Virus record (IMG/VR): IMGVR_UViG_3300036826_000357
Span: 1 to 64,000 of that record
Length of the DNA stretch: 64,000 bases
Source: a virus
Direction: 5' to 3' (one strand)
A model generated the notes under the pieces. That model saw only the letters and a program-made list of their open reading frames with translations. It was not told the DNA's origin and did no database searches. Below, piece after piece: positions 1 through 64,000 of this stretch. Position 1 is the stretch's first letter; each line of letters begins with the position of its first letter. The position numbers were made by a program, and so were the translations under genes.

Positions 1-405
1 GCGATTGGCCACGATGGTCTGTGTACCGGAAGTCCATGAGACAACGCGGACAATTTCCCACAGATCCGGGGATGTCGCATACCGACCCGCTAACAGCAGC
101 CCGGTGGGATCAAGTCCCGTCGCCTGAGTCTGTAGGACCGTAGACGAAAGCTTGATGTTCGTCTGCCCGGAACTGGATGATGTGGCTGTCGTGCCGCCTC
201 CATCATCCGGGTAGAAGCCCGACGCGGTGGACACCTGCGTCGCAATCTTCCGCGCAATCGACTGGTAGCCATGCGTAAAACCAGCCGGCGCTTTGGGTAA
301 GGCAGTGCCTGTCCAGCCCTCGACAGGCTCCGCATCATAAATTAGGGACGGGAGAAACTCCGAGCCGCCCCCCGGAATCGTCCGTTCATGCCGCGTTACT
401 GGCAT
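1..405 (-). CDS. Putative virion structural protein, C-terminus missing (partial)
   Basis: An open frame starts at an ATG (403-405) and runs off the left edge after 135 codons. The start directly follows the TAG stop of the HNH gene (406-408). The residues are rich in Gly, Thr and Ser (for example GGGTTATSSSSG), which is typical of phage structural or fibre-like proteins, but no family is recognised. It belongs to the leftward structural block that begins with the terminase gene, so a virion role is likely by context only. Confidence 0.7.
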   Translation of the reverse strand, partial: MPVTRHERTIPGGGSEFLPSLIYDAEPVEGWTGTALPKAPAGFTHGYQSIARKIATQVSTASGFYPDDGGGTTATSSSSGQTNIKLSSTVLQTQATGLDPTGLLLAGRYATSPDLWEIVRVVSWTSGTQTIVANR

Positions 406-1065
406 CTATTCAGGACTCAATTTCGCCCGTAATAGAAGCAGTTCCGCCTGCATCGCCTTCAGATTCTCTTTCTGCCGCTGCCGATAGCGCGCTGTAGCTT
501 GCTGCCGCGCCTTATACCCTCTCTCACTCCTCTCATAGGCTTTTACACTTTCCGGATGCGCCTGCCTCCACCGAGCCTGTCTCAGCCGAGCATTTTCTCG
601 TCCCTGCTCACTATGGATGTATGTGTGTATACGATCTGGATGACGCTCCCGAAATAATTGCGTGCGCAATGCGCAACACAATTTGCATTGCCGGGCTCCG
701 ACATTATCGATGAATCCATACTGATCGAATCTGTGCCCGCGTTTACACTCCTCTTTCCTGGCATTGTTTGCCGCCGGTCCAGTCCCTCGAAGAATGTTCT
801 CTTTAATCGCTACATCTTCGAGATGGTCCGGATTGACACATGCGGTATTCCGACAGAGATGATCGATGGAACGGGACGGCCATATACCACGCGCGATGCG
901 GAAACTAACTCGGTGGGCATACATCGTAACCCCACCAGCCTTAAGCCTGCCGTATCCATTCGGAGTCAGCTTCCCCAGCCACAGTCGGCAACCCGTCGAA
1001 GTAGCCTCGCCCATCAGAGCCTGGAACCGTTGAACGACATCCGCCGTAATTTCTATTTCCTTCAT
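406..1065 (-). CDS. HNH endonuclease
   Basis: 219 aa. The HNH core is visible as DHLCRNTACVNPDHLE (about residues 78-93), which fits the HNH_3 type found in phage homing-type and packaging-associated nucleases. A second cysteine group follows (ECKRGH...CKLC), then a long basic helical tail rich in Arg and Gln. The start at 1065 is chosen because the conserved region begins shortly after it; an upstream TTG at 1101 would add 12 residues. It lies in the structural block downstream of the terminase, where HNH proteins can act with the terminase in DNA cleavage for packaging. A selfish homing endonuclease is the alternative. Confidence 0.9.
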   Translation of the reverse strand: MKEIEITADVVQRFQALMGEATSTGCRLWLGKLTPNGYGRLKAGGVTMYAHRVSFRIARGIWPSRSIDHLCRNTACVNPDHLEDVAIKENILRGTGPAANNARKEECKRGHRFDQYGFIDNVGARQCKLCCALRTQLFRERHPDRIHTYIHSEQGRENARLRQARWRQAHPESVKAYERSERGYKARQQATARYRQRQKENLKAMQAELLLLRAKLSPE

Positions 1066-1107
1066 GCTGGCCCAGGTAGCAGACCAGCAGGCGAGAGTCA
1101 ATCCAAG

Positions 1108-1908
1108 TCAGGTAAATGAAAGGGTTACTGTGACGTTCAACGTATCGCCATTCAGAACCGCGCGAGAGCCGGCGGCGAAGTCTGCGGCAGAATAGAGCGT
1201 ACCGAGTGTGCCGGCCTTGACGCCAAGATCACACATGAATGCACCGTAGATCGTGGCTGTACCGTTGATATTGAATACGCACACAGTACCGCCCGAGCCG
1301 GTATCATTCGCAATGCCACGGCCGGAGCCAACAACCTTCAGCGATCCATGGAGGAACGGCGTCCGCGTCGCATTCGAGTACGCGGTCGATTCCGTCCAGC
1401 CCTTCGATGCCATCGTATCCGTGGTAGCAACCGCAGTGGCCGAGCCCTTGAGGCCGATGAACAGGCGATCCGCTGCCTGCCACGTCGCGGTGTTATCCGT
1501 GATGGTGTACGTGGTCGCCGCCGTGGCGCTGTACGCTGGGGTCGGCCAGGTCGGTTCGGTCGATGCATGGGATGTCCCAGCAATCGAACAGACCCAGTAC
1601 CGCGTGCCTGGAGAGGCTACCGGCTTGACATATTGACCGACTGAATACGCCGTACCAACAGCCCAGCCGTTAGGAAGCCGCCGCCCATCACCAGCATTCG
1701 TGCCCATGAATGTGCGGTTCGTCACGAAGTCCATCCCGACATCGGGATTGACGTTCCAGAAGCTCTCAGTCCACTTCAACTGACCGTGTGCATCGTAGCA
1801 CTCGATCAGGTAATGCCCGCGACTTTTCGACGGGACATCAATCAGCGACTTGGCTTGTAACGTCGCTCCGATCTGCAATTCCGCCTTGGCTTCCTGCCCG
1901 GTCTGCAT
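1108..1908 (-). CDS. Putative phage structural protein
   Basis: 266 aa. The start at 1908 has a good ribosome site (GGAGGGGCAGC). The N-terminal part contains the segment GQLKWTESFWNVNPDVGMDF, and a middle part rich in Thr, Ala and Tyr is followed by beta-type sequence. This looks like an uncharacterised virion protein; I know no function. It sits between the terminase and HNH genes on the same strand, consistent with head or tail assembly. The last residues LNVTVTLSFT are strand-like. Confidence 0.8.
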   Translation of the reverse strand: MQTGQEAKAELQIGATLQAKSLIDVPSKSRGHYLIECYDAHGQLKWTESFWNVNPDVGMDFVTNRTFMGTNAGDGRRLPNGWAVGTAYSVGQYVKPVASPGTRYWVCSIAGTSHASTEPTWPTPAYSATAATTYTITDNTATWQAADRLFIGLKGSATAVATTDTMASKGWTESTAYSNATRTPFLHGSLKVVGSGRGIANDTGSGGTVCVFNINGTATIYGAFMCDLGVKAGTLGTLYSAADFAAGSRAVLNGDTLNVTVTLSFT

Positions 1909-1995
1909 GCTGCCCCTCCACCTTCCGCCAATGCACGCAGATCGTCCGCGCGCCAAACCACCTGTACCGCAGTGATCGGAATGTCGTCAACGTTC

Positions 1996-3972
1996 TCAAC
2001 GCGGGATGCTTCGACGGATAACACTCACCCGCATGGCAGAGCGACGTTGGATCGGCGTATCCGCATGCGTAGCATTGGTCCATGTCTCCGACCGATGTGC
2101 CAGTACATGGATGACACCCGCTGTTGCGTCGGCTACATCCTTTGTCCCAGGAATACGGCGTCCATTCGCATCTACTGTCCATTCAGGGTGATCGATCTTG
2201 CCGGTCTTTTCGTCACGTTCCAGGGCTACAATCTCTTGCATCCATGGCACGTAACGATATGTCTTCAACCGCCGGTCGTAGATAGCCTGTTTCAGATCAC
2301 CGTAGGCAGTGTCTTTCTCCACGGAGACAATGCCCGTCTTAAAGCCGCGCAGCCGGAGGTTTTGGAGTGTAGCCACAGATTGAAACGAATCAGCGGAAAC
2401 CCACTGAATGGGAATCATGATTTCGTCGCGGAGCCGGATCACTAATTCGCCGACATCGGCGAGGATCACTTCGTCACCAGGGGGAGAGATAATACGGAGC
2501 ATGGCTTCGATGACGAATACCGGGAGCCGCTCAACATAGATACGACGGTCATCAATCTCGCGCACTTCGATGGGCCGGCGCTCCGCATCGGCAATCGCCA
2601 CATCCACTGCCGTCCGCTCAATCTCGACCACTCCGGCGGTGTAGCCCATGGCAAAGCCGGTGGCATCGGGACGGCCGAGCCCGAAGTCCAAATGGACGGC
2701 CCGGGGGGATTTGACCATGTGGTCAAAAAACTGCGGGAAGACTCGGAGGCCATCCCGGAGGGTTGTGACTTCGAGGGAGAAGGGATGGCTCCGGTCATCT
2801 TGAAAGCAGTGCTCGATGGCGTTGCGTCGGGCGATGTAGGGCCGGAGCGAGAGCGTCGATCGGCCGGCAATCTCTCGGAGGGCTTGATCGGTGTCCCGCT
2901 CGAAGTCCTTCCGGTACTCCACCGGCACTTCGACCACATCAGTGATGCCAACGTGGTCCGGAACCGGATCCTCGTCCTTAAGCACACGACTCGGCGAGGT
3001 ACCGTGCCCGACGACAACGCGGAACCGGGGGCCGAGCAGCCGATCCTCCTTCGTGCCCCACTGCGGCAGATCAGCCACATAGATCATAGAGACGCCGGTC
3101 TGCACGATATCGGCGTGAGCTTCGGCAATCTTGCGCTCCGTGAAGTCGTCCGGGTAGCGCTTAGACGAGACCATGATGAGCTTACCCGGGAGCCGGCCGA
3201 ATTGCATGAAGCGGGATTTCATGCGGCGGCTGAGACTCTCGTAGTTCGCGACGGCTACATCATGGACTTCGCCACCGTAGGGTCCACCGTAGGGTCGACG
3301 CTTTGAACGGGTCACCACCGGCATAAAGTTTGCCTCGTCCATGATGGCAAACATCACGTTCAAACCGATGGCTGCGGTATCGAGCCCGGAAATGGGACGC
3401 ATGACGATCGATCCGCGCCCCAGTAACAGTTCTGTCCGTCGTGGATCGAGTGGACATGCCTCCCTGAAGTACGGGCTTTTGGCGATGAGCCGGGCGATAT
3501 TGCCGAACAGGACGTTCTGAGCGTGCTCCTTGGATATCGATTGCATGATGAAAACAATCGATGACTCTTCCGCCAGCCCGTACTCCTTCTGCGGATTCAG
3601 CAGGCAACTCACTCGGTACAATTCGTAGGCAAAGAGTAGATCAGCCGTATACGATTTGCCCCAGCCGATTCCGCCCGTCAGCACTACTTCGGTGTAATCC
3701 CCGGTGACAATCTCATGCAGAATCTCAAGTACCTTGGGGAAAACCTGTGGATTACCGTTCACATCATCAGAGAGTCCGAGAAAGTACGGGTCTTTCACGA
3801 ACGTCTCGATGGGAACCGGCTTCCATTTCCACCGGCACAGGTCTTGGAGCGGCGCAGTGTCTCCCTGCAACGCCGCGTTGACGGCTGCGAGATACTCTTC
3901 GCGCTCTATCGAGTTGGGCAGTTGGGCAGCGACATCGATGAGACGCTGAATCGCCGGATCATGGTCCAGCAT
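1996..3972 (-). CDS. terL: Terminase large subunit (packaging ATPase/nuclease)
   Basis: 658 aa. The Walker A motif TGGIGWGKS is at residues 99-107 and a Walker B with catalytic carboxylate, FAIMDEAN, at about 208-215. A RuvC/RNase H-like nuclease domain follows, with HLDFGLGRPDATG (D429), WVSADS (D528) and KDVADA (D612, D615) as likely metal ligands. The protein pumps DNA into the prohead and cuts the concatemer. It overlaps the upstream gene by 14 nt, so translation is probably coupled; no strong ribosome site is visible. Size and domain order fit TerL proteins. Confidence 0.95.
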   Translation of the reverse strand: MLDHDPAIQRLIDVAAQLPNSIEREEYLAAVNAALQGDTAPLQDLCRWKWKPVPIETFVKDPYFLGLSDDVNGNPQVFPKVLEILHEIVTGDYTEVVLTGGIGWGKSYTADLLFAYELYRVSCLLNPQKEYGLAEESSIVFIMQSISKEHAQNVLFGNIARLIAKSPYFREACPLDPRRTELLLGRGSIVMRPISGLDTAAIGLNVMFAIMDEANFMPVVTRSKRRPYGGPYGGEVHDVAVANYESLSRRMKSRFMQFGRLPGKLIMVSSKRYPDDFTERKIAEAHADIVQTGVSMIYVADLPQWGTKEDRLLGPRFRVVVGHGTSPSRVLKDEDPVPDHVGITDVVEVPVEYRKDFERDTDQALREIAGRSTLSLRPYIARRNAIEHCFQDDRSHPFSLEVTTLRDGLRVFPQFFDHMVKSPRAVHLDFGLGRPDATGFAMGYTAGVVEIERTAVDVAIADAERRPIEVREIDDRRIYVERLPVFVIEAMLRIISPPGDEVILADVGELVIRLRDEIMIPIQWVSADSFQSVATLQNLRLRGFKTGIVSVEKDTAYGDLKQAIYDRRLKTYRYVPWMQEIVALERDEKTGKIDHPEWTVDANGRRIPGTKDVADATAGVIHVLAHRSETWTNATHADTPIQRRSAMRVSVIRRSIPR

Positions 3973-4462
3973 GGATGGCTGCCATCACGGCAGTCGCCTC
4001 TGCCAGCACTGCCAGCATATCGAATGGATCGTCGGTATCCTCGGGATCCTCTTCCCAATTCACCAGGATGGTGGTCGACCAATCAGTCACCGGGCGGCTG
4101 AGGAGTCCAGGGCCAGGACGCGGGGGGAGCCGTTTCGCAATGGCCAGGAACAATGGGCGGAGCCGTTCGTGACTCCGGCCACAGACCGTCACCACCTGCT
4201 CAAATGAAAAAGGCCAGGACGTATTGTCACTGGCCCAATCGATGACTTCCCACGCCGCGTCGATTTCCCAATCGGTCATGGGATCGAGTCCACGCTCCAA
4301 TTCGCGCAATGCTTGCTGGAAGACCGCCCGCATCAGCTTTTGGAGCCACGGTGGGAAGGGAGATTCCGGCTCCGATTGCAGCGATGTCAGAATCCCGAGA
4401 CTCGACCAGATTCCCCGCTCATCGCAGCGTACTAAGCAGGGCGTACTATCCGGATTTGCCAT
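3959..4462 (-). CDS. Small protein upstream of terL, possible DNA-binding or terminase partner
   Basis: 167 aa, with the ribosome site CTGGAG before the ATG at 4462. A helical core resembles the C-terminal part of the protein at 11119-11562: AWEVIDWASD...WPFSFE...HERLR here against ELLDWFTEK...WPMAFE...DAVR there. This layout recurs in phage proteins of unknown function and could be a helix-turn-helix. Its place directly before terL with a 14-nt overlap makes a small terminase subunit possible, but there is no direct evidence. Confidence 0.75.
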   Translation of the reverse strand: MANPDSTPCLVRCDERGIWSSLGILTSLQSEPESPFPPWLQKLMRAVFQQALRELERGLDPMTDWEIDAAWEVIDWASDNTSWPFSFEQVVTVCGRSHERLRPLFLAIAKRLPPRPGPGLLSRPVTDWSTTILVNWEEDPEDTDDPFDMLAVLAEATAVMAAIHAGP

Positions 4463-4623
4463 GGTTTCCGCTCCAGAGTGATCCCCCGCCCCGTTTTCTC
4501 AACCGCCGTCCGCTCCACAAACTCCGGTACGTACACCACCACACGCGTGGGCTTCCGTTCAATGATTCGGCAGGCAACCCATTTTCCGCCGACCAGCGTT
4601 TCGTACGTGCACTCGTCGGTCAC
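4432..4623 (-). CDS. Small hypothetical protein
   Basis: 63 aa, starting at a GTG that overlaps the stop of the upstream gene (GTGA), which signals coupled translation. The sequence is basic and strand-like (VACRIIERKPTRVVVYVPEF). It overlaps the next gene by 31 nt. A longer reading with an earlier start would overlap the membrane protein gene almost completely and is rejected. Function unknown; the context is a lysis or packaging region. Confidence 0.6.
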   Translation of the reverse strand: MTDECTYETLVGGKWVACRIIERKPTRVVVYVPEFVERTAVEKTGRGITLERKPWQIRIVRPA

Positions 4624-4934
4624 GGTTCCTTTTTCGGCGGGAACGGTTCCTTTTGTGGCAATGGCGGGAACACCGGGGCCTTTATCAGCGGCAGCAATTG
4701 CGAGGCAGTCACTCGCGCCTGCGGATCGAGTGGCGTACTCGGCAAGCCAAAGAAGACCGCCATCATCGCCAGCCCCGCCTTCCACGTTCCCGCCCCATGC
4801 TCCGACAGCCCCGGCGGTACCCAACCCATGGCAATGATCGCCCCGAGCAGCCCGCCGCCGTACTTAATCAGAGTGCGAATCAAGTTCTTGAACGCATCCT
4901 CATCATCCCGGACGCGGTGCCACCACGCGAGCAT
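4620..4934 (-). CDS. Small membrane protein, holin-like
   Basis: 104 aa with a very strong purine-rich ribosome site (AGGGGGGAGG). Two hydrophobic segments are visible: GGGLLGAIIAMGW at about residues 26-38 and AGLAMMAVFFGLP at about 53-65. The tail is charged and proline-rich. Size, two membrane spans and a charged C-terminus fit a class II-type holin, but no family match is recognised. It begins the leftward cluster leading into terL and faces the rightward cluster starting at 5132. Confidence 0.7.
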   Translation of the reverse strand: MLAWWHRVRDDEDAFKNLIRTLIKYGGGLLGAIIAMGWVPPGLSEHGAGTWKAGLAMMAVFFGLPSTPLDPQARVTASQLLPLIKAPVFPPLPQKEPFPPKKEP

Positions 4935-5131
4935 AACCCCTCCCCCCCTTTAACACGGCGGAATAGCACTATTCGGATAGCGAAACAAGCGGACAGGCAG
5001 TAACTGTGCTTTCTTCTTGGTCTTAATCACCAGCTTCTTTCAGATACTCGTCTTAGTCCTCCTTTGGATATTCCTACAGGCTTTCCGCATCTGCCTGTCG
5101 AACGGTCAGGCAACATGCTACGCAGCGCACC
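4935..5131. other. Divergent intergenic region
   Basis: This stretch separates a leftward and a rightward gene cluster and should hold promoters for both, but I see no convincing -35/-10 pair. On the minus strand an AAAGGAGG sequence near 5050 looks like a ribosome site without a good start codon. A 26-codon frame (GTG at 5030, stop at 4950-4952) could encode a small basic peptide ending in FRYPNSAIPPC; I give it little weight. Confidence 0.3.
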
Positions 5132-5506
5132 ATGGCGACGGAAGTCGATAGTGCGCTCGCGGAAATCACCGACGCACTCGCCACGATCGGCCCGGAAATC
5201 GAGGGGCTACTCGATTACGACCGGATGCTCGACAAGCCGGAAGAGAAGGACGCCAAGAACGCCGTGGCGGAACTGTACCAGCAGTACAAGCGGCGCAGCG
5301 ACAAGCTCACCATCGCGAAAGATGCGCTCAATGACTTGCTGTCAGACGGCTATCCGGCCGTCGAGTCCGGCCATGTGTCCAGCGAAGTCCTGGCCACGTT
5401 AACCGACAACCGCGACACCGTACTCGCCGCATTCGGACAATTCGTCGCCGATCAAGTCAGTGGTGGCGACATCACGTTGGGCGATCCCGTTCCGAAGGAC
5501 AAGTAA
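5132..5506 (+). CDS. Putative virion-associated protein with PVPK C-terminal motif
   Basis: 124 aa. The first two thirds are helical and acidic, probably coiled coil (AKNAVAELYQQYKRRSDK). The end, GGDITLGDPVPKDK, resembles the end of the next gene (GGTISLGAPVPK), so the two share a terminal module. No strong ribosome site precedes the ATG, so the start is not certain. Function unknown; it leads a small rightward operon with a lipoprotein and a methyltransferase-like protein. Confidence 0.7.
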   Translation: MATEVDSALAEITDALATIGPEIEGLLDYDRMLDKPEEKDAKNAVAELYQQYKRRSDKLTIAKDALNDLLSDGYPAVESGHVSSEVLATLTDNRDTVLAAFGQFVADQVSGGDITLGDPVPKDK

Positions 5507-5538
5507 CAGAGTGCGCTCCGTCCGAAAGGAGATACGCA

Positions 5539-5847
5539 ATGACCACGGAGGAGAAAATTCCATTTACGGTGCAATTCACCAAGCCCGATGGATCGCCGGG
5601 TGAAGTAGACGATATTCCGGTCTACTCTGTCGATCCGGCAGGCATCGCCGAAGTTATCAATATCGGCGCAGACGGACTGAGCGGAGAACTCTCCGCACTC
5701 GCAGTCGGGGCCGGTACACTCTCCTGCGATGGAGACGCCGACCTTGGCGATGGCGTGGTCCACGTCGTGTTGACGGCACAGTTCTCCGTCACCGATGTGC
5801 AGGTCACCGGGGGCACGATTTCACTCGGTGCTCCCGTTCCGAAGTAA
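5539..5847 (+). CDS. Ig-like (Big-type) domain protein
   Basis: 102 aa preceded by AAAGGAGA 8 nt before the ATG. The pattern GSPGEVDDIPVYSVDP...GADGLSGELSALAVGAG...DADLG fits a bacterial Ig-like fold of the kind found in small phage structural proteins. Such domains often decorate capsids or tails and bind surfaces. It ends in the same motif as its neighbour (LGAPVPK). The assignment rests on pattern recognition, not on a search. Confidence 0.8.
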   Translation: MTTEEKIPFTVQFTKPDGSPGEVDDIPVYSVDPAGIAEVINIGADGLSGELSALAVGAGTLSCDGDADLGDGVVHVVLTAQFSVTDVQVTGGTISLGAPVPK

Positions 5848-5941
5848 ACGGCTTCCTCCAGGGGCAGCAATTCGGCCCACAAACTCCACCCAGAGCCCGC
5901 TGGGTTGCTGTCCCCTGCCCAATTCGGAGAGGTTCCCGGCA

Positions 5942-6088
5942 ATGATACGACGCCTACTCGCTGCGACTGCCCTGGCCCTACTCGCGGCCGGCTGTGCCTT
6001 GTGCAAGCCGGAGCCGCCTCCATGCCCAACCTGTCCCACCTGCCAGTCGTGTCCTCCGCCCGTGGTGACACAGCGTCGCGGCGGCTGA
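5942..6088 (+). CDS. Short proline- and cysteine-rich lipoprotein, o-spanin-like candidate
   Basis: 48 aa. A signal sequence (LLAATALALLAAGC) ends in a lipobox with Cys18, so the mature part would be a lipidated peptide of about 30 residues rich in Pro and Cys (PPPCPTCPTCQSCPPP). Small proline-rich lipoproteins are typical of outer-membrane spanins (Rz1), which help phages disrupt the Gram-negative outer membrane. No inner-membrane spanin partner is obvious nearby, so this is a candidate only. The stop abuts the GTG of the next gene. Confidence 0.65.
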   Translation: MIRRLLAATALALLAAGCALCKPEPPPCPTCPTCQSCPPPVVTQRRGG

Positions 6089-6709
6089 GTGCTCGACCGC
6101 ATCGTTGAGCTAGCAGCGGGATCAGATTACGACTTCCGGGTCCATGCCAACCCGGACGATCCACTCACCGTCTGCTTCGATGCGTGGGTACCGTACTACC
6201 GGCTCAAATGGGCGATAGCTCGTGCCATCAAGCCGGAGCGCATCTTGGAAATCGGCATCCGGTACGGCTACGGAGCCCGATCATTCCTCGAAGGCTACCC
6301 AGACGCAGCGTACACCGGCATCGATAACGACTCGGCGGAGTACGGCGGCGTGGTCGGCGCGATCAAGTACGCCGGTTCAATGCTCGCCGGGTGTGGGCGG
6401 AGTGTGGCGATCCATCGAGCGGACTCCCAGCAACTCAACCCATTTCCCGGCGGCTACTACGATCTGATCCATGTGGACGGCCGACAGGACTTTCCCGGCT
6501 TCCTCAGTGACGGGCTGAAGGCACTGAAGCAGGGCCGGTACATCCTCATGGATGGCATCTACCATACCGAGACGAACCAGGAAGCTGCCCGTACCCTGGT
6601 ACAGGATCACCTGGCAGAAATTGCCTGGTACGGTGTTATCCCGCGTCCGTATGGCGATCTGCTGATTGCGACTCTGCCCATGCCTGGTGCCGATCAATCG
6701 TCCGCATAA
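6089..6709 (+). CDS. SAM-dependent methyltransferase-like protein
   Basis: 206 aa starting at a GTG that directly follows the lipoprotein stop. The Rossmann-type SAM-binding motif ILEIGIRYGYGARSFL is at residues 52-67, with the acidic residue after strand 2 in YTGIDND and a strand-4 motif YDLIHVDG near 123-130. This fits the class I methyltransferase fold (Methyltransf_24-like). The substrate is unknown; a small molecule or sugar is more likely than DNA because no NPPY-type motif is present. Its 3' end overlaps the opposite-strand gene by 74 nt. Confidence 0.8.
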   Translation: MLDRIVELAAGSDYDFRVHANPDDPLTVCFDAWVPYYRLKWAIARAIKPERILEIGIRYGYGARSFLEGYPDAAYTGIDNDSAEYGGVVGAIKYAGSMLAGCGRSVAIHRADSQQLNPFPGGYYDLIHVDGRQDFPGFLSDGLKALKQGRYILMDGIYHTETNQEAARTLVQDHLAEIAWYGVIPRPYGDLLIATLPMPGADQSSA

Positions 6710-6812
6710 TCCCGCAGCGTCGACACTGCTGCGGGATATGCCCAGCCGGTACCTTCATCCAGAGTCGTCCCGTGTAGTCATCCCAGCAATGCGTGTGATC
6801 GTGTTCTCTCAT
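6636..6812 (-). CDS. Small zinc-finger-like protein
   Basis: 58 aa from the ATG at 6812, just 5 nt after the stop of the upstream gene. Cysteine and histidine spacing (HDHTHCWDDYTGR...CRRCG) suggests one metal site. The 3' end overlaps the convergent methyltransferase gene, which weakens the call, but the residue composition looks like a genuine small phage protein. Confidence 0.5.
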   Translation of the reverse strand: MREHDHTHCWDDYTGRLWMKVPAGHIPQQCRRCGIMRTIDRHQAWAESQSADRHTDAG

Positions 6813-6817
6813 CCAGC

Positions 6818-8104
6818 TTAGTTTACCGTCACGGATGCGGGCACGCAATAGTCGTCCACGCTGTCGATCTTTTCCTGCGCCGTCAACCAATATGACCCGA
6901 CGAACACGGAATCAGGGAAGGGACGGCGAATGTCAGGGAAGTTGTTCGCACACAGATACGTGATGCTGGGCGGGGTCGAGCCGAGCAGACTCGCCGGCAG
7001 ACAGATGTTGCGAGTGCTGCGCGTCTTCCCGGTATTCGGGCCGAACTGATCTTCCCAACTGATCGCCTGCCGAACGGACTTCGAGAAGTTGTAGCACGCC
7101 CACACCGACGTGAGCGGCTGTGCCGGCGGCAGATTGTTCAAGTCCTTCACGGCATTAATGAGCACGAAAGACCGTCCACCGAGTTGGTCGGTAAACGTGC
7201 CGAGACCTGGTGCCGTCACGGTAAGTGTCGGACGCGGATTCGGCAGCGGCAAATCGAAGTCGGAGAAGCCCAAGATATGCGGCCCGAAGACATCATTCGG
7301 CAGCGCAGGAGTAAAGATCCGCCGTGCCGTCAGGCGCTCCGGGTCAGGAACAGACGCATCAACGATGCCCAGAATGGGAATGTCCATCAAGCCGCCGGTC
7401 TGCGCCACCACGCGCTGATTCTTGATCTGGTAGCCAACGATCGGACCCACTTCCGGGCAGACTTCGATCTTACTCGTCTGCTGACCACCAGAGACGAGGT
7501 TCCCGTTGTCACATTCGGCCACATCGTATCGAATCAACTGGAAGATGGAGTCGCCCGGATCGGCGATGACATTGAGTTGGAACGACAGCGAGCAGAAGCC
7601 AGGAGGGGTCGGACTGTTCTCCGGAATCACCAACGGAGCCGGCGAGACCGTCAACGTGATCGTGCCGGGACTCGGGAGCGGCGTATTGTTGGCCAGGCCC
7701 GTCGAGAACGTGACACCGCAGTCCGTCGTGATGGTCGAATCACCCACCCACTGAATGCGTGGCCCACCGGGACGCGGATTGCAGATCGGAGTAACGAACG
7801 GCTGACAATCCGAATCGAAACCCAACGCAGACAGATCAAGCTGCGTACCGAACAGGATCTCGCCGGCACCGAGACCAGCACTGACCGTGATCGGCTGTCC
7901 CGAATCGAGGCAGCAGTCGCAGTTACCCGTGGTCTGATCCGCCGTACAGTGCTGCGCCGGATCGGCCGAGACACACGCCGGGAAAGCAGGCTCAACAATA
8001 CTCGGGTAGTCCAGATTGATAAATCCGTTGCAGGTTCCGATGGTCTGTGCCGCCGCACTCCCCACCATTGCGACCAGTCCAAGCAGCAAACCTGTGGTTT
8101 TCAT
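6818..8104 (-). CDS. Secreted cysteine-rich protein of unknown function
   Basis: 428 aa with a clear Sec signal peptide (KTTGLLLGLVAMVGSAAAQ, cleavage after AAA). The mature protein has many cysteines, several in pairs (CDCCLDSG), and strand-rich segments, so it is probably disulfide-bonded outside the cytoplasm. No domain is recognised. An exported protein of this size is unusual in a phage; it may act at the cell surface (for example in exclusion) or be an acquired host gene. Confidence 0.85.
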   Translation of the reverse strand: MKTTGLLLGLVAMVGSAAAQTIGTCNGFINLDYPSIVEPAFPACVSADPAQHCTADQTTGNCDCCLDSGQPITVSAGLGAGEILFGTQLDLSALGFDSDCQPFVTPICNPRPGGPRIQWVGDSTITTDCGVTFSTGLANNTPLPSPGTITLTVSPAPLVIPENSPTPPGFCSLSFQLNVIADPGDSIFQLIRYDVAECDNGNLVSGGQQTSKIEVCPEVGPIVGYQIKNQRVVAQTGGLMDIPILGIVDASVPDPERLTARRIFTPALPNDVFGPHILGFSDFDLPLPNPRPTLTVTAPGLGTFTDQLGGRSFVLINAVKDLNNLPPAQPLTSVWACYNFSKSVRQAISWEDQFGPNTGKTRSTRNICLPASLLGSTPPSITYLCANNFPDIRRPFPDSVFVGSYWLTAQEKIDSVDDYCVPASVTVN

Positions 8105-8135
8105 TGGGATTTACTCCCTCCTTGGTGAGAAGTTA

Positions 8136-8444
8136 TCACATATCCCGATGGTACTGTCTACAGAAACCGCAATACTGCTCTTTGATATCCACCGGGTGAT
8201 GACTCTCCCGATCACACTGCGGACAGATGATCGAGTTGGCGGTCCCGGGCGCAGTGCTTTTCATCCAGCGTTCGACCGCCCATGCGTAATCGTTAAACTG
8301 GCGGAGTAGTTCAGCAGCGGAGTAATGCCCATTGTCCTCCAGATACTGCGCCGCATTACGCATACGCTCAAAGTCCCGGTCTGTAGGACGAAAGTCCAGC
8401 GCACCGATCAGTTTTCCCAGCATCACTGCATCCCTACGAATCAC
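8136..8444 (-). CDS. Hypothetical protein with C-terminal zinc ribbon
   Basis: 102 aa. The GTG start overlaps the stop of the upstream gene (GTGA). The helical N-terminus is followed by CPQCDRESHH...YCGFC, a four-cysteine zinc ribbon at the end. Internal ATG codon 8 is an alternative start. Function unknown; zinc ribbons of this kind usually bind nucleic acid or protein. Confidence 0.75.
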   Translation of the reverse strand: MIRRDAVMLGKLIGALDFRPTDRDFERMRNAAQYLEDNGHYSAAELLRQFNDYAWAVERWMKSTAPGTANSIICPQCDRESHHPVDIKEQYCGFCRQYHRDM

Positions 8445-8794
8445 CAGGTCTTCTTATCATCAATCAGCGGGTCGTACTCATGTTCCTGACCCTTCTTCGG
8501 GGGCTTAAATCCAATCTCGTCGTACTTCCCATCCGTGCGGAGAATCCACGCGAGGGCACGGAAGTCAGTCAGACTGGTCTCAGCGCGATGTCTGTACTCA
8601 GAGCAGCGCGTGATCCTGTGCCGTATCAGCACATCGAGAAAGTTACACTTAATGTACTCGATGCCGTCGCCAACGACGACCGTCGAGTGGGCACATGTCG
8701 AGCACAGTTGCCCGTCGAAATTCGCCTGCACTTTGACGTTCATATGTAACTGTGTCGTCCTTTTTCGGTTTTTGATGTCGCTCCAGGTTTTCAT
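8441..8794 (-). CDS. Hypothetical protein with N-terminal cysteine cluster
   Basis: 117 aa. It contains CSTCAHST...YIKC...RCSEY, a possible metal site in the first half, and a charged C-terminus. It is coupled to the downstream gene through GTGA. No family is recognised. Confidence 0.75.
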   Translation of the reverse strand: MKTWSDIKNRKRTTQLHMNVKVQANFDGQLCSTCAHSTVVVGDGIEYIKCNFLDVLIRHRITRCSEYRHRAETSLTDFRALAWILRTDGKYDEIGFKPPKKGQEHEYDPLIDDKKTW

Positions 8795-8879
8795 ACCTTC
8801 GCCTCAAGCGACATGTCAGCCGTCTCGGCTGGCGGGCTATTCGCGTTGTGAGACCATGTGGCATTGAAAAATTCCTCCT

Positions 8880-9227
8880 TTACAGTTGCGGTGAACGACG
8901 GGTCTTGTAGTGTGTGTCGCAGTACGTCTTGAGCCAGCCGGGGCCTCTCGGTCCAGGCGCAGGCGCTCCGCAGCGCTCGCAGATTGTTCCTGACCGCTGC
9001 TCTGCCTCATCAACCACCACTTCCATTGCCGTCCGGCGTTCCGGCTTGCTGGCGGTGAAGTAGTATCGCAGCTTGCCGTACTTCTCCTTCACCTGATCGA
9101 CGGTGTACTTCGGATCGATCCGAAGAAGTTGCGCATGAACCTCGGCAATAACCGGGTGCCAGCCTTCCTCCGTCCCAGACGGGATGCGTGGACGCGGGAA
9201 TCCTTCTGGTAGTCCGTCAGGCATCAC
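8880..9227 (-). CDS. Conserved phage hypothetical (KEKYGKLRYYF family)
   Basis: 115 aa. The pattern GWHPVIAEV...IDPKYTVDQVKEKYGKLR followed by ICERCG and WLKTYCDTHY matches a family of small proteins that I know from many phages and prophages, with a helical part and a C-terminal two-Cys/Cys-His metal site. The function is unknown. A strong AAAGGAGG site lies just after its stop codon with no obvious gene attached. Confidence 0.85.
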   Translation of the reverse strand: MMPDGLPEGFPRPRIPSGTEEGWHPVIAEVHAQLLRIDPKYTVDQVKEKYGKLRYYFTASKPERRTAMEVVVDEAEQRSGTICERCGAPAPGPRGPGWLKTYCDTHYKTRRSPQL

Positions 9228-9242
9228 GCTTATCCCTGGGTT

Positions 9243-9515
9243 TTAGGCATCGGGGATGGTCAGAATCTCGATGTTGAATGCAGTCAGTGGCCGATTCGGC
9301 TTCCCGTCCGACCGGCGCGGACGGCTCTTGGGGACCGACCGCCACAGTCCGAACGCCGCCGGGTGATCCGACAGCTTCAGCGCCTCGGTCAGATTCGGGG
9401 TCCACTCGAACGAGCCCATGCCGTCGAGTCCCTCCGGATCATACGCGCGCAGATACTCCCCGTTCCAGAGCGGACGGCCATCCGCAAGTCCGCGACTCAC
9501 AATGACAACTGCCAT
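9243..9515 (-). CDS. Conserved hypothetical protein
   Basis: 90 aa from the ATG at 9515. A longer reading to 9632 would translate straight through a good promoter (9527-9554), so the shorter start is preferred; it lies 11 nt after the -10 box, leaving a leader of only about 4 nt. The segment DGRPLWNGEYLRAYDP...FEWTP resembles small phage proteins that I cannot name further. Confidence 0.75.
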   Translation of the reverse strand: MAVVIVSRGLADGRPLWNGEYLRAYDPEGLDGMGSFEWTPNLTEALKLSDHPAAFGLWRSVPKSRPRRSDGKPNRPLTAFNIEILTIPDA

Positions 9516-9526
9516 GTAGGGGTCGA

Positions 9527-9554
9527 CCTGTAGCAGATAGGTGATCTTTGTCAA
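9527..9554 (-). promoter_or_regulatory. Promoter of the TTGACAAAR family
   Basis: -35 TTGACA at 9549-9554 (extended TTGACAAAG), 16-bp spacer, -10 TACAGG at 9527-9532. Only 11 nt separate the -10 from the ATG at 9515. Confidence 0.5.
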
Positions 9555-9649
9555 GTGGGCCTTCAAGCGGCCCTTCCCGCATGACTTCACACGGGCGCTT
9601 CCCCTGCCTGCTACCATGGTAGGCGACCCCACGGGGGCGGGAGGTTGAC

Positions 9650-11122
9650 ATGGGTCGGATGTGGATGGCGGTCCTCGGTAGTCTGATGATGGCGACGGTG
9701 GGATACGCCATGAATGCGAATCCCCGAGTCGGACCGGCCGGAACGACGGTCAATCTGGTCTCGCAGGCGCGCAATCTCACCAGCGGGGTCAAATGGGACT
9801 TCGGGGACGGCACAAAGATGGAAGGAGCAGGCATTCAGGACCACACCTGGAATGCGCCCGGGTCGTTCAAGGTCATCGCCAGCTGGATTGTCGGAACGAC
9901 CACACACACCGACACGGCCACAGTGACCGTCACTGGAGGCACACCGACTCCCACAACGACGGCTCCTTCGACGGTCCCTGGTGAAACGTCGACTACCACC
10001 ACCACCGAAGAGCCGGAACCAACCACGTCAACGACAGTGCCGTTGGCGTTCCCACTGATCGATCCGACCTACTGCACAGTCACCATCGCGATCCCGAACC
10101 AGACGCATTTTCTCTGGTGGTGCTCCGGGACACCTGCGAAACCGGAATGCCATACCGCCGATCAAGCCGAACGCGACGCGATGGAATCGTTCATGACCGA
10201 TGTCGCCTGGCCGGAACTCGACCGCTACGTGCGCGACGAGCCGGCGTGCAAGAGTCTGCTCTGGTACTCCGGCAGCAAATTGGGCGAGATTACGACGGGA
10301 CTCGGGACCGGACCATTCTACTTCGATCTGGCCTCAACCTCGCCGTGGTATGTGAAGGATGCCGGACGGAATTACGGCAATGATTGGTATTACGCCGATT
10401 CCGTACGGACGTGTGTCCTTGGTGGGACGGCGGCACAGCGCTGTGCAGCGAAAATGTCGTTGGGACTGCGCGAGTACCTGAACATCCGCGTCGAAGGTGG
10501 CGAATGCGTGGCTGGTGGCATTACCTGTCCGCTGCCCGTGAAGGGTGCCATCGACGGACCGACATCAAAAGCCGGCGTAGCGGATCGGAAGGCAAAGATC
10601 GTACCACCGACCGACTCGAAGGTGCTCGACCTGCTACACCGGACACACGTGGCCCACAAAGCAGTCTCCGATGTTCGCTGCGGACTCCCGGGCGATGTGA
10701 CTGCACCGAGTGTGAAGGCAGCACATCAAGCCTACGAGTCGAGTCCTTACTGCCAGCAGAACGCGACGTACCGGCACTTCTGCCGGATGAAGATCTTCTC
10801 CGGCTACGCCGATACCGTAGAGAACGGCAACCCGAACGGCTGGACACGGGAAGAGGAATGCAAGTGGGCGCGGAAGCAGGACGAAGCTCACATGCAGTGG
10901 ATGCAGGGAGAGGAACAGGGGAATTGGGTCATCGCCTGGCGAGCCGATAGCTGGCACCGCTGGCTACATGGCTTCATGAACCGGAAGCCTGCACCGGACG
11001 TGATAATTCCAGTCCGGTGGGCCTGCACCTTCGATCCCAACGTCGAAATGGGCGTCTGCCCGACACCGACCGCAGCCGAATACCTGGCTTCGATCCCGAC
11101 TCCGGAAATGGGACCGAACTAG
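9650..11122 (+). CDS. Secreted PKD-domain protein with Thr-rich linker
   Basis: 490 aa. GGGAGG lies 6 nt before the ATG. A signal peptide (MWMAVLGSLMMATVGYA) is followed by a PKD/Ig-like domain (about 25-95; VKWDFGDGTK...TWNAPGSFKVIASW), then a Thr/Pro-rich linker (about 97-130), then a cysteine-containing C-terminal part of about 350 residues of unknown fold. PKD domains mediate surface or glycan contacts. It is flanked by leftward genes and transcribed alone. Its TAG stop is shared with the stop of the opposite gene through the palindrome CTAG. Confidence 0.85.
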   Translation: MGRMWMAVLGSLMMATVGYAMNANPRVGPAGTTVNLVSQARNLTSGVKWDFGDGTKMEGAGIQDHTWNAPGSFKVIASWIVGTTTHTDTATVTVTGGTPTPTTTAPSTVPGETSTTTTTEEPEPTTSTTVPLAFPLIDPTYCTVTIAIPNQTHFLWWCSGTPAKPECHTADQAERDAMESFMTDVAWPELDRYVRDEPACKSLLWYSGSKLGEITTGLGTGPFYFDLASTSPWYVKDAGRNYGNDWYYADSVRTCVLGGTAAQRCAAKMSLGLREYLNIRVEGGECVAGGITCPLPVKGAIDGPTSKAGVADRKAKIVPPTDSKVLDLLHRTHVAHKAVSDVRCGLPGDVTAPSVKAAHQAYESSPYCQQNATYRHFCRMKIFSGYADTVENGNPNGWTREEECKWARKQDEAHMQWMQGEEQGNWVIAWRADSWHRWLHGFMNRKPAPDVIIPVRWACTFDPNVEMGVCPTPTAAEYLASIPTPEMGPN

Positions 11123-11562
11123 CCGCCGATCAGTACGCCCCGCCGCAGCCCGCAATGGATGCGGCGGATGGGCGCATGGAGCCGGTGGGGACCGACAACA
11201 GTATTGTTGCGGATACCGAGCGAGGATCGTACGGCATCGGCATCGATGCTGAATCGGTCACAGATGGCTTCAAAAGCCATCGGCCAGACTGATTCCTTTT
11301 CGGTGAACCAGTCGAGTAACTCGTTCATGACCAATTCCCAATGCCGACGTGCCGCGATATGTGCCGTGGAGTAATACTCCTGAAATTTGGGGGATGAGAT
11401 TCGGTGCCATTCCAGTATCGCGTTCTCCAGCACCGCGAAGCACAGCTTTAACTCGCCAGAGAACTCGGAAACCGGACGCCGATTTCGATACTCATACTGC
11501 GATGGCAGCATAAGATCCACGTCCAGTTTGGGCTCATACATCGACCGATCCGATCGGATCAT
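11119..11562 (-). CDS. Hypothetical helical protein, possible DNA-binding
   Basis: 147 aa. The start at 11562 is chosen for its excellent ribosome site (GGGGGAGGGG). The core AVLENAILEWHRI...HWELVMNELLDW...WPMAFEAICDRFSI and DAVRSSL resembles small phage proteins that pair a helical N-terminus with a helix-turn-helix-like end; the protein before terL (3959-4462) shows the same pattern. The last residues run into the convergent PKD gene by 4 nt. Confidence 0.8.
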   Translation of the reverse strand: MIRSDRSMYEPKLDVDLMLPSQYEYRNRRPVSEFSGELKLCFAVLENAILEWHRISSPKFQEYYSTAHIAARRHWELVMNELLDWFTEKESVWPMAFEAICDRFSIDADAVRSSLGIRNNTVVGPHRLHAPIRRIHCGLRRGVLIGG

Positions 11563-11591
11563 CGGCCGCACCCCTCCCCCGCCGTCGAGTG

Positions 11592-11822
11592 TTACGACCA
11601 CTTCGAGTGTGGCATGACGTGCCGGTGGACTTCAGCGCCCACTGGAAAGCGGACGATCCGAAGTGCCTTCCGACGGATCCGTGCCCGGGTAGACTGATAC
11701 CGCCGGCCGGCACGGAAGGCTAACCCACCGATCACCACAACAGAGAACGCACTACCAACCACGGCACCGAGACCGAACGTCCACCAATCAACCGCCCACA
11801 CCATCGTCACCAGCGTTGTCAT
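11592..11822 (-). CDS. Small membrane protein
   Basis: 76 aa with one long hydrophobic segment or hairpin (about residues 12-36; FGLGAVVGSAFSVVVIGGLA) followed by a basic tail. The ATG overlaps the TGA of the upstream gene (ATGA). A holin-like or inner-membrane accessory role is possible; no family is recognised. Confidence 0.7.
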   Translation of the reverse strand: MTTLVTMVWAVDWWTFGLGAVVGSAFSVVVIGGLAFRAGRRYQSTRARIRRKALRIVRFPVGAEVHRHVMPHSKWS

Positions 11823-12463
11823 TGGACTGTTTCTGGCTCGTCGTCCTCTGGTTCCTCTGGTTCGTCTGTGTTGCCTCGGATGCTTTCGATCAATCGGCTC
11901 GTTGCTTTCCGGAACCGATCCCGACGCTGCGCTTCGACCGCCAACAGCGTGCCGTAATCGAGTGACTTGATATCCACTTCATGTTTCACAGGCTCCCGGG
12001 CGATTAGTCCGGTCTGCAATTGGTACTCGGTAAACTCCTTGAGGGTACCACGTAGCTGTTCGATTGCCATGCCGATCGTGGGCAGCAACATGGGCATCTG
12101 CGTTTCGTTCTGCACTGCCCTGGCAACCCGCTCTGTCTGCACATTGACCAGCCAGACATAGCGCTCGAAGATGTCAACCTGTTCCTTGAGATGCGGCTCC
12201 ATCATCGCGCGCAGATTATTGGCTCTCGGATCGTCTGGACTGAGTACGATCCCAAGCACTTGGTGGCGGTATTCGCGCAATAGCCTGACGAGCGTCTCGG
12301 ACTTAATCTTCGTGCAATAGCCCATTTCCGACTGAATCACGCGCGCGACGTGCTCGATACTCTCACCACGCGCCAGGCGTGCGTTGATTTCCTCGAACTT
12401 TGGAAGATCGAGAATCTTACGGAACCGGCGATTGAATGCGTTCAGGTCGGTAACTTCGGCCAT
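11819..12463 (-). CDS. Helical protein with possible N-terminal helix-turn-helix
   Basis: 214 aa, almost entirely helical. Residues about 20-65 (FEEINARLARGESIEHVARV...SETLVRLLREYR) look like a helix-turn-helix, followed by long amphipathic helices and an acidic tail. This is the general plan of small terminase subunits, so that role is a possibility, though terL is 8 kb away. It is coupled to the downstream membrane protein gene. Confidence 0.75.
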   Translation of the reverse strand: MAEVTDLNAFNRRFRKILDLPKFEEINARLARGESIEHVARVIQSEMGYCTKIKSETLVRLLREYRHQVLGIVLSPDDPRANNLRAMMEPHLKEQVDIFERYVWLVNVQTERVARAVQNETQMPMLLPTIGMAIEQLRGTLKEFTEYQLQTGLIAREPVKHEVDIKSLDYGTLLAVEAQRRDRFRKATSRLIESIRGNTDEPEEPEDDEPETVQ

Positions 12464-12496
12464 AACCCACCTGGTAGCGAACTCAGAGTAGTCGAT

Positions 12497-12718
12497 TCAA
12501 CTCGGGGAACGACGGATCGGAATCAGACCGATTTCTCCCGGCCCTTTCGAGACATGCTCCATCGCCTCAGCCAGCCATTCAATCTGTCGCGGCATCGGAT
12601 CGTTCAGATACGCCGACCACGCTTTCTCGCCTTTCTGCAACACGACCGACTGCGAGAGCCGCACCTTGGGAAAGCCGAGTGAACGACCTTTTTCTAGTAA
12701 CTGCTCAGCCGTCTTCAT
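12497..12718 (-). CDS. Hypothetical protein
   Basis: 73 aa from the ATG at 12718, which has GGAGGAAG upstream and overlaps the end of the HNH gene by 14 nt. An earlier start would read through the HNH gene and is rejected. Sequence KVRLSQSVVLQKGEKAWSAY is mixed helix and strand; function unknown. Confidence 0.65.
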   Translation of the reverse strand: MKTAEQLLEKGRSLGFPKVRLSQSVVLQKGEKAWSAYLNDPMPRQIEWLAEAMEHVSKGPGEIGLIPIRRSPS

Positions 12719-13004
12719 CCGCTGCCACTTCCTCCGGCTGAAATCCAGCATCCCGAAGCGCGTCCGTAATCGGGTGCCGATTGCCCCGGTCCATGTTGCA
12801 GTGGGCATGCGCTGGCACCATGTTTCGGAAAGTATTCGGGCCTCCACGAGAACTCGGGACATAGTGATCCACCGTCATCGTCTCAAGAGTCAATGGTTCG
12901 CGACACCAAAAACACCGACCACGCGTCTTTGCCAGCAACTTTAACTTCCGCTGCCGGCGCTCGCGTTGACGTGGACTTAGCGGTCCCTTCTTTTTCTTCC
13001 GCAC
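12705..13004 (-). CDS. HNH endonuclease
   Basis: 99 aa. The classic pattern is present: CFWC, then VDHYVP, then N in GGPNTFRNMVPA and H in HAHCN. The N-terminus is very basic. Unlike the other two HNH proteins it is minimal. It may be a nicking enzyme in replication or recombination or a free-standing homing nuclease; neighbours are small DNA-metabolism genes. Confidence 0.9.
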   Translation of the reverse strand: MRKKKKGPLSPRQRERRQRKLKLLAKTRGRCFWCREPLTLETMTVDHYVPSSRGGPNTFRNMVPAHAHCNMDRGNRHPITDALRDAGFQPEEVAADEDG

Positions 13005-13008
13005 CCGA

Positions 13009-13464
13009 TTACATCCCCCACAAACCCCAGCGGAGTCGGTCAGCAGCAGCCCGATTGAGAATCAGCCCGCCAACATCGCCAACATGATGAACCTCGGAAT
13101 CCGGAGCGACATCAACCTTCGGCACAAACCGAATCGCTGAACCAATCCGGCATTTCAGACTGACCGCGTGTTCGGCAAGTATGGTCACAGGCGAAATAAG
13201 AATCAATCCCTGCCCGGTGTGATCGACCACCGATAGATCAACCCAGGCAACGGCAACCTTCTTGGATTTCGTCCGGGGACGAGGAACCGATCGCTTCGGA
13301 GAAGGCAACCGCTCCAGGTTAGCAACCAGATCCATCAGGCCATCCCGGGACTGTTGGAGCAGCCGGAAGTCATCCGCCGAGCCTTTGGAATCCGGATGGT
13401 ACTTCGGTGCGAGCGCCCGATACCCCGCCTGCACAATCCGCCGCATCATATCGCTCGCGTGCAT
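13009..13464 (-). CDS. Protein with N-terminal J-domain-like segment
   Basis: 151 aa. Residues about 9-47 carry a J-domain pattern with the diagnostic HPD tripeptide (YRALAPKYHPDSKGS), followed by a helix (DDFRLLQQSRDGLMDL). The C-terminal 90 residues are strand-rich. J-domains stimulate Hsp70 ATPase; phages use host DnaK in replication and assembly, so this could recruit it. No J-protein C-terminal domains are present. Confidence 0.75.
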   Translation of the reverse strand: MHASDMMRRIVQAGYRALAPKYHPDSKGSADDFRLLQQSRDGLMDLVANLERLPSPKRSVPRPRTKSKKVAVAWVDLSVVDHTGQGLILISPVTILAEHAVSLKCRIGSAIRFVPKVDVAPDSEVHHVGDVGGLILNRAAADRLRWGLWGM

Positions 13465-13468
13465 TAGC

Positions 13469-13825
13469 TCATTTGCGTTTTCCAGGCCGCTTCAGCGGCT
13501 TCGCGGAGAAGTGGTCAGGAAAAGTAAACTGCCGGATGCAGTTATCGCAGGGAGTCGGAGTCAGTCGAATGAACTGCCATTCCCGGAGTGGACCGAACAG
13601 CATAACGCAGCCGGCACGATGGATACTGCATGCGTAGTTCCCACACAGATGGCACCGCGATAACGTATCACCTTCCCGCTCGTTCTTGTCTCGCGTCAGG
13701 AGCGCCAGACTTTCCCATTCCTTGTCGCAGTTTGGAACGAAGCATTTCCGTTTGTGCTTCGGAATCTTCTTGAGTATTGGTTTCGCGGTTCCCCAGCCTC
13801 GTACTTCTGTCTCTTCCTTTTTCAC
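13469..13825 (-). CDS. Cysteine-rich zinc-binding protein
   Basis: 118 aa with eight or more cysteines in pairs (CFVPNC, CHLCGNYAC, CDNC) plus His residues, consistent with two zinc sites. The ends are basic. It likely binds nucleic acid; no named family. Confidence 0.75.
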   Translation of the reverse strand: MKKEETEVRGWGTAKPILKKIPKHKRKCFVPNCDKEWESLALLTRDKNEREGDTLSRCHLCGNYACSIHRAGCVMLFGPLREWQFIRLTPTPCDNCIRQFTFPDHFSAKPLKRPGKRK

Positions 13826-14025
13826 TCCTTCTCCATGGTCATGGAAATACGCGGAATCCCATTGAGCACATCGAGCCCGATGTTGATAACCAGAGCGTCG
13901 TCGTCATCATCGAGTGGATCAACTCGGAGGGTCAGTGCGCCGTCGCCGAGCCGCTCGATGTGGAAATGGCCGAGCCCTTCGGAACAGACGGCTTCGCCAT
14001 CGGGATCGAAAATCTGGATGTTCAT
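13822..14025 (-). CDS. Small acidic hypothetical protein
   Basis: 67 aa. Strand-rich, with a DPLDDDDDAL acidic stretch. ATGA overlaps link it to both neighbouring genes, so it is part of a coupled run. Function unknown. Confidence 0.7.
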   Translation of the reverse strand: MNIQIFDPDGEAVCSEGLGHFHIERLGDGALTLRVDPLDDDDDALVINIGLDVLNGIPRISMTMEKE

Positions 14026-14276
14026 TGTGTGCTGAACGATCGAGGCGTCAGAATCCGCTTCGCCTGCTGCGTGCCGAGTGCGAGGTTCCGGCGGATCTGT
14101 TGGCGAGCGTACTCATCCAAGAAGCAGGCCACACCCAGAATCTGGGCCGGCTCGACACCATTCTGAAATGTCACTTCGGCGACCGCCTGTCCGGTTGCCG
14201 CGAAAGTAATGAGAATCCGTGGTCTTGTATCGCGCCCCGACTCCTCTGCCTGCGCTGCCTCATCCCGTTCCGCCAT
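14022..14276 (-). CDS. Small hypothetical protein
   Basis: 84 aa. The ribosome site GGGGAGG precedes the ATG. The first part is charged, the second helical (FLDEYARQQIRRNLALGTQQA). A TTGACAAAA element lies upstream (14311-14316) but lacks a good -10 at normal spacing. Function unknown. Confidence 0.7.
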   Translation of the reverse strand: MAERDEAAQAEESGRDTRPRILITFAATGQAVAEVTFQNGVEPAQILGVACFLDEYARQQIRRNLALGTQQAKRILTPRSFSTQ

Positions 14277-14317
14277 CAGCTACCTCCCCTCACATAGGCC
14301 ACTTCCCTGAGCTTTTG

Positions 14318-15091
14318 TCAACCCTCGGGATCGACCATGGTCTCGTTGGTCGGCGCTTCCACCTTCGCCAGCTTGACTCCATAGGCCCGCTGGAGATTGG
14401 CCAGGTGCCACTCCAACGACTGCTCCGGGTCGACTGCATTCGCCCGGTAGTCCGTACAGATCAGATCGAGCGCATCCCCACGACTCAGCGGAGCGGTCTT
14501 CTGGTCGGCTCCGGCAACCTGCTCGATGCACGCTTCGACGTTTTCCCGCTGCTCTTCCGTCATCCGTACCTGTAACGTCACCATCAAATCGTCGGTGTCC
14601 TCATCCGTATCATCCGCCCGCCGCTTCGCCCGTTCCTTCGTCACTGCCTCGGTAATCTGCGCTGCCGTCATACTCTTTGCACGTTCCAGCCATTCCTCCA
14701 ACGTCTCCGATGTCGCCACCCGGAGCAATTCACGCGATTTCGCCCAGCCCGCTTCCTGCAATTTGGTCGGAGTCAACCCCAGACTCTTTGCTTTGAGGTA
14801 GACACGGATCAGATACATCGCCGGCCGGTAGCCGATTCCCAGCACCTTCGGACAGTAATCCCGGAACGGCAACTTCGAGTCTTGCTTCCAGCGGTCGTTC
14901 TCGTAGAGGTAGTTCAGGCAGCCCCCCTGCAAGTACCGCGAACAGTCGCCGGTATCGCGGAGCTTCCCGATTAACGCGGTGACTTGTGGTACCGAGACGA
15001 CAACAGCCGGAGATTTCTCCGGGTCACAGACATGCAACGCCTGCTCAAAGACACCAGTTTGTGCGGCAACACTTTGCTCAGCCATGACCAC
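14318..15091 (-). CDS. Helical phage protein, putative DNA-binding regulator
   Basis: 257 aa; the second ATG (15085) is an alternative start. The segment FRDYCPKVLGIGYRPAMYLI followed by KSLGLTPTKLQEAGWAKSRE is a helix-turn-helix-like unit that I know from uncharacterised phage and plasmid proteins. An acidic patch (DDTDEDTDD) separates it from a helical C-terminus. It sits next to SSB and RusA, so a role in replication or recombination control is likely. Confidence 0.8.
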   Translation of the reverse strand: MVMAEQSVAAQTGVFEQALHVCDPEKSPAVVVSVPQVTALIGKLRDTGDCSRYLQGGCLNYLYENDRWKQDSKLPFRDYCPKVLGIGYRPAMYLIRVYLKAKSLGLTPTKLQEAGWAKSRELLRVATSETLEEWLERAKSMTAAQITEAVTKERAKRRADDTDEDTDDLMVTLQVRMTEEQRENVEACIEQVAGADQKTAPLSRGDALDLICTDYRANAVDPEQSLEWHLANLQRAYGVKLAKVEAPTNETMVDPEG

Positions 15092-15100
15092 AACCTCCCA

Positions 15101-15439
15101 CTACTGATCCCGTTCATCATCATCCTCATATGGTCCCCGACGAGGAGAGAGACAGAACTCGATCCAGTCGCCGAATACTGATAATCCCTTATCGCTGTTC
15201 TGCACCAGACGACCATGAACAACAATGCGGCTGCCGGCTTCTAACCGATCCAGACAGCGTGCGGCACGCTTCCCGAAGACCACAATCGGGACGACCAATG
15301 CGCGATTCGACTGCTCTGCTGGGCCTCCATCATTCACTTCCAGAAGTAACTGCGCGATCGGTCCGACCCGCTGCGTCTTGTCTTCGATCGGATCCTCCCG
15401 CAATACACCACTCAACGTCAGAAAATTAAGGCTCCGCAC
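15101..15439 (-). CDS. ssb: Single-stranded DNA-binding protein (OB fold)
   Basis: 112 aa. The OB-fold pattern of SSB is visible: NFLTLSGVLREDP at the start, VVPIVVFGKRAAR in the middle, then LEAGSRIVVHGRL and SVFGDWIEFC, followed by an acidic tail (EDDDERDQ) of the kind used to recruit partners. It is shorter than E. coli SSB (178 aa) and lacks the glycine-rich linker. It overlaps the rusA gene by 14 nt and belongs to the recombination block. Confidence 0.8.
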   Translation of the reverse strand: MRSLNFLTLSGVLREDPIEDKTQRVGPIAQLLLEVNDGGPAEQSNRALVVPIVVFGKRAARCLDRLEAGSRIVVHGRLVQNSDKGLSVFGDWIEFCLSPRRGPYEDDDERDQ

Positions 15440-16025
15440 GACCTTTACCCTCCGCCACCCGGTCGAGAAGCCGCAACTTCAGTTCCAGAGCGCCGTGATC
15501 CCGCAACATGGCGGGACGCACGATAATCTCCACTCCGGTGCGTCGACCGTAGAATTTGACGATGTGCTCATCCACGATTTGCGCATCGTCCTTCCACACC
15601 ACACCCGTCAGACAGTCCTCGACTGCCCGGGTCAGCTTCAACACATCCGGCTTCTTCGTATGCCACGGGGGCGCATTGCGCCGGAGCGTACCACCCGGTG
15701 TCCAGTGACCTTTCACACGCGGCAATACAAAGAGCAGATTGAGAATGACCGGCCCCTCGAATGGGGAGAACTTCCATGCCTGCTGCGCGGCGAACTGGAC
15801 GGCGGCACGCCAGTGCTTCACCCGGTCGCCACTCGCATCGGAGACCGCGACATGCGTCTTCCCGTCCTTGCCGCGATAGGGGAACGCACGCTTCGAGCCA
15901 CCCGGGACCGGCAGACCGGCCACGAAGAAGCGGACGGTCAGTTCATCTTGTAAAGCATCGGTCGGCTGCGGGGCAGGAAATAGCTCGCGGGTCGGCTCGA
16001 CTGGCACACGCTCGTTCTCCACCAT
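15426..16025 (-). CDS. rusA: RusA-family Holliday junction resolvase
   Basis: 199 aa with GAAGGAAA before the ATG. The RusA signature is clear: PVPGGSKRAFPY near residue 40, then KKPDVLKLTRAVEDCLTG (D127, D137) and KDDAQIV (D146/D147), giving the acidic metal-binding set. RusA dimers cut four-way junctions symmetrically, resolving recombination and packaging intermediates. The N-terminal extension of about 30 residues is not part of the fold. It overlaps the Cas4-like gene by 83 nt. Confidence 0.9.
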   Translation of the reverse strand: MVENERVPVEPTRELFPAPQPTDALQDELTVRFFVAGLPVPGGSKRAFPYRGKDGKTHVAVSDASGDRVKHWRAAVQFAAQQAWKFSPFEGPVILNLLFVLPRVKGHWTPGGTLRRNAPPWHTKKPDVLKLTRAVEDCLTGVVWKDDAQIVDEHIVKFYGRRTGVEIIVRPAMLRDHGALELKLRLLDRVAEGKGRAEP

Positions 16026-16806
16026 GCTGGATTTCCTTCAGCTTCGCGGCAACGCGATTCCAGACCCGGGCATCGAAGCGGATCATGAACTCTCGGAACG
16101 GCGACTTCTTCTCCAATGCCATCGAGACATAGAGAATCCGCCCCCACGATAATCCGGCGAGCTTCATGTAGACGTGCAGACGGAATTCGTGCTCTGGCTG
16201 CGGAGCCTTCAACAGCTTGAACAGCGCACCATCGATCGTCTTGATTTCCAACACGCCGAGCCCATAGAGCGGATCCTTGTCCAGCCCGTCCAAGTGCCCA
16301 ACCAGCTTCAACTCCTCGTCCTTGTACTCCGGCTCGACGTAATCGAAACGGCGAGAACCACAGGCACAGTACGTGGGCATCTTGCCGGTAATGAGCCCGT
16401 TGCACCGGACACATTTCCATTGCCCGTAGAGCCGGCCCATCGGCCCGAGATACTGCTGCCGGACCAGATCATGCACCGTCGAGCCTACGTCGAACCGCAT
16501 CCGTAGGCCCGGCGGGATCACCTTCAGCGTCTCGTCGCCGAACTGCTTCGCATACTTCCGAAACAGGACGACCTGCTTCGTGCATAGCTCCCACAGACTC
16601 GACGCGTGCACGTACTCCCCCTGCTCACGCGGCGGCTCGATCTCCGTCAGAAACACATCGAGATTCTCGCGGAGCGTCGGTCGGGGAGACTGCGGCGGGA
16701 TGGGAATCGGGACTACGGCTGGGACGGGAGCGGATTGCGCACGTTCATCGTCACCAGCCAGCAAACGGCCCAATCCCACATCAACCTCCGCCGCCAACGA
16801 TACCAC
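15943..16806 (-). CDS. Cas4/RecB-family Fe-S exonuclease-like protein
   Basis: 287 aa from a GTG. The PD-(D/E)XK core shows HLDG (D173) and LEIKT (E187, K189). Cys75 before the core and a C-terminal trio (C267, C278, C284) match the four-cysteine iron-sulfur staple of Cas4 and AddB-type nucleases. A zinc ribbon (CVRC...CACG, about 132-149) is inserted before the active site. It probably resects DNA ends for the RecA-like protein. No cas genes or repeats are nearby, so a CRISPR role is not indicated. Confidence 0.85.
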   Translation of the reverse strand: MVSLAAEVDVGLGRLLAGDDERAQSAPVPAVVPIPIPPQSPRPTLRENLDVFLTEIEPPREQGEYVHASSLWELCTKQVVLFRKYAKQFGDETLKVIPPGLRMRFDVGSTVHDLVRQQYLGPMGRLYGQWKCVRCNGLITGKMPTYCACGSRRFDYVEPEYKDEELKLVGHLDGLDKDPLYGLGVLEIKTIDGALFKLLKAPQPEHEFRLHVYMKLAGLSWGRILYVSMALEKKSPFREFMIRFDARVWNRVAAKLKEIQHGGERACASRADPRAISCPAADRCFTR

Positions 16807-16812
16807 GAGACG

Positions 16813-17172
16813 CTAGCCAAGCTCACAATCCTCAAGCAACGTCTCGAACACATACGCGGGAACCATGATCCACAGCGCACCGTTCTTCAGCACTCCATCG
16901 TGACGGAATTCGATCCCGAAATAGGGATACTTTCCGAGCGCCATTGCTTCTCGCTCGATCTTCGCGAGTGCGGCGTGTTTCAGACGGTATTCCGACGCTG
17001 CCGTCCATTTCAACTCAGCCAGGAAGTGCCGGCGCTCGACATCCCCCCGCGCCATCGACTGATTGCCACTACCCGGTTGCCGCTTTCCCCCAACGTCCCG
17101 AGCATGACGCCGTTCCTGCCGCTTCGCAATACGTGCCGGTACGATGTCTCGATGTAAGTAGGTGCGTGGCAT
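16813..17172 (-). CDS. PD-(D/E)XK-type nuclease, putative resolvase
   Basis: 119 aa; the ATG at 17172 follows a TGAGGG site. The pattern GKRQPGSGNQ...GDV...HFLAELKWT places a conserved Asp (in GDV) and E-x-K (ELK) in the order of small PD-(D/E)XK enzymes related to archaeal-type resolvases and phage endonucleases. It is part of the recombination block; with RusA present its job may be different, for example nicking or debranching. Confidence 0.7.
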   Translation of the reverse strand: MPRTYLHRDIVPARIAKRQERRHARDVGGKRQPGSGNQSMARGDVERRHFLAELKWTAASEYRLKHAALAKIEREAMALGKYPYFGIEFRHDGVLKNGALWIMVPAYVFETLLEDCELG

Positions 17173-17270
17173 CAACCCTCACAGGACAGGTGGCCCAGCT
17201 TTGCGCAAGACCCTCTGCTTCCGCTCGCAGCATCCCCCAACTCACGTTGAGCCGGACCACCCTTCGGAAC

Positions 17271-17591
17271 TCAGGCAGCGTCTTCTTCCCCGCCAGTGCG
17301 GGTATCATCCTTGTCCAGCCAGCAATAGACTTCCCCTTGCGGTCCCTGCTGCGTCCGGACTCGATAGCCCTGGACACATTCCGGATGCCGCAACACGAAT
17401 CCGTTAATGGACGACATGACGCCACGCGGCGTCCGTCCACCCAGATTCGTCAGCCGTGCGCGCTTCCCCGTCCGGATGCACTGCTCGATCAACGCGCGCC
17501 ATTGCATCGAGATTGCCGTCATCCGTCGTGGCACTTCCGCCGCCTCCACCAGATCAAACTCCACCGGGGCCTTGCCCGAATGCTTCGCCAT
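17271..17591 (-). CDS. Winged-helix-like hypothetical protein
   Basis: 106 aa from the ATG at 17591, which has GAGGAGG upstream and overlaps the recA-like gene by 38 nt. A helical first half is followed by RTPRGVMSSINGFVLRH and a strand pair (YRVRTQQGPQGEVYCWL), the layout of a small winged helix. Function unknown; coupled to recA expression. Confidence 0.65.
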   Translation of the reverse strand: MAKHSGKAPVEFDLVEAAEVPRRMTAISMQWRALIEQCIRTGKRARLTNLGGRTPRGVMSSINGFVLRHPECVQGYRVRTQQGPQGEVYCWLDKDDTRTGGEEDAA

Positions 17592-18816
17592 CCGCCTCAT
17601 CCTCCTCAGAAAGAGTGTGCGGCACGCTTTGCGGAGCGTGCGCACGTTCAACAATCGCGAGTTGCGCCTTAGCAAAATCATCGCGGTTTTGCAACCAGGT
17701 TTCAGTTATTTCGGCTAACGTACGAAATTCCTTATCGCCGGCATACCAACCTGGCTTTTCGAGGCTCTTCCGAACGTACCCCGTCCGTTTGGCGAAGCCC
17801 ATCACGGCCCGAAAATCGTCTGATTCCCCCTTCCGCACCGCCTCGTAATCTTTCAGCGCCAACGTAAACTCGCCCTCCATCCCCGGTGGAGAGACCTTAC
17901 TGTACTGCACTTTAAAGCCCATGGTCACTGCTTGTGGCGGTCGGGATTTGTCGCTTCCCTCCCAATGAATCTCTTTCTGCCGCATGCGAATGACCACGCT
18001 GCTCCCGAAGAGTTGACCACGCCCTCCCGGCTCGACCATCGGAATACTATGACCGAAGCCTGTTACCTTCTCCCGAAGTTGATTAATCAGGAGCACAGTC
18101 GGCATGCGGCCTTGTCGGCGTCCTTCTTGTACTGCCGACACGACTTTCCGCATCATCTTGTTGACTAGTCTCGCCTGGAGCCCCTGCTGCCAATTCATCG
18201 CCGTATCTTCGATTTCGGTAGTCGGCGTCATCTGCGCGATCGAATCGAGAACAACAAACCCGACTTCGTTCGTACGCAAAACGGCATCGATGATGTCGAT
18301 TGCCTGCTCCGCAAATTCCGGGCGTCCCAAGTAGAAGCGATTCTCGTCTAAATCCACGCCCATCACTTCTGCCCATGCAGGATCGAACACCCCTTCGACA
18401 TCGATCCACACCACCATGGATTGCTCCGGCTGCGCACACTGGCACTGTTCCCGCCAGAGACAGCATCGAGAGCACAAGCGCTGATAGTTGGCACTCGCTT
18501 TGAGCGCCCCGGTCGATTTCCCACACCCCTTCTGCCCGGAGAGCAAGGAAATGCGCGCGGCAGGTAACCCACCGACCAGCGCGTAATCGAGTGGGAAGAT
18601 CCCGAACGGGATACGCGGAATCGCCAGCGACACCATCCCACGCGCCGGTACCAAGACGCCGGCCCCGTACTGCTTCTCCAGGTGCTGCCGAACCACCGCG
18701 AATGGAACAACCTCGGTGGGAGCGAGCTTCTTCTTCCCCTTCGGCTTCTTGTCCTCCGGAGGCGTGGGAAGTGGCGATTCGCCTATGAAGTCCGACGACG
18801 GCTCATCCGGCCACAT
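17554..18816 (-). CDS. RecA-like recombinase
   Basis: 420 aa; start 18816 has GGAGGGAG directly upstream. Walker A is GQKGCGKST (94-102), the catalytic Glu lies in DVEG (141), Walker B is FVVLDS (187-192), and a loop-2-like LLINQLREK (242-250) and GGRGQLFGSS follow. The core therefore fits RecA/UvsX strand-exchange proteins. A cysteine cluster CSRCCLWREQCQC (115-127) is inserted between Walker A and the catalytic Glu, as in phage RecA variants that may bind zinc. The N-terminus (1-60) is extra and the C-terminus acidic. Confidence 0.9.
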   Translation of the reverse strand: MWPDEPSSDFIGESPLPTPPEDKKPKGKKKLAPTEVVPFAVVRQHLEKQYGAGVLVPARGMVSLAIPRIPFGIFPLDYALVGGLPAARISLLSGQKGCGKSTGALKASANYQRLCSRCCLWREQCQCAQPEQSMVVWIDVEGVFDPAWAEVMGVDLDENRFYLGRPEFAEQAIDIIDAVLRTNEVGFVVLDSIAQMTPTTEIEDTAMNWQQGLQARLVNKMMRKVVSAVQEGRRQGRMPTVLLINQLREKVTGFGHSIPMVEPGGRGQLFGSSVVIRMRQKEIHWEGSDKSRPPQAVTMGFKVQYSKVSPPGMEGEFTLALKDYEAVRKGESDDFRAVMGFAKRTGYVRKSLEKPGWYAGDKEFRTLAEITETWLQNRDDFAKAQLAIVERAHAPQSVPHTLSEEDEADGEAFGQGPGGV

Positions 18817-19186
18817 GCTCCCTCCGCCGCTTCGCTTCCTCCGCCAACTCCGCTTGTTCCTTGATACAGCGATCCCCAACCCAGCGAGCGACGGCTTCGG
18901 CCGTCTGATCTACCTCAGCAACGTAACACGGCATCGAGAGAGAGACTTCGACCCGCGCCGAGTTGTAGTCACCCATGTTGATGGTGACTCCGTATTGATA
19001 CTTCACATAGGCAGGAGAGCCAATGAACGGGCGAATGGGAATCTTCCCAGACTCCGATTCCGGCTCTCGGTACGTAAACGATCGTTCGACATACCAGCGA
19101 CCGTCACGTTGCTCGACTCCCGCCGCCGTCATGAGATCCACGACGAGCACGGCCGATACCTGTGCCTCGCTCCCATCCATTCCCAT
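18803..19186 (-). CDS. Conserved phage protein next to recA
   Basis: 127 aa from the ATG at 19186 (alternative 19180). The run YQYGVTINMGDYNSARVEV with LSMPCYVAEVD and a helical tail recurs in phage replication regions, where proteins of this type are uncharacterised. It overlaps the recA-like gene (14 nt) and the HNH gene (83 nt). Probably soluble alpha/beta; role unknown. Confidence 0.75.
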   Translation of the reverse strand: MGMDGSEAQVSAVLVVDLMTAAGVEQRDGRWYVERSFTYREPESESGKIPIRPFIGSPAYVKYQYGVTINMGDYNSARVEVSLSMPCYVAEVDQTAEAVARWVGDRCIKEQAELAEEAKRRREHVAG

Positions 19187-19586
19187 TCTCCCGCCGCTCC
19201 TCAACCAACTCACCCCAGAACTTGATCTGCTGCTGATCGAGGAGCCGCCCCAAGGCATCCAATTGCAGCACCATGTCCTTCACCGTATCGAGATTGGAAA
19301 AACCGTATGTCAGCAACGCCAGACGGACGTTGCCGAGTCCGTCGAGCGCATCACGATGCACCCGCTCGCGATACTGCTCGACGGTTAAATGGCCCTTGCG
19401 CTGGTTACAGCTTCGACACGCCGCCACCAGGTTTTTGTATACCGACCGGCCATTGGCGACACGAGGCGTCAGGTGATCGAGGGTCAGAATCCGCCGGTCA
19501 TACTCCCGGAGACCACAATACCAACACCTACCGTCACTCTTGCCCCGAACCAGCCGACTCAGCCGCCTCCGCCCCCGGTGACTCAT
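19104..19586 (-). CDS. HNH endonuclease
   Basis: 160 aa. CWYC, then LTLDHLTPRVANG, then YKNLVAACRSCNQRKG give a complete HNH motif with a zinc-binding pair of CxxC. A helical C-terminus follows. It overlaps both neighbours, so it is unlikely to be a recent insertion; it may be a resident nuclease of the recombination block. Confidence 0.9.
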   Translation of the reverse strand: MSHRGRRRLSRLVRGKSDGRCWYCGLREYDRRILTLDHLTPRVANGRSVYKNLVAACRSCNQRKGHLTVEQYRERVHRDALDGLGNVRLALLTYGFSNLDTVKDMVLQLDALGRLLDQQQIKFWGELVEERRENGNGWERGTGIGRARRGSHDGGGSRAT

Positions 19587-20106
19587 GGCTCAAACCCTTC
19601 GGCATCTGCTTCCAGCGGAAATGTATCAGCCGCTGAAATACGATGAGTCGCGGATTCGCCTTCACAGCGGACTGGAGCCGGGCCAAACGAAAGCATTCGA
19701 TAATGGCCTTCGCCTGGTCCTCGGTGTAGAGCCTCCACTTCGCTGCTGTATGGTACGTTGGCTTCGGGAGAATCCCCTTCGCCTCCCACAGACAGAGCGT
19801 TTTTGTGGTTCGCCCCAGTGCAGCGGCTACTTCATTGATAAGGTACACGCGCACAGTCCGCACGACGCCCGTTGCATCATCATAAATCCCGAGCATGCGT
19901 GGCTGTCCCGGTTTCAAACGGATTATTGCAGCTTGCTCCTGCTTCCGTTCATTGTACCAGCGCATCGCACGTCGTTTGACAGCATTACGATACTCCGGAT
20001 CATTCGCGTATTTTTCCTTCCGATACTGGAGGAGATACGGCCGATTGTTCTGGTAATACTGCTTCTGATACCGCTGCTGGTCGGTAAGCTGCGTGGCAAT
20101 CTCCAT
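19534..20106 (-). CDS. MerR-like helix-turn-helix protein
   Basis: 190 aa. The N-terminal 55 residues are a basic, Tyr/Arg/Lys-rich helix, like those attached to phage HNH proteins. Residues about 87-135 form a MerR-type helix-turn-helix (YLINEVAAALGRTTKTLCLW...GILPKPTYH...YTEDQAKAI). No effector domain is present. Probably a small DNA-binding regulator or replication accessory. Confidence 0.8.
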   Translation of the reverse strand: MEIATQLTDQQRYQKQYYQNNRPYLLQYRKEKYANDPEYRNAVKRRAMRWYNERKQEQAAIIRLKPGQPRMLGIYDDATGVVRTVRVYLINEVAAALGRTTKTLCLWEAKGILPKPTYHTAAKWRLYTEDQAKAIIECFRLARLQSAVKANPRLIVFQRLIHFRWKQMPKGLSHESPGAEAAESAGSGQE

Positions 20107-20211
20107 CTAGTTCTCCCTGTATTAGCCCTCCCTTCAGCATCACTTTTCATGTCTCAACCCTTGCACGAGACTCTATCAACACGATCCCAATGGGCTTGTA
20201 GTGGTTTGGAC

Positions 20212-20400
20212 TCAACAATCATTCCGTTGCAGCCATCGCTGCCGACATTCCACACAGTCCAAATGACTGTGCACCAGATCATATAACGGACACTTCTCCG
20301 AGCCAATACAGCGAAATGCCTGAAATTGCGAGACTTGCGCCGGCCCCCGACACTTCGGACACGGCTGATCGAGGATGCTGAATCCCAACTGCTCCATCAC
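20212..20400 (-). CDS. Small zinc-ribbon protein
   Basis: 62 aa with CPKC, a CIGSEKC pair and CVEC plus His residues: two metal sites are likely. ATGA overlap with the upstream gene couples their translation. Function unknown. Confidence 0.7.
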   Translation of the reverse strand: MMEQLGFSILDQPCPKCRGPAQVSQFQAFRCIGSEKCPLYDLVHSHLDCVECRQRWLQRNDC

Positions 20401-21146
20401 TCGTCATCGGGCCACGGGGCATCATCCGGCGGGGGCTCCGGCTGCTCCGATCCATTCACCGGCTCCGGCTGCGGAGGAGGAGGAGCGACCGATCCGCGCG
20501 ACATCCGCCGGACCAGGCGATGCATGTCTCCCTGCGGTAAGGGCGCGAGGACGGTCTTGTAGTCGTACGCCTTCAGGTAGTCGGCCGGCTTCATGTCGCG
20601 GAGAAACGCTAGATACTCCTTGGCACCGGCTGGACTACCAAATTTCGCCAGGATGTCGACCTTCTCCTCGAAGTCAAACTGCGAGCCGGTCGAGAGATCC
20701 TTATCGGTCCCGCGCGTTATCTCGTAGATCGCGCCGGTCAATCCATCACGTTTGATCGCCTGCGACCCCAGGATTGGCATCGCCTTCTTCCGAATGGGAA
20801 ACAATTCCCGGCCGAACCGATGCTTGACTCCCTTCCCATCTGTCCACTCCCGCAGATTCCCAATCGTGATGTAGGAGACAAACTCGGGATCGCTCCCATA
20901 GTCGCAGAACGCGCAGTCATACCCAAACTCGGTCGAGCAGGTAAACCAGTTCCGCCAACTGCCATCCAGGTAAAAGTGATGCTCATTGACACCGAAGGGC
21001 GCGATTACCCAATCGGTATCGAGAATGACGAGTCGCCCACTCGTACCGGGTCTGAGCCAGAAGCGGCGAATCATGCGGCGCTTATGCCCGCTCTTCGCTG
21101 CCGCTTCCTGATTCGCTGACCAACCTGACTTGTACCAGCCCATCAC
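20397..21146 (-). CDS. Putative gp32-like single-stranded DNA-binding protein
   Basis: 249 aa. RRFWLRPGTSGRLVILD near the N-terminus followed by a zinc-type pattern (HHFYLDGSWRNWFTC...CAFC) resembles a family of phage proteins annotated as ssDNA-binding, with an OB-like core and zinc. The C-terminus is proline-rich and ends acidic (PPDDAPWPDDE), as in SSB-type partners. An SSB is also encoded at 15101, so this one may act in replication and the other in recombination. The assignment is tentative. Confidence 0.7.
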   Translation of the reverse strand: MMGWYKSGWSANQEAAAKSGHKRRMIRRFWLRPGTSGRLVILDTDWVIAPFGVNEHHFYLDGSWRNWFTCSTEFGYDCAFCDYGSDPEFVSYITIGNLREWTDGKGVKHRFGRELFPIRKKAMPILGSQAIKRDGLTGAIYEITRGTDKDLSTGSQFDFEEKVDILAKFGSPAGAKEYLAFLRDMKPADYLKAYDYKTVLAPLPQGDMHRLVRRMSRGSVAPPPPQPEPVNGSEQPEPPPDDAPWPDDE

Positions 21147-21155
21147 CGCCTCTTT

Positions 21156-21605
21156 TCAGGCGACCGCTGGCTTTTGCTCCGTCGTCTCCGCGAGTGTCTT
21201 TTTCCGGTCGCCGATCTTCAGCGTTGTATCGCGTTTCGTGTGCTCTTGACAGTGCCGATCGTACAACGTCTTCGTCAGCACCGCTTTGGCACGGCCGAGT
21301 GGCACTTCGGCAATGGAAAAGAACACTGCCGAATCGCACGCCTCGTCCTTGTAGAGCGCTTCCGCATCAATGGCATGGAAATGCTCATGTTCAAGGATCG
21401 CGGTATGCTTCTCGCCGAGCACCAGGACATCGGCTCCCTTCTCGGCAAAGAGCAACGGCTCCAACTGCGCTCGCGCCTCGTCGTAGGCTTTCTTCGCGGT
21501 AGACGCCGCAATGCGCAGTGCGCCAGCCCGATCAATCAGGGTGGCAAGCAGCTTGTCGGTGTTTACTCTGGCACGCTTCTTCGATGGTGTATCCTTCCGG
21601 CTCAT
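21156..21605 (-). CDS. Conserved hypothetical helical protein
   Basis: 149 aa from the ATG at 21605 (GGGAGGTAAC upstream; ATGA overlap with the preceding gene). A basic start is followed by helices (AYDEARAQLEPLL) and a strand region. Similar small proteins occur beside phage ssDNA-binding genes; function unknown. Confidence 0.75.
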   Translation of the reverse strand: MSRKDTPSKKRARVNTDKLLATLIDRAGALRIAASTAKKAYDEARAQLEPLLFAEKGADVLVLGEKHTAILEHEHFHAIDAEALYKDEACDSAVFFSIAEVPLGRAKAVLTKTLYDRHCQEHTKRDTTLKIGDRKKTLAETTEQKPAVA

Positions 21606-22063
21606 GTTACCTCCCAGCACTCCAACGGCACGCCCCAGCGTTTGCCGATTCCGGCATCGTACCAATGCCCCGCATCGCGTGCCGTCTGGAACGATGTGCG
21701 GTAGACCCGATTCGCTACTCGGTCGACCATTTCGAGGTACTGAATGTGACGACCCAACGGGCCGCACAACTGCTCCCACAGATCGGCTTGGAAGGTAACC
21801 AGCCGCTCCTTCCAGTAGATGAAATCCTCGGCTTCGCCGCCCCCCTGATAGAGATGAGCACTCGAATCGATGTACCCACATTGCGCCATATGTCGGCTCC
21901 TTGGCTTCCGCGCCTGCACTGGTATCGTGTACCGATGGTCGAGCACCGTGCCGGCTCGTTGTGCGCCCGGGACAGGAACACGGATCGGCGGGATCGGTGC
22001 AGCCGGCGGGATCGGTGCCGGCAGCATCCCCGGGAACACGCCCTGCTCATCGTCGCGCTTCAT
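21602..22063 (-). CDS. Hypothetical protein behind a regulated leader
   Basis: 153 aa from the ATG at 22063. No ribosome site of its own is visible; instead the ATG overlaps the stop of a 10-codon upstream frame (22060-22092), so initiation is probably coupled to it. The protein has a proline-rich start (GMLPAPIPPAAPIPPIRVPV) and a helical, aromatic-rich C-terminus. No family is recognised. Its message starts behind a nested hairpin and an 18-bp palindrome, implying regulation. Confidence 0.7.
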   Translation of the reverse strand: MKRDDEQGVFPGMLPAPIPPAAPIPPIRVPVPGAQRAGTVLDHRYTIPVQARKPRSRHMAQCGYIDSSAHLYQGGGEAEDFIYWKERLVTFQADLWEQLCGPLGRHIQYLEMVDRVANRVYRTSFQTARDAGHWYDAGIGKRWGVPLECWEVT

Positions 22064-22092
22064 AAATTTGACCACGTGGTCAAATCAGCCAT
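22060..22092 (-). CDS. Ten-codon upstream ORF (leader peptide candidate)
   Basis: The frame MADLTTWSNL ends in TGA that overlaps the ATG of the next gene (ATGA). Its possible ribosome site, AAGGGAG at 22104-22110, lies inside the right arm of the nested hairpin, 11 nt from the start. This arrangement would make translation of the main gene depend on opening the hairpin. Inference from layout only. Confidence 0.35.
   Translation of the reverse strand: MADLTTWSNL
22067..22084. repeat. 18-bp palindrome TTTGACCACGTGGTCAAA, copy 1
   Basis: A perfect palindrome with a CACGTG centre, 3 nt before the ATG at 22063. Identical copies are at 38303-38320 and 48160-48177. It probably binds a dimeric protein. 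It also folds into the coding sequence of the leader ORF. Confidence 0.7.
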
Positions 22093-22180
22093 GACGGCTC
22101 AGACTCCCTTTCCTGATCGGCAGACGGCAAAGCCCCCGACCAGGAATCCAAGGGTTAGGAGTCAAAACCGTCATGGCTGA
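22085..22180 (-). promoter_or_regulatory. Nested inverted repeat, structured 5' leader
   Basis: Three stacked stems form one long rod: TCAGCCATGACGG (22085-22097) pairs perfectly with 22168-22180; GACTCC (22102-22107) with 22158-22163; TCCTGATCGG (22111-22120) with 22136-22145, where the single mismatch becomes a G-U pair only in the minus-strand RNA. The wobble fits an RNA read leftward into the gene at 22063. The ribosome-site-like AAGGGAG is inside the stem. It may be a cis-regulatory RNA or a thermosensor. Confidence 0.6.
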
Positions 22181-22189
22181 CTCGACCAA

Positions 22190-22226
22190 AGAAGAAGGCC
22201 CCCACGGGGGATCCATGGGAGCCTTC
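22190..22226 (-). terminator. Rho-independent terminator-like hairpin
   Basis: Read leftward: GAAGGC then CCCA pair with TGGG then GCCTTC (one mismatch), followed by TTCTTT. It lies about 110-150 nt downstream of the promoter at 22344-22372. Confidence 0.5.
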
Positions 22227-22337
22227 TCCGGGTGCGCCCGGTCTCGCGCGAACACTGGACGCGGTTTACCTGTAGGACAGGATCGGCCATCTGAGAGGGG
22301 GATCTCATTGGCAGACAGCCAGCACCACCCCACATCA
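22190..22337 (-). ncRNA. Candidate small RNA between promoter and terminator
   Basis: A strong promoter just after the stop of the 22376 gene and a terminator-like hairpin about 150 nt further define a short transcript with no convincing reading frame. Several small hairpins are predictable (CCTGT/ACAGG, CCGGG/CCCGG, TGGC/GCCA). Alternatively it is the first part of a long leader for the gene at 22063, with the hairpin acting as an attenuator. Confidence 0.35.
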
Positions 22338-22343
22338 CCGCTG

Positions 22344-22372
22344 GGTATAGCCGGTCATTCCCTCTTTGTCAA
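22344..22372 (-). promoter_or_regulatory. Promoter of the TTGACAAAR family
   Basis: -35 TTGACA at 22367-22372, 17-bp spacer, -10 TATACC at 22344-22349. It starts 4 bp before the stop codon of the upstream gene and points leftward into 22064-22343. Confidence 0.65.
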
Positions 22373-22375
22373 CGG

Positions 22376-23218
22376 TTAGATGCGGGGCGTCATTGGCTCG
22401 AAGTCGAACTTCTCGCCGCTCCGGCAGGGCCAGAAGACGTGCTCGAACAGATCCTTCGAGACGGTGTAAACCTCGTCGTAGTCGTCGCCGGGATTGATCT
22501 TCGTGTAGCAGGCAGCGACGCGCTGCGGCAGTCCGTCGTGCAGATTCAGATCGATCATGGTCGAGCAGACATCGCACGCCACCCACGCGCCCTTCGGCAT
22601 GAACGGCCGGCGCGACTTCGACGCAGCCGGCGTGTACGGCTCCGTCTGATTCACCGGATACCGCCACCGTGGTGCCGTGCTGTGACAGAAGTCACAGGAT
22701 GGACCGGACGGACGGACTTGACCGACCACTCTGGCGCTGCCACCGGCCGCTTCCACTTCGGCAACCATGCCGGCGCACTCCGAGCCATGTACCAGCCGAA
22801 GCTCGATCTGAAACGGCGCGAGATTCGTGTCGGGTACGGCGACTTCGTAGCGTCCCTGATCGTCATCGAGGAGCGAGACCGTCACTTTCCCGCGTGTCAC
22901 CGCCAGTGCCAGTGCGGTCACGAAATGACCGGTTGCCTTCGCTTCCTTCCGACCTTCGGCAGCAGGAAGATGCTCCGATGCCTGGAGCAGAACGGAACTG
23001 ACGGCAAGTAGTTGCACGACGAACTTGCAGACATCCATGTCGAGCTTGTCGACTTCCACCCGCAAGGCATCCATATCGATGGTTCCCGGGGGCCGGATGG
23101 TGGCAAAGAGCCAGGCCCGCCAGAAATTGAAGTTCTCCGGCGAGCATTGTGCGATCTTGAATACGAGTCCCTGATTCTCATCTGAGACTATCTCAGCAGC
23201 CACTACTTCTTCAGCCAT
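22376..23218 (-). CDS. Hypothetical protein with two CxxC pairs
   Basis: 280 aa. A helical first half contains DALRVEVDKLDMDVCKFVVQ; a strand-rich middle contains KVTVSLLDDDQGRYEVAV; CDFC and CDVC lie about 40 residues apart and would make one zinc site. No known family. It is expressed from its own promoter (23348-23376) with a 122-nt structured leader. GAGGAA lies 12 nt before the ATG, and a 4-codon frame (MIYG) ends over the start codon. Confidence 0.8.
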   Translation of the reverse strand: MAEEVVAAEIVSDENQGLVFKIAQCSPENFNFWRAWLFATIRPPGTIDMDALRVEVDKLDMDVCKFVVQLLAVSSVLLQASEHLPAAEGRKEAKATGHFVTALALAVTRGKVTVSLLDDDQGRYEVAVPDTNLAPFQIELRLVHGSECAGMVAEVEAAGGSARVVGQVRPSGPSCDFCHSTAPRWRYPVNQTEPYTPAASKSRRPFMPKGAWVACDVCSTMIDLNLHDGLPQRVAACYTKINPGDDYDEVYTVSKDLFEHVFWPCRSGEKFDFEPMTPRI

Positions 23219-23341
23219 AAATCATACGATTCCTCGACTTTCTTTTGGGTTAGGAGAAGGGGCCGGGAGCACCGCCGCGCACTGTGGTGACGCCAGATCG
23301 TCGGCGGCAAGTGGACTGGCGGATACTTACGCTCCCGGCCC
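23219..23341 (-). promoter_or_regulatory. Structured 5' leader, riboswitch-like
   Basis: The predicted transcript start falls at about 23341. Its first 11 nt (GGGCCGGGAGC) pair perfectly with 23260-23270, closing a loop of 60 nt. Inside, CGCCAG (23316-23321) pairs with CTGGCG (23291-23296), and that hairpin's loop holds CCGCC (23303-23307), which can pair with GGCGG (23272-23276), giving a possible pseudoknot. A helix closed by the very 5' end of the RNA, with a pseudoknot inside, is the shape of many riboswitches. No known class is recognised. Confidence 0.5.
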
Positions 23342-23536
23342 GGAGGTAGGATAGCGACGCGGTGATTCTTTGTCAAGCCTGGTGTGGTTGAACGGAGCCC
23401 GTACCCGGAGCCAGCGCTCCAGCCGGCGCGGCTCGCGCGTCTCGGCATGGGCAGCGACGCGGACCCGGCGGGCGATGTACTTCAGCCCAGCCGGCGTACC
23501 GAGCCAGGCACGAAACTGCTGCACGATCGGCTCCAT
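23327..23536 (-). CDS. Small basic protein, possibly leaderless
   Basis: 69 aa. The ATG lies 8 nt after a -10 box, so the message would begin at or next to the start codon. The sequence is basic (YIARRVRVAAHAETREPRRL). Its last 17 codons coincide with the next promoter, which lowers confidence that the whole frame is coding. Function unknown. Confidence 0.5.
   Translation of the reverse strand: MEPIVQQFRAWLGTPAGLKYIARRVRVAAHAETREPRRLERWLRVRAPFNHTRLDKESPRRYPTSGPGA
23348..23376 (-). promoter_or_regulatory. Promoter of the TTGACAAAR family
   Basis: -35 TTGACA at 23371-23376, 17-bp spacer, -10 TATCCT at 23348-23353. It drives the structured leader and the gene at 22376-23218 and lies inside the 3' end of the small frame 23327-23536. 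Confidence 0.65.
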
Positions 23537-23544
23537 GATGGAGC

Positions 23545-23573
23545 TAATCAGCGCCTGGATAGCCCTTTGTCAA
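23545..23573 (-). promoter_or_regulatory. Promoter of the TTGACAAAR family
   Basis: -35 TTGACA at 23568-23573, 17-bp spacer, -10 TGATTA at 23545-23550. It lies directly after the terminator at 23583-23634, so it restarts transcription. Confidence 0.55.
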
Positions 23574-23582
23574 GGTCCGCGC

Positions 23583-23634
23583 AAAAGAAAAAGCCCGGTC
23601 CGGCTGGAAGTTCGCACCTTCCAGCGAGACCGGG
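23583..23634 (-). terminator. Strong rho-independent terminator
   Basis: Leftward reading: CCCGGTC pairs with GACCGGG and an inner GCTGGAAG with CTTCCAGC, separated by a 2x2 internal loop, with a 7-nt loop and a tail of CTTTTTCTTTT. It ends the transcript carrying the RHH gene. Confidence 0.85.
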
Positions 23635-23668
23635 CGGGTAGGGGGACCACGTGGCCGAGTGGGGCCGT

Positions 23669-23905
23669 CTACGACGGTTCAAGCCTGACGCGACCAGGAT
23701 CGGCTGTCAAGCGCGCATGTTTCACGCCGGGCTCTTTCAACTCCGGCACACCGTCCCGGGCGATCTTCTCGCGTAACGCATCAATGATAAACTGCTGGAT
23801 GGTCGTCTCGTTTTCTGCCGCCATCACCCGCACCTGTTGATAGAGCACCCGGGGAATGTGCGCACTGGTGGGTTGCGTCGGGCCATTACGCCGCTGTCTC
23901 ACCAT
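23669..23905 (-). CDS. Ribbon-helix-helix protein (CopG/Arc-like)
   Basis: 78 aa; GGAGAAG precedes the ATG at 23905. SAHIPRVLYQQVRVMAAENE and TTIQQFIIDALREKIARDG form one strand and two helices, the RHH fold, and bind DNA as dimers. A basic start and a free C-terminal tail complete it. It is the last gene before the terminator and overlaps its upstream neighbour by 20 nt. It could be a phage repressor or an orphan antitoxin; no toxin-like gene is adjacent. Confidence 0.8.
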   Translation of the reverse strand: MVRQRRNGPTQPTSAHIPRVLYQQVRVMAAENETTIQQFIIDALREKIARDGVPELKEPGVKHARLTADPGRVRLEPS

Positions 23906-24443
23906 TGCGCTTCTCCAGCATCCGTTCGAGCACTTCGCGCAGACCACGATTGGGAATCGCAGACACCGATGCCCGGACTTCCTCCGTGGTCGGAGCCGGC
24001 TTCTCCTCGATCACCACAGGCGTACTCTTCTGCTTCCGGCGCTGCACACTGAACTCCGCTGCAATCCGGTCCCGGATCGCATGGAAGCTGCGCAGGGTCG
24101 GAATCGGCGGCAACCACTCCATCCCGCGTGTGGCCCGGAGATACTTCCAATGCCGGATGCCGAAGTCGAGCAGCTTGAGCACATCGGCCACCGGCACACG
24201 CGTCACCATCAAGCCGATCAAGCCGTAGTCCGCAGTAGACCACGGCAACACCATCGTGCCCGGGTAGACGTCTTCGAGCAGTTGCCGCCACTGAATCTCG
24301 ACGGCGCGGAGTGTACGCGGCTGCTCGACGGCGCAGAGCGCGCGACGCGCAGCCACCTTCGCCGCTAAATCGACTGCCTCGAATGGCGTCTTCATCGCGC
24401 CATTCCCATCGACGGTGATCGTTTGTGCAATGTGCCGATCCAT
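23886..24443 (-). CDS. Hypothetical protein in replication region
   Basis: 185 aa from the ATG at 24443; an earlier start would overlap the whole next gene. The helical core (EIQWRQLLEDVYPGTMVLPW and VADVLKLLDFGIRHWKYLR, then PPIPTLRSFHAI) resembles C-terminal domains of phage replisome organisers, but I cannot assign it. A basic linker and helical end follow. Confidence 0.7.
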   Translation of the reverse strand: MDRHIAQTITVDGNGAMKTPFEAVDLAAKVAARRALCAVEQPRTLRAVEIQWRQLLEDVYPGTMVLPWSTADYGLIGLMVTRVPVADVLKLLDFGIRHWKYLRATRGMEWLPPIPTLRSFHAIRDRIAAEFSVQRRKQKSTPVVIEEKPAPTTEEVRASVSAIPNRGLREVLERMLEKRNGETAA

Positions 24444-24456
24444 GCCAATCGCCAGT

Positions 24457-24810
24457 TCATCGTGTACTCCTATCCTGACACCAGTTTTGATGCAGGACAA
24501 GCCACTCTTGATGCAGGACAAGCCACTCCGCCATCGGGACGAAGCAAGGCCCGTCGCCGTCCACCCAGCGAAACCACCCCCCGGTTTGGACTGCAAGCCA
24601 CCGAAGGGATTCACTGACGGCATCCGACCCAAGCGTACTCCATAACCCATGCTCCCAACCGTCTTGCCATGTAGCGCACCATTGCTCCTCTGACAGCGCA
24701 GACATGACGAAGAGCAGCAAGAACCGAGCCGGATCTAAGCCTTGCAGCCGGCTGTCGTCGCTGGAAAACGCCATCTGATTCAGCGTGAGGACCTGCGCGA
24801 TCACGATCAA
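24457..24810 (-). CDS. Hypothetical Trp-rich protein with tandem duplication
   Basis: 117 aa if it starts at the TTG at 24810; the ATG at 24774 is an alternative and no start has a well-placed ribosome site. The sequence is unusually rich in Trp (WCATWQDGWEHGLW). A perfect 21-bp tandem repeat at 24487-24528 duplicates EWLVLHQ near the C-terminus. Function unknown. Confidence 0.65.
   Translation of the reverse strand: MIVIAQVLTLNQMAFSSDDSRLQGLDPARFLLLFVMSALSEEQWCATWQDGWEHGLWSTLGSDAVSESLRWLAVQTGGWFRWVDGDGPCFVPMAEWLVLHQEWLVLHQNWCQDRSTR
24487..24528. repeat. Perfect 21-bp tandem duplication
   Basis: The 21-nt unit at 24487-24507 is repeated exactly at 24508-24528, in frame within the 24457-24810 gene. 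Identity suggests a recent event. Confidence 0.9.
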
Positions 24811-24834
24811 CCGGGCGTCATCGCTATCCTCCGA

Positions 24835-25308
24835 TCATTCAAAACGCTGACCGTGATACAGGGGGAGACCCCCCTGACAGCATGTGCATTGGAGTGTCCC
24901 CGATATGAATGCCGTTTTCCCTCCATCCGGAAGATTGGTGATATTCAGACCGATGGGTCCGGTACACACACCATCCATGTGTATCACTTCCGGAAGACCG
25001 GGAGCAGATTCGCCATGCAGTGTATACCCGGAACAACTTCCCTCCATCGCCCAATACGCATCGATGATGCTCTTGCGCACAGAGATGTCGTCTGGGTGTT
25101 CGAGCCGAGTGACCAGGAACGGAGTCGGACAGGTCGTAAACGTTGTGTACGGTCCCGGGCTCGTGGTTGTCGTGGTATCCGCCGCCGCGCAATCCGCATT
25201 CTTTAGTTGCTTCTCCAGTCGAGCACAGCGACGCGCGGAGAAGGCATCCGATGCGAAGGTCGGAGTTACGAAGAGAATCAGAACACAAATCCGAATTAGG
25301 TGCTTCAT
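24835..25308 (-). CDS. Small secreted cysteine-rich protein
   Basis: 157 aa with AAAGGAGG before the ATG. A signal peptide (KHLIRICVLILFVTPTFA) is followed by a helical part, a Thr-rich linker (TTTTTSPGPYTT) and a domain with seven or so cysteines (CTCCQGG). The design is like the exported proteins at 6818 and 9650. Function unknown. Confidence 0.8.
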   Translation of the reverse strand: MKHLIRICVLILFVTPTFASDAFSARRCARLEKQLKNADCAAADTTTTTSPGPYTTFTTCPTPFLVTRLEHPDDISVRKSIIDAYWAMEGSCSGYTLHGESAPGLPEVIHMDGVCTGPIGLNITNLPDGGKTAFISGTLQCTCCQGGLPLYHGQRFE

Positions 25309-25317
25309 TTTCCTCCT

Positions 25318-26043
25318 TTACTGCCGATAGCGACCGGGTATCCAAGGACACAAATCATCCCCACGCGCGTTCGTACAACTCTTTTCAGCGTCCCAGGCCA
25401 GGAAATCCCACGCGATAAAACACCCCGTTGAGACATCCGTGACCATGAAGGAGTTATGGATATACCGTGGGCCACCTGGATAATCGTTGATGTACGCGAG
25501 CGTGTAGTACATGTATACATTCGGCATCGTGTACGGATCAGGTCTGATCTGGGCATACCAGTTCCAGATCACGTAATGGAACTTCTGCGGAGGGTTTCCA
25601 AATTCCTCATCCGCTTCGTCGTAGTCGACGTACGAGTATGGCACAGGACTCGCCGTCGCTCCGATATCGGGATAGTCCGCAGACTTGGACCATCCCCACG
25701 GCGTCGCCGGAATCAAGAACAGCACCGGCAGGTTCACGCGGAGAGGGCCTCCCTCATACGCTCGCTTGGCAGCGTGCGCGACCGGATTCCCGTCCTTATC
25801 CAGGTACCACGCCGGCCACGTAAAGGATATCTCCATCCCGTCCATGACTCCCGGATTCGCCAGAAAGCGTAAGTTCCCCGGAAGGGATTCCGAACAGTAC
25901 GTTCGAGTCGGATCGCCCCCGCCTGTGCGAATACCTTCGTTCTCTGCCCAGAACAAAGGTGGGATCACAGGACATCCAGGCACGACATTTGCCATGAGAA
26001 ACAGCGGAGAGGTTAACACGATATACCGTAAATACCGCTTCAT
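25318..26043 (-). CDS. Secreted or lipid-anchored protein, Tyr/Pro/Trp-rich
   Basis: 241 aa from the ATG at 26043. The signal sequence YLRYIVLTSPLFLMANVVPGC could be a poor lipobox (VPGC) or a Sec signal. The mature part is rich in Tyr, Trp and Pro and has cysteine pairs; no domain is recognised. It lies directly upstream of the 24835 gene, so two exported proteins form a pair. Confidence 0.75.
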   Translation of the reverse strand: MKRYLRYIVLTSPLFLMANVVPGCPVIPPLFWAENEGIRTGGGDPTRTYCSESLPGNLRFLANPGVMDGMEISFTWPAWYLDKDGNPVAHAAKRAYEGGPLRVNLPVLFLIPATPWGWSKSADYPDIGATASPVPYSYVDYDEADEEFGNPPQKFHYVIWNWYAQIRPDPYTMPNVYMYYTLAYINDYPGGPRYIHNSFMVTDVSTGCFIAWDFLAWDAEKSCTNARGDDLCPWIPGRYRQ

Positions 26044-26122
26044 GGACTGAACCTGCTTCTCGTCCCGGATGCGGCCCCCCACATCCTGAGACGTGTTGGA
26101 GTATCTCCCCGGATACTGCTTC

Positions 26123-26344
26123 TTATGGTCTATTCATCAGTACCAAGTTCACCGTCAGGACCAGTTGCACTAAATCGCCGAGTAATTCCTGTTCCTCCTC
26201 CCGGCTCACAGACGCCAGTTCGTGTGCCACCGCGCGATGCAGGGAATCGTCGGCTGCGTCGGAGTCACCAACCTGGTGCCGTGCCCCAACTCGCGCGATG
26301 AACTCGTAGACCGTCATGCAGCGCGCGTTGCCTTCATTCACCAT
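26123..26344 (-). CDS. Small hypothetical protein
   Basis: 73 aa (62 aa from a second ATG at 26317). Mostly helical, with a hydrophobic end (LVQLVLTVNLVL). The start overlaps the upstream stop by one base (TGATG). Function unknown. Confidence 0.6.
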   Translation of the reverse strand: MVNEGNARCMTVYEFIARVGARHQVGDSDAADDSLHRAVAHELASVSREEEQELLGDLVQLVLTVNLVLMNRP

Positions 26345-26775
26345 CAGTCGTACCCGAGAATCGCATTTAATGCGGCCACCGCTTCCGCCGCCTTCCAGCC
26401 ACAGTCGAGCTTGTGCTTCACAGCGACGAGTTGGGCGATGTCACACGCCTTCTCGTAGGTGTCGTTCTCCATGGCAATCTCGCTTCCAGCCACGAGCGCG
26501 TCCTGCATGTCGCACACGTCCCATCGCCAGGAGCCTTCCACGGGTCGGCCGACCTTCACGGCATGATCGCGCATCCGCGCCCATTCGAGAATCTCGTACC
26601 GGGTCCGTTCGAGCACGTTCCGCTCAAGCTCCCGGTAGACAACGGTCTCCCGCCAGATCCGATCGATCGTCAGGAACAACGACCGTTCGAGCCAGGAACA
26701 CTCATCCCACCAGCGCAGCCGCGCTTCCGCTAACTGCGTATCGGTCAATTCCCGGGGCGGATCGTGAGTGTCCAT
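26344..26775 (-). CDS. Hypothetical helical protein
   Basis: 143 aa from the ATG at 26775 (TGATG overlap). Helical throughout, Trp- and Glu-rich (RWWDECSWLERSLFLTIDRI). Part of a coupled run of small genes; no family. Confidence 0.7.
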   Translation of the reverse strand: MDTHDPPRELTDTQLAEARLRWWDECSWLERSLFLTIDRIWRETVVYRELERNVLERTRYEILEWARMRDHAVKVGRPVEGSWRWDVCDMQDALVAGSEIAMENDTYEKACDIAQLVAVKHKLDCGWKAAEAVAALNAILGYD

Positions 26776-27059
26776 CAGACTTCGTAGCCATGGAGCCGGC
26801 AATACGCACGCCAGACTTCCTGCTGCTCCACGGTGGACGGGGCCTCGAACTGCTGCTCACACGCGTTGTACCCGGCAACGAACCAGGGATGCCACCACCC
26901 ACAGGGATAGAAGCCGGGATCGGCTGCCTGCGCGTAGGATTCCCCGAGCGCCCGGATGAGATACGGCTCGACGTGACTCACATACGGCGGTTCCCACTCA
27001 CCCATCGACTCGTCCGGCATCGAGTCGCATAGCTCCGGCGGTGTCCATTCAGGACTCAT
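26775..27059 (-). CDS. Hypothetical protein with GWWHPWFVAG block, paralogue A
   Basis: 94 aa. Residues about 46-62 read ADPGFYPCGWWHPWFVAG, shared almost exactly with the next gene upstream (27123-27338). The rest of the two proteins differs. The block is aromatic with one Cys and one His, perhaps a binding or metal motif. AGGAAGGG precedes the ATG, and a TTGACAAAG element sits at 27076-27081 but without a proper -10. Confidence 0.75.
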   Translation of the reverse strand: MSPEWTPPELCDSMPDESMGEWEPPYVSHVEPYLIRALGESYAQAADPGFYPCGWWHPWFVAGYNACEQQFEAPSTVEQQEVWRAYCRLHGYEV

Positions 27060-27122
27060 CGGTTCCCTTCCTCTTTGTCAACTTTTGACCACGGGGTCAA
27101 CTGCCCACCCTGACGCAAAGCG

Positions 27123-27338
27123 TTACAGTTCATGGACCAACTCCTCCACCCTCTCCCAAGCAGTTGCCCAGCCGGCCACGAACCACGGATGCCACCAGCC
27201 GCACGGATAAAAACCGGGATCGTCGGCTATCCAATCGACTGTCCACCCAAATCTGTCTCCGGACTCCGGGTCTTCTACCGTAAAAGCCTCCGGGTCCGGT
27301 CTGTTCCGTTCCGGCTCCGGATGGTCCTTCGCTCTCAT
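27123..27338 (-). CDS. Hypothetical protein with GWWHPWFVAG block, paralogue B
   Basis: 71 aa. It shares DPGFYPCGWWHPWFVAG with the gene at 26775-27059. The N-terminal half is charged and unlike its neighbour. Tandem duplication followed by divergence outside the block is the simplest reading. Confidence 0.7.
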   Translation of the reverse strand: MRAKDHPEPERNRPDPEAFTVEDPESGDRFGWTVDWIADDPGFYPCGWWHPWFVAGWATAWERVEELVHEL

Positions 27339-27385
27339 TTCCGGTCTCCCTCACATGGATATTAAGATCTTCTCCTCGGACGGAA

Positions 27386-27404
27386 GGGATCCGGAACGGA
27401 TCCC
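27386..27404 (-). terminator. Possible terminator hairpin without U tract
   Basis: GGGATCCG and CGGATCCC pair perfectly around a GAA loop. It lies just downstream of the 27414-28130 gene. No T-run follows, so termination is uncertain. Confidence 0.35.
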
Positions 27405-27413
27405 GGAGTCCAC

Positions 27414-28130
27414 TTAGTATGACATGGCAGAATTGCCATGTGTAGGCTTCGGCTTCGTTGTCAAGCCAGGAACTCGGTACGCTTCCCACGCTGGTTGGTC
27501 AGGATGAGCCGCCTGCCAGGCTTTGATGGCGTCCCGATAGGCCGGATCGGTTTCCTCCGGCGGCGGCTCTGGAGGCGGGATGTACTTCGGGACAGTCGGT
27601 TTCCGCCGGCCCATGAAACATTGCCCGAGCTTTTCCTGCACGAACTGCTCGAACTTTTTCACACGATCCCGCACACGAACGAAGCGCTCTTTGTTTCGCA
27701 TGGCGTAATGCACACCCAAGAGCTTCGTGAGCAGCAGCGGATTCAGCCGTATCTCCGAGCATCGGTGGAAGCGTCGTTTCACTTCAAAGATGCCGGCGGC
27801 AACAAACTCGGCAACTCCACGACATACCCAGCTTTCGCTTCTGCTCAGTTTCTCCGCCATGGTTTGCCGGCGCATCCGGAACGCTCGATGCTTAAATCCG
27901 CCGTCAGAAAACGTATGCGCGACGACCAAGTTGAAGATCGTCATGAAGCGACCGATTCTCCCACGCATCAGTTCCGGATTCAGTGTCACCCCGTAGCAGT
28001 TGGAGCCACAGAGATTCTCCACATCCGATCCGAGACTGCCATCTGGGACGGCGAAGGCTTCAGCCAGAACTGGCTGAAGGGCATCCGCTACGTCGACCAG
28101 GGTTTCCTGCCATCCACTCCACTTCCCCAT
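27414..28130 (-). CDS. Replication initiator-like winged-helix protein
   Basis: 238 aa from the ATG at 28130 with GAGGAGG upstream. Residues about 95-150 form a winged helix (QTMAEKLSRSESWVCRGVAE...AGIFEVKRRFHRC), the type found in phage O-like replication proteins and regulators. A basic helical middle (KKFEQFVQEKLG) and a proline-rich tail (PPPEPPPEETDP) follow. It could bind the origin; no iterons were seen inside the gene. Confidence 0.75.
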   Translation of the reverse strand: MGKWSGWQETLVDVADALQPVLAEAFAVPDGSLGSDVENLCGSNCYGVTLNPELMRGRIGRFMTIFNLVVAHTFSDGGFKHRAFRMRRQTMAEKLSRSESWVCRGVAEFVAAGIFEVKRRFHRCSEIRLNPLLLTKLLGVHYAMRNKERFVRVRDRVKKFEQFVQEKLGQCFMGRRKPTVPKYIPPPEPPPEETDPAYRDAIKAWQAAHPDQPAWEAYRVPGLTTKPKPTHGNSAMSY

Positions 28131-28232
28131 CGCATCCTCCTCACCTGCTGGACACGAGGCTGCGGGCGTGGTAGACGGGGCCTTAAGACACTGCCACGTC
28201 GCGACCCGCAGCCGCGACGAACCATCGCATAG

Positions 28233-28270
28233 CATAGAGCCTCGGTCTTGAAAAGGATCGGGGCTCTATG
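28233..28270. terminator. Hairpin between operons
   Basis: CATAGAGCC (28233-28241) pairs with GGCTCTATG (28262-28270) and the stem extends inward by about 5 further pairs including wobbles. No long T-run on either side. It lies in the gap between the 28290 and 27414 genes and may terminate or protect messages. Confidence 0.45.
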
Positions 28271-28289
28271 TGTTTCAGGGGTCGCTCGC

Positions 28290-28427
28290 TCAGCGGCAGA
28301 TCAGGTACTCCGTCAGGTACCGGCCCGCGACCATGCCAAGGTAGAAGAACACCCCGGCGATCTTCCACCACTCCGGCACTTCGCGTCGTGGTCGCGATTG
28401 CACCGTCCGGAGTCGACCGTTGTTCAT
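28290..28427 (-). CDS. Membrane microprotein
   Basis: 45 aa with one membrane segment (WWKIAGVFFYLGMVAG) and a basic N-terminus, so the start is probably cytoplasmic. ATGA overlap with the upstream membrane protein gene supports its reality. Function unknown. Confidence 0.65.
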   Translation of the reverse strand: MNNGRLRTVQSRPRREVPEWWKIAGVFFYLGMVAGRYLTEYLICR

Positions 28428-28618
28428 CGGCGTCGGACGCTATCGGCAAGGATCAGCGTGAAGCCCATCGCCATCAGGATCGCACCAGCGATCAAGCGGC
28501 GCGTGGGTTCGGGCACCGCATCCATCGGAACGCTCCAGTTCAGCAGGATGCCGACAAGCATCGCCCCGACGCCGCAGGCAACTATCATAGACGATTTTTG
28601 GGCTAGGTTACTTGGCAT
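28424..28618 (-). CDS. Small two-span membrane protein
   Basis: 64 aa with two hydrophobic segments (MIVACGVGAMLVGILL and LIAGAILMAMGFTLIL) separated by a short polar loop and ending in basic residues. Size and topology are holin-like, but a cluster of similar microproteins surrounds it. Confidence 0.7.
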   Translation of the reverse strand: MPSNLAQKSSMIVACGVGAMLVGILLNWSVPMDAVPEPTRRLIAGAILMAMGFTLILADSVRRR

Positions 28619-28624
28619 CGGGCC

Positions 28625-28644
28625 GCGCGCCCCGCGTCGAGGGC
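28625..28644. repeat. Fossil copy of the LDAGRA coding repeat
   Basis: GCGCGCCCCGCGTCGAGGGC here is identical to 29128-29147 and one base different from 28769-28788 and 29907-29926. The other three encode the LDAGR(A/S) module in the paralogues upstream; this one is in a spacer, perhaps the remnant of another family member. Confidence 0.6.
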
Positions 28645-28648
28645 GGTC

Positions 28649-28759
28649 TTAGCCATGGACGTACCATCCCAACGGCGTGGCAATCAGCCAGGCGACGCCC
28701 AGGATCAGGGCGCAGAAGATCACGAGGATCAGGATGCGGGCTCCGTCCAAGCCGTCCAT
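28649..28759 (-). CDS. Membrane microprotein
   Basis: 36 aa with one membrane span (ILILVIFCALILGVAWLIA). Its ATG overlaps the stop of the upstream coiled-coil gene (TGATG). Function unknown. Confidence 0.6.
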   Translation of the reverse strand: MDGLDGARILILVIFCALILGVAWLIATPLGWYVHG

Positions 28760-29121
28760 CACGTCTCCGCGCGCCCCGCATCGAGGGCAGCAATCAAGCC
28801 CTGCTCCCAGTCCTGGTATGGCGGGTCAGGGAAGTTCTCTCGCACTTCCTGCGCCGCTTTCGCCACACGTTCCAGCCACTCCCGCTCGCGTACCAGCGCG
28901 GCGATGTCGGGGGCGTCGAGCAGTGCGTCGAGTGAGTCGAGTACCTGAGCAGACCCACCGACCCGCGCGATCATGAACACGCGACGGATATACTCACGCG
29001 CATCGGATGCCACTTTCACCAACGCCGCGACGTGGGCTTCCAGCGCCGCGATGCGCTCTTGCTGCTCTTTCGTGCCGGGCGTGCGCCGATACTTTCCTGA
29101 CTGCATGCCTTCTGCCATCAC
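28759..29121 (-). CDS. Coiled-coil protein, LEAHVAAL paralogue family (A)
   Basis: 120 aa. Shared motifs: ALEAHVAALVK, LLDAPDIAALVRE and the ending AALDAGRAET. The same three modules recur in the next two genes upstream. A coiled coil is likely. Coupled to its neighbour by ATGA. Confidence 0.75.
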   Translation of the reverse strand: MMAEGMQSGKYRRTPGTKEQQERIAALEAHVAALVKVASDAREYIRRVFMIARVGGSAQVLDSLDALLDAPDIAALVREREWLERVAKAAQEVRENFPDPPYQDWEQGLIAALDAGRAET

Positions 29122-29696
29122 TTCTCCGCGCGCCCCGCGTCGAGGGCTCGAAGGGCGTCAACCGCGTCGTCCAGCACGAAGTACCATTCTTGCGCTTCAG
29201 CCTCGCCTTTGGCGCGGTCAAATCCCGACTCGGCGCGGTCCTGAATCCGCTCCAGGGCCGCGATCACCCGCTGCTGTCGATGTATCAGCGCGGCGATGTC
29301 GGGAGCGTTGAGGAGGGCCTTGATTCGCAGACACCTGGGCCTCCGGTGACAGACCCCCTCGTTTCCGTCGTCGGTACACCAGCACAGACCAGTCGTCTGG
29401 AATTCTTGTGGGGCACAATCCTGGAGCGCCTGCGCCAACGCCGCCACGTGGGCCTCCAGTTGGTTGCACCGCTCTCGAAGCTGCTCTGCATCGGCTAGGG
29501 CACAACCCTCGATGTACTCGGCCCCCCTGTGCGCTTCCTGCGCCGCCGCAAGCTGCGTGCGGAGCGTGGCGCGCTCCTGCAGACCCCGCTGGAGATTCAG
29601 GCCCAACGCATACGAGCCACACGCAGGGCACGGCTCCACATCGGGTGGCGGGCTTCCGGTGTTCATCTCATCCAGCGGGCGCGGCATATCAGCCAT
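29118..29696 (-). CDS. Coiled-coil protein with cysteine pairs, LEAHVAAL family (B)
   Basis: 192 aa from the ATG at 29696. An N-terminal zinc pair (CPACGS) and a coiled coil (RTQLAAAQEAH) precede the family modules QLEAHVAALAQ, ALLNAPDIAALI and ALDAGRAEK at the end. A second cysteine cluster (CWCTDDGNEGVC) is inserted in the middle. Confidence 0.75.
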   Translation of the reverse strand: MADMPRPLDEMNTGSPPPDVEPCPACGSYALGLNLQRGLQERATLRTQLAAAQEAHRGAEYIEGCALADAEQLRERCNQLEAHVAALAQALQDCAPQEFQTTGLCWCTDDGNEGVCHRRPRCLRIKALLNAPDIAALIHRQQRVIAALERIQDRAESGFDRAKGEAEAQEWYFVLDDAVDALRALDAGRAEK

Positions 29697-30247
29697 CACT
29701 TCTCCGCGCGCGGGAAATGCACCCAGCTTCCACCGTCTACGCCGCTGGGCGCTCGTGGACCGCCACATGCCGGACAGACTGGCCCGTCCGGCAATTGAGC
29801 ATCCGCACAACGCGGCTGCTCCGCGCGCCCCTTCGCGCGCTTGATGTAGGCGTCTCCCGTCGCGCGAATCTGTTCGGCGGTCGCGTGACTCTCGCAGCTT
29901 GGCTCCGAGCGCCCCGCGTCGAGGGCGGCAAGCTCTGTCAACGCCTCACGCAAGTACTTCATGTGGGCACGCGGGTTGCGCTGGTAGTGGTCGTGGTCTG
30001 CCCACTCCACATTGCGCGCCGCTCCCTCCACCTTCTCGACCGCTTCCTGCCGCCGCACCAGCGCGGCGATGTCGGGGGATTCGAGCAGAGCCTTAATACG
30101 CTCAAACGCGACCGTGCCGATGATTGCCCAGATGCGATGCTGCTCGTCCTCGCGATTGACCAATGCGCGCAGTTCCTGCGCCAACGCGGCGACGTGGGCC
30201 TCTAAGCTGGCTATGTACTGGTGTTCAGCGCGATAACTAGCCATCAC
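29696..30247 (-). CDS. Coiled-coil protein with zinc tail, LEAHVAAL family (C)
   Basis: 183 aa. It has the family modules SLEAHVAALAQ, ALLESPDIAALVRR and AALDAGRSE, but the last is internal: about 60 extra residues with CPACGG follow. It therefore looks like a family member fused to a C-terminal zinc element. It is coupled to both neighbours. Confidence 0.75.
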   Translation of the reverse strand: MMASYRAEHQYIASLEAHVAALAQELRALVNREDEQHRIWAIIGTVAFERIKALLESPDIAALVRRQEAVEKVEGAARNVEWADHDHYQRNPRAHMKYLREALTELAALDAGRSEPSCESHATAEQIRATGDAYIKRAKGRAEQPRCADAQLPDGPVCPACGGPRAPSGVDGGSWVHFPRAEK

Positions 30248-30666
30248 TTCTCCGGAATGAACGGCAGACGCGGTGGGGCCAACTTCAACTGTGCTGCCTC
30301 CAGCCGCTTGATTTCGGCCTGCGCCTCCGCAAGCTGCGCCTGGCTTTCCAGATAAAGCCGCGTGCGGAGCGTGACATCCTTCTCCGTCTCCGCAAGCTGC
30401 GTGCGGAGGGTCTCAATTGTTTCCCCCGCCGCTGCCTCCCACTTCACGTTATGGCCTATATCGAGTCGAAGCTGCTCGTTCTCCCGCTGCGCCGCCGCAA
30501 GCTCAGCCTTCACCTTCACGAACAGATCGGCCAGTTCATTGTCGGCCTCGATCCGTTCTCCAAGCTCCCGTTGGGTATTCGTCAGCTGTGTGCGCAGGGC
30601 GCGATACTCATCGAGCAGCCCTGCCCGGGAAAGCAGCCCTGCCTGGTCATCGCTCAGGAGACTCAT
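30244..30666 (-). CDS. Long coiled-coil protein
   Basis: 140 aa from the ATG at 30666 (ATGA overlap). Nearly all heptad-like helix (ELAAAQRENEQLRLDI and ESQAQLAEAQAEIKRLEAA). Ends in a proline-rich tail. It probably multimerises; it may be distantly related to the following LEAHVAAL genes. Confidence 0.75.
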   Translation of the reverse strand: MSLLSDDQAGLLSRAGLLDEYRALRTQLTNTQRELGERIEADNELADLFVKVKAELAAAQRENEQLRLDIGHNVKWEAAAGETIETLRTQLAETEKDVTLRTRLYLESQAQLAEAQAEIKRLEAAQLKLAPPRLPFIPEK

Positions 30667-30869
30667 CGGCTCCTCCATTTCGGCGCGACCGCGCGCAGCA
30701 GCTTCCACCACCACGGCTCCGGTTCCGGCGTCCGTCCGAACGCACGCCGGGTGATAATCTCCTCGATGGCCTCGCAGAGCGGACAGCCTGCTACCGGCTT
30801 GTACGGATCAGGGTCCAGCCGGGGATGATTGTGCTCCAGCGGTTCGAGAACAATGGTCGGATCGGTCAT
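30663..30869 (-). CDS. Small hypothetical protein
   Basis: 68 aa from the ATG at 30869. Contains HNHPR and a CPLC pair followed by a helix; a basic, Trp-rich end (WWWKLLRAV). Possibly metal-binding. Function unknown. Confidence 0.65.
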   Translation of the reverse strand: MTDPTIVLEPLEHNHPRLDPDPYKPVAGCPLCEAIEEIITRRAFGRTPEPEPWWWKLLRAVAPKWRSR

Positions 30870-30873
30870 AGCT

Positions 30874-31095
30874 TCACCCCGCGCTTCCTCCGGATACCGG
30901 TGATGGTCCCTTCGGGGCATGTCCCAGATGCCAAAAGCCGCAGAAGCCGCACCGATACGCATGCAGCCGCGTCTTCCCACGTTCCGTTAAGCCGTACTGC
31001 TGGCGCTGCTGCCGCGCACGATCCTTTGCTTCCCGCCCACTCGTGAACACGCGCTTGCCATCACAGCCGGATTCCCGTGTGCCGATCTTCCGCAC
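30874..31095 (-). CDS. Small zinc-binding phage protein
   Basis: 73 aa. Pattern: Cys near residue 11, a basic helix (AKDRARQQRQQYG), then YRCGFCGFWHLGH. Many phages encode this layout, in which the C-x2-C and following His bind zinc. Function unknown. Confidence 0.75.
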   Translation of the reverse strand: MRKIGTRESGCDGKRVFTSGREAKDRARQQRQQYGLTERGKTRLHAYRCGFCGFWHLGHAPKGPSPVSGGSAG

Positions 31096-31272
31096 TCACC
31101 CTCGTTTCTCCAGCCGCTTCGCGAGCCGGGTCCGTTCCTCCACTGCCGCGCAGCCGAGCAGATCGAGTCGCCGGAGTTGTCCCAGATCGCCGCGTTGCCG
31201 GCGCAGATCTGTCCGATGCCTCGCCTCTGCCTGCCGCTGCTGCCGGCGGCGCTCGAAGTTGGCCCGCTTCAT
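31096..31272 (-). CDS. Small basic helical protein
   Basis: 58 aa, about one third Arg/Lys (NFERRRQQRQAEARHRTDLR). ATGA overlap with the upstream gene. Could bind nucleic acid; a single long helix is likely. Confidence 0.55.
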   Translation of the reverse strand: MKRANFERRRQQRQAEARHRTDLRRQRGDLGQLRRLDLLGCAAVEERTRLAKRLEKRG

Positions 31273-31652
31273 GCGGCCGTCTTCTGCGCTTGCTTCACCA
31301 GTGCGAGCACCTGCCGGTGTGTGCGACCCGGTGCATCGTTGTAGTGCACCGCATCGCCAATTTCTGCCGGCTTGTCGGGGGAGACCGCATCGAGTGCATC
31401 GAGCAGCCCGAAGTGGATCCGCGACGACAGATCCAGTTCGCAGGCCACACGCCCCACGGCACCGACCACGCAAAAGCAGACGGCATCTGGGACACACGGA
31501 TCCGGAAGGGCCGTCCCATCGGCCAACCGTGCGGATGCCCTCTGCGTCCACCGATCCTTCGGCCTCAACAAGTCCAGCAACGCCTGGAATGCTCCAGCCA
31601 GCGTCTTCGGATACTTCTTCGTCAGCAACCGATCCTTCTTCAACAGTTTCAT
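31269..31652 (-). CDS. DUF6197-like protein
   Basis: 127 aa. WTQRASARLADG...DAVCFCVVGAVGR...GLLDALDAV...AVHYNDAPGRTHRQVLAL matches the pattern of DUF6197 proteins, found in actinobacteria and phages, function unknown. Overlaps both neighbours by ATGA. Confidence 0.75.
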   Translation of the reverse strand: MKLLKKDRLLTKKYPKTLAGAFQALLDLLRPKDRWTQRASARLADGTALPDPCVPDAVCFCVVGAVGRVACELDLSSRIHFGLLDALDAVSPDKPAEIGDAVHYNDAPGRTHRQVLALVKQAQKTAA

Positions 31653-31870
31653 ATGCGTCGATATCGACTGAGCCGGAATTGCTCTGTCGGATTTCCTTTC
31701 TGCATCGCGTCTAAGAGTGTCGATGCGGTGGTGTCGTCATCGTGATAGATCATCAGATGCGGCATCCACGACCCGTCTCGTTCTTGGATTTCGATGACGG
31801 GTATTTCCACGATGGTCTGTTCGCAGAGTGGGCAGCGTTTCGGATGTGGGAACGGGACGAGCTTCCCCAT
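31649..31870 (-). CDS. Small zinc-finger protein
   Basis: 73 aa from the ATG at 31870 (TGATG overlap). CPLCEQ near the start pairs with H in MPHLMIYH to give a C2H2-like site. The rest is acidic then basic. Function unknown. Confidence 0.7.
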   Translation of the reverse strand: MGKLVPFPHPKRCPLCEQTIVEIPVIEIQERDGSWMPHLMIYHDDDTTASTLLDAMQKGNPTEQFRLSRYRRI

Positions 31871-32070
31871 CACAGCACCGGCTCCTTCGTGCAGGCATCG
31901 TCGGTACAACCGGCCAATCGACACGGCAGACACCGATCCCCTTCCCAGAGGTAGCGGGTATTCGTACATCGCGCGCAGGGACAGCCGACCACATCGCGGA
32001 GCTTCGATGGTACCCAATAGCCGCGAAGCCGCAGATATCCGATCCGCTGCTCCTCGTCGGACATGAGCAT
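31870..32070 (-). CDS. Small zinc-binding protein
   Basis: 66 aa with seven cysteines (CPCARC, CLPCRLAGC, C). Two metal sites are likely. The start directly follows the stop of the upstream membrane protein gene. Confidence 0.65.
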   Translation of the reverse strand: MLMSDEEQRIGYLRLRGYWVPSKLRDVVGCPCARCTNTRYLWEGDRCLPCRLAGCTDDACTKEPVL

Positions 32071-32505
32071 TTATGTGCCCACCTTCGGGTTGTCGCAGTC
32101 TTCCGGCGGCAGTAACGGCTCAATGGGAATCCTGAATCGCATCGTTTGCCCGGGATACAACGTCATCCCCTCATGATACGGCACGTAGGCTGGGTAATCG
32201 CCGTAGATCGGATGATGAATGATCCCATCGGCGTCTGGTTGCAGATCGGGGAGCAGGATATGCAGAAATCCCCAGACCAGCGTTCCCGCCAGCAGGAGCA
32301 CCGCGATGCCACGGAGCACCCAAGCGCGATGGATCGGCCGCGAGCGCGTGTACTGCCACCAGCCATGAACAAACCCGAAGAGGTTACAGGCGAGCGCGCC
32401 AAGTTGGACGGCGAGTCCCCACGGCGAGTCCACCTGGTACATGAGCCAGGCGAGATACACGAACACCGGGACCAACACGCCATTGACGATCCAGGGATAC
32501 GCCAT
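32071..32505 (-). CDS. Multi-span membrane protein
   Basis: 144 aa from the ATG at 32505 (TGATG overlap). Three hydrophobic segments are visible (IVNGVLVPVFVYLAWL, GLAVQLGALACNLFGFVHG, GIAVLLLAGTLVWGFLHILL), then an extracytoplasmic or cytoplasmic tail of about 55 residues. Function unknown. Confidence 0.75.
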   Translation of the reverse strand: MAYPWIVNGVLVPVFVYLAWLMYQVDSPWGLAVQLGALACNLFGFVHGWWQYTRSRPIHRAWVLRGIAVLLLAGTLVWGFLHILLPDLQPDADGIIHHPIYGDYPAYVPYHEGMTLYPGQTMRFRIPIEPLLPPEDCDNPKVGT

Positions 32506-32759
32506 CACTCCGCTCTCCACTCGATGCGCTCGCTGGTACCGTCCGCGCAGAGCGTCTCGTAGATCGTCTTCCCGTTCGTGTGTGCCGACATTCGCCATGA
32601 GCACCCATCCGGTAGCTCGCCGCAGTAGTTCCGATGGTCGGCAATCGGCGGCAGGCCGGTCAGGTGCTGCACGTCCACGTCCGCGCGGTCGCCACAGCTC
32701 ACCAGCACGCAGAGCACCGCGATCACCACGCGGTGTGCACGGTCACTCAGTGTCCTCAT
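32505..32759 (-). CDS. Small lipoprotein
   Basis: 84 aa from the ATG at 32759. RVVIAVLCVLVSCG is a signal with a lipobox Cys (VLVSC). The mature part has three more cysteines. It is flanked by membrane proteins; an envelope role is likely. Confidence 0.7.
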   Translation of the reverse strand: MRTLSDRAHRVVIAVLCVLVSCGDRADVDVQHLTGLPPIADHRNYCGELPDGCSWRMSAHTNGKTIYETLCADGTSERIEWRAE

Positions 32760-33015
32760 CAGCCTTTCGCAGCCGCTCCACGGCCCGTGCGGCCCGCCCA
32801 CGGCGTCGATGCCCCGCCCAGAGCGATTCGCTGACCATGAGTGACGCGGCGATGCCGACCGGGAGCCAGATCTTAAACAGCAGTCCAGCCCACCACAGCA
32901 TGAAAAAGATGCCGGCTAAGATGACAGCATTGAATGCGTAGAGCAGAATCGCGCCGGAGAATGTCTTCCCGTACACACCCTGTTCGAGCAGATCGGCCAG
33001 CAACTTTCGCCTCAT
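32743..33015 (-). CDS. Small membrane protein
   Basis: 90 aa with two hydrophobic segments (AFNAVILAGIFFMLWW and LPVGIAASLMV) and a basic C-terminus (HRRRGRAARAVERLRKA). First protein gene after the tRNA. Function unknown. Confidence 0.7.
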   Translation of the reverse strand: MRRKLLADLLEQGVYGKTFSGAILLYAFNAVILAGIFFMLWWAGLLFKIWLPVGIAASLMVSESLWAGHRRRGRAARAVERLRKADEDTE

Positions 33016-33040
33016 CGAGTCATTACTTCCTTGTGTTGAG

Positions 33041-33113
33041 AGCCGGCTGGCGGAATCGAACCGCCGACTTGCTGATTACGAATCAGCTACTCTGCCGTCT
33101 GAGTTAAGCCGGC
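33041..33113 (-). tRNA. tRNA-Thr, anticodon CGU
   Basis: A complete 73-nt cloverleaf: 7-bp acceptor (GCCGGCT/AGCCGGC), D arm ACTC/GAGT with GG in its loop, anticodon stem GCTGA/TCAGC with loop TTCGTAA, a 5-nt variable region, and T arm GGCGG/CCGCC with TTCGATT. Anticodon CGT reads the codon ACG. CCA is not encoded. Its 5' end overlaps the last 10 nt of the upstream protein gene, including the TAA stop. Confidence 0.95.
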
Positions 33114-33601
33114 GCATCAGACTTCACGATCAATGGGAATCCCTCGAATTCGGCCGGATCATGTACGCCGTTCGCGTAGGTCGGACTGACAATCAGCACC
33201 AGCGTCGCCTGTCCTTCGTGGATGGTCACGCCGGACATCCTGAACCACGGCTCCAAATGATACCGCTGATACAGCCGCGCATGTGCCATCATGATCTTCA
33301 AATCCGTCATCATGCTTTCCGCTCCGTGGAGAAACGCTGCCATGTTCTCGATCCCCGTCTGTGCCTTCTGCACGTCTGCATCGCGCTCGCGGACCAGTGC
33401 CCGTAACGCGCGATTGTCGATTTCCAGATCGTCCAGCCGCTGCCGGGTCATGTCGGCTGCCAGTGCTTCCCCGAGAATCTGGCGGAGGTAGAAACTGGCC
33501 TCGTCCTTTTTCCGGCCATGCGGGATGGCGTTCTCCAGGTAGGACTGAATCTCGTCATGCATCCGGAGCAGACGATCGGCCTCAGTCGGAACTGGCATCA
33601 T
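33104..33601 (-). CDS. Hypothetical protein ending inside the tRNA gene
   Basis: 165 aa. A helical first two thirds (RQRLDDLEIDNRALRALV) is probably coiled coil; a strand-rich end follows. The TAA stop lies in the tRNA-Thr sequence, so processing of the tRNA would cut this message at its end. Function unknown. Confidence 0.75.
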   Translation of the reverse strand: MMPVPTEADRLLRMHDEIQSYLENAIPHGRKKDEASFYLRQILGEALAADMTRQRLDDLEIDNRALRALVRERDADVQKAQTGIENMAAFLHGAESMMTDLKIMMAHARLYQRYHLEPWFRMSGVTIHEGQATLVLIVSPTYANGVHDPAEFEGFPLIVKSDAPA

Positions 33602-34200
33602 CAGCGCTTGTCCTCCGGCGGCGGATAGGGAAATGGCCAGGAATACAAGTCCTCGTCCGGCCGGTGATTCGACGGCTCAGCCTCTGCCGATGCGATCACG
33701 CCGTAGTCTTTGATCGGCTCGTCGTCGTCTTCCTCGTCGCCCATGGTATTCGGCGCTCGCGATACGATCGTCCGGAGAATGGTCGGTGTCGCTTTCGGAC
33801 GCGGTAAGACCACCACACTCTCCTGCACCACGCCCTGCCACATTAGGTCGAAGTACCCTTTGGTCTCCTCCAGCGCTGCCGTGCCAGACGGTGTGATCCG
33901 ATACAGGGAGAGCTTATCCCCGCGTCCCTGGACTCGCTCCTCCGGCTGCACGCGCCGCGAGCCGATGCGCACGAAGCCTTCCTCAGCAAGCGAGCGCAGT
34001 ACCTTGTAGACTGACACGACGACACACCCATGGAGCCGCCGCGTATTGACTTCTCGCGTTACCTCCTCGGCCGTTCCTTTCTGCAACCTGGACAGGGCAC
34101 ACAGCACATCCAGGCGCAGAAAGTGACGGGACGGAACCAGCCGGCCCGCCAGGGAATCATCGGCATCAACAGTCACAGCCGCTGCTCCTTTCCACCCCAT
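33601..34200 (-). CDS. PadR-like winged-helix regulator
   Basis: 199 aa. Residues about 28-110 have the PadR/MarR layout: LDVLCALSRLQKGTAEEV..., then VSVYKVLRSLAEEGFV and KLSLYRITPSGTAALEE, where the wing follows helix 3. The C-terminal 70 residues are acidic and Pro-rich, not a PadR dimer helix. Probably a phage transcription regulator. The start overlaps or abuts the ParB-like gene end. Confidence 0.8.
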   Translation of the reverse strand: MGWKGAAAVTVDADDSLAGRLVPSRHFLRLDVLCALSRLQKGTAEEVTREVNTRRLHGCVVVSVYKVLRSLAEEGFVRIGSRRVQPEERVQGRGDKLSLYRITPSGTAALEETKGYFDLMWQGVVQESVVVLPRPKATPTILRTIVSRAPNTMGDEEDDDEPIKDYGVIASAEAEPSNHRPDEDLYSWPFPYPPPEDKR

Positions 34201-34201
34201 C

Positions 34202-35107
34202 TTACTCCGTCAGCGTGATGCCTGCCTTCCCCGCCTTCACACTGGCCTCGAACCGAGCCTGCCAGTCGAGAGTCGACCGCTCGACTCGCTTGAGTGCCCG
34301 CAGCGCTTCCTCGAACAGGAGCCGCCCGATGCCCTCATTCAGTTCTCCGTCCTCCACCGCTTCGATCACCTTCTTGAAGCGCTGGACGTTCTTCTGCGTC
34401 AGGACGCGGCACTGCATCGCCGTATCCTTCTTCCAGAACGTGAACTTCGTTTCGGCAGACTTGTCTGTCTTCTTGCCACGAAGCTCGTCACGGAGTGTCT
34501 GCTCCTTGACGGTGAACTCCCGCGCCGCGCGCGGCACGGTGTACTTGTGATCCGTCACCGCCAGGACGGCCTTGCGGAGCCGAACCTTTGCCTCCTTCGA
34601 GGCGATGTCGTTCAGGTACCGGCGCACGATCGGACGCGCCAGAATCATCGATCCGAACAGATCCTTCTGATCGAGCAGGTCCATGATGCGCTTCGGGGTC
34701 AGCCCCTGCGCCTGGAGGAGCCGGATAGTGTGCTCGAAATCGTCGCTGGTGGGCGGCAGTGCCCCACCCGTGTTGGCGCGGAGCGCGTACACGATCATGT
34801 CTTCGGTGGAATCGAATTCCTTGACGATGCACTCGGTCTCGATGTACTGCCCCTTGTGCAGATCGGCGAGCACTTCCAGCCCGCCCTTGCGGTGCCGGCC
34901 ATCCACGGTCTCGAAGTGAATTCCGTCCTCGTCCTCGACTTCTGCAACTTCGATCGGCGGGACGGGGATCCCGTTCTCGTACAGTTCTGCGAACATCTGC
35001 ATGCGGTCGTCGTCAGGCTTCACCCGCACGTAGAATGTCGTACGCAGATCAGCGACCTTGACGGTAACATGCCGATCCGCAGACCGCTTCTTGGCTGCTT
35101 CGGCCAT
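34202..35107 (-). CDS. ParB-like nuclease-domain protein
   Basis: 301 aa from the ATG at 35107 (AGAGGA upstream); an ATG at 35134 would add nine residues. The ParB/Srx fold is indicated by VPPIEVAEVEDEDGIHFETV followed by DGRHRKGGLEVL, the region that in chromosomal ParB proteins binds CTP. A central helix-turn-helix (DDFEHTIRLLQAQGLTPKRI) and helical C-terminus follow. Phage ParB-like proteins act in transcription control, segregation or as nucleases. It has its own promoter (35163-35190). Confidence 0.85.
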   Translation of the reverse strand: MAEAAKKRSADRHVTVKVADLRTTFYVRVKPDDDRMQMFAELYENGIPVPPIEVAEVEDEDGIHFETVDGRHRKGGLEVLADLHKGQYIETECIVKEFDSTEDMIVYALRANTGGALPPTSDDFEHTIRLLQAQGLTPKRIMDLLDQKDLFGSMILARPIVRRYLNDIASKEAKVRLRKAVLAVTDHKYTVPRAAREFTVKEQTLRDELRGKKTDKSAETKFTFWKKDTAMQCRVLTQKNVQRFKKVIEAVEDGELNEGIGRLLFEEALRALKRVERSTLDWQARFEASVKAGKAGITLTE

Positions 35108-35162
35108 AAATCTATCCTCTACTTTCTGTCCCATTTGGTTTTTGGTTTTTGGGGACGGGTCC

Positions 35163-35190
35163 AGAGTAGTCACCCTTTCCCTTTTGTCAA
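35163..35190 (-). promoter_or_regulatory. Promoter of the TTGACAAAR family for the ParB-like gene
   Basis: -35 TTGACA at 35185-35190 (TTGACAAAA), 16-bp spacer, -10 TACTCT at 35163-35168. It lies at the 3' end of the preceding small gene. Confidence 0.5.
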
Positions 35191-35388
35191 TCCCCCTGGG
35201 ATGGACACTCCGGTGGGATCGAGCATCGGACTGTAGCCGTTGTCGATGCGAATGCTCATTCCACCCATGACAAGCGCATGGTTCTTGCCCATCACCTGAG
35301 CAAGATACTGCTGAGACCATCCACGGGCCTCAAGCTCCTCCCGAATCAACTGACCCGGCGGGTACGCTTCAACTTCGAGAATCCCCAT
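35170..35388 (-). CDS. HigA-like N-terminal helix-turn-helix fragment
   Basis: 72 aa from the ATG at 35388. EAYPPGQLIREELEARGWSQ and QYLAQVMGK match the start of HigA/XRE-type antitoxins, but after the first helices the sequence leaves the family (HALVMGGMSIRIDNGYSPML) and the recognition helix is not recognisable. It may be a decayed or chimeric gene. Overlaps the promoter of the next gene. Confidence 0.6.
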   Translation of the reverse strand: MGILEVEAYPPGQLIREELEARGWSQQYLAQVMGKNHALVMGGMSIRIDNGYSPMLDPTGVSIPGGLTKGKG

Positions 35389-35393
35389 GTCAG

Positions 35394-35816
35394 TTACTGC
35401 GGGATCGTGACCCAGCCAGCCGGGGTCCGCGTGAACAGCTTCGGACGCCAGGTCAGGGTGTTGGCCACGATCGTCGTGGTCAGATTGCACTGCCCGGCAA
35501 TCACACTCGGCCACGCCGGCTCGATGTCCTTGAGCGTGTCGTAGACAAGTTGCGCTCGCGCGATACTCTGCGTCTTGGTGATCGGGACGCCACGCTTCCC
35601 CTGCCAGCACTCGGTCTCCGTCTGCTTGGCCCGCTTCGCCCGCTCGAACTCCACATCGAGCACCGGCAGAAGCTCGTCCCGACACTGCGGACAGAGATAG
35701 GCCGTCGCGGGCTCGCTATGCCCGTTCTGGCCAAGCTCGCGGAGTGTCACCGCGTAGCGCACCAGCCGCCGATGCTTCTGGCATCGCAGCGGGATCAGTT
35801 GTTGGTTCACATTCAT
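35394..35816 (-). CDS. Hypothetical protein with possible helix-turn-helix
   Basis: 140 aa. A cysteine set (C in PLRCQKH, CPQC) precedes a helical middle and SIARAQLVYDTLKDIE...VIAGQCNLTTTIVANTL, which may be a helix-turn-helix. Translation is linked by ATGA to the gene upstream. No family assigned. Confidence 0.7.
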   Translation of the reverse strand: MNVNQQLIPLRCQKHRRLVRYAVTLRELGQNGHSEPATAYLCPQCRDELLPVLDVEFERAKRAKQTETECWQGKRGVPITKTQSIARAQLVYDTLKDIEPAWPSVIAGQCNLTTTIVANTLTWRPKLFTRTPAGWVTIPQ

Positions 35817-36019
35817 TCTCCTTCTGTTTCTTCGAGTTGCCGAATCGTCACTTCGATGCGGTCAACATGTCTCCCCCACCATCTGCGCACGTACAGGCTC
35901 CCAAGCAACCCTTTCATGGTGGAGTCGACTTCGCGGTAGACCACGGATTGCTTCGTGCCGTGGCTTCTGACCAGCACGCGGACGGCCAGCGCACCGGGGA
36001 CTTCTCGGGATCGCGCCAC
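35813..36019 (-). CDS. Small basic hypothetical protein
   Basis: 68 aa, basic in the middle (YVRRWWGRHVDRIEVTIRQL). Coupled to the downstream gene by ATGA. Function unknown. Confidence 0.6.
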   Translation of the reverse strand: MARSREVPGALAVRVLVRSHGTKQSVVYREVDSTMKGLLGSLYVRRWWGRHVDRIEVTIRQLEETEGE

Positions 36020-36049
36020 AAGACCAAGCCCCCTTTCCGAATGGGAAAA

Positions 36050-36646
36050 TCACTTCGGAGCGAGTTTCTTCGCCACCTTCCTGGCCACCGACTCCGGAAC
36101 GGCCTGCGCCGGCAGCTTGAGCGGTTTGAGCTTCGGCTTGTACCGCATCCAGGGACCAATCCCCTGCGTCTGCACCTGTCCATGGGACCGCAGCCAGGCG
36201 AGGACACGCTGCGACGTATGCGTCCGCGTCTTCGAGACTTCCTGAATCTGTGACCGGGTCACCCACCGATCGCCAAGCTTCTCCAAGGCAGCCAGAATCT
36301 TTGCCTCGATCGGCGCGTAATGCGCCTGGTTGTAGCGGTGCAGATCGTAGCCGCGACTCCGGGGCAGACTCACTGCCACCGGAGCCATCGCCAGCAACCG
36401 CGCCGGCCGGCGCATCTTGAGCAGATGCTCATCATCGCCGAATGCCGGGACGCCTTTGAGCCCGTTCTCCCGCGTCAGCCCAAACAGCCGGTCGGCACGG
36501 TCAAGACACTTCCGACACAGATCACGAACCAGGGGTTTCCCGTTCGCGTCGATTACCGGCTTCCCGTGTTCATCGAACACCGCTCGCTGCCCAACTGCCG
36601 GCACTGCGCCGACATGCCAATCACACGCAATAATATCAACTTTCAC
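36050..36646 (-). CDS. Winged-helix protein with N-terminal cysteine motif
   Basis: 198 aa. The first half has CDWH and CRKC; residues about 110-168 make a winged helix (PIEAKILAALEKLG...SQIQEVSKTRTHTSQRVL). The C-terminus is basic (VARKVAKKLAPK), suited to DNA binding. A regulator is likely. Confidence 0.7.
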   Translation of the reverse strand: MKVDIIACDWHVGAVPAVGQRAVFDEHGKPVIDANGKPLVRDLCRKCLDRADRLFGLTRENGLKGVPAFGDDEHLLKMRRPARLLAMAPVAVSLPRSRGYDLHRYNQAHYAPIEAKILAALEKLGDRWVTRSQIQEVSKTRTHTSQRVLAWLRSHGQVQTQGIGPWMRYKPKLKPLKLPAQAVPESVARKVAKKLAPK

Positions 36647-36655
36647 TGGTAACGA

Positions 36656-36973
36656 TTACCCTCCAGCCGCCCGCTTCAAGCGGACGACGCCTTTCTCTTT
36701 TGCTTTCACTTTCACAGGTTTCCGCGCCGCCAGGATACTCATCCGCGCGTCGGCACGGGAATCAGTCGCGGCGAGATACGCGCGGTAGCCCTCGGAGCGC
36801 CGGTAGGTACGCGGGCGTAATCGCCGGCCGGTGCCGGACCAATACAGCCACGCGTCGCCGTCACAGACGGGACAGTGCACCGCGACCCGAAACTGATTCG
36901 GGCCAATTTCCTCGGTCGCGCCTTCCTTCGCCCACGCGTGATTCGCACCAAAACACCACTCGTAATTCGGCAT
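36656..36973 (-). CDS. Small zinc-binding protein
   Basis: 105 aa. HCPVCDGDAW and earlier Cys/His residues (WCFGANHAW) give a possible zinc ribbon. The C-terminus is basic (KVKAKEKGVVRLKR). Function unknown. Confidence 0.7.
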   Translation of the reverse strand: MPNYEWCFGANHAWAKEGATEEIGPNQFRVAVHCPVCDGDAWLYWSGTGRRLRPRTYRRSEGYRAYLAATDSRADARMSILAARKPVKVKAKEKGVVRLKRAAGG

Positions 36974-36997
36974 CAGTTCTGGTCGACTCCCTTTCTC

Positions 36998-37381
36998 CTA
37001 GGGACTGTACTCACAGGCGATATCAAGAAACTCGTCTTCATCCGTTTCAAGTAAGAGCTTCAGCGCCAGCATGTTGTCTCCAGCGGGTGGATGTCGCCGC
37101 ACGGCGATCCCGTAATACTGATCGGGTACCCGCGTGTGCGGATGCAACCGTGCAACGACTCCACTCCACCAGATGTTGTAGAGATTCCCGTGTTGCGATC
37201 GGATGGTGACGTACATGACACGCTCGTACTGTCGTGCTTGCCGTGGCGTCAGATAGCTCAGGAGCAATCGCTCCGCGCGAGCTTCGGCTTCGGATCGAGG
37301 CATCAGTGCGATACGCTTCTCGATGGCGGAATCCGGGAAGAGCCACTGTCGGAGCCAGCGTCGAAGCCGCCACAGCACCAT
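36998..37381 (-). CDS. Conserved phage hypothetical, SYLTP family (A)
   Basis: 127 aa. A basic amphipathic start precedes LLLSYLTPRQARQYE...GNLYNIWW...GDNMLALKLLLETDEDEF. The same layout appears in the next gene (37384-37854) and in many phages, where the function is unknown. The two are adjacent paralogues. Confidence 0.8.
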   Translation of the reverse strand: MVLWRLRRWLRQWLFPDSAIEKRIALMPRSEAEARAERLLLSYLTPRQARQYERVMYVTIRSQHGNLYNIWWSGVVARLHPHTRVPDQYYGIAVRRHPPAGDNMLALKLLLETDEDEFLDIACEYSP

Positions 37382-37383
37382 GG

Positions 37384-37854
37384 TCAGATCTTCACCCCCA
37401 TATATCGTGCCGTCGCGAAAAACGCGGGCTCGTTCGTCTCCAGCAGTAACTTCACTGCCAGCATGCGATCCCCGTACGGGGGCGCTCCATCAGGATGGAT
37501 ACAGTACCGCACGCGCTGCGGCTGTTTCCCCTTGACCGGCTTCAGATGCTCCGTCCACGTATGCCGGACGCGGAACTTCCCACCCCGCGAGCCGGTGACT
37601 GCGAATTCCCCGTGCGCTTTGAGTGACCGCTTCTGTGCCGGCGTCAGATAGGACACCAGTAGCTGCCATGCGCGATCCGACTCCGCCGACAGTTTGGCCT
37701 GGTACTCTTGCCACCACGCTTCATTGACCGGTTGATAATAGGTGCGTGGCGCGGCGATCAGCCGGTCCTGCTCGACGGTGATGGTGAAGTCAATGAACGG
37801 ATCCCGGTCGAATCGGAACTCCAGCACACCGTCACCAGTTCGGATTCGCGCCAT
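37384..37854 (-). CDS. Conserved phage hypothetical, SYLTP family (B)
   Basis: 156 aa. Shares LLVSYLTPAQKRSLKAHG...GGKFRVRH...YGDRMLAVKLLLETNEPAFF with the gene downstream, but carries an extra N-terminal strand-rich part (VLEFRFDRDPFIDFTITVEQ). Tandem duplication followed by fusion or loss explains the pair. Confidence 0.8.
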   Translation of the reverse strand: MARIRTGDGVLEFRFDRDPFIDFTITVEQDRLIAAPRTYYQPVNEAWWQEYQAKLSAESDRAWQLLVSYLTPAQKRSLKAHGEFAVTGSRGGKFRVRHTWTEHLKPVKGKQPQRVRYCIHPDGAPPYGDRMLAVKLLLETNEPAFFATARYMGVKI

Positions 37855-38133
37855 TCACCCGCCAACGAACGGCCGCGAGAACAGAATCCGCTTCGCCGTG
37901 GGATCGAACTCGCGGATCTGATCCGGATGCTGACCCTGCTCGTCCGTCTCGAACGCCAGATGCTGCGCCTTCAGCATCGCGTCGAATAACTCGCCGGCCA
38001 CCCGGACACTCTCGGCGTCACCTTCCTGCCAGGACAGGCGCGCGTCCCCGCCGATCCACTCGACTTCGGGAAACTGCGCCACGACGGTGCGAGGGAAGCT
38101 CTGTGCCGTCCCGATAATATTGAACTGTCCCAT
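37855..38133 (-). CDS. Small hypothetical protein
   Basis: 92 aa with AAGGAG upstream. Alpha/beta mix (SVRVAGELFDAMLKAQHLAF). It lies 170 nt downstream of the palindrome at 38303. Function unknown. Confidence 0.65.
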   Translation of the reverse strand: MGQFNIIGTAQSFPRTVVAQFPEVEWIGGDARLSWQEGDAESVRVAGELFDAMLKAQHLAFETDEQGQHPDQIREFDPTAKRILFSRPFVGG

Positions 38134-38302
38134 CAGATCGACTCCTTCACCATGCGGTTCGATGTGATTGACGGAATCCCCTTCCCCCGGCCCGTTTCGG
38201 GGATCCCGTCACTGCTTCGTACACTGAGTGCCAGTTCCAATTGCACGACGCCGTGTGCGGCGCACGAACGCCGGCCGGTCCCCGGGGGTGCACCCATTCC
38301 GA

Positions 38303-38320
38303 TTTGACCACGTGGTCAAA
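38303..38320. repeat. 18-bp palindrome TTTGACCACGTGGTCAAA, copy 2
   Basis: Exact copy of 22067-22084. It includes the TGA stop of the 38316-38546 gene and precedes the gap 38134-38302, which is otherwise empty except for a GGAATCCCC/GGGGATCCC imperfect hairpin near 38175-38210. Confidence 0.7.
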
Positions 38321-38546
38321 TGCCTGTCGCGATCCCTGCCGCGCGCAGAAAGCCTGCCGCTAGCTGCCGGCAATGCTCCTTGGACAACGGACTCGTTGCC
38401 AGCCGCCGCGTCGGTAAGCCGGCTCCGCGTTGCACGATCACCAGCCGCGCCGGGAACACGCCATCCGGGGCGATGATTTCCACCTGCCGGCCATCCAGAT
38501 CGGTCAAGATCGTGATGTAGGTGTCGCCCGTCAGTGGATCGTTCAA
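38316..38546 (-). CDS. Small hypothetical protein
   Basis: 76 aa from a TTG with GGAGGCAGCG upstream. Strand-rich first half (TYITILTDLDGRQVEIIAPDG), helical end. It is first behind the promoter at 38576-38604. Function unknown. Confidence 0.65.
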   Translation of the reverse strand: MNDPLTGDTYITILTDLDGRQVEIIAPDGVFPARLVIVQRGAGLPTRRLATSPLSKEHCRQLAAGFLRAAGIATGI

Positions 38547-38575
38547 CGCTGCCTCCTTCCATACGAGTCCAGGTA

Positions 38576-38604
38576 CAGATAATGCCGACTCTGCCTTTTG
38601 TCAA
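38576..38604 (-). promoter_or_regulatory. Promoter of the TTGACAAAR family
   Basis: -35 TTGACA at 38599-38604 (TTGACAAAA), 17-bp spacer, -10 TATCTG at 38576-38581. It overlaps the 3' end of the upstream gene. Confidence 0.6.
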
Positions 38605-38831
38605 CACCCGGGATGGTGGCTCTGTAAGTGCAGAGCAATCACCAGCCAATCCGCCCCCGCCGCCTGTTCCGCCTCGGTTCCAATCTCGCCGGCACTGAGC
38701 TTCCCGAGTGTGGCGACCGGGATCATCCGCGTGACGAGACGTTGCCAGCACAGCCGGCAGTACACCGTCGCATGCGGCGGCTCGTCGGTGACGATGATTT
38801 GGATCGGCAGCAGATCGTCGTTCTCAGCCAT
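38601..38831 (-). CDS. Small C2H2-like zinc-finger protein
   Basis: 76 aa from the ATG at 38831. YCRLCWQRL and LHLQSHHPGC provide C-x2-C and His/Cys ligands around a helix. It overlaps the upstream gene by 8 nt. Function unknown. Confidence 0.65.
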   Translation of the reverse strand: MAENDDLLPIQIIVTDEPPHATVYCRLCWQRLVTRMIPVATLGKLSAGEIGTEAEQAAGADWLVIALHLQSHHPGC

Positions 38832-39006
38832 CTTCGGGCTTCTCCACCAGATCGAGGACTTCGCAGACAAGCTTGTAGGCTTTCCGCAGCCGCTCCAACA
38901 CGGCCTTGTTCCCAGCCTTCGCTGCCAGTCCCCGCGCCAGGACAATATCCGTTCCGGCGTGCGAGACGTAGCGCTCGATCGATTCCTCCTTCAGTACGTT
39001 CTTCAT
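38824..39006 (-). CDS. Small helical protein
   Basis: 60 aa from the ATG at 39006 (ATGA overlap). Helical with charged faces (AVLERLRKAYKLVCEVLDLVE). Function unknown. Confidence 0.6.
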   Translation of the reverse strand: MKNVLKEESIERYVSHAGTDIVLARGLAAKAGNKAVLERLRKAYKLVCEVLDLVEKPEDG

Positions 39007-39296
39007 CGGTCCTGCTGCCGTTCCCATTCCATCCACGCCTCTGCTTCGCCGAGCTTCACGCCCCCGCACGTCTTGCAGGTATGCGGATTCTCACTCAGCG
39101 TCTTCGCCATGGACGGCGGGGAGCCGCATGTCGGGCAGTCGTCGCGATCGTCCCGGTACACAAAGCGGGGCTGCGGGCTGTGACCGAGTTTGGTCTCGAT
39201 CTTCACGAGCGTCCGCTCGATGCGATCGAAGGTCTCGTTGAGTCGCCGAATGCTCTGCTGGATTTGCTCCATGAGCCTGAATTCTTGTGGGGTCAC
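39003..39296 (-). CDS. Coiled coil plus zinc-ribbon protein
   Basis: 97 aa from a GTG at 39296 (GTGA overlap). A helical stretch (QSIRRLNETFDRIERTLVKI) is followed by CPTCGS and CKTCGG. Function unknown. Confidence 0.65.
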   Translation of the reverse strand: MTPQEFRLMEQIQQSIRRLNETFDRIERTLVKIETKLGHSPQPRFVYRDDRDDCPTCGSPPSMAKTLSENPHTCKTCGGVKLGEAEAWMEWERQQDR

Positions 39297-39532
39297 TTGT
39301 TCTCCTCCTTCCCTGGTATCTGGCAGGCACACACCGTCCCGCCAGCCACCTGTCCGCGTGCATACTCCCGCTCGATGTCGCCATCGGCGTAGAGCGTCAC
39401 GTTCTCGCCGGCTGCACGTCCCTGGTTGCGATGCGACTGCCAGACGTACTCCCAGAAGCATCGCACAGCCGCATCGTGATCGGTCCCGGTGTGTACGGTC
39501 CCGATGTTGCCAACGACCACTTCGTAGGTCAT
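39293..39532 (-). CDS. Small hypothetical protein
   Basis: 79 aa, alpha/beta (CFWEYVWQSHRNQGRAAGENVTLY). Coupled to its downstream neighbour. Resembles small phage proteins with unknown roles. Confidence 0.65.
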   Translation of the reverse strand: MTYEVVVGNIGTVHTGTDHDAAVRCFWEYVWQSHRNQGRAAGENVTLYADGDIEREYARGQVAGGTVCACQIPGKEENK

Positions 39533-39545
39533 CCGCCAAGCCCTC

Positions 39546-39638
39546 TCATCGCGGGTTCAGGTCGTCGCGATCCGCGAGTGCGACCAGTCCAACCACCGCG
39601 AGCGTACCGCCCACGGCAATCATGCCAAGTATCGTCAA
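39546..39638 (-). CDS. Membrane micropeptide candidate
   Basis: 30 aa from a TTG that overlaps the upstream stop (TTGA). One hydrophobic helix (ILGMIAVGGTLAVVGLVALA) then DRDDLNPR. Plausible but short. Confidence 0.4.
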   Translation of the reverse strand: MTILGMIAVGGTLAVVGLVALADRDDLNPR

Positions 39639-39904
39639 GGCTTGTCCTCCTTTCGTTGCTCAGTGTTCCGCCGCAACGCGAGTGCCAGGTTCCGGAACAC
39701 GGCGTGTGCCTCGGAATGGAAATCCCGCTGCGCTTGCCTCGCCAGATTCAGCAATGCGATCGGAAGTCCCGGCCCCTCGTACTCTCCGGAGACAACGCCC
39801 CGGAGATACTGAATCAGGCTCCAGCGCGATGCCTGGTCGAGCTTGCCCGCAGCTTCGAGCAAGCCGGCAAACTGCGCTGGAGTCATGGATGGAATCAGTG
39901 TCAT
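39635..39904 (-). CDS. Small helical protein
   Basis: 89 aa, all helical (PAQFAGLLEAAGKLDQASRW). Last gene downstream of the DUF932 gene across a hairpin region. Function unknown. Confidence 0.65.
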   Translation of the reverse strand: MTLIPSMTPAQFAGLLEAAGKLDQASRWSLIQYLRGVVSGEYEGPGLPIALLNLARQAQRDFHSEAHAVFRNLALALRRNTEQRKEDKP

Positions 39905-39925
39905 AGGTTGGTGATCGGTCCTTTC

Positions 39926-39953
39926 TGCCCCCGGAGGGGGAATCCCCCGGGGG
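39926..39953. terminator. GC-rich hairpin after the DUF932 gene
   Basis: GCCCCCGG pairs with CCGGGGGC or, nested, GGGGG with CCCCC. No T-run; termination activity uncertain. Confidence 0.4.
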
Positions 39954-39970
39954 CGGTTATGGGTTGGTGG

Positions 39971-41077
39971 TTAGTCAACGAGTTCCCCGTCGACATCCTC
40001 GGCCTTGCCGAGCGTGCCGTCCACGATCTGACCGGCCATCCGCTCAAGCTCCAGCCGGCGAACCGGCGTGACCGTCTTCGCCTGCGCGATCCAACTCAGC
40101 GCGTTACTCGCGCGCCATGTCGTCTCGCCTTCAGGCAGGTTCACGATGTCCGGCCCGTTGAAGGCATCCTCTGCCTGCCGGTACTCCTCCTTCGAGAGCA
40201 GCGTCTTCAGATGCGCCAGGCCCTTGAACGTGATCCCGGAGTCTGCCGCCTTCTTGATGCGCGCGACGATGCTGTCTCGCCGCTCCTGACTGAAGACCGC
40301 CTTGACGGCATCGAACGTGGCCGACTTGGTGGTCTCATGGTCCAGCCGGTAGGTCTCCGCCGAGAACACGATGTCCTCGGTGAGCTTCCGGCCCAGATGC
40401 ACCTGGCCGAACACGTCCTCGGTGGTCATGCCGTTCAGACACACCAACCGCTCGAAGAACGCGCGGATGCTGTTCTTCCCGTCGCCGAATTCGCTGTTGC
40501 TCCACTCGGCTCCGAACACGCCCCACTCGCCAGGGAGTAGCTCGATCACGTCACTGCCGATGGCGCGCAGCGACACGCGGGTCTCGGTCACGAGCCCACC
40601 GTAGGGCTGGGCACCGACCGCCTGCATCGCGTTGACCACCGCGTCGAGCAGTGGCCGCGAGTCGATGCGGCGGAACTTGTCGGACAGCACGCCGAGCGCC
40701 TGCCCGTTCACGCGCCGAACCAGGTAGCTCGACGGTGAGTGATGATAGGTCTCGTTGAGGATGTGGATGAGGAGTTCACGCTGCCATGCGGCACCGTCGA
40801 AGAGCTTGCCGGCATACCGGCCGTCCACGCCACCCTTCTGGAACACCTGTGTCCGCGCGTGCGGATGCAGCGGCGCAAGGAAATCCTGCGGGCCGCGTAG
40901 CACCAACTCGCGCGTCGTCTCGTCTGCCGTGCCGTACTGCATGGCGCGACCGGCGATGAGGGAGTCCTGAATCATGCGCTGCCCCGTGGCCTCGATCACA
41001 GCCTGCGAATTCCGGAGGCGCTGATCGATGGTCGCACGAAGCTTCGCTTCTGCTTCCCTTCCATTGGTAATGTTCAT
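39971..41077 (-). CDS. DUF932 (plasmid/phage-like) protein
   Basis: 368 aa from the ATG at 41077. The sequence GQALGVLSDKFRRIDSRPLLDA...VSLRAIGSDVIELLPGEWG...NSEFGDGKNSIRAFFERLVCLNGM fits DUF932, widespread in plasmids and phages and usually expressed early; function unknown. Size is typical. It has a promoter just upstream (41131-41159) insulated from the preceding genes by a terminator. Confidence 0.85.
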   Translation of the reverse strand: MNITNGREAEAKLRATIDQRLRNSQAVIEATGQRMIQDSLIAGRAMQYGTADETTRELVLRGPQDFLAPLHPHARTQVFQKGGVDGRYAGKLFDGAAWQRELLIHILNETYHHSPSSYLVRRVNGQALGVLSDKFRRIDSRPLLDAVVNAMQAVGAQPYGGLVTETRVSLRAIGSDVIELLPGEWGVFGAEWSNSEFGDGKNSIRAFFERLVCLNGMTTEDVFGQVHLGRKLTEDIVFSAETYRLDHETTKSATFDAVKAVFSQERRDSIVARIKKAADSGITFKGLAHLKTLLSKEEYRQAEDAFNGPDIVNLPEGETTWRASNALSWIAQAKTVTPVRRLELERMAGQIVDGTLGKAEDVDGELVD

Positions 41078-41130
41078 TGCTTGTCTCTTTCTCTTCTTTC
41101 CGCCCACTCGGGGGCCTGTTTGATGATGTG

Positions 41131-41159
41131 AATCTGGGTCCGGTTGTGGTCTTTGTCAA
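41131..41159 (-). promoter_or_regulatory. Promoter of the TTGACAAAR family for DUF932
   Basis: -35 TTGACA at 41154-41159 (TTGACAAAG), 17-bp spacer, -10 CAGATT at 41131-41136. The -10 is weaker than in the other copies. Confidence 0.45.
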
Positions 41160-41183
41160 GGGTCTGGTCTCGTCTCACTTTCC

Positions 41184-41210
41184 GCTCCGGGGAGGGTCGC
41201 TCCCCGGAGC
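41184..41210. terminator. Strong terminator hairpin
   Basis: GCTCCGGGGAG and CTCCCCGGAGC form an 11-bp perfect stem with loop GGTCG. It separates the membrane microprotein operon from the DUF932 promoter. Flanks TTTCC/TTTCGG provide short T-runs on both strands. Confidence 0.65.
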
Positions 41211-41223
41211 TTTCGGTTGTCCG

Positions 41224-41370
41224 TTACCCGAACAGGAGCCAGTCGATGGCGGGGATCAGTGTCGGGGCCATGCAGGCCATTGCCGCGACGAGCGCGAGCC
41301 CAGCGGCCATCGTGTCACTGAACGCCTTCCCATCCTTCTCCCATGCGGGAGTCTTCGTTGGACGTGCCAT
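41224..41370 (-). CDS. Membrane microprotein
   Basis: 48 aa with one hydrophobic stretch (MAAGLALVAAMACMAPTLIP). The ATG overlaps the upstream stop (TAATG). Function unknown. Confidence 0.65.
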   Translation of the reverse strand: MARPTKTPAWEKDGKAFSDTMAAGLALVAAMACMAPTLIPAIDWLLFG

Positions 41371-41576
41371 TAGCTGACTACCTCCGTAGTAGTAACCTCG
41401 GTCGGGTGATGCTCGAACACTGCATTGAGCACCGGCACCTTCGCGATCAGCGTCCCGGCCAGGATCACCGGCAGAACGCGCATCGTCGCTTCGGCAGCGA
41501 CCAGGATGAGAAACTCCGCGAACCGATCACGGGCTTTCTCATGCTTCTTCGGAACGTGATGCCGCACCTTACTCAT
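41370..41576 (-). CDS. Small membrane protein
   Basis: 68 aa from the ATG at 41576. A basic start (KVRHHVPKKHEKARD) and two hydrophobic stretches (FLILVAAEATM and LPVILAGTLIA). The leader contains a GCATGCG/CGCATGC hairpin near 41604-41625 and AAGGAGG upstream. Function unknown. Confidence 0.65.
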   Translation of the reverse strand: MSKVRHHVPKKHEKARDRFAEFLILVAAEATMRVLPVILAGTLIAKVPVLNAVFEHHPTEVTTTEVVS

Positions 41577-41700
41577 TGAACCTACTGTACCTTTCTTTTT
41601 GGCATGCGATTGGAGCCGCATGCGGGGGTTGGATTTCGGTCGGTTCCAGCCTCTCGGTTGTTGTCCCTGTCTCGTCCTCCTTTCCTTTCTCTCTGACCCC

Positions 41701-41728
41701 ATTGTAAGGCGGGTCGATTCTTTGTCAA
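41701..41728 (-). promoter_or_regulatory. Promoter of the TTGACAAAR family
   Basis: -35 TTGACA at 41723-41728, 16-bp spacer, -10 TACAAT at 41701-41706; the best match to consensus in the window. Drives the membrane microprotein operon. Confidence 0.7.
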
Positions 41729-41790
41729 GGCCACCGAACTATCGAACGTTGCTGGCCTTTTGCGGCTCACACGCCGCGCGGAAGCGTACC

Positions 41791-41925
41791 TCATCGAAAC
41801 GTGGTCCGAACTTCCCGGAAGAGCGCACAGTACGCCTCCATGGCCAGGTCCGCGTGCGTGCGGTCAGTAACGGTGTGGTACCAGCGGACTTGCTCCGCCG
41901 CCCACTCGAAGTGTTGCTTTGTCAT
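41791..41925 (-). CDS. Small helical protein, probably leaderless
   Basis: 44 aa (MTKQHFEWAAEQVR start). The MTK-x-HF opening is shared with a family of small phage proteins. Only 6 nt separate the -10 box from the ATG, so the message should begin at the start codon. Function unknown. Confidence 0.65.
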   Translation of the reverse strand: MTKQHFEWAAEQVRWYHTVTDRTHADLAMEAYCALFREVRTTFR

Positions 41926-41931
41926 ACCCCT

Positions 41932-41959
41932 AATCTAGTCACCTTCTGTCCTTTGTCAA
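41932..41959 (-). promoter_or_regulatory. Leftward promoter of the divergent pair
   Basis: -35 TTGACA at 41954-41959 (TTGACAAAG), 16-bp spacer, -10 TAGATT at 41932-41937. Confidence 0.65.
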
Positions 41960-41989
41960 GGACGCTGTTTTTCCCCTGACTTTCCGCCA

Positions 41990-42029
41990 GGTTGACCCGA
42001 AGTTAAGGCCCCCTTGACGAAAGTCAACC
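41990..42029. promoter_or_regulatory. Inverted repeat in divergent control region
   Basis: GGTTGAC (41990-41996) and GTCAACC (42023-42029) flank the rightward -35 box at 42014-42019. The pair could be an operator that sets the balance between the two directions. Between the two start codons (41926-42049) nothing is coding. Confidence 0.4.
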
Positions 42030-42041
42030 CCGCCTTACCAT
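42014..42041 (+). promoter_or_regulatory. Rightward promoter of the divergent pair
   Basis: -35 TTGACG at 42014-42019, 16-bp spacer, -10 TACCAT at 42036-42041, ATG at 42050. Confidence 0.6.
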
Positions 42042-42049
42042 GGGGAGCC

Positions 42050-42238
42050 ATGACAAAGAATCAACGGAGCACCGCGATCGAGGTACTCGGAGAAGCCGAG
42101 CGATTACGGGTACTTGTGGCCAAGCTCCTGGCCGCGCCAACCGTCGTCACGCCCACCGCACTAGCCTGTGCGCGCGGGATCGTGGCCCGGCTCGAAGCCC
42201 TGGACCAGGCCAATTCCTCAACGAAGTCGCGAGCTTAA
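42050..42238 (+). CDS. Small helical protein at head of rightward operon
   Basis: 62 aa. GGGGAG lies only 2 nt before the ATG, and the -10 box ends 9 nt upstream, so initiation is probably on a leaderless or near-leaderless message. The protein is one or two helices (EAERLRVLVAKLLA and CARGIVARLEALDQ). Function unknown. Confidence 0.7.
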   Translation: MTKNQRSTAIEVLGEAERLRVLVAKLLAAPTVVTPTALACARGIVARLEALDQANSSTKSRA

Positions 42239-42246
42239 AGTGGGTA

Positions 42247-42274
42247 TTGACAAAGGACGATGGGTGCTTACATT
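42247..42274 (+). promoter_or_regulatory. Promoter of the TTGACAAAR family
   Basis: -35 TTGACA at 42247-42252 (TTGACAAAG), 16-bp spacer, -10 TACATT at 42269-42274. The first ATG is 6 nt further (42281), in frame with the start of the next gene at 42314. Confidence 0.65.
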
Positions 42275-42313
42275 AAGGCCATGACAAAGAGTGACCCAGA
42301 AGGAGGCTGTGCG

Positions 42314-42439
42314 ATGTTCGACTTTGGCGCGGCGGGCTACATCGTGATGGAAGCTCTCGAAGCCTACTTGATACGTTTCCGCGCTGGGACCGAGACAATC
42401 GTGTTCATGGACCCATGGATGGAAGGTGCACACCGATGA
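42314..42439 (+). CDS. Small hypothetical protein
   Basis: 41 aa from the ATG at 42314, which has GAAGGAGG 7 nt upstream. An in-frame ATG at 42281, right after the -10 box, would give 52 aa from a leaderless start. Both may be used. Sequence helical then Met/Trp-rich. Confidence 0.55.
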   Translation: MFDFGAAGYIVMEALEAYLIRFRAGTETIVFMDPWMEGAHR

Positions 42440-42453
42440 AGAAGGAGGCTGCG

Positions 42454-42873
42454 ATGACGCTGTGCAGAATTTGCCAAGAGCATCCCGCATTCGACAACAC
42501 GGGCGTATGCCGGTGGGAATCGTGCGAGCGTGAAGCTCAGAAGGTAGCCATAAAGCTCGATGACGCGATCAAGAGCTTCAGGAAGGCGCAGCACGACTAC
42601 GCCGACTACGGCGCGGGCGATACTGAGCCCGACACCGAATTCGAGCACAGTCTCATGCGCGCGTACCACGGGACGGAAGATGTCCCGACAACGGCGGATG
42701 CCTGGCAACTCTACCACGAGATGAAGTGCGGCCGGGCCGCGAAGGCACTGAGTAGTGCCACACGTCGCTGCGTGCGACTCATCCTGAAGGCTCCGATGAA
42801 GGACCGCGCCGCGATCCGGAAGACTCTCGAAGCGAACTTGTGGCGACTCACCGACAGCCTGAGGGACCGATGA
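42454..42873 (+). CDS. Helical protein with N-terminal cysteines
   Basis: 139 aa from the ATG at 42454 with AAGGAGG upstream; an ATG at 42436 overlapping the previous stop would add six residues. CRICQEH and C-x4-C near the start suggest a metal site; the rest is helical with a basic end. Function unknown. Confidence 0.75.
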   Translation: MTLCRICQEHPAFDNTGVCRWESCEREAQKVAIKLDDAIKSFRKAQHDYADYGAGDTEPDTEFEHSLMRAYHGTEDVPTTADAWQLYHEMKCGRAAKALSSATRRCVRLILKAPMKDRAAIRKTLEANLWRLTDSLRDR

Positions 42874-43046
42874 CCGAACGATTCGAGGACTGGTTCGAGC
42901 GTATCTCGAAGCTCTCGCCGACACGCGAGTTCCATTGCGTGATCTGCAAGACGCGACTGCTCGCCAAGCAGACCTGCTTCGATGAGAAGGCGCGACCATT
43001 CTGCAACGACCACATCGGGCTGCTGCCCGGAAAGGAAAATCGATGA
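42870..43046 (+). CDS. Small zinc-binding protein
   Basis: 58 aa, ATGA overlap. FHCVICKTRL...TCF...FCNDHIG gives four Cys/His ligands. Function unknown. Confidence 0.65.
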   Translation: MTERFEDWFERISKLSPTREFHCVICKTRLLAKQTCFDEKARPFCNDHIGLLPGKENR

Positions 43047-43253
43047 CCTACGAGGACGGCCGCATCCGCGTAATCCGCCCGTCTGACCGCTCCGTGTACT
43101 TCGCGAAGCGTGTCACGGCTCGCGCTCCACATCGGTGTTCGTTCCTGTCACCGCGTGATTCCGACACGGGAGACCTACGGACGGACCCGACACTTCCACT
43201 CGTCGCGCACCGCCGACTACCGCGTGTGCCGCGACCATTGGGTGACTGAATGA
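43043..43253 (+). pseudogene. Zinc-ribbon gene with a one-base frameshift
   Basis: The frame from the ATG at 43043 looks coding up to APHRCSF (about 43146), then degrades. Moving to the +1 frame there restores a zinc motif, CSFC, followed by HRVIPTRETYGRTRHFHSSR and YRVCRDHWVTE, ending at 43251-43253 with an ATGA overlap to the next gene, as for its neighbours. One extra C in TTCCTGTC (43145-43150 region) explains both. It may be a sequencing error, a real mutation or, less likely, a programmed +1 shift. Confidence 0.6.
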
Positions 43254-43543
43254 AAACCCGCATCGCCGCTCGCATCAACTGGCTGGTCGATGCGGAGACC
43301 CGCGAAGTCTACGCCACCACCAGCACCGCGCCGGCTGAGAACGCGCCGACCATGTGCTGGCGCTGCGGCGGGAACGGCTTCGCGGACCATGGCAACCGCC
43401 GCGCCGTGTACTTCTCCGTTCGAGACCGCAACTCGAAATGGAAAAACCTGTCGACACACGTCATACATCTTGGCTGCGTGCCGACGCGTGATTATACTAC
43501 CAAAGGAATCCCCGCACGAAAGGCGGGGGGAAGGAGAATTTGA
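43250..43543 (+). CDS. Small zinc-binding protein
   Basis: 97 aa, ATGA overlap with the frameshifted gene. MCWRCGGNGFADHG and a downstream HLGC fit one zinc site. A hairpin CCCCGC/GCGGGG lies in its 3' end just before the next ribosome site. Confidence 0.7.
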   Translation: MKTRIAARINWLVDAETREVYATTSTAPAENAPTMCWRCGGNGFADHGNRRAVYFSVRDRNSKWKNLSTHVIHLGCVPTRDYTTKGIPARKAGGRRI

Positions 43544-43547
43544 ATTC

Positions 43548-44078
43548 ATGTCCAACGACAACGACTACAATTACCCGGAGCTTCGACAAGTGTTCCGGGA
43601 GGAAGCCTGGAAGCTCGCGCAACTACTGCACGAGTACACTGCCAGCTTTGACGAGGGATCGACCGACTCGACTCTGCGCCTGAACAATCGCCTGCGCTAC
43701 TACCGCATCGAAGCCCGCTGGATCCGTCACCCGGGTCTGGTCAAGCTCATCGGAGCCGGCCGTCCGAAGACCCTCACCTACAAGCTCGCGAACTTCGCGG
43801 AGAAGATCGCCAAGCGCATCACCGTGATTGCGCTGAAGCGCCGGCAGGAAGACCTGGCTCGCGCGGCACAGCATGCCGAGTACGAGGCACTCGAACGGAC
43901 CTGGAAGGATGCCTTCGGACCACTGCTCCGCGTCGTAGACGAGGATGAGCGCCTGTACCTCGGCTCCGAAGCGAAGGATGGCGATGTGTTCCTCAGCCTG
44001 CGCAACCTGACCTACGAGGAGGCGAAGAGCGTCATCACCATGATCCACAAACCAAAGGAGGATACACATGGAGCGTAA
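43548..44078 (+). CDS. Helical hypothetical protein
   Basis: 176 aa with AAGGAG before the ATG. Long helices throughout (YKLANFAEKIAKRITVIALK); acidic start. No family. Larger than its neighbours. Confidence 0.75.
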   Translation: MSNDNDYNYPELRQVFREEAWKLAQLLHEYTASFDEGSTDSTLRLNNRLRYYRIEARWIRHPGLVKLIGAGRPKTLTYKLANFAEKIAKRITVIALKRRQEDLARAAQHAEYEALERTWKDAFGPLLRVVDEDERLYLGSEAKDGDVFLSLRNLTYEEAKSVITMIHKPKEDTHGA

Positions 44079-44331
44079 ACGGCCCGAACAGATCGTCGGC
44101 GAGCGGCTCGCGAAGATCATCTTCGACCGGCGCAGCCGCAAGCAGCGCAACGTCGAGATTCACATCACCGAGCGCGACCTGGCTGCAATCCTGGCCGAAG
44201 CATTCGCCATGGGACTGGTCCAGGCAGAGCCGCCAACTCGACCGGAGCCGACCGATCATCCGACCTGCTGCGACTTCCATGCCGGGGGCGGCGCGCTGTC
44301 TCATCCGCATGGGTCGGGACTGAACGTATGA
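44068..44331 (+). CDS. Small hypothetical protein
   Basis: 87 aa with AAAGGAGG upstream; overlaps the preceding gene by 11 nt. Basic helix then ITERDLAAILAEAFAMG and a CCDFHAGG end. Function unknown. Confidence 0.65.
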   Translation: MERKRPEQIVGERLAKIIFDRRSRKQRNVEIHITERDLAAILAEAFAMGLVQAEPPTRPEPTDHPTCCDFHAGGGALSHPHGSGLNV

Positions 44332-44444
44332 CACGACGACTCAACCTGAAGACACTGCTCCGCGACCCTGTGTTGCGCGCAGACATCATCGCCGCCGCCG
44401 TCGCGTTCATCGTCGCGGTCGAAGCCGGGGAGCGTGCTCGATGA
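44328..44444 (+). CDS. Membrane or amphipathic micropeptide
   Basis: 38 aa between two ATGA overlaps. Basic start (TRRLNLKTLLRD) then a hydrophobic helix (DIIAAAVAFIVAV). Real by tight coupling. Confidence 0.6.
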   Translation: MTRRLNLKTLLRDPVLRADIIAAAVAFIVAVEAGERAR

Positions 44445-44650
44445 CCCGCTTCTCGAAAGCCGTCCTGAAAGACGGCAAGCTCGTGGAAACGGACGTGCGC
44501 GAAATCGCACAGTCCGATCTACTCGCCTGCCCACACACGATCCTCATGGCCGAGCACTACCGACCGGACGGCTCGTGCCGTTGCAACGACCCGGAGCACA
44601 CCATCATGCGCGAGTGGGGATACCGCTGGAAGGATGGAGCCTGGTCTTGA
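44441..44650 (+). CDS. Conserved small phage protein
   Basis: 69 aa. SDLLACPHTIL, HYRPDGSCRCNDPEH and MREWGYRWKDGAW match a small protein common in phages, with Cys/His likely binding zinc. The stop codon overlaps the -35 box of the next promoter. Function unknown. Confidence 0.8.
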   Translation: MTRFSKAVLKDGKLVETDVREIAQSDLLACPHTILMAEHYRPDGSCRCNDPEHTIMREWGYRWKDGAWS

Positions 44651-44675
44651 CAAAAACACATCCACTCCTTACCTT
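44647..44675 (+). promoter_or_regulatory. Promoter of the TTGACAAAR family
   Basis: -35 TTGACA at 44647-44652 (TTGACAAAA), 17-bp spacer, -10 TACCTT at 44670-44675, ATG 7 nt further at 44683. Confidence 0.6.
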
Positions 44676-44682
44676 ACCCGAC

Positions 44683-44778
44683 ATGAACACTCCGAATGGA
44701 TACACCAAGTTCCCGCTGGGGAAGGTGGTCATCTGCGAAAGGCTGATGAGGACACCGCGCAGCAGTCCGGGTACATGA
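44683..44778 (+). CDS. Possible leaderless leader peptide
   Basis: 31 codons starting where the transcript is expected to start. TKFPLGKVVICERLMRTPR has no family. It may be a leader that regulates the following gene, or a non-functional frame. Confidence 0.35.
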   Translation: MNTPNGYTKFPLGKVVICERLMRTPRSSPGT

Positions 44779-44814
44779 CGCGCTGGCAAAGCTGACCCTC
44801 AGGAGGACCACGCG

Positions 44815-45138
44815 ATGGCACAGCACTATAGCGACCCGAAACGCGAAAGCGATCCACACGCATTGCCGGATATTGAAGTCTGGCACCATTCTTGTGGATT
44901 CGATGCCAGCATGCCAGCGGGAATGGATGAAGCGGACTGTGAGTATCGGTCAGGCTGGTACTGGTGGTCCTGCTTCCCTGGATGCCTGCCCGATGGCGAG
45001 CCTAGCGGGCCGTTCGAGACAGAGGCAGATGCATTGGCGGATGCGCGGGACGGATTATGCGATGACCTGCACTGCCGGGCTTGTTGCCCCATTTGTAAGA
45101 GTGGTGAATTGTACGAAGAAGAAGGAGAGACGCGATGA
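44815..45138 (+). CDS. Acidic cysteine-rich protein
   Basis: 107 aa with AGGAGG before the ATG. Trp-rich middle (YRSGWYWWSCFPGC) and CRACCPICKSG near the end. Several metal sites are possible. Function unknown. Confidence 0.7.
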   Translation: MAQHYSDPKRESDPHALPDIEVWHHSCGFDASMPAGMDEADCEYRSGWYWWSCFPGCLPDGEPSGPFETEADALADARDGLCDDLHCRACCPICKSGELYEEEGETR

Positions 45139-45182
45139 CCACGGCGAATGCCGAAAGAAAACTCACCGAGTGGAGGATCTAA
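45135..45182 (+). CDS. 15-codon mini-ORF
   Basis: MTTANAERKLTEWRI overlaps the previous stop (ATGA) and ends directly before the ATG at 45183, with GGAGG near its end. Perhaps a coupling peptide; low support. Confidence 0.25.
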   Translation: MTTANAERKLTEWRI

Positions 45183-45443
45183 ATGGACGAGCACACCATC
45201 ACTGTCGACGTAACGGTCGCCGGCATCTTGGACCGCGAACTCGACTACCTTGTGGGAGCGCTGACGCCCCGGCACGCCGCCATCAGTATCGGGCCTGTCC
45301 GGGGCATCGAGCGCGACCTGAACATCCGCATGACCATCGAGGGACAGCATGCACTGGTCTACGCGGTTCGCGAAGTCGATGCGATCCTGCGCGACATGGG
45401 CGTCTGGCACCAGTTCACGCGCGCGGAAGAATTGGTCGAATAA
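45183..45443 (+). CDS. Small alpha/beta hypothetical protein
   Basis: 86 aa; TITVDVTVAGILDRELDYLV and DLNIRMTIEGQHALVYAV suggest two beta-alpha units. GGAGGATCTAA precedes the ATG. Function unknown. Confidence 0.7.
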   Translation: MDEHTITVDVTVAGILDRELDYLVGALTPRHAAISIGPVRGIERDLNIRMTIEGQHALVYAVREVDAILRDMGVWHQFTRAEELVE

Positions 45444-45853
45444 TGTTCCCATCCCTCACCAACTGCCGCATCCGCATCTACTGGAACATCCGGAAGAAGT
45501 GCTACTCGATGCTCAACCCGGAGACCGGCCGCGTCATCGGACACGCGTCCAACGTCTACCTGCGTGACGCACGCTTCATCGTCAATGCCGCCGGCCGGGA
45601 TCGCGTCCGCAGCGAGCGCCGGAAGAATGTCCACGCTTTCGTAGACGGCCGGCTCACCGAGCCGCCTCTCACCGCCCTGGAACGATTCATGCCGATCCGC
45701 GTGAACTACAATCCATACCGTGACGACGGCTTCGTAGCCAACCCGGTCGATGCACCATGGTTCCCCAACCACACCGTCACCGACGCATGGCACGTCGCCG
45801 GCATCACCGACCGACGCGGCCGACCCGTGATTCGAGCGGGAGGCATCATATGA
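45443..45853 (+). CDS. Conserved phage hypothetical (CYSM-type)
   Basis: 136 aa. NCRIRIYWNIRKKCYSMLNP, GHASNVYLRDARFIVN and ERRKNVHAFVDG recur in many phages; a basic start is typical. Function unknown. TAATG overlap with the preceding gene. Confidence 0.8.
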   Translation: MFPSLTNCRIRIYWNIRKKCYSMLNPETGRVIGHASNVYLRDARFIVNAAGRDRVRSERRKNVHAFVDGRLTEPPLTALERFMPIRVNYNPYRDDGFVANPVDAPWFPNHTVTDAWHVAGITDRRGRPVIRAGGII

Positions 45854-45870
45854 AGGAGGAAACTGAAACC

Positions 45871-46095
45871 ATGTCTGACAACGTTTGGACTACACCACCC
45901 GAGTCGGAGACTGGACCGCCGGTCTACCCGACAGACGGCTTCATGTTCCGCCCGCTGAGTGACGACGAGGCAGAAACCTTCGCCGCACATGCGCGCGAGC
46001 ATGGCCCCGAGAAACCCGACTGGCGTCTGTACCATCCGGTCTGCCGCCGCGAACGCGGGTATCGTCCCGCAGAAAGTGAGAAGAATCATGCCTGA
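45871..46095 (+). CDS. Small hypothetical protein
   Basis: 74 aa from the ATG at 45871 with AAGGAGG upstream (45850 ATGA start is the alternative). Acidic, Pro-rich start; one Cys near the end. Function unknown. Confidence 0.65.
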   Translation: MSDNVWTTPPESETGPPVYPTDGFMFRPLSDDEAETFAAHAREHGPEKPDWRLYHPVCRRERGYRPAESEKNHA

Positions 46096-46252
46096 GAAAG
46101 GAACACACCTGGAGAAAGCACCGACCATCCGCCCGTGCGGCTGCACACATCCCGCACAGGACAAGTGGTATGGAGCCGGCAAGCGCGTCCACAATCCGAC
46201 TGCGGAAGGATGGCGTTGTACGGTCTGCGCCACGGAGAAGAAGGTCACATGA
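46088..46252 (+). CDS. Small zinc-ribbon protein
   Basis: 54 aa; CGCTH and CTVC with a short spacer. Overlaps the preceding gene by 8 nt. Function unknown. Confidence 0.65.
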   Translation: MPEKGTHLEKAPTIRPCGCTHPAQDKWYGAGKRVHNPTAEGWRCTVCATEKKVT

Positions 46253-46500
46253 CCAAAGGACCAATCGCAAAAAAGTCCATGGCGGAATTCCGCCGCGAGC
46301 TTCAGGAAGAGGAGGACAAGAAACAGCGACGCATCCGTGCACTCAATGAAATGATCGAGCACGAAGCGAACAAGCTCAAGAGTATCTGCGAGAACATCGC
46401 GGCGTGTCCACCGGGACTCTGGTGCCGCGACGACTTCCGCAACACCGCTCGCCGGCTCAACGCGCAACTCCTGCTTCGAGACAGCGAGGGACTAGAATGA
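46249..46500 (+). CDS. Coiled-coil protein
   Basis: 83 aa, ATGA overlap. Helical with charged heptads (FRRELQEEEDKKQRRIRALN). Two Cys near the end. Function unknown. Confidence 0.65.
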   Translation: MTKGPIAKKSMAEFRRELQEEEDKKQRRIRALNEMIEHEANKLKSICENIAACPPGLWCRDDFRNTARRLNAQLLLRDSEGLE

Positions 46501-46910
46501 CCGACACCGAATACATCGCGCAACTCGAAGTCATTATCGATGATGCCCTCGAACTCGCAGCCGGCTACACCGATGTCGATTGCGTCGGCGATCCGCCCCG
46601 GTTCGTTCCCAACAAATGGATGCAGTGGTCAATCAACGCGCGTGCGACGCTGGGAACACCCGCACTGGAGCCGTCTCTGCTCGAACACACCACCGAGATA
46701 CTCGAAGCGCATCGAGCCGGTGACTGCAAAGGCCCCCGCTGCCCGCTGCACAAGCGGACCGACCATCACATGCGTGACTGGCCACAACACTGGCGCGGGG
46801 ATCGCCACATCATGGAGCGCATCTGTCCACACGGCTGCGGTCACCCCGATCCAGACGATATCCTGGCCCCAGATACCGTTCATGGCTGTGATGGATGCTG
46901 CAAGACATGA
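46497..46910 (+). CDS. Cysteine/histidine-rich zinc protein
   Basis: 137 aa, ATGA overlap. Helical start, then a Cys/His-rich half with CKGPRCPLHKRTDHH, CPHGCGHPD and CDGCC. Two or more zinc sites. Function unknown. Confidence 0.7.
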   Translation: MTDTEYIAQLEVIIDDALELAAGYTDVDCVGDPPRFVPNKWMQWSINARATLGTPALEPSLLEHTTEILEAHRAGDCKGPRCPLHKRTDHHMRDWPQHWRGDRHIMERICPHGCGHPDPDDILAPDTVHGCDGCCKT

Positions 46911-47149
46911 TCGCGTTCTGGATTGCCGGCTGGTTTACGCCGTTCTGGATTGCCGGCTGGTTGTTTACGCTTGGCATTGTCGAGGCACACGAACCCCCAG
47001 AGGACAAGATAGCGAAGGGAAGATGGGGCTTCTGGGTATTCACAGCGCTATTCTTGTTTTCGCTCTGGCCGTTTGTGCTTGGACAAGGGTTCGGCGAAGC
47101 GAAGTTCAGCCGGACACGGAAGGAGCGCGATGAAATCCTGCCTGGTTAA
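46907..47149 (+). CDS. Membrane protein with internal tandem repeat
   Basis: 80 aa from the ATG at 46907 (ATGA). The first 20 residues repeat FWIAGWF twice, from a 27-bp duplication at 46914-46962. Two membrane segments flank a charged loop (EAHEPPEDKIAKGR), the second being FWVFTALFLFSLWPFVLG. Function unknown. Confidence 0.7.
   Translation: MIAFWIAGWFTPFWIAGWLFTLGIVEAHEPPEDKIAKGRWGFWVFTALFLFSLWPFVLGQGFGEAKFSRTRKERDEILPG
46914..46962. repeat. In-frame 27-bp tandem repeat
   Basis: CGTTCTGGATTGCCGGCTGG begins at 46914 and again at 46941, lengthening the first membrane segment by nine residues. Confidence 0.8.
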
Positions 47150-47495
47150 TGCCGTCGTGCTCTGCCTGCTGACTGCCGCACTGCTACTCGCCGGCTGTAG
47201 CCCACACCGGATCCCCCTGCAACCACTCGATGGACAATCCGTCGAGCAAATGCACCGGGATGCCGACTACTGCACCGATGTCGCTTCGGTCTATCCACCC
47301 GGCTGGGCAAAGAGCGCTGCCGATGTCATCACCCTTGGGACACTCGGGACCAGCGTGGGACTCGGCGCGGCCGGCGATGCACGCGCTCTCGGAGTCGGCG
47401 TGGCCGGACTTGGCATGGAGTTGACCAGCGACTCCACACCCGCGAATCGCGAAAGCGTCTACCTCCACTGTATGCATGAAAAGGGCTACGAATGA
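47130..47495 (+). CDS. Small lipoprotein
   Basis: 121 aa from the ATG at 47130 with AAGGAG upstream. The signal VVLCLLTAALLLAGC ends in a lipobox. The mature protein is Gly/Ala-rich in the middle (LGTLGTSVGLGAAGDARALG) with Cys pairs at both ends. Likely in the envelope; role unknown. Confidence 0.8.
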   Translation: MKSCLVNAVVLCLLTAALLLAGCSPHRIPLQPLDGQSVEQMHRDADYCTDVASVYPPGWAKSAADVITLGTLGTSVGLGAAGDARALGVGVAGLGMELTSDSTPANRESVYLHCMHEKGYE

Positions 47496-47504
47496 GGCTG
47501 AACG

Positions 47505-47675
47505 ATGATGCGAGACCTGTACGACATCTGGGTAGAGCTTGCGCTGAATGAACGCATCCGCCGCGAGTGGCTGGTGAGCGTGTTTCAGTCTGAGGAATCG
47601 GCACCGCGCATCCGGCGCTGTCTCGGATGCGGGAAGCCCCTCGCCGAAGATCCAACGGAGCACGGCGATGGCTGA
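47505..47675 (+). CDS. Small zinc-binding protein
   Basis: 56 aa. Helical start (YDIWVELALNERIRREW) then CLGCGKP, a C-x2-C ribbon half. The start ATGATG is ambiguous by one codon. Overlaps the next gene by 8 nt. Confidence 0.6.
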   Translation: MMRDLYDIWVELALNERIRREWLVSVFQSEESAPRIRRCLGCGKPLAEDPTEHGDG

Positions 47676-47874
47676 CCCGCGCAATTGGGAACCAGACGGC
47701 TTCTACCGCGTCATCGGTCAGCACTTCGTCGCCGGCATCGAAGTCCGCTACGGCATCGTCGTCCGCACCGCCCCGATCCTCGACTGGCTCGTCGCCTGGA
47801 AACGGGAGTGGCCACTCCATCGGCTCCAAGTGTACGCCCTGCGACGAGGCTGGAAGGTGGAGCACCTGATATGA
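47668..47874 (+). CDS. Small hypothetical protein
   Basis: 68 aa, alpha/beta, aromatic (FYRVIGQHFVAGIEVRYGIV). Linked to both neighbours by overlaps. Function unknown. Confidence 0.65.
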   Translation: MADPRNWEPDGFYRVIGQHFVAGIEVRYGIVVRTAPILDWLVAWKREWPLHRLQVYALRRGWKVEHLI

Positions 47875-48071
47875 AGCACGTCACCGCCGAAGAGTACCGA
47901 CAGATCGAAGAGGCAGATCGCGAGTACCGCCGCACGCACAAGCGCTGCCCGTGGTGTTTCGGCGGTATCGACGTTCGCCGCAGATGGTTCCTGCTTCCAG
48001 GCTGGTGTCGGTATTGCGGCGGTACAGGACAACTGATTGTCAGATCAGACTCGCCCGAAACGTCTACCTGA
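47871..48071 (+). CDS. Small zinc-finger protein
   Basis: 66 aa, last gene of the rightward cluster. CPWC...CRYCGG (C-x2-C twice, about 22 apart) gives one zinc site. Function unknown. Confidence 0.7.
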   Translation: MKHVTAEEYRQIEEADREYRRTHKRCPWCFGGIDVRRRWFLLPGWCRYCGGTGQLIVRSDSPETST

Positions 48072-48119
48072 TAGAGGCAGTTCTCTCCCCGGCTTCGTGC
48101 CCAAGGAGTCTTTCGACGC

Positions 48120-48162
48120 GGGCGGGTCAGCCACCAAGTGTGGCCCCGCCCAGCCTCTTTTT
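48120..48162 (+). terminator. Rho-independent terminator of the rightward cluster
   Basis: GGGCGGG pairs with CCCGCCC around an inner CCAC/GTGG hairpin, followed by CTCTTTTT. It ends the 42-48 kb transcript. Confidence 0.8.
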
Positions 48163-48177
48163 GACCACGTGGTCAAA
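48160..48177. repeat. 18-bp palindrome TTTGACCACGTGGTCAAA, copy 3
   Basis: Exact copy of the palindromes at 22067 and 38303, overlapping the T-run of the terminator and the TGA stop of the collagen-like gene. Confidence 0.7.
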
Positions 48178-48967
48178 TCGCGCAGCGCACGATCGCGATC
48201 AGCGTCGCTTGACTGACCTGCGCCGTCGCCGTCACTTCGCTCGTCCAGCCAGTCGCGCCATCCGGTGCCGAGTTACTCAGCAGCAGCTTTTTCTCGTCCT
48301 GCGGTTTCGCCGTGACAACCATGAAGCCGCCACTGACGACCTGCTCGCCTGCGAGACAGACCGCCGTCGCTGTCAGGGACTCGCCACCCTTGATCGATGT
48401 CCCCTCTGCACTCGCCGTCCGCGTCACCAGAGTGAGACTGCCGCCACCACTCCCGGTCGGTCCGGTCGCACCTGTTGCGCCGGTCGCCCCGGTCGGACCC
48501 CTGGCCCCGGTCGGCCCCATCACTCCCGCCGGCCCGGTCGGTCCCAGAGCCCCGGTTGCCCCGGCCGTCCCGGGCAGTCCCATTGGTCCGGCCGGTCCCG
48601 GCGATCCTTGAGCACCCGGCGTTCCTGGCAGTCCCGGAGCACCTGTCGGTCCCGGCATCCCCGCCGCACCGTCTACCCCGGTCGCCCCGGTCGCTCCGGT
48701 TAGCCCAGTCGGCCCGGTCGGTCCCGGCAGACCATCCCAGCCCATGGTTCCCGGTGGCCCGGGTGGCCCAGTCGGTCCAGGTGATCCCGGTGGTCCCGGT
48801 GGTCCAGTCGGTCCCGGTGGTCCAGGCTCGTTGAGACCGCCAGCCGACTTCTCCCCCTTGCGACATTCCTCCGCCCGGAGAGTCACCAGGCCATTTTTCT
48901 TCTGGCAGAAAACTGCCGCATCAGCCTGAGTCAGCGCGAGCAGCACCAGAAACGCAATCACCGCCAT
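48173..48967 (-). CDS. Secreted collagen-like protein
   Basis: 264 aa from the ATG at 48967. A signal peptide ([16 protein letters not shown]) leads to a short Cys pair domain ([15 protein letters not shown]), then about 130 residues of Gly-x-y triplets ([20 protein letters not shown]), then a strand-rich C-terminal domain of about 85 residues with two Cys. Collagen-like segments are common in phage fibres, where they trimerise, but a Sec signal on such a protein is unusual. The stop overlaps palindrome copy 3. Confidence 0.9.
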
Positions 48968-49431
48968 TTGAGCGCCGCCGGATAACTCGTTGTTGTCCAC
49001 CGCGACCGACTCGGTTTTCCCGGTCGCCACCGACGCAAATACTGCCGCCAGGCTTCCTCTTCATCCCCAATCTCCGGCAACGGCTTCTTCTCCAACCACA
49101 GCACCGAGCGCGCCATGATGCAGGCTAGCGTATCGGCACCCTGCCCAATGGCAATCGCCGTCCGCGCACGACTGATCGGGAAATTCAGTGCCTGTGCCGC
49201 CTTCCGGAACGGCGCTAGCTCTGGCCGCATCTCGAATTCCGCGCAGCCACCAGCTACCTCGAACTGCCACAGACCCCGTGCCGGCCCACCCGATTGTGTT
49301 CGATGCGAGAAATGCGATTCCTGCATCCCAATCGCAATTAACATCACCACCGCTTCGAGGGAGTCATAGGGTTCCCCGAGCCATTTCAGCGGCGGCTTGA
49401 TAATCAGGTCCGAGGCAATCTCAGGAGTCAC
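48958..49431 (-). CDS. Lysozyme/lytic transglycosylase-like protein
   Basis: 157 aa from a [22 protein letters not shown] followed by ARGLWQFE resembles the catalytic region of lysozyme-fold transglycosylases, where the Glu in QES is catalytic and the GLWQFE segment lines the cleft. The short size is typical of a virion-associated or lysis enzyme. No signal peptide or membrane anchor. It would cut peptidoglycan during entry or release. Confidence 0.75.
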
Positions 49432-49579
49432 GACGGCTTATACACTCCCAGCAAATCCAGTCCGGGTAAGGATCCGGGGGATCGCGTAAGTCAATCACCA
49501 CGAGCTTGACGGTGCACTTCGCACAGCGGACTTCGTGGGTCCGTAGCTCATATTCTTCCGGAATGTCGTCCCGACTCAC
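49421..49579 (-). CDS. Small zinc-ribbon protein
   Basis: 52 aa from a GTG that overlaps the upstream stop (GTGA). VRCAKC and ICWECI form one four-Cys site. It overlaps the lysozyme-like gene by 11 nt. Function unknown. Confidence 0.65.
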   Translation of the reverse strand: MSRDDIPEEYELRTHEVRCAKCTVKLVVIDLRDPPDPYPDWICWECISRRDS

Positions 49580-50343
49580 ACGTACTCCTCGATCGCGATG
49601 CTGGCATCGAAGGTAACGAGCCCACGCGCGACAGATACATCATCCGTATCGCGTTGCCCGATCACGAACTGCGACGTATCCCCGAGATTGTCGTACCAGA
49701 CCACCGGGGATCCCTTGCCGACATTCACCAGGGTAAACACATCAGTTCTCACCGTGGCATTCTGATAGAGAAACTCCGGGTTACCTGGAGCGCCACGCAA
49801 ATATGGCGGGCCATCCTGATTAATCTCGCCGCCGCCACCCTCGTACGTGATCTTCGTCGCCGCCTGCTGAATGATCCATGTCAGCGGTGCCCCGATCGGA
49901 TCGGTCCACGTCCGCACCGTCACCAGAATCAGAATCGTCCCGATTTCCACGAACGTTGTCGCCCCTAAGCTCTCCGCAGAAATACGCACGTACCGAGCGG
50001 AGAATGCGGTATCCTGCCAGAGCTTTTTGACGTTCGTGCGCTGATCGGTCGGAATGGTAATCAAGCCGAGATTCGTCGGCCAGGTACTATTATCGTTCCC
50101 AGCCTCGATTCGTAACTGCGTCGGTCCAGTCACATCCTGAATCACCACGGCAGCAACTGCCTGTGTCGTCCCCAGATCAAACGTCAGACGCTCCGTATGT
50201 GTGCCGCCGGCAGTGGTGGAACGCCAGACACGTGCCGGCCGCGTTATCAACCCCACATTTGACGCGGGAAACCCTGGCTGTGCCGTCGTTGCCGTAATGA
50301 GCGGGGTCGGAAACGTGGTGGCGACCTTCGGTCCAATGGCCAT
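49576..50343 (-). CDS. Tail-associated structural protein, discoidin-like N-terminus
   Basis: 255 aa. Residues about 1-140 are strand-rich with NVGLITRPARVWRSTTAGG...LTFDLGTTQAVAAVVI and ARYVRISAES, which resembles F5/8-type (discoidin) carbohydrate-binding folds used in phage tails. The C-terminal half has tail-like segments (VVWYDNLGDTSQFVIGQRD). It lies just downstream of the large tail protein. Confidence 0.75.
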   Translation of the reverse strand: MAIGPKVATTFPTPLITATTAQPGFPASNVGLITRPARVWRSTTAGGTHTERLTFDLGTTQAVAAVVIQDVTGPTQLRIEAGNDNSTWPTNLGLITIPTDQRTNVKKLWQDTAFSARYVRISAESLGATTFVEIGTILILVTVRTWTDPIGAPLTWIIQQAATKITYEGGGGEINQDGPPYLRGAPGNPEFLYQNATVRTDVFTLVNVGKGSPVVWYDNLGDTSQFVIGQRDTDDVSVARGLVTFDASIAIEEYV

Positions 50344-50345
50344 GG

Positions 50346-53300
50346 CTACGTCACCAGTACCGGGTACGGTCCAAAGGTTCCAATTAGCCGATCTTGAATG
50401 TCGTACATGCGGAATGTGTAGTAGTACGGATTCGGGTCAGTCGCCGGAACCACATCCACCATTGTAAGCAGCGGCAGCGTGTAATCGGAGGGCGTAGTCT
50501 CGGCCAGTAATGCCGGCGTACTCGTGGCTGGTCCCTGCCGCCATATCCGCATCGTTCTGAAGTACCGTGGCAACGGCTCGCGTTGCGTAATCGTCACCTT
50601 CATCTGGGTAATCATCGCAGCGCCGATGGCATCCTGCGTTTTCGGCACCACACCCCAGAACATGTTGCCGACATCATTCACCTGCCACGGACGATTGATG
50701 TACGGATTCTGCGGATAGCTCCAGATGAGGTTGGAATATGTCGCCCCAACTAAGAAAGAGGTTGCATCGATTCCTGAACCTCCACCGACAAGACTGCCGT
50801 ACTGCGCGGCATATCGCTCCGTTCCGGAGCCCGCATTAACCCGCATCCGTGTCAGGAAATCGACATTGGAAATCTCCGCTCCTGAAGCGAGCCCTGCACC
50901 AGCAAATCGCATCTTCACAGCCGCATTCGCATCACCCGCGATGTACGTTGCATCAGCATCGGGCGGATCTTCATCGATACACTCAGGATTCGTGGCTGGT
51001 GGCGGAGGCGTACCACCCGGAATGAACCCATGGTTAAAGACTGGATTCGGTGGCGGATCGATTTCCTGTACCGGATACCAATTCGTGACACGGCCAGGAA
51101 TTATCGTCACTGTGACAGTCAGACCATCCACCCGACTTGTCGCTGCCATATTCCCGAATGCCGTTGCTGGCCCCGGAGGCGCGGACGGATCCGCCGGCAG
51201 TGGCAACGGATCGTACACATAATCCGCTGCCGTGTAGGGTGTGACCGTGACCTGATTCGCCGCCGACACTCGATTCGACCGCCGGACCCGGGCATCGAAT
51301 GCCGTCCCAGACCGGAGTGTTACCTCGATCACTCTCCCCGGGACGATATTCCTTGCCTCGTGTCCCAGCGCTAACTCGATGGTTGCATCATCAGTCTTCC
51401 GGCGCTTCGCCCGATAGCTCCGAATGATATCCGCTGTGACGGGATCGTAGACTAACTGTGTCTGTACTTCCTCGATCTGCTGTCCGACTCCATTGACATC
51501 CCCATCGGCAGAACTGAGCAGGAAGTTGATGACGCGTCCTGTCTCATCCCGCACAGGTTGAAATCTGACCCGTGTCTTGCCGATCGTCTCAGCCAACGAT
51601 GCGCGAGCTATCCCACCGACCTGCGCGATATTCCGCCACGGATCACCAATGGAGAAGGCAGCGTCTGCAATGGAAACTGCCTGGTCGACAGCAGCCGTGA
51701 CCAGTCCCGCCGATGTCAACGAATAGCGCAACCCGCGAAATGTACGGAAGTTGTCCATGACTCCATCGGAGCCATCGATGGTTGCAGCATCGGTAAATGC
51801 TCCGTCACAGCGGAGCCCGTGATTTTCAATGCCGGCCGCATCATCTTCTGCGGTATCCCAACTCGTCGGATCGAGTGCCATCCCGGATACGTCGAGTGCT
51901 TCCCGCAGACACGTCACGAAATTCCGCCGTCCGAGATAGTGTGCACGGCGGTAATACGCGAGGCCGCGTGCCCCACTACTGAATCGGACTGGCCCAAGAT
52001 CACCTTGCGCACCCGCCCCGATGGTCGAACTACCACCAAGAATCATCGGATCGGTCGCTTCTGGATCGATCGAGTCTCGCCCGTACTTCACATATCCCCG
52101 CCCCGATCGAGGCGTAGACTGAATCAAGACGCCATTGATGTAGAGGTCGACAGTCGTTGCACCGACATCGACCCCAATGTGCATCCACGTATTCAAGGTA
52201 ACGTTGGCAGTTTGGAGTGTAAGTGTCAGTGGACTTGCCCACGTCGCTGGATTTGTCGTGATATCGATGGTGAATTTGATCTTGTTCAGATCGTGGAATA
52301 ACTGCCAGCCATCCCGGGGTCCATCGACAATCGCCCCGGTCTCATCCGTCCGCAGCAGGAACCAGACTTCGAGCGAGAACTGATGCAGCGCATACGCATC
52401 CCGCGCTGCTACCGACTCTGCCATCATCGCTCGCAACGCATTGCAGCGGATGGCTCCATTCCCGTACCGAGATATGCCTGCTACCAGATGACTGGTATTC
52501 GCCGTATTCCCAGCCATCGCGATGGCATGATGACCGCCGATGTCATCGTAGAGCCCGCGTTGCCAGTCCCATTCACTGACTACCCGCGCATCCACATCCG
52601 CCATGAGCCGCTGCCCATCGACTACCAACGAACTGACTCCGGCATCCTGCCCGCGAGGATCACGTCCCAGCCGAATAGCCGTCTGATATCTGCCCCCCTG
52701 CAAATACGTTCGCTTGATGACCTGATAATCCCCTGCTCCGAGTGGTAATCCACCTTGCCGAACTGCCTGCACATGCAGGTTCCCATGTAACACCACAAAG
52801 TCGTACAGATCGGCGATATTCGACGGTAACCCGCCGAAGATGATTAACTGCCCACTCCCATCGGTCGAAATGGTAATCGGCGCATTCGTGAATGCTTCAG
52901 ACTCCTTCGCTGCCAACTGAAACGTATCGTCATCCAGCACAATCACCCAATAATCCTTGTCAACCACCAATCCTGTGGGCAGCGTCCCATTCACTGCCAT
53001 CACATGGTACGGTCCATTCCCGGTTTGGAAGCCATGTGCGCGCGAACTGAACGAGTCATTCGTGGCCAGGCCGGTGAATCCAATCCGGATTTCCTTGTTC
53101 TCGTCGTTCCGCGCCCGCGCGTATCTGCCCGGGAGTCCCCGATTCACGCCCCACCCATGCGGTACGACGGAGCCGAGACCACCACTCGGCGATCCGTCAG
53201 CCGGCGCATACGGATGCTCCAGCGAATTAATCACGTAGGCAGGGAATACCTCGTTGACTTTGGCAGGATCGAGTGCCGCACAGAGTAACTGAATGGTCTG

Positions 53301-53792
53301 ATCGTCATGTGCCACAGCCGCAATGCGGCCCACGGCGATGTTCAGTACCGTCGTATCCGTCAGCACATCGTAGGAATGCACGTTGACCAACCAGCCCCGG
53401 ACTTCCGTCGATCCGATCCAGTTCGTGATGTCCGGCGTGGCAGTCTCGATTGCCCGTAGCCGCAGCCGCACCGTGAACTGCTGCTGCTGAAGATTCCCAC
53501 CGAAGGAATCCGGCTCCTCAAGCGTAATGGAAATCGACTCGACTACACGTTTCTCGAAGAGTGCCGGCCCGAATGCCGTGGGATATACGTCCCGCGATGC
53601 AAACCGCAGTGGCGGTAAGGACAAATCCACCGGGAGATTGAGTGTGGTCGAATCCTGGTAGTGAATCTCAACGAGAAAACAGAGACTCGGAGCCGTCAGT
53701 AACGGATTCGCTGCGACGGGAAGTAATCCACCACCGTCCGCAATACCCCAATCGAATTCTCCCCAGCCCGGACCCTCACCCCATCCAGCCAT
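50346..53792 (-). CDS. Large tail protein with LamG-like domain (tip or host-specificity)
   Basis: 1148 aa. The N-terminal 400 residues resemble phage tail hub or tip proteins (strand-rich, FVRGWLVNVHS-type segments). A concanavalin/LamG-like domain occupies about 465-610 (QFSLEVWFLLRTDETGA, LYINGVLIQSTPRSG), a glycan-binding fold often found in tail tips. The C-terminal third returns to hub-like sequence with Pro-rich linkers. Likely receptor-binding machinery at the tail end. Confidence 0.8.
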   Translation of the reverse strand: MAGWGEGPGWGEFDWGIADGGGLLPVAANPLLTAPSLCFLVEIHYQDSTTLNLPVDLSLPPLRFASRDVYPTAFGPALFEKRVVESISITLEEPDSFGGNLQQQQFTVRLRLRAIETATPDITNWIGSTEVRGWLVNVHSYDVLTDTTVLNIAVGRIAAVAHDDQTIQLLCAALDPAKVNEVFPAYVINSLEHPYAPADGSPSGGLGSVVPHGWGVNRGLPGRYARARNDENKEIRIGFTGLATNDSFSSRAHGFQTGNGPYHVMAVNGTLPTGLVVDKDYWVIVLDDDTFQLAAKESEAFTNAPITISTDGSGQLIIFGGLPSNIADLYDFVVLHGNLHVQAVRQGGLPLGAGDYQVIKRTYLQGGRYQTAIRLGRDPRGQDAGVSSLVVDGQRLMADVDARVVSEWDWQRGLYDDIGGHHAIAMAGNTANTSHLVAGISRYGNGAIRCNALRAMMAESVAARDAYALHQFSLEVWFLLRTDETGAIVDGPRDGWQLFHDLNKIKFTIDITTNPATWASPLTLTLQTANVTLNTWMHIGVDVGATTVDLYINGVLIQSTPRSGRGYVKYGRDSIDPEATDPMILGGSSTIGAGAQGDLGPVRFSSGARGLAYYRRAHYLGRRNFVTCLREALDVSGMALDPTSWDTAEDDAAGIENHGLRCDGAFTDAATIDGSDGVMDNFRTFRGLRYSLTSAGLVTAAVDQAVSIADAAFSIGDPWRNIAQVGGIARASLAETIGKTRVRFQPVRDETGRVINFLLSSADGDVNGVGQQIEEVQTQLVYDPVTADIIRSYRAKRRKTDDATIELALGHEARNIVPGRVIEVTLRSGTAFDARVRRSNRVSAANQVTVTPYTAADYVYDPLPLPADPSAPPGPATAFGNMAATSRVDGLTVTVTIIPGRVTNWYPVQEIDPPPNPVFNHGFIPGGTPPPPATNPECIDEDPPDADATYIAGDANAAVKMRFAGAGLASGAEISNVDFLTRMRVNAGSGTERYAAQYGSLVGGGSGIDATSFLVGATYSNLIWSYPQNPYINRPWQVNDVGNMFWGVVPKTQDAIGAAMITQMKVTITQREPLPRYFRTMRIWRQGPATSTPALLAETTPSDYTLPLLTMVDVVPATDPNPYYYTFRMYDIQDRLIGTFGPYPVLVT

Positions 53793-53795
53793 AGA

Positions 53796-54122
53796 TCACG
53801 GATTCTTCGGTGGGCATTGCGATAGCAGGATTTTACACGATCCCAGATCGATCTGCGGATCACGCGGACGTAACTTCTTCCGTTTCTCGGTAAGCTCATT
53901 CAGCTTTGTGTTACAGGGGTCGAGGAGCGTACAGGGTCCGGGACGCCCGGCACACATCTGAAGCGCCGCTTGGACACACTCGTCAACACGAATCTGCTCC
54001 AGAAGGATCTGCTCCTCCAATTCCAGACCCCAGACCTGCGCACCACAGACATCGTAGACACGCTGGCACACACCCTCATTAAACGTCGCGGCCAGGAGAA
54101 TCCCTGCGAGAATCATCATCAC
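53796..54122 (-). CDS. Secreted cysteine-rich protein in tail region
   Basis: 108 aa. A signal peptide (MMILAGILLAATFNEG) precedes a helical, eight-Cys mature part (CGAQVW, CVQAALQMC, CTLLDPC, CKILLSQC). It is coupled to the giant upstream gene by ATGA. Disulfide bonding outside the cytoplasm is likely; role unknown. Confidence 0.75.
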   Translation of the reverse strand: MMMILAGILLAATFNEGVCQRVYDVCGAQVWGLELEEQILLEQIRVDECVQAALQMCAGRPGPCTLLDPCNTKLNELTEKRKKLRPRDPQIDLGSCKILLSQCPPKNP

Positions 54123-57100
54123 ATCACCGTGTCAAAGCTAACATAGAGAGCACACGAAGCAGCAGTAGCAGCCAACGATGTACCGACCACGGAGACCTGT
54201 TTCATGGTAAAGCGATCCCCAAGTGCAAATGCAATCGGTGCACTCGCTGAACCCGCTGCTGGTGTACACTGCTGAACACCCGCAGTCATCTGACAGAGCA
54301 TGGTTGTATCAGAACTGCCACCTGCACTGCCTCCAGTACCCTTCCGCACAGTAAACGTGCGCGTGGACGTACCACCGGGAGTATCACTCGCGGTGCAGGT
54401 CATCTTCCAAATAGTTCCTGCTCCAACAATCACACTCCGGAAGTTGTTCTCCGTCGCATTGTTGTCGTTTCCCCACAACGAGCTAAACAACGTCTGCGCC
54501 GTGGTCAGCAGAATCGGGAAGTCAGTCCGCGCGATCGAGCCATTCCGCAACGAGATCGATCCGAACGATCCCTGGTAGTTGGCAATCGAGCCCACAGATG
54601 CTGGTGTCGGCCACCGATAAAAGCCATTGTCTGCGACATCAACGTTAACGACATTCGCTGTACCCGCAGTCGGGAACTTGATTGCCGTTGAATTCGTGCT
54701 GTTCGATCCATCGAAAATATTGCTGACGATCTGGCTGCCAGTAATCACCATATTGCCAAGAGATTGTGGCCCAACCATGTCAACTCCAATGATACTGTCT
54801 ACAGTACCACCAGGAAACACGGTATTCAGCGCAATATTCAGATTCGTGTGCGGGCTGGTAGCGCCGTAGTCAGACAAGCGGAAAAACGCAGTCGGCGTCC
54901 GAGCCAAGCAGCTACCAGCAGTACAGCAATATTTGCCCGCCTCAGATCCAGTCTGACAACAGGTGATAGCACCACCAGGGCAACCACCTAATGTGCCGGT
55001 ACTACACGTCGCACCACCATTACACGTAGACGTGGCCGTCTCACATAATTGTCCCGCCGGGGTCGTACCACACTGCTTCACAGGCTGCTGCGACGGCATG
55101 AACACCACATTCTTTGCGTACGTGTTATGCGTCGTCCCACAACCACCACCAGTACATCCCGCATGACCAATCCACGCGAATGCCGGCTCTGGTACACACT
55201 TGAAGGTCACCGAGCAGGTACCACAATCCGCGTCGCTATTGCACTGATTCCCACGGTTTGGAACAGCGCAGGATGGATCACATGTCGTCGTCGGCCGCAC
55301 GGAATTACTTGAGTTACAATAGTTCCCATCTACGAAGACACCTGCACCACCGAGATTGAAGCAGGCTCCTGCCTGCGACACAATACGATTCGCAACGTAC
55401 TGTGTATTATTCAATGATCCACTCGGCGCGTTTTCAGCCGTGATGCCACGCCACCCACCTTGAATATGATTCAGCCCAACACGATTCTGCGATCCCGCTG
55501 AGCCCAGCTTTATACCGATCCCATGAGCAGCCGGTAATTGAGTCCCCTGCGAAAACCCTATCCTATTATTGGAAATCAACGCATTCGCCGTATCATGATT
55601 GCTGATTCCGATCTGGTTACCAATCACACCATTATCCTTGATCGTGTTATCAGCGATGAGAACATCAGTTCCGGTGCTCTCGATGCCTATTCCATTCCCA
55701 CCAAGCTCTTTGATCGTGTTACTGACAATGTGCGAATTCACGGCGGTCGAATCGATCCCCTTCGCATAAGACTGCAAGCTATTACTCCCCAGCTTATTGG
55801 CAATCACTCCTGCATCGTCACCAGTCAGCGAAATCCCCGTGCATCCAGTCCCAAGATTCAGCGCCTGCGATTTAGCGACCTGTCCGTATGTACTGATAAC
55901 GAAGCCACAGGCAGCCGTCCCAGGCCCATTGAGAGATGGAGGCCACACCGTCGACTCATCAATACGTGTCTGCGCAGCAGCATTGAATGAGAACGACTTC
56001 CCACGAGCGTACGTACGAATCAGCTGAGAGTCAGACCCGACCTTCATACCGTAAAACACATTCGTGGTCGGCTGCGTGTTGTTCTTGTTGGCTGCTGCGA
56101 ACGCATTGTTCGCAGCACCGTAACAGCACGTTCCACCATTCAACCCTGCCGACAGACACCGAGAATCTGTCGGTGTCGCGAATGGTGACGTACAGTCCGT
56201 CAGTTCCCGCGCTGCATTCACATTGACTAGTGTCGACTGATTTCCCACACTAAGTGAGAAGCCCGAAGAACTGTTCGGCGTGACGAAATGATCGTAGATG
56301 CTGACATTCGTCAGCTTCGCATTCGTGGTTGATGTCAAATCCAGCGGGATGATATTCCCCGGTCCCGATGGCGAGAGCGGAGCACCAGTACACGATCCAC
56401 CACCCGTCGTGCAATTCATCTTCGACAGATCGCAGGTACCCGATATACAGTCACCATTCACATCACATCGTGCTCCTGGCAATGTCGACCCCGTAGAACA
56501 TTCCTGCCGGCACGGCTTCCCAGGATTCGAGCCACCCACACAGCGCTGGAACGGATCGGCCTGAGCCGCCCAGATCGAGCAGTTCTCAATGAAAATGTCG
56601 CTCGATGCTCCTCCACTATCCTTCAGCATCGTGTAGGTCTGTCCCGCAGTCGGTGCGAAACACGTTGTTGCCGTACACGCAGCACCTGCTCCTGCTCCGA
56701 AACTGCTCACACACGTTCCAGAGCCAGGGCAATCTGCGTTCGTATTACATGTCGCACCACCGAACGGAGCGAAGGCACTCGCACTCGCCCCGAATGTACC
56801 CGTCGAACAATACTGCTGCTGCGCGAAGAAGCCGGCACTCTGATCTGCACACACAATGTGCACGTTGTTCGGGATGAGAATGGACGCTGCTCCTGCACCA
56901 GGAGACTTCAACCCAAGCTTGCAGCCACCCGGTATGTAGATAGTCGCTCCAGTCGACCCCAGCGCGTTCAGGGCTGCCTGCACTCCAGCCGTGGAATCTG
57001 TCAGGCCGGAACAATCAACTCCAGGCGTTGCCGTGATACTGGTCGTAGAAATGGTATCCCACTGCAATACATCGCCGGTATGCCAGACAAGTACATCACC

Positions 57101-58357
57101 ATTGATCGGGACATCGGATGGCAACTGATACGTCCGATTGGCTGTGAGACTGGCAGTCGCCGGAGCCTTCAACCCGACAAAGTTCGAGTTATCGGTATCC
57201 CGCCAGCGAAACTCCCCACCACCCTGAACAGTCGGTGTGGAGCCACTTGAAAAGGTCACTCCACCACTGCCACCAACAGCAATAGCATCCGTCGTCCCAG
57301 TGCTATCACGGATGACCACGTTGTCCCCGACGAGAAACCGAGCAATACCACCCTCATCATGGATCGAACAGGTCGAACTGACACTGCCATCACCATTGCA
57401 CCGGAACCGCGTTGCGCCGTCGTTATCACGGATAACGGTATCGCCACTGTTGTTCACTGAAAACCGCGTTGCAGCTCCTCCATTAGTAATCACGCGGAAC
57501 TGTCCAGTACCGGGTGCTAACTGAACGTCGAAGAGACCGTTGGTAGCAGAATTAATGCGGATCGACGCCAAGGCGAAATTCAATCCCGTGCTCTGCGAGA
57601 CGGTAAATTCATCGTTGTTGTTCGTATCGTTGCCAACTGACCATACGTTGTCACCGGCAAAACGAATCTCTGCATTCACCGTTGCCGGCGTTGCCGATGT
57701 CACTATCAGCGGATTGGAGACTCCACCACCAGTTCCACACGGCTGCCAGGCAAACGTCGTCCCGGTCGCCTCATACGTTAGACAGTAGCCATCGACCTGT
57801 CCCGCCGACTTGATCGCATTCGGCGTCACGAGGTCGTTGGCCAGACTGCATGTACCGCCGATCACACCCAGATCGGAAATCGTGCACGTCGCATTGTCGA
57901 TAACGTTCCCCGTCGTCCCGTTGAACCTCGCAATCTGATTGTCAACATACGTCCCCGCTAGACTCTGCACATCAGCAGCAGAATTCCCGAAACAGCCAAC
58001 TGTCGTCCAAACCTGGCTGTCATTGATGTACGTCAAACACGTTGTTCCCGGCGTTCCCGTCCCTGCCGTGCACGCAGTCGTCGTGCAGTCAGTGACAATG
58101 TAGACCTTCGACAGCGTCACACTCGATGCAGTCGGCCGGTTCACAAACAGACCTGCTTGGAACCGACGCGACTCGTCCTGATTCGCCCAGTTCCAGTAAT
58201 ACTGCGGATACGATGCTGCCGGTACGCCAACACCGACCTTCGGAATGCGTAGAATGTCGGTAAACGACACCGTGCCAGGACTGGGATCCGGGTCCGCTCG
58301 CGCGTACCCAACCACCAGCACCATCACCAGCAGGATAAGCCCCCTAAATCGGGTCCA
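54119..58357 (-). CDS. Giant secreted beta-helix protein with EGF-like cysteine motifs
   Basis: 1412 aa from the ATG at 58357, which overlaps the fibre gene by 14 nt. A signal peptide (FRGLILLVMVLVVGYARA) begins it. Ser/Thr/Gly-rich strands follow, then cysteine motifs of the form C-x4-D-C (CNTNADCPGSGTC near 535, CDVNGDCISGTC near 635, CNSDADCGTC near 1045), and a right-handed beta-helix (about 880-1000; VLIADNTIKDNGVIGNQIG and ALISNNRIGFSQG). Beta-helices are typical of tail spikes that cut surface glycans; the Sec signal on a virion-located gene is not. Confidence 0.85.
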   Translation of the reverse strand, partial: WTRFRGLILLVMVLVVGYARADPDPSPGTVSFTDILRIPKVGVGVPAASYPQYYWNWANQDESRRFQAGLFVNRPTASSVTLSKVYIVTDCTTTACTAGTGTPGTTCLTYINDSQVWTTVGCFGNSAADVQSLAGTYVDNQIARFNGTTGNVIDNATCTISDLGVIGGTCSLANDLVTPNAIKSAGQVDGYCLTYEATGTTFAWQPCGTGGGVSNPLIVTSATPATVNAEIRFAGDNVWSVGNDTNNNDEFTVSQSTGLNFALASIRINSATNGLFDVQLAPGTGQFRVITNGGAATRFSVNNSGDTVIRDNDGATRFRCNGDGSVSSTCSIHDEGGIARFLVGDNVVIRDSTGTTDAIAVGGSGGVTFSSGSTPTVQGGGEFRWRDTDNSNFVGLKAPATASLTANRTYQLPSDVPINGDVLVWHTGDVLQWDTISTTSITATPGVDCSGLTDSTAGVQAALNALGSTGATIYIPGGCKLGLKSPGAGAASILIPNNVHIVCADQSAGFFAQQQYCSTGTFGASASAFAPFGGATCNTNADCPGSGTCVSSFGAGAGAACTATTCFAPTAGQTYTMLKDSGGASSDIFIENCSIWAAQADPFQRCVGGSNPGKPCRQECSTGSTLPGARCDVNGDCISGTCDLSKMNCTTGGGSCTGAPLSPSGPGNIIPLDLTSTTNAKLTNVSIYDHFVTPNSSSGFSLSVGNQSTLVNVNAARELTDCTSPFATPTDSRCLSAGLNGGTCCYGAANNAFAAANKNNTQPTTNVFYGMKVGSDSQLIRTYARGKSFSFNAAAQTRIDESTVWPPSLNGPGTAACGFVISTYGQVAKSQALNLGTGCTGISLTGDDAGVIANKLGSNSLQSYAKGIDSTAVNSHIVSNTIKELGGNGIGIESTGTDVLIADNTIKDNGVIGNQIGISNHDTANALISNNRIGFSQGTQLPAAHGIGIKLGSAGSQNRVGLNHIQGGWRGITAENAPSGSLNNTQYVANRIVSQAGACFNLGGAGVFVDGNYCNSSNSVRPTTTCDPSCAVPNRGNQCNSDADCGTCSVTFKCVPEPAFAWIGHAGCTGGGCGTTHNTYAKNVVFMPSQQPVKQCGTTPAGQLCETATSTCNGGATCSTGTLGGCPGGAITCCQTGSEAGKYCCTAGSCLARTPTAFFRLSDYGATSPHTNLNIALNTVFPGGTVDSIIGVDMVGPQSLGNMVITGSQIVSNIFDGSNSTNSTAIKFPTAGTANVVNVDVADNGFYRWPTPASVGSIANYQGSFGSISLRNGSIARTDFPILLTTAQTLFSSLWGNDNNATENNFRSVIVGAGTIWKMTCTASDTPGGTSTRTFTVRKGTGGSAGGSSDTTMLCQMTAGVQQCTPAAGSASAPIAFALGDRFTMKQVSVVGTSLAATAASCALYVSFDTVM

Positions 58358-59294
58358 CATAACCCCTCGCATACAATGCCACAGTGTTTCCACCGCCCGT
58401 CCCGTTCCACTGCGCCCGAAATATCTGTGTTGAATCCACTTCTATATCGATTACATACGACACCAATATGGGCGAGTTTGTGTGGATCATCCCCCAGGTA
58501 CCAGTACCAGCCGTTCCATTCAGTACGTTACACTGCTGGCCAGCATTCGCATTCGCAATCGGCACCACAAAAATCGTGGCTATGCGCGATGTCGGCGGAA
58601 TGTACTTCTTGACGTCGACATTTTGCACCGTCGAGACAGTATTCGTTACATTAACGCTGTAGCTTGAATTCGCATCTGTACCGTCCATTCGATAATACAC
58701 ATGGTCATCTTCCTGAATGAACTGAAGGAAGTTGCTCGACGCATTGTTCCGAACGGCTCCAACTCGGACCCATTTCGTGTACCCCGTCACTGTCGCATGC
58801 GTGAGTACCAACCCCGCCCGTGTGTTCTGCTTCGAGAGTAGGAAGCCGATGTTCCCGGCCGCATTCACACCGACCCAGACATAGTACCAAAAATTGGCAT
58901 CCTCTGGATCGGCACCGAGATTATCAAACCCATTCAATCCATTGACCGTAATATCAACTGATCCACTAACAGCCTGTACGATCGTACCTTCGATCCCGAG
59001 TAGGTCTGCCGTAATGTCGAGCTTACTGTTCGGCGCAGCATTGTTATTGACAATCCGCAGTGCCCGGCGTCCCACACGAGAATTCAGTATCAACGCACTC
59101 TGTGCCGCCTGAATCCGTGCACCGACATCGGCATACACAGTTCCATCCACCGACGAAATGTGCGGATTCGCCCCCAACGTGGCGAGTGCTGCGAACAACT
59201 CCTCGACAACCTGTAGCCAATCTGCCGGCGTCACCTGCGCATCCTTCAATGCCGCAGAAGCAGTCGGAACAATCGGTGGATATTGCGCCGCCAC
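58344..59294 (-). CDS. Tail fibre or adaptor protein
   Basis: 316 aa. N-terminal helical start (AALKDAQVTPADWLQVVEEL) then strand-rich repeats (VGRRALRIVNNNAAPNSKLD and GSVDITVNGLNGF). The end STQIFRAQWNGTGGGNTVALY is a lectin-like strand pair. It abuts the tape measure stop. Likely part of the fibre or spike assembly. Confidence 0.75.
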   Translation of the reverse strand: MAAQYPPIVPTASAALKDAQVTPADWLQVVEELFAALATLGANPHISSVDGTVYADVGARIQAAQSALILNSRVGRRALRIVNNNAAPNSKLDITADLLGIEGTIVQAVSGSVDITVNGLNGFDNLGADPEDANFWYYVWVGVNAAGNIGFLLSKQNTRAGLVLTHATVTGYTKWVRVGAVRNNASSNFLQFIQEDDHVYYRMDGTDANSSYSVNVTNTVSTVQNVDVKKYIPPTSRIATIFVVPIANANAGQQCNVLNGTAGTGTWGMIHTNSPILVSYVIDIEVDSTQIFRAQWNGTGGGNTVALYARGYVDPI

Positions 59295-62200
59295 TTACCC
59301 CCTCCCCCCCGCGCGCCGCGTGATTCCCGGCAACGCCTGCTTCACCTGTGCACTGAACCCACTACTCGCCGACCGACCATACAGCTTCGCCTCTGCCATC
59401 GACTTCGGCTGCGGCATGACAATCGTCGGCTGGAAAATAAACGTGGGCTCATGCGCTCCCCCATTACGCGGTACCGGCCGATCCAATCCCAACAATCGCC
59501 GACCCCGTGGACTCTCTAGCGGAATGATAACTTCAGGCTTGTTCCCCTCTCCTGCACGAATGATCGAATCCCGCAGAATAATCCCACCTTCCGCCGCTGC
59601 TGCCGTCGTCCGATGCCGTTTTCCCGGCCTCGGCGGGATGTTCAGACTCTTCGAGAAACCCTCCAGGTAATCCTCGATCGACTGCAACGTCTCCAACTGC
59701 GCCTGTGCCAAGAAGGCTTGTAACGAGGACGGATCGTTAATCAGCGCATCGATATCGGTTCCCGGCGGAACGATTGCCTTCAACTGCTCGCGAAGATTGC
59801 CGATTTGCGCCTGCATCAACGGCACCGCCTTATCAGACCAAATCTTCAACTGTGCGGCCAATTTCTGGTTCACTTCATCGATCTTTTCGGCTTGCGCTTT
59901 GGCAATCGCCCGGTCGGCATCATCAAGTGGCTTCCGCTTGTCATCGATAATCTGCTGCGCATCAGCCAAATCACGGAGCCGCTTCGTATGCCCCTCGATC
60001 TTCTCGTTGTCTTCCTTGATCTTCTTCTGATAGCCCTTGATTTCCTCCTGAATTCCCTTGGCTTCCTCATCGATGCTCTTAATATCGGCAAGTATTTTCG
60101 TGCGCTCGTCCTCTGCTGCCTGCGCCGTTTCGAGCACCCCTTCGATGGCTGCAAGCGATTGCTGCCGGAGCCGGGTCAAATCCCGGGAGCCTACGGAGTA
60201 GAGTTTCTGGCCTTGCTCGACTGCCAATCCAGCCAGCCGCTGCACTTCCGCCCCAGCAGTTGCTTTCTTTTGCAGATCGGTCTCGCCCTGGAACTGCGCG
60301 ACGGCTTCCCCGAGCTTCTGCCGGGTCTGTGCCAGTTCCGCGAAGCCGCCTCCCTTGATTGTGCCGGTGAGCGACTCCTTCATCTGCTTCAGACCATCAG
60401 TCAGGTCTGCCAGCGGACTAATGTCACTCAGCCGATCCTGTAGCTTCGATCGCCGATCAGCTAGCTCATCGAGCTTATCCTGCCGTGTCTCGATTTCCTT
60501 CTGATTCTTATCGATATCATCCTGTAGATCGCGAATGGCACGCTGCTCAATCCGAGATTCCCGCTCGATAGCTTCGGTATACGCATCCAACACATCCCGT
60601 TGCCGCTGAATGGCATCGTGATATGCCTGCGCCTGCTCATTGATGTCCTGAATCGTTGCCTGCGCCTGTGCCTGCAACAACTGCAATTGCCGATTCACCA
60701 ACTCCAACTGCGCGCCGGCACTCGATCCAGCCGTGACCAGATCGTTGTATTTCTTCTCGTTGTCGTCCAAGAACGACTGGTATTTCTGCCCGGTATCCGT
60801 CGCACCAGTCAGTCCATCAATCGTCTCGAACATCTGAATCTGGAAGTCTTGGAGCCCGCGCTCTGCCTGCCGAATCTGATCCACCAGATCACTGACGGTC
60901 TTCGCCCATGCTTCCGTGGCCTGCTTGAGCGCCTCCATCTGGTCTTTCGCTTCATCAAGTGCCTCCTGCTTCCTCTTCGTCTTCTTCAGCTTTGGCACTT
61001 CCTCCTGAAGCTGATCCAGCCGCTTGCGAGCACGCGCCGCGTCTTCCGTGGCCTGCTTCGCCTGCACAACTGATGTCGTCCCGGTCAATTGACCGACAAT
61101 CATTTCCCGCGTCCGCACGACATCGCGCTCCTGATCGAGCAGTGTCGTGGCCAATGCCGTTCGCCGCTCCCGCCGTGCCCGCGCCTTCTTCCCGCCACCA
61201 CGCTTCGTCTGGACTCGATCCACGTAGTCTTCGAGATTCGTCAAGAAGTCTGCGGGAAGCTCCGTAACGTCAAGCCCACGCGCTTCCACCAGCGTCTTCA
61301 CCGTCATGGCTTTCCGGACTTCTTTCGATATCTCCTTCACGGTAATATTCGGGTCGTTTTTCCGTAGCTGATCCACCAATGCGGCGACAGCCTTCGGATC
61401 ACCCGTTGCCTTCCCAAAAGCGGCCACAATTTTGAGTACCCGATCACCGAGTCGATTCGCCTCCTTCGTGGTAAACTCGGCACCATCCTCGATCGCCTGG
61501 AGCACCGCATCGCGGGTCTGCTTGCGAACTTCGGGCATATTCACGCCGCCCCGTTTGTTCACATTCGCAGCAAAGATGGCTCCCAGATCCACGCCGGCAA
61601 TATCGAATGCTGCCCCGAACTGTTGATACCCTATACGTCGCTTGGCGAGCACTGCTTCCGGCCGGTCTTTATCGCCCTTCCCCTTCATCTTGGCGACGGC
61701 AGCCTCGTAGGCATTCGCCTGGTTCAGCACGTTATAGATGGTACCGAACTGCAACCTCGTGAGATTCCGAATCGCTTTATTAACCGCTTCCTGATCTGCT
61801 CCACGGCGCGCGAGGACATTGAAAATCATGTTCTCGAAATTGCCCGCTAAATCCGGTCTGCGGAGTGCCACCGGCCCCATCGATGCAACTGTCGCACGCC
61901 CGAACAGCCCAATGGCTCCCCCACCCGCCATATCGACCCGTGCCTTCGCTTCCCGGCCGGTGATGTATTGCCCCTTATCCACCCCCGTCTTAATCCGTAC
62001 CCGAGTCGGCACGCCTGCGCCTTTGTAATCGCCCATGGATGGCGTGACATTGGCACCCATAATGGTGCTGAGCCGTTCAGCGAACTGCTCCTTCAATAGT
62101 TCCCGAATATCCGGCTTCGGTGCAGTCGCACTGATGATCGCGCCAATAATCGCCAGCACCGCCGCGATGACCCAGCCAATAACCGGCACAATCCAAATCG

Positions 62201-64000
62201 CCGCCGCGACCGCGAACAATCCCGCTGCTGCACCAATTGCCGCCCCGGCTTTGCCTTGTGACGTTTTTGCCTCGATGGCCCCCTTGATCCCCAGCCCCAA
62301 CCCAGCGAGACCGCCAACAACACCCACCGCTCCCAGAGCAGACCCAGCCGCCGACCCCCCTGCCGCTCCCGCAGCAGCAGCACCGCCCTGCGCCGCTGCT
62401 TGCCCAGCCGCCGCAGCTGTCGGTGCCGCAATCACGCCCACCGCTTGCCCAATTGCCTGCGCAGCTGCTTTGACGGCGACCACTAAAGAATCGAGCACCG
62501 GCCCAATCACCGGAATCTTGCCGAAAATACCGGCTGCGCCCGCTATTCCCCCTCCCTGACCTGAGAAACCCAACGCATTCAGAAGCAGGTTGGCCCCTAA
62601 GTTCCCTGGCGTCGCAGACAACCCCGAGATACCCGGACCGACCTGCGACAGCACACCAAGCTCGGACAGGAAATTGCCAAGACCTTGCACACCACCGAGT
62701 ATGCCGAGTGCAGCACCGCCGGTATCGAGAAGTCCACCCTTCCCTTTCATCAGGGTGAAGACTCCCCCGACGATACTCAGCAATGGCCCGGCGATCTTGA
62801 TAACGGTCTGGATTCCACTGAAAAGCTTATCTAATCCAAGACCCTTGAATCCGTTCTGAATCCCCTCCGAAACAGCACTCCCGAACAGCTTTTCATCAAC
62901 GAAACTGGCCGTCCCGAGAACACCCGGTACCCTTGCCGCCCCCGCGAGAACTCCGCCACCACCAGTCCGCTGAGCAACGGCTGCCGCACCACCACCACCA
63001 CCACCGAACAGACTCGACACCAACGTCGCGACCCCACCGAGTGCACCGACAATCGATCCCCCACCCGATCCACTGAGTAGCTTCAGGAATCCCGCTGCGA
63101 AGCCGATCAGCTTCTCGAACACCGACTTCCCCGTCGAAATAAGAAAGTCGAAGAAGCTGCCCCAGCCACCCTGCGCTTCCGTACCGGCATCACTGACTGC
63201 CTGCGCCGCCTTCTCGGCAGTCGGTCCGACCGTCTCCAATGCCTCCGCAGCTTGCTTCACTGCCGGCTCGACCGTCAGAATAGTCTTGCCGGCCGCGTCG
63301 GTACTCGACTTTACGACCCCAACAATGTTCGTGAAGGTCTCTTTCGTATCTTCTTGGATGAGACCCAACGCAACGCCGAACTGATGGACGAGACCTTTCT
63401 GGTCGGTGAAGAGGTTTTTGGAAATAATCCCTTCAAAATCGAGCTTGTTCTTGATCGTGGTGGAGAAAATGCTCTTCAGGATACCGATCCCGGAGTCGGC
63501 AAACTTCTTCAGCGTGTCCTTCGACTTCCCGAAATCGAACAATCCCTCGGTAATCAGATCACCAAATGCATCCTCGATCTGCCGGCCAACCTCCGCCGTC
63601 TCCTTCCCCAACTCCTTCACATGGTCGAGTTGGGCATCGAGCACCGGAATCCCAGCCTGAAGAATCGCCAGCCGCTTCTGATCCTGCTCGACGGCAAACT
63701 TCGTCTGCTCCACCAGTGCCGGAGCAATAGTCCCCGCCCTGAGATCCTCTTGCGTGCGCGCAATCGAATTCTGCAACGCCTGGATATCGATCTGTAACGC
63801 CGCCTTCTTCAACTCGATGATGCGCCGCTGAATATCTTGCCGCTGCGTGATCGAATGCTCTTCCTCCAGCCCAAGCTGAAGAATCTCAACGGCATTCCCA
63901 ATCTGCGTCTTCGTGAGATCGGCGGTTTGCTGCTCCGCTTGCGCTGCCTGTGTCCGGACCCGAGCAGCCTCCTGATACCGGCTCTGAAGGATGGCATTCT
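59295..64000 (-). CDS. Tape measure protein (partial, N-terminus beyond window)
   Basis: About 1567 residues in the window; the frame continues upstream of the edge. Long coiled-coil regions at both ends (EEHSITQRQDIQRRIIELKK; ERRTALATTLLDQERDVVRT) flank an Ala/Gly-rich hydrophobic middle with membrane-type segments (IWIVPVIGWVIAAVLAIIGA), which is the standard plan of siphovirus or myovirus tape measures. Its length sets tail length. It would be scaffolded by genes beyond the right edge. Confidence 0.9.
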   Translation of the reverse strand, partial: NAILQSRYQEAARVRTQAAQAEQQTADLTKTQIGNAVEILQLGLEEEHSITQRQDIQRRIIELKKAALQIDIQALQNSIARTQEDLRAGTIAPALVEQTKFAVEQDQKRLAILQAGIPVLDAQLDHVKELGKETAEVGRQIEDAFGDLITEGLFDFGKSKDTLKKFADSGIGILKSIFSTTIKNKLDFEGIISKNLFTDQKGLVHQFGVALGLIQEDTKETFTNIVGVVKSSTDAAGKTILTVEPAVKQAAEALETVGPTAEKAAQAVSDAGTEAQGGWGSFFDFLISTGKSVFEKLIGFAAGFLKLLSGSGGGSIVGALGGVATLVSSLFGGGGGGAAAVAQRTGGGGVLAGAARVPGVLGTASFVDEKLFGSAVSEGIQNGFKGLGLDKLFSGIQTVIKIAGPLLSIVGGVFTLMKGKGGLLDTGGAALGILGGVQGLGNFLSELGVLSQVGPGISGLSATPGNLGANLLLNALGFSGQGGGIAGAAGIFGKIPVIGPVLDSLVVAVKAAAQAIGQAVGVIAAPTAAAAGQAAAQGGAAAAGAAGGSAAGSALGAVGVVGGLAGLGLGIKGAIEAKTSQGKAGAAIGAAAGLFAVAAAIWIVPVIGWVIAAVLAIIGAIISATAPKPDIRELLKEQFAERLSTIMGANVTPSMGDYKGAGVPTRVRIKTGVDKGQYITGREAKARVDMAGGGAIGLFGRATVASMGPVALRRPDLAGNFENMIFNVLARRGADQEAVNKAIRNLTRLQFGTIYNVLNQANAYEAAVAKMKGKGDKDRPEAVLAKRRIGYQQFGAAFDIAGVDLGAIFAANVNKRGGVNMPEVRKQTRDAVLQAIEDGAEFTTKEANRLGDRVLKIVAAFGKATGDPKAVAALVDQLRKNDPNITVKEISKEVRKAMTVKTLVEARGLDVTELPADFLTNLEDYVDRVQTKRGGGKKARARRERRTALATTLLDQERDVVRTREMIVGQLTGTTSVVQAKQATEDAARARKRLDQLQEEVPKLKKTKRKQEALDEAKDQMEALKQATEAWAKTVSDLVDQIRQAERGLQDFQIQMFETIDGLTGATDTGQKYQSFLDDNEKKYNDLVTAGSSAGAQLELVNRQLQLLQAQAQATIQDINEQAQAYHDAIQRQRDVLDAYTEAIERESRIEQRAIRDLQDDIDKNQKEIETRQDKLDELADRRSKLQDRLSDISPLADLTDGLKQMKESLTGTIKGGGFAELAQTRQKLGEAVAQFQGETDLQKKATAGAEVQRLAGLAVEQGQKLYSVGSRDLTRLRQQSLAAIEGVLETAQAAEDERTKILADIKSIDEEAKGIQEEIKGYQKKIKEDNEKIEGHTKRLRDLADAQQIIDDKRKPLDDADRAIAKAQAEKIDEVNQKLAAQLKIWSDKAVPLMQAQIGNLREQLKAIVPPGTDIDALINDPSSLQAFLAQAQLETLQSIEDYLEGFSKSLNIPPRPGKRHRTTAAAAEGGIILRDSIIRAGEGNKPEVIIPLESPRGRRLLGLDRPVPRNGGAHEPTFIFQPTIVMPQPKSMAEAKLYGRSASSGFSAQVKQALPGITRRAGGRG

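What the first reader, a model, noticed from the sequence alone, without database searches (positions are those of the whole stretch)
22064..22180. Nested hairpin, mini-ORF and palindrome stacked before one gene
Three concentric stems (22085-22180) hide a ribosome-site-like sequence; right after comes a 10-codon ORF whose stop overlaps the next start, and within it the 18-bp palindrome. A mismatch becomes G-U only in minus-strand RNA, pointing to an RNA element. This looks like a translation-level switch for the gene at 21602-22063.
Basis: partly seen in the sequence, partly recalled or inferred. Interest (0 to 1): 0.75.

Follow-up and report, generated by a model that had tools for sequence, protein, structure and literature searches.

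The report
Phage hairpin beside dispersed palindromic DNA site
Upstream of a phage recombination operon lies an unusually strong hairpin whose job is unknown, and next to it one of seven scattered copies of a palindrome that is probably a protein-binding DNA site and not part of an RNA switch.

Summary
The sequence described is there. The minus-strand hairpin (22077-22188) lies in the most stable of 8,466 folded 120-nt windows of the 85-kb virus record and beats 200 shuffles (z -8.0). But the stack is not one device. The 18-bp palindrome (22067-22084) occurs 7 times in the record (5 exact, 2 variants); none of the other six copies has a neighbouring fold as extreme. It is best read as a dispersed double-stranded DNA site. 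Of 17 other phages counted, 10 carry 9-47 copies of a differently spelled palindrome, TGCAA-N4-TTGCA; T7, lambda and this record have none. An eleventh has 16 copies of a related word. Which protein binds is unproven; a ParB-like protein is a candidate with clear exceptions. The stop-start overlap of the mini-ORF is ordinary (139 of 448 ATGA sites), and ATG 21889, with a strong ribosome site, is the likelier gene start. The palindrome's own hairpin loses to the long stem by about 10 kcal/mol. No close homologue was found, so covariation could not be tested. The hairpin's role stays open: RNA leader or processing element most likely, translation switch possible but not supported.

The parts
22344..22372 (-). 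promoter-like site TTGACA-17-TATACC, one of a set of TTGACAAAG sites in the record
   Evidence: 10 exact TTGACAAAG in the record, 8 of them not inside a predicted gene; spacing and -10 read by eye; not reported by the stricter scan; activity inferred
22191..22229 (-). terminator-like stem (17 bp) followed by UUU; most of the U-rich run UUCUUC is itself in the stem, so its strength as a terminator is doubtful
   Evidence: a smaller inner stem, where 2 sites were found against 2.4 in shuffles; sub-threshold Rfam match ctRNA_p42d 25.2 bits against a cut-off of 50
22077..22188 (-). three-tier long hairpin, in the most stable 120-nt window of the record
22067..22084 (.). 18-bp palindrome TTTGACCACGTGGTCAAA, member of a dispersed site family (two further exact copies lie outside the window at record positions 74979 and 78479)
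22060..22092 (-). 10-codon mini-ORF MADLTTWSNL, stop overlapping ATG 22063; probably incidental
21602..22063 (-). downstream gene of unknown function; ATG 21889 (with AAGGAG) is the likelier start
   Evidence: no family or relative found
2710..2727 (.). palindrome copy, 1 mismatch, inside the large terminase gene
27084..27101 (.). palindrome copy, 2 mismatches, 24 bp before the start of predicted gene 26775-27059
38303..38320 (.). palindrome copy, exact, overlapping the 3' end of predicted gene 38316-38546
48160..48177 (.). palindrome copy, exact, overlapping the 3' end of predicted gene 48173-49030
34202..35173 (-). ParB-like protein with a weak HTH match, one candidate binder of the palindrome
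   Evidence: phrog_1033, E 8.5e-8; HTH_23, E 8.4e-4, below the cut-off; binding not shown

Best explanation
Two independent elements share one intergenic region (312 bp up to ATG 22063) at the head of the phage's ssDNA-binding/recombination genes. (1) The palindrome is one of seven dispersed double-stranded DNA sites, probably bound by a phage-encoded DNA-binding protein that marks, organises or silences the phage genome, as ParB, Noc or KorB do with their palindromes. Shown: dispersion, no enrichment of the word in the genomes and viral contigs scanned, and dispersed palindromes of the same style in related phages. Inferred: that a protein binds it, and which one. (2) The long hairpin is a separate element that most likely acts when transcribed on the minus strand, as a structured leader or processing site (for example an RNase III-type cut or a 5'-end stabiliser) for the genes downstream. 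Shown: exceptional stability, greater on the minus strand. Inferred: transcription and function.
For: Palindrome: 7 copies in the 85-kb record; 5 in the window against 0.02 in shuffles at up to 3 mismatches. Flanking folds at the seven sites, 125 nt each way on both strands: z -9.5 and -6.3 at 22067; of the other six sites only 2710 (z -4.8 and -4.0) and 48160 (-2.9, -2.5) go below -2, so the strong hairpin does not travel with the site. Five exact hits in scattered taxa among the genomes of 84,980 species (about 4 expected by my own arithmetic from 257 billion bases) and one IMG/VR contig (base total not stated). Related phages carry dispersed palindromes of like size: DLP5, RcZahn, JP1, PG28, RcTiptonus, HJ05, PA_L9, L338C, RHph_Y1_11, V-YDF132, CAU_VPP01. 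The commonest exact palindromic word reaches 2 copies in T7 and in lambda, 2 in five mononucleotide shuffles of the window, and 2-4 in the six site-poor phages. The record encodes a ParB-like protein. Hairpin; promoter-like site.
Against: No binding data. The palindrome shares only 4 of 8 half-site positions with consensus parS (sequence given). ParB and palindromes do not match perfectly: KellEzio, DanielleIgnace and KarBoss have the relatives' terminase-linked ParB but 0, 0 and 2 TGCAA-N4-TTGCA sites and no other word above 3 copies, and CAU_VPP01 has 16 sites without that ParB. Fisher p is 0.04 with HJ05 counted as having the ParB and 0.07 otherwise; the phages are not independent, and two of those counted as having it (PA_L9, L338C) rest on short weak matches (E about 5e-7). 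The record lacks that ParB, so choosing its own 34202-35173 protein is a guess. The site spelling differs between this record and its relatives. The 2710 copy also lies beside a fairly strong fold. For the hairpin, the terminator-like stem upstream means that it may be transcribed only on read-through.
Confidence: 0.55

Rival explanations
1. Translation switch: the long hairpin hides the ribosome site of the mini-ORF, and translation of the mini-ORF, coupled by its ATGA overlap, turns on the gene starting at 22063.
For: The mini-ORF has a ribosome-site-like GGGAG (duplex -7.9) that lies in the stem; G-U pairs favour the minus strand (read from the arms).
Against: ATG 22063 has almost no ribosome site, ATG 21889 a strong one; GGGAG stands 11 nt before the mini-ORF start, which is long; the overlap is ordinary; no alternative fold in balance.
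Confidence: 0.12
2. Attenuator: transcripts from the 22372 promoter stop at the 22191-22229 stem unless read-through is allowed, and the long hairpin or a protein on the palindrome adjusts read-through into the recombination genes.
For: Promoter-like site, then a 17-bp stem, then the hairpin, then the genes.
Against: The promoter-like site was not reported by the stricter scan; only UUU follows the stem outside it; terminator-like sites in this region are no commoner than in shuffles (2 against 2.4); antiterminator pairing was not tested by any tool; the stem may simply end the upstream gene.
Confidence: 0.2
3. The hairpin acts as DNA: a replication origin, a cruciform, or the remnant of a small inverted-repeat insertion.
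For: DNA folding is also extreme (z -6.1 and -4.4); it sits near ssDNA-binding and RecA-like genes; the arms begin TG and end CA.
Against: No GC-skew switch near 22 kb; one search shows no repeat family clustered here among the 20 it lists of at least 60; no flanking target duplication seen by eye; no second copy of the hairpin in the record.
Confidence: 0.15

Closest known systems
Cluster O mycobacteriophage 17-bp dyad repeat (PMC4351075, passages read)
   Same: Dispersed dyad-symmetric site throughout a phage genome, part between genes or near gene starts, part inside genes, no meaningful orientation; the passages seen name no binder.
   Different: 34 copies of TGTTCGG-N3-CCGAACA in Corndog against 7 copies of TTTGACCACGTGGTCAAA; unrelated spelling.
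KorB operators of plasmid RK2 (PMC11790492, passages read)
   Same: A ParB-like CTPase clamp loads at 16-bp operators and silences promoters near and far.
   Different: The operator's spelling and palindromic form are recalled, not seen in the passages, and differ from this word; no KorA partner was looked for; binding and silencing untested here.
parS and Noc-binding sites (PMC7383237, passages read)
   Same: 16-bp palindromes; parS consensus TGTTTCAC-GTGAAACA also has a CACGTG core. That Noc sites are spread over the chromosome is recalled.
   Different: Half-sites match parS at 4 of 8 positions; no ParA was looked for by a dedicated search; sites here are not clustered.
Mycobacteriophage stoperators (PMC9283540, search listing with start of abstract only)
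   Same: Repressor sites distributed across a phage genome.
   Different: By its title that repressor is monomeric and its site asymmetric; here the sites are palindromes.

Membership tests
Dispersed palindromic site families of phages (Cluster O type) | Several near-identical dyad-symmetric copies across one phage genome | tested here: met
   7 copies, 5 exact
Dispersed palindromic site families of phages (Cluster O type) | Copies both between and inside genes | tested here: met
   3 of 7 between predicted genes, 2 of 7 overlapping a gene's 3' end, 2 of 7 inside a predicted gene (gene set from a home-made predictor)
TGCAA-N4-TTGCA family of the related phages | Half-site TGCAA | tested here: not met
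   0 copies in the record; the record has TTGACC-N4-GGTCAA 7 times instead
parS / ParABS partition site | Match to the parS consensus | tested here: not met
   4 of 8 half-site positions shared with the consensus given
parS / ParABS partition site | ParB-type protein encoded | tested here: inconclusive
   34202-35173 matches phrog_1033 'ParB-like partition protein', E 8.5e-8; no Pfam ParB match, no NCBIfam match, no solved-structure relative; structure model unusable, pLDDT 42.6
parS / ParABS partition site | ParB binds the site | not testable with these tools
   needs purified protein
Known RNA families (Rfam 15) | Match at gathering score in the hairpin region | tested here: not met
   the only gathering-score match in the window is a tRNA at 33041-33113; only sub-threshold matches
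Translation-switch leader | Conserved or covarying structure across homologues | not tested
   no close homologue found

The most novel reading that the evidence does not exclude
A group of roughly 80-110-kb phages, including DLP5, which is reported to persist as a phagemid, each carries a genome-wide grid of one palindromic word (7 to 47 copies), more evenly spaced than chance in two of six tested, read by a phage protein for genome partition, condensation or silencing; the present phage has re-spelled the whole grid, and its hairpin-palindrome region is one node that also controls the recombination genes.
Probability: 0.3. Interest if true: 0.72.

Novelty: new member of a known kind. Interest (0 to 1): 0.42.

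Why it matters
It separates a striking but isolated hairpin from a more general feature: dispersed palindromes of one style in phages of Vibrio, Stenotrophomonas, Rhodobacter, Agrobacterium, Rhizobium, Pseudomonas and Aeromonas. If one class of phage protein reads them, how such large phages organise, silence or partition their genomes becomes directly testable in cultured phages such as DLP5 and JP1.

Tried and rejected
Translation switch: rejected as the leading reading (start codon, coding score, mini-ORF chance, energetics). Host operator: unlikely, the word is near chance level in the genomes of 84,980 species, though this phage's host is unknown and may not be among them. Known RNA family: none at threshold. 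Replication origin from skew: no signal. Covariation: not possible. DNA searches of the hairpin region gave only short matches at E 0.5 or worse.

ParB as binder: kept only as a candidate. Among plus-strand ORFs of DLP5 the terminase-linked ParB ranks first by a score of my own (5 of 7 site-rich genomes, DLP5 itself included, and 1 of 3 site-poor ones); among those of PG28 its ParB also ranks first (4 of 7 and 1 of 3). But KarBoss has it at 40-46% identity to DLP5 and RcZahn with 2 sites, and CAU_VPP01 has 16 GCAATTAATTGC without it. A second ParB-domain protein, beside the portal gene, is present in site-poor Ares1, D4 and KarBoss as well, and this record has a weak match to part of it at 83902-84201 (E 1e-5 to 6e-5); it does not discriminate. 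MerR-like protein 19534-20106: matched in PG28 and DLP5 but also in site-poor Ares1. Structure model of the ParB-like protein: pLDDT 42.6, not used. Even spacing of sites: DLP5 and JP1, 0 of 5000 random sets as regular; not seen in this record, RcZahn, PG28 or RcTiptonus.

Limits of counts: gene positions come from a home-made predictor, whose coding model was also trained on the genes used as the yardstick. HJ05 was read for its first 50 kb and whole; RcZahn for 99,999 of 101,599 bases; Ares1 80,000 of 80,500, D4 80,000 of 82,960, DanielleIgnace 60,000 of 61,275 and Genie2 120,000 of 131,333 bases. The table of 19 phages behind the Fisher values was put together by me and leaves out this record; HJ05's ParB match is tblastn E 7e-5 but absent; Genie2 was counted as lacking ParB despite a match at E 0.003. 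The relatives were chosen by me from hit lists, not at random.

Full report
What was checked. On the minus strand the region 22040-22200 folds to -86.4 kcal/mol, z -8.0, with 0 of 200 shuffles as good; the plus strand gives -62.2, z -4.8. In a scan of 8,466 windows of 120 nt (step 20, both strands, three pieces of the 85-kb record) the window 22081-22200 minus came first at -69.8 kcal/mol, and its middle is in no predicted gene. The region also folds strongly as DNA (z -6.1 minus, -4.4 plus).

Strand preference. The two 31-nt arms found differ at five places; read by eye, four become G-U in minus-strand RNA, one is U-U, and none is G-U in plus-strand RNA; the inner arms add one more for the minus strand. 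Five to none has a two-sided sign-test value of 0.0625. C-to-T change on the minus strand alone would give the same pattern, and GC skew on the plus strand is negative in nearly all windows of the profile, so this does not settle selection on RNA.

The palindrome is something else. TTTGACCACGTGGTCAAA occurs at 22067, 38303, 48160, 74979 and 78479 exactly, at 2710 with one change and at 27084 with two. Shuffles of the window give 0.02 matches on average at up to three mismatches against 5 found. The strong fold does not travel with the site: folding 125 nt on each side and strand gives z -9.5 (minus) and -6.3 (plus) at 22067, -4.8 and -4.0 at 2710 (inside the terminase gene), -2.9 and -2.5 at 48160, and nothing below -2 at the other four (60 shuffles each). 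In the minus-strand folds the palindrome pairs with itself at four of the other six sites (2710, 38303, 48160, 74979) and with its surroundings at 27084 and 78479. Three of seven sites lie between predicted genes, two overlap a gene's 3' end, two lie inside predicted genes. The word is near chance level elsewhere: 5 scattered genomes among 84,980 species (about 4 expected by my arithmetic) and 1 contig in IMG/VR. It is therefore best read as a phage-specific DNA site. In RNA, forcing its own hairpin costs 10.3 kcal/mol of ensemble energy, and in folds of growing prefixes the long stem is complete before the palindrome's second half is made.

The gene start. ATG 22063 has almost no ribosome site (-2.2 kcal/mol) while ATG 21889 has AAGGAG (-7.7; the median of 45 minus-strand genes is -5.9). 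Codons 22063-21890 score -0.06 per codon, below the 10th percentile of true N-termini (0.25, genes that also trained the model) but above the 95th of wrong frames (-0.16), so the stretch is ambiguous. The mini-ORF's stop-start overlap is ordinary: 139 of 448 ATGA sites in the window have an in-frame ATG upstream before a stop.

Surroundings. The gene at 21602 leads a minus-strand run with an ssDNA-binding protein (matches to phage proteins annotated as gp32-like), a MerR-like protein and a RecA/UvsX-like recombinase and an exonuclease. Upstream, TTGACA-17-TATACC at 22372-22344 belongs to a set of TTGACAAAG sites, 10 exact copies in the record of which 8 are not inside a predicted gene; the stricter promoter scan did not report it. 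Between it and the hairpin is a 17-bp stem followed by UUU. So the hairpin may be transcribed from 22372 only if this stem is read through.

Related phages. By capsid protein the nearest named phages are Stenotrophomonas DLP5 (55%) and Rhodobacter RcZahn (53%). DLP5 is reported to exist as a phagemid (PMC5834331, passages). The five relatives first read all have a dispersed palindrome: counting TGCAA-N4-TTGCA, DLP5 31, RcZahn 9 (in 99,999 bases), JP1 33, PG28 10, RcTiptonus 27. Whole-record counts over 20 records gave 9 or more in 10 (those five plus HJ05 16, PA_L9 30, L338C 47, RHph_Y1_11 15, V-YDF132 25), 2 in CAU_VPP01 and in KarBoss, and 0 in this record, KellEzio, DanielleIgnace, Ares1, Genie2, D4, T7 and lambda. 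CAU_VPP01 has 16 copies of the closely related GCAATTAATTGC; the other six phages of that call reach 2-4 copies of any one word. This record has 0 of TGCAA-N4-TTGCA and 7 of TTGACC-N4-GGTCAA; the five relatives have 0 of the latter. In DLP5 and JP1 the sites are more evenly spaced than in any of 5000 random sets; in the other four genomes tested, this record included, they are not.

Who reads the sites. This record encodes a ParB-like protein at 34202-35173 (phrog_1033, E 8.5e-8; weak HTH), with no solved-structure relative and no usable model. The relatives have another ParB-like protein, one gene before the terminase in the five annotated ones, for which this record has no match (one doubtful match at E 0.06). 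Its presence fits the sites in part: in my table 10 of 11 site-rich phages have it if the weak HJ05 match is counted, and so do 3 of 8 site-poor ones; Fisher p 0.04 with HJ05 counted, 0.07 without, and the phages are not independent. KarBoss (ParB at 40-46% identity to DLP5 and RcZahn, 2 sites) and CAU_VPP01 (sites, no such ParB) are direct exceptions. ParB is the best-ranked but unproven candidate.

In print. Cluster O mycobacteriophages have a 17-bp dyad repeat, 34 times in Corndog (PMC4351075, passages), the closest described pattern I found. RK2 KorB shows how a ParB-type clamp can silence from operators near and far (PMC11790492, passages). A survey reports ParB-fold proteins in phages and other mobile elements (PMC12704722, passages). 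The DLP3 paper has no hit for 'palindrom' (PMC7326821, passages) and the Rhodobacter phage paper none for 'inverted' (PMC8601537, passages). Two text searches for palindrome words found one paper each, both on other subjects by title; the words of L338C, HJ05 and the full 18-base word were not searched. Beyond these searches I cannot say that the sites are undescribed.

Verdict. The palindrome is a member of a dispersed site family, a new member of a known kind. The hairpin is real and exceptional, and its function is open, with an RNA leader or processing role most likely and a translation switch not supported.

Noticed in passing
DLP5 (MG189906), about 95961-96080; L019 45961-46080: An inverted repeat that folds as a 54-bp stem with a 4-nt loop (-115 kcal/mol), inside an annotated hypothetical gene; could be real or an assembly artefact.
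   Followed up: no
window 22372, 23376, 41159, 41728, 41959 (minus), 42247 (plus): TTGACAAAG sites outside predicted genes followed 16-17 nt later by a -10-like hexamer (by eye): a likely set of promoters of this phage; 41959 and 42247 form a divergent pair.
   Followed up: partly
window 22191-22229 minus: Terminator-like stem about 110 nt downstream of the start inferred for the 22372 promoter-like site; the pair could also mark a small RNA of about 145 nt. Weak Rfam resemblance to ctRNA_p42d (25.2 bits, cut-off 50).
   Followed up: partly
JP1 PQ741606.1 (L023, L024): 33 copies of TGCAA-N4-TTGCA, 23 of them TTGCAAACGTTTGCAA, a number of these just after a stop or about 15 bp before a start.
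   Followed up: partly
Rhizobium phage L338C, NC_023502.1: 47 copies of TGCAA-N4-TTGCA, the richest genome seen; those listed are of the form TGCAAC-NN-GTTGCA (listing cut).
   Followed up: no
window 48459-48811: GC-rich repeats in steps of 9 nt inside predicted gene 48173-49030; 'collagen-like' is my own label, not from a call.
   Followed up: no
L011 3902-4201 (record 83902-84201), predicted gene 83911-84999: Weak match (E 1e-5 to 6e-5) to the middle of the portal-adjacent ParB-domain proteins of DLP5 and PG28.
   Followed up: no
window 2710-2834: The palindrome copy inside the terminase gene lies beside a second fairly strong fold (z -4.8 plus, -4.0 minus).
   Followed up: no
window 33040-33113 minus: One tRNA-Thr (CGT) gene.
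   Followed up: no
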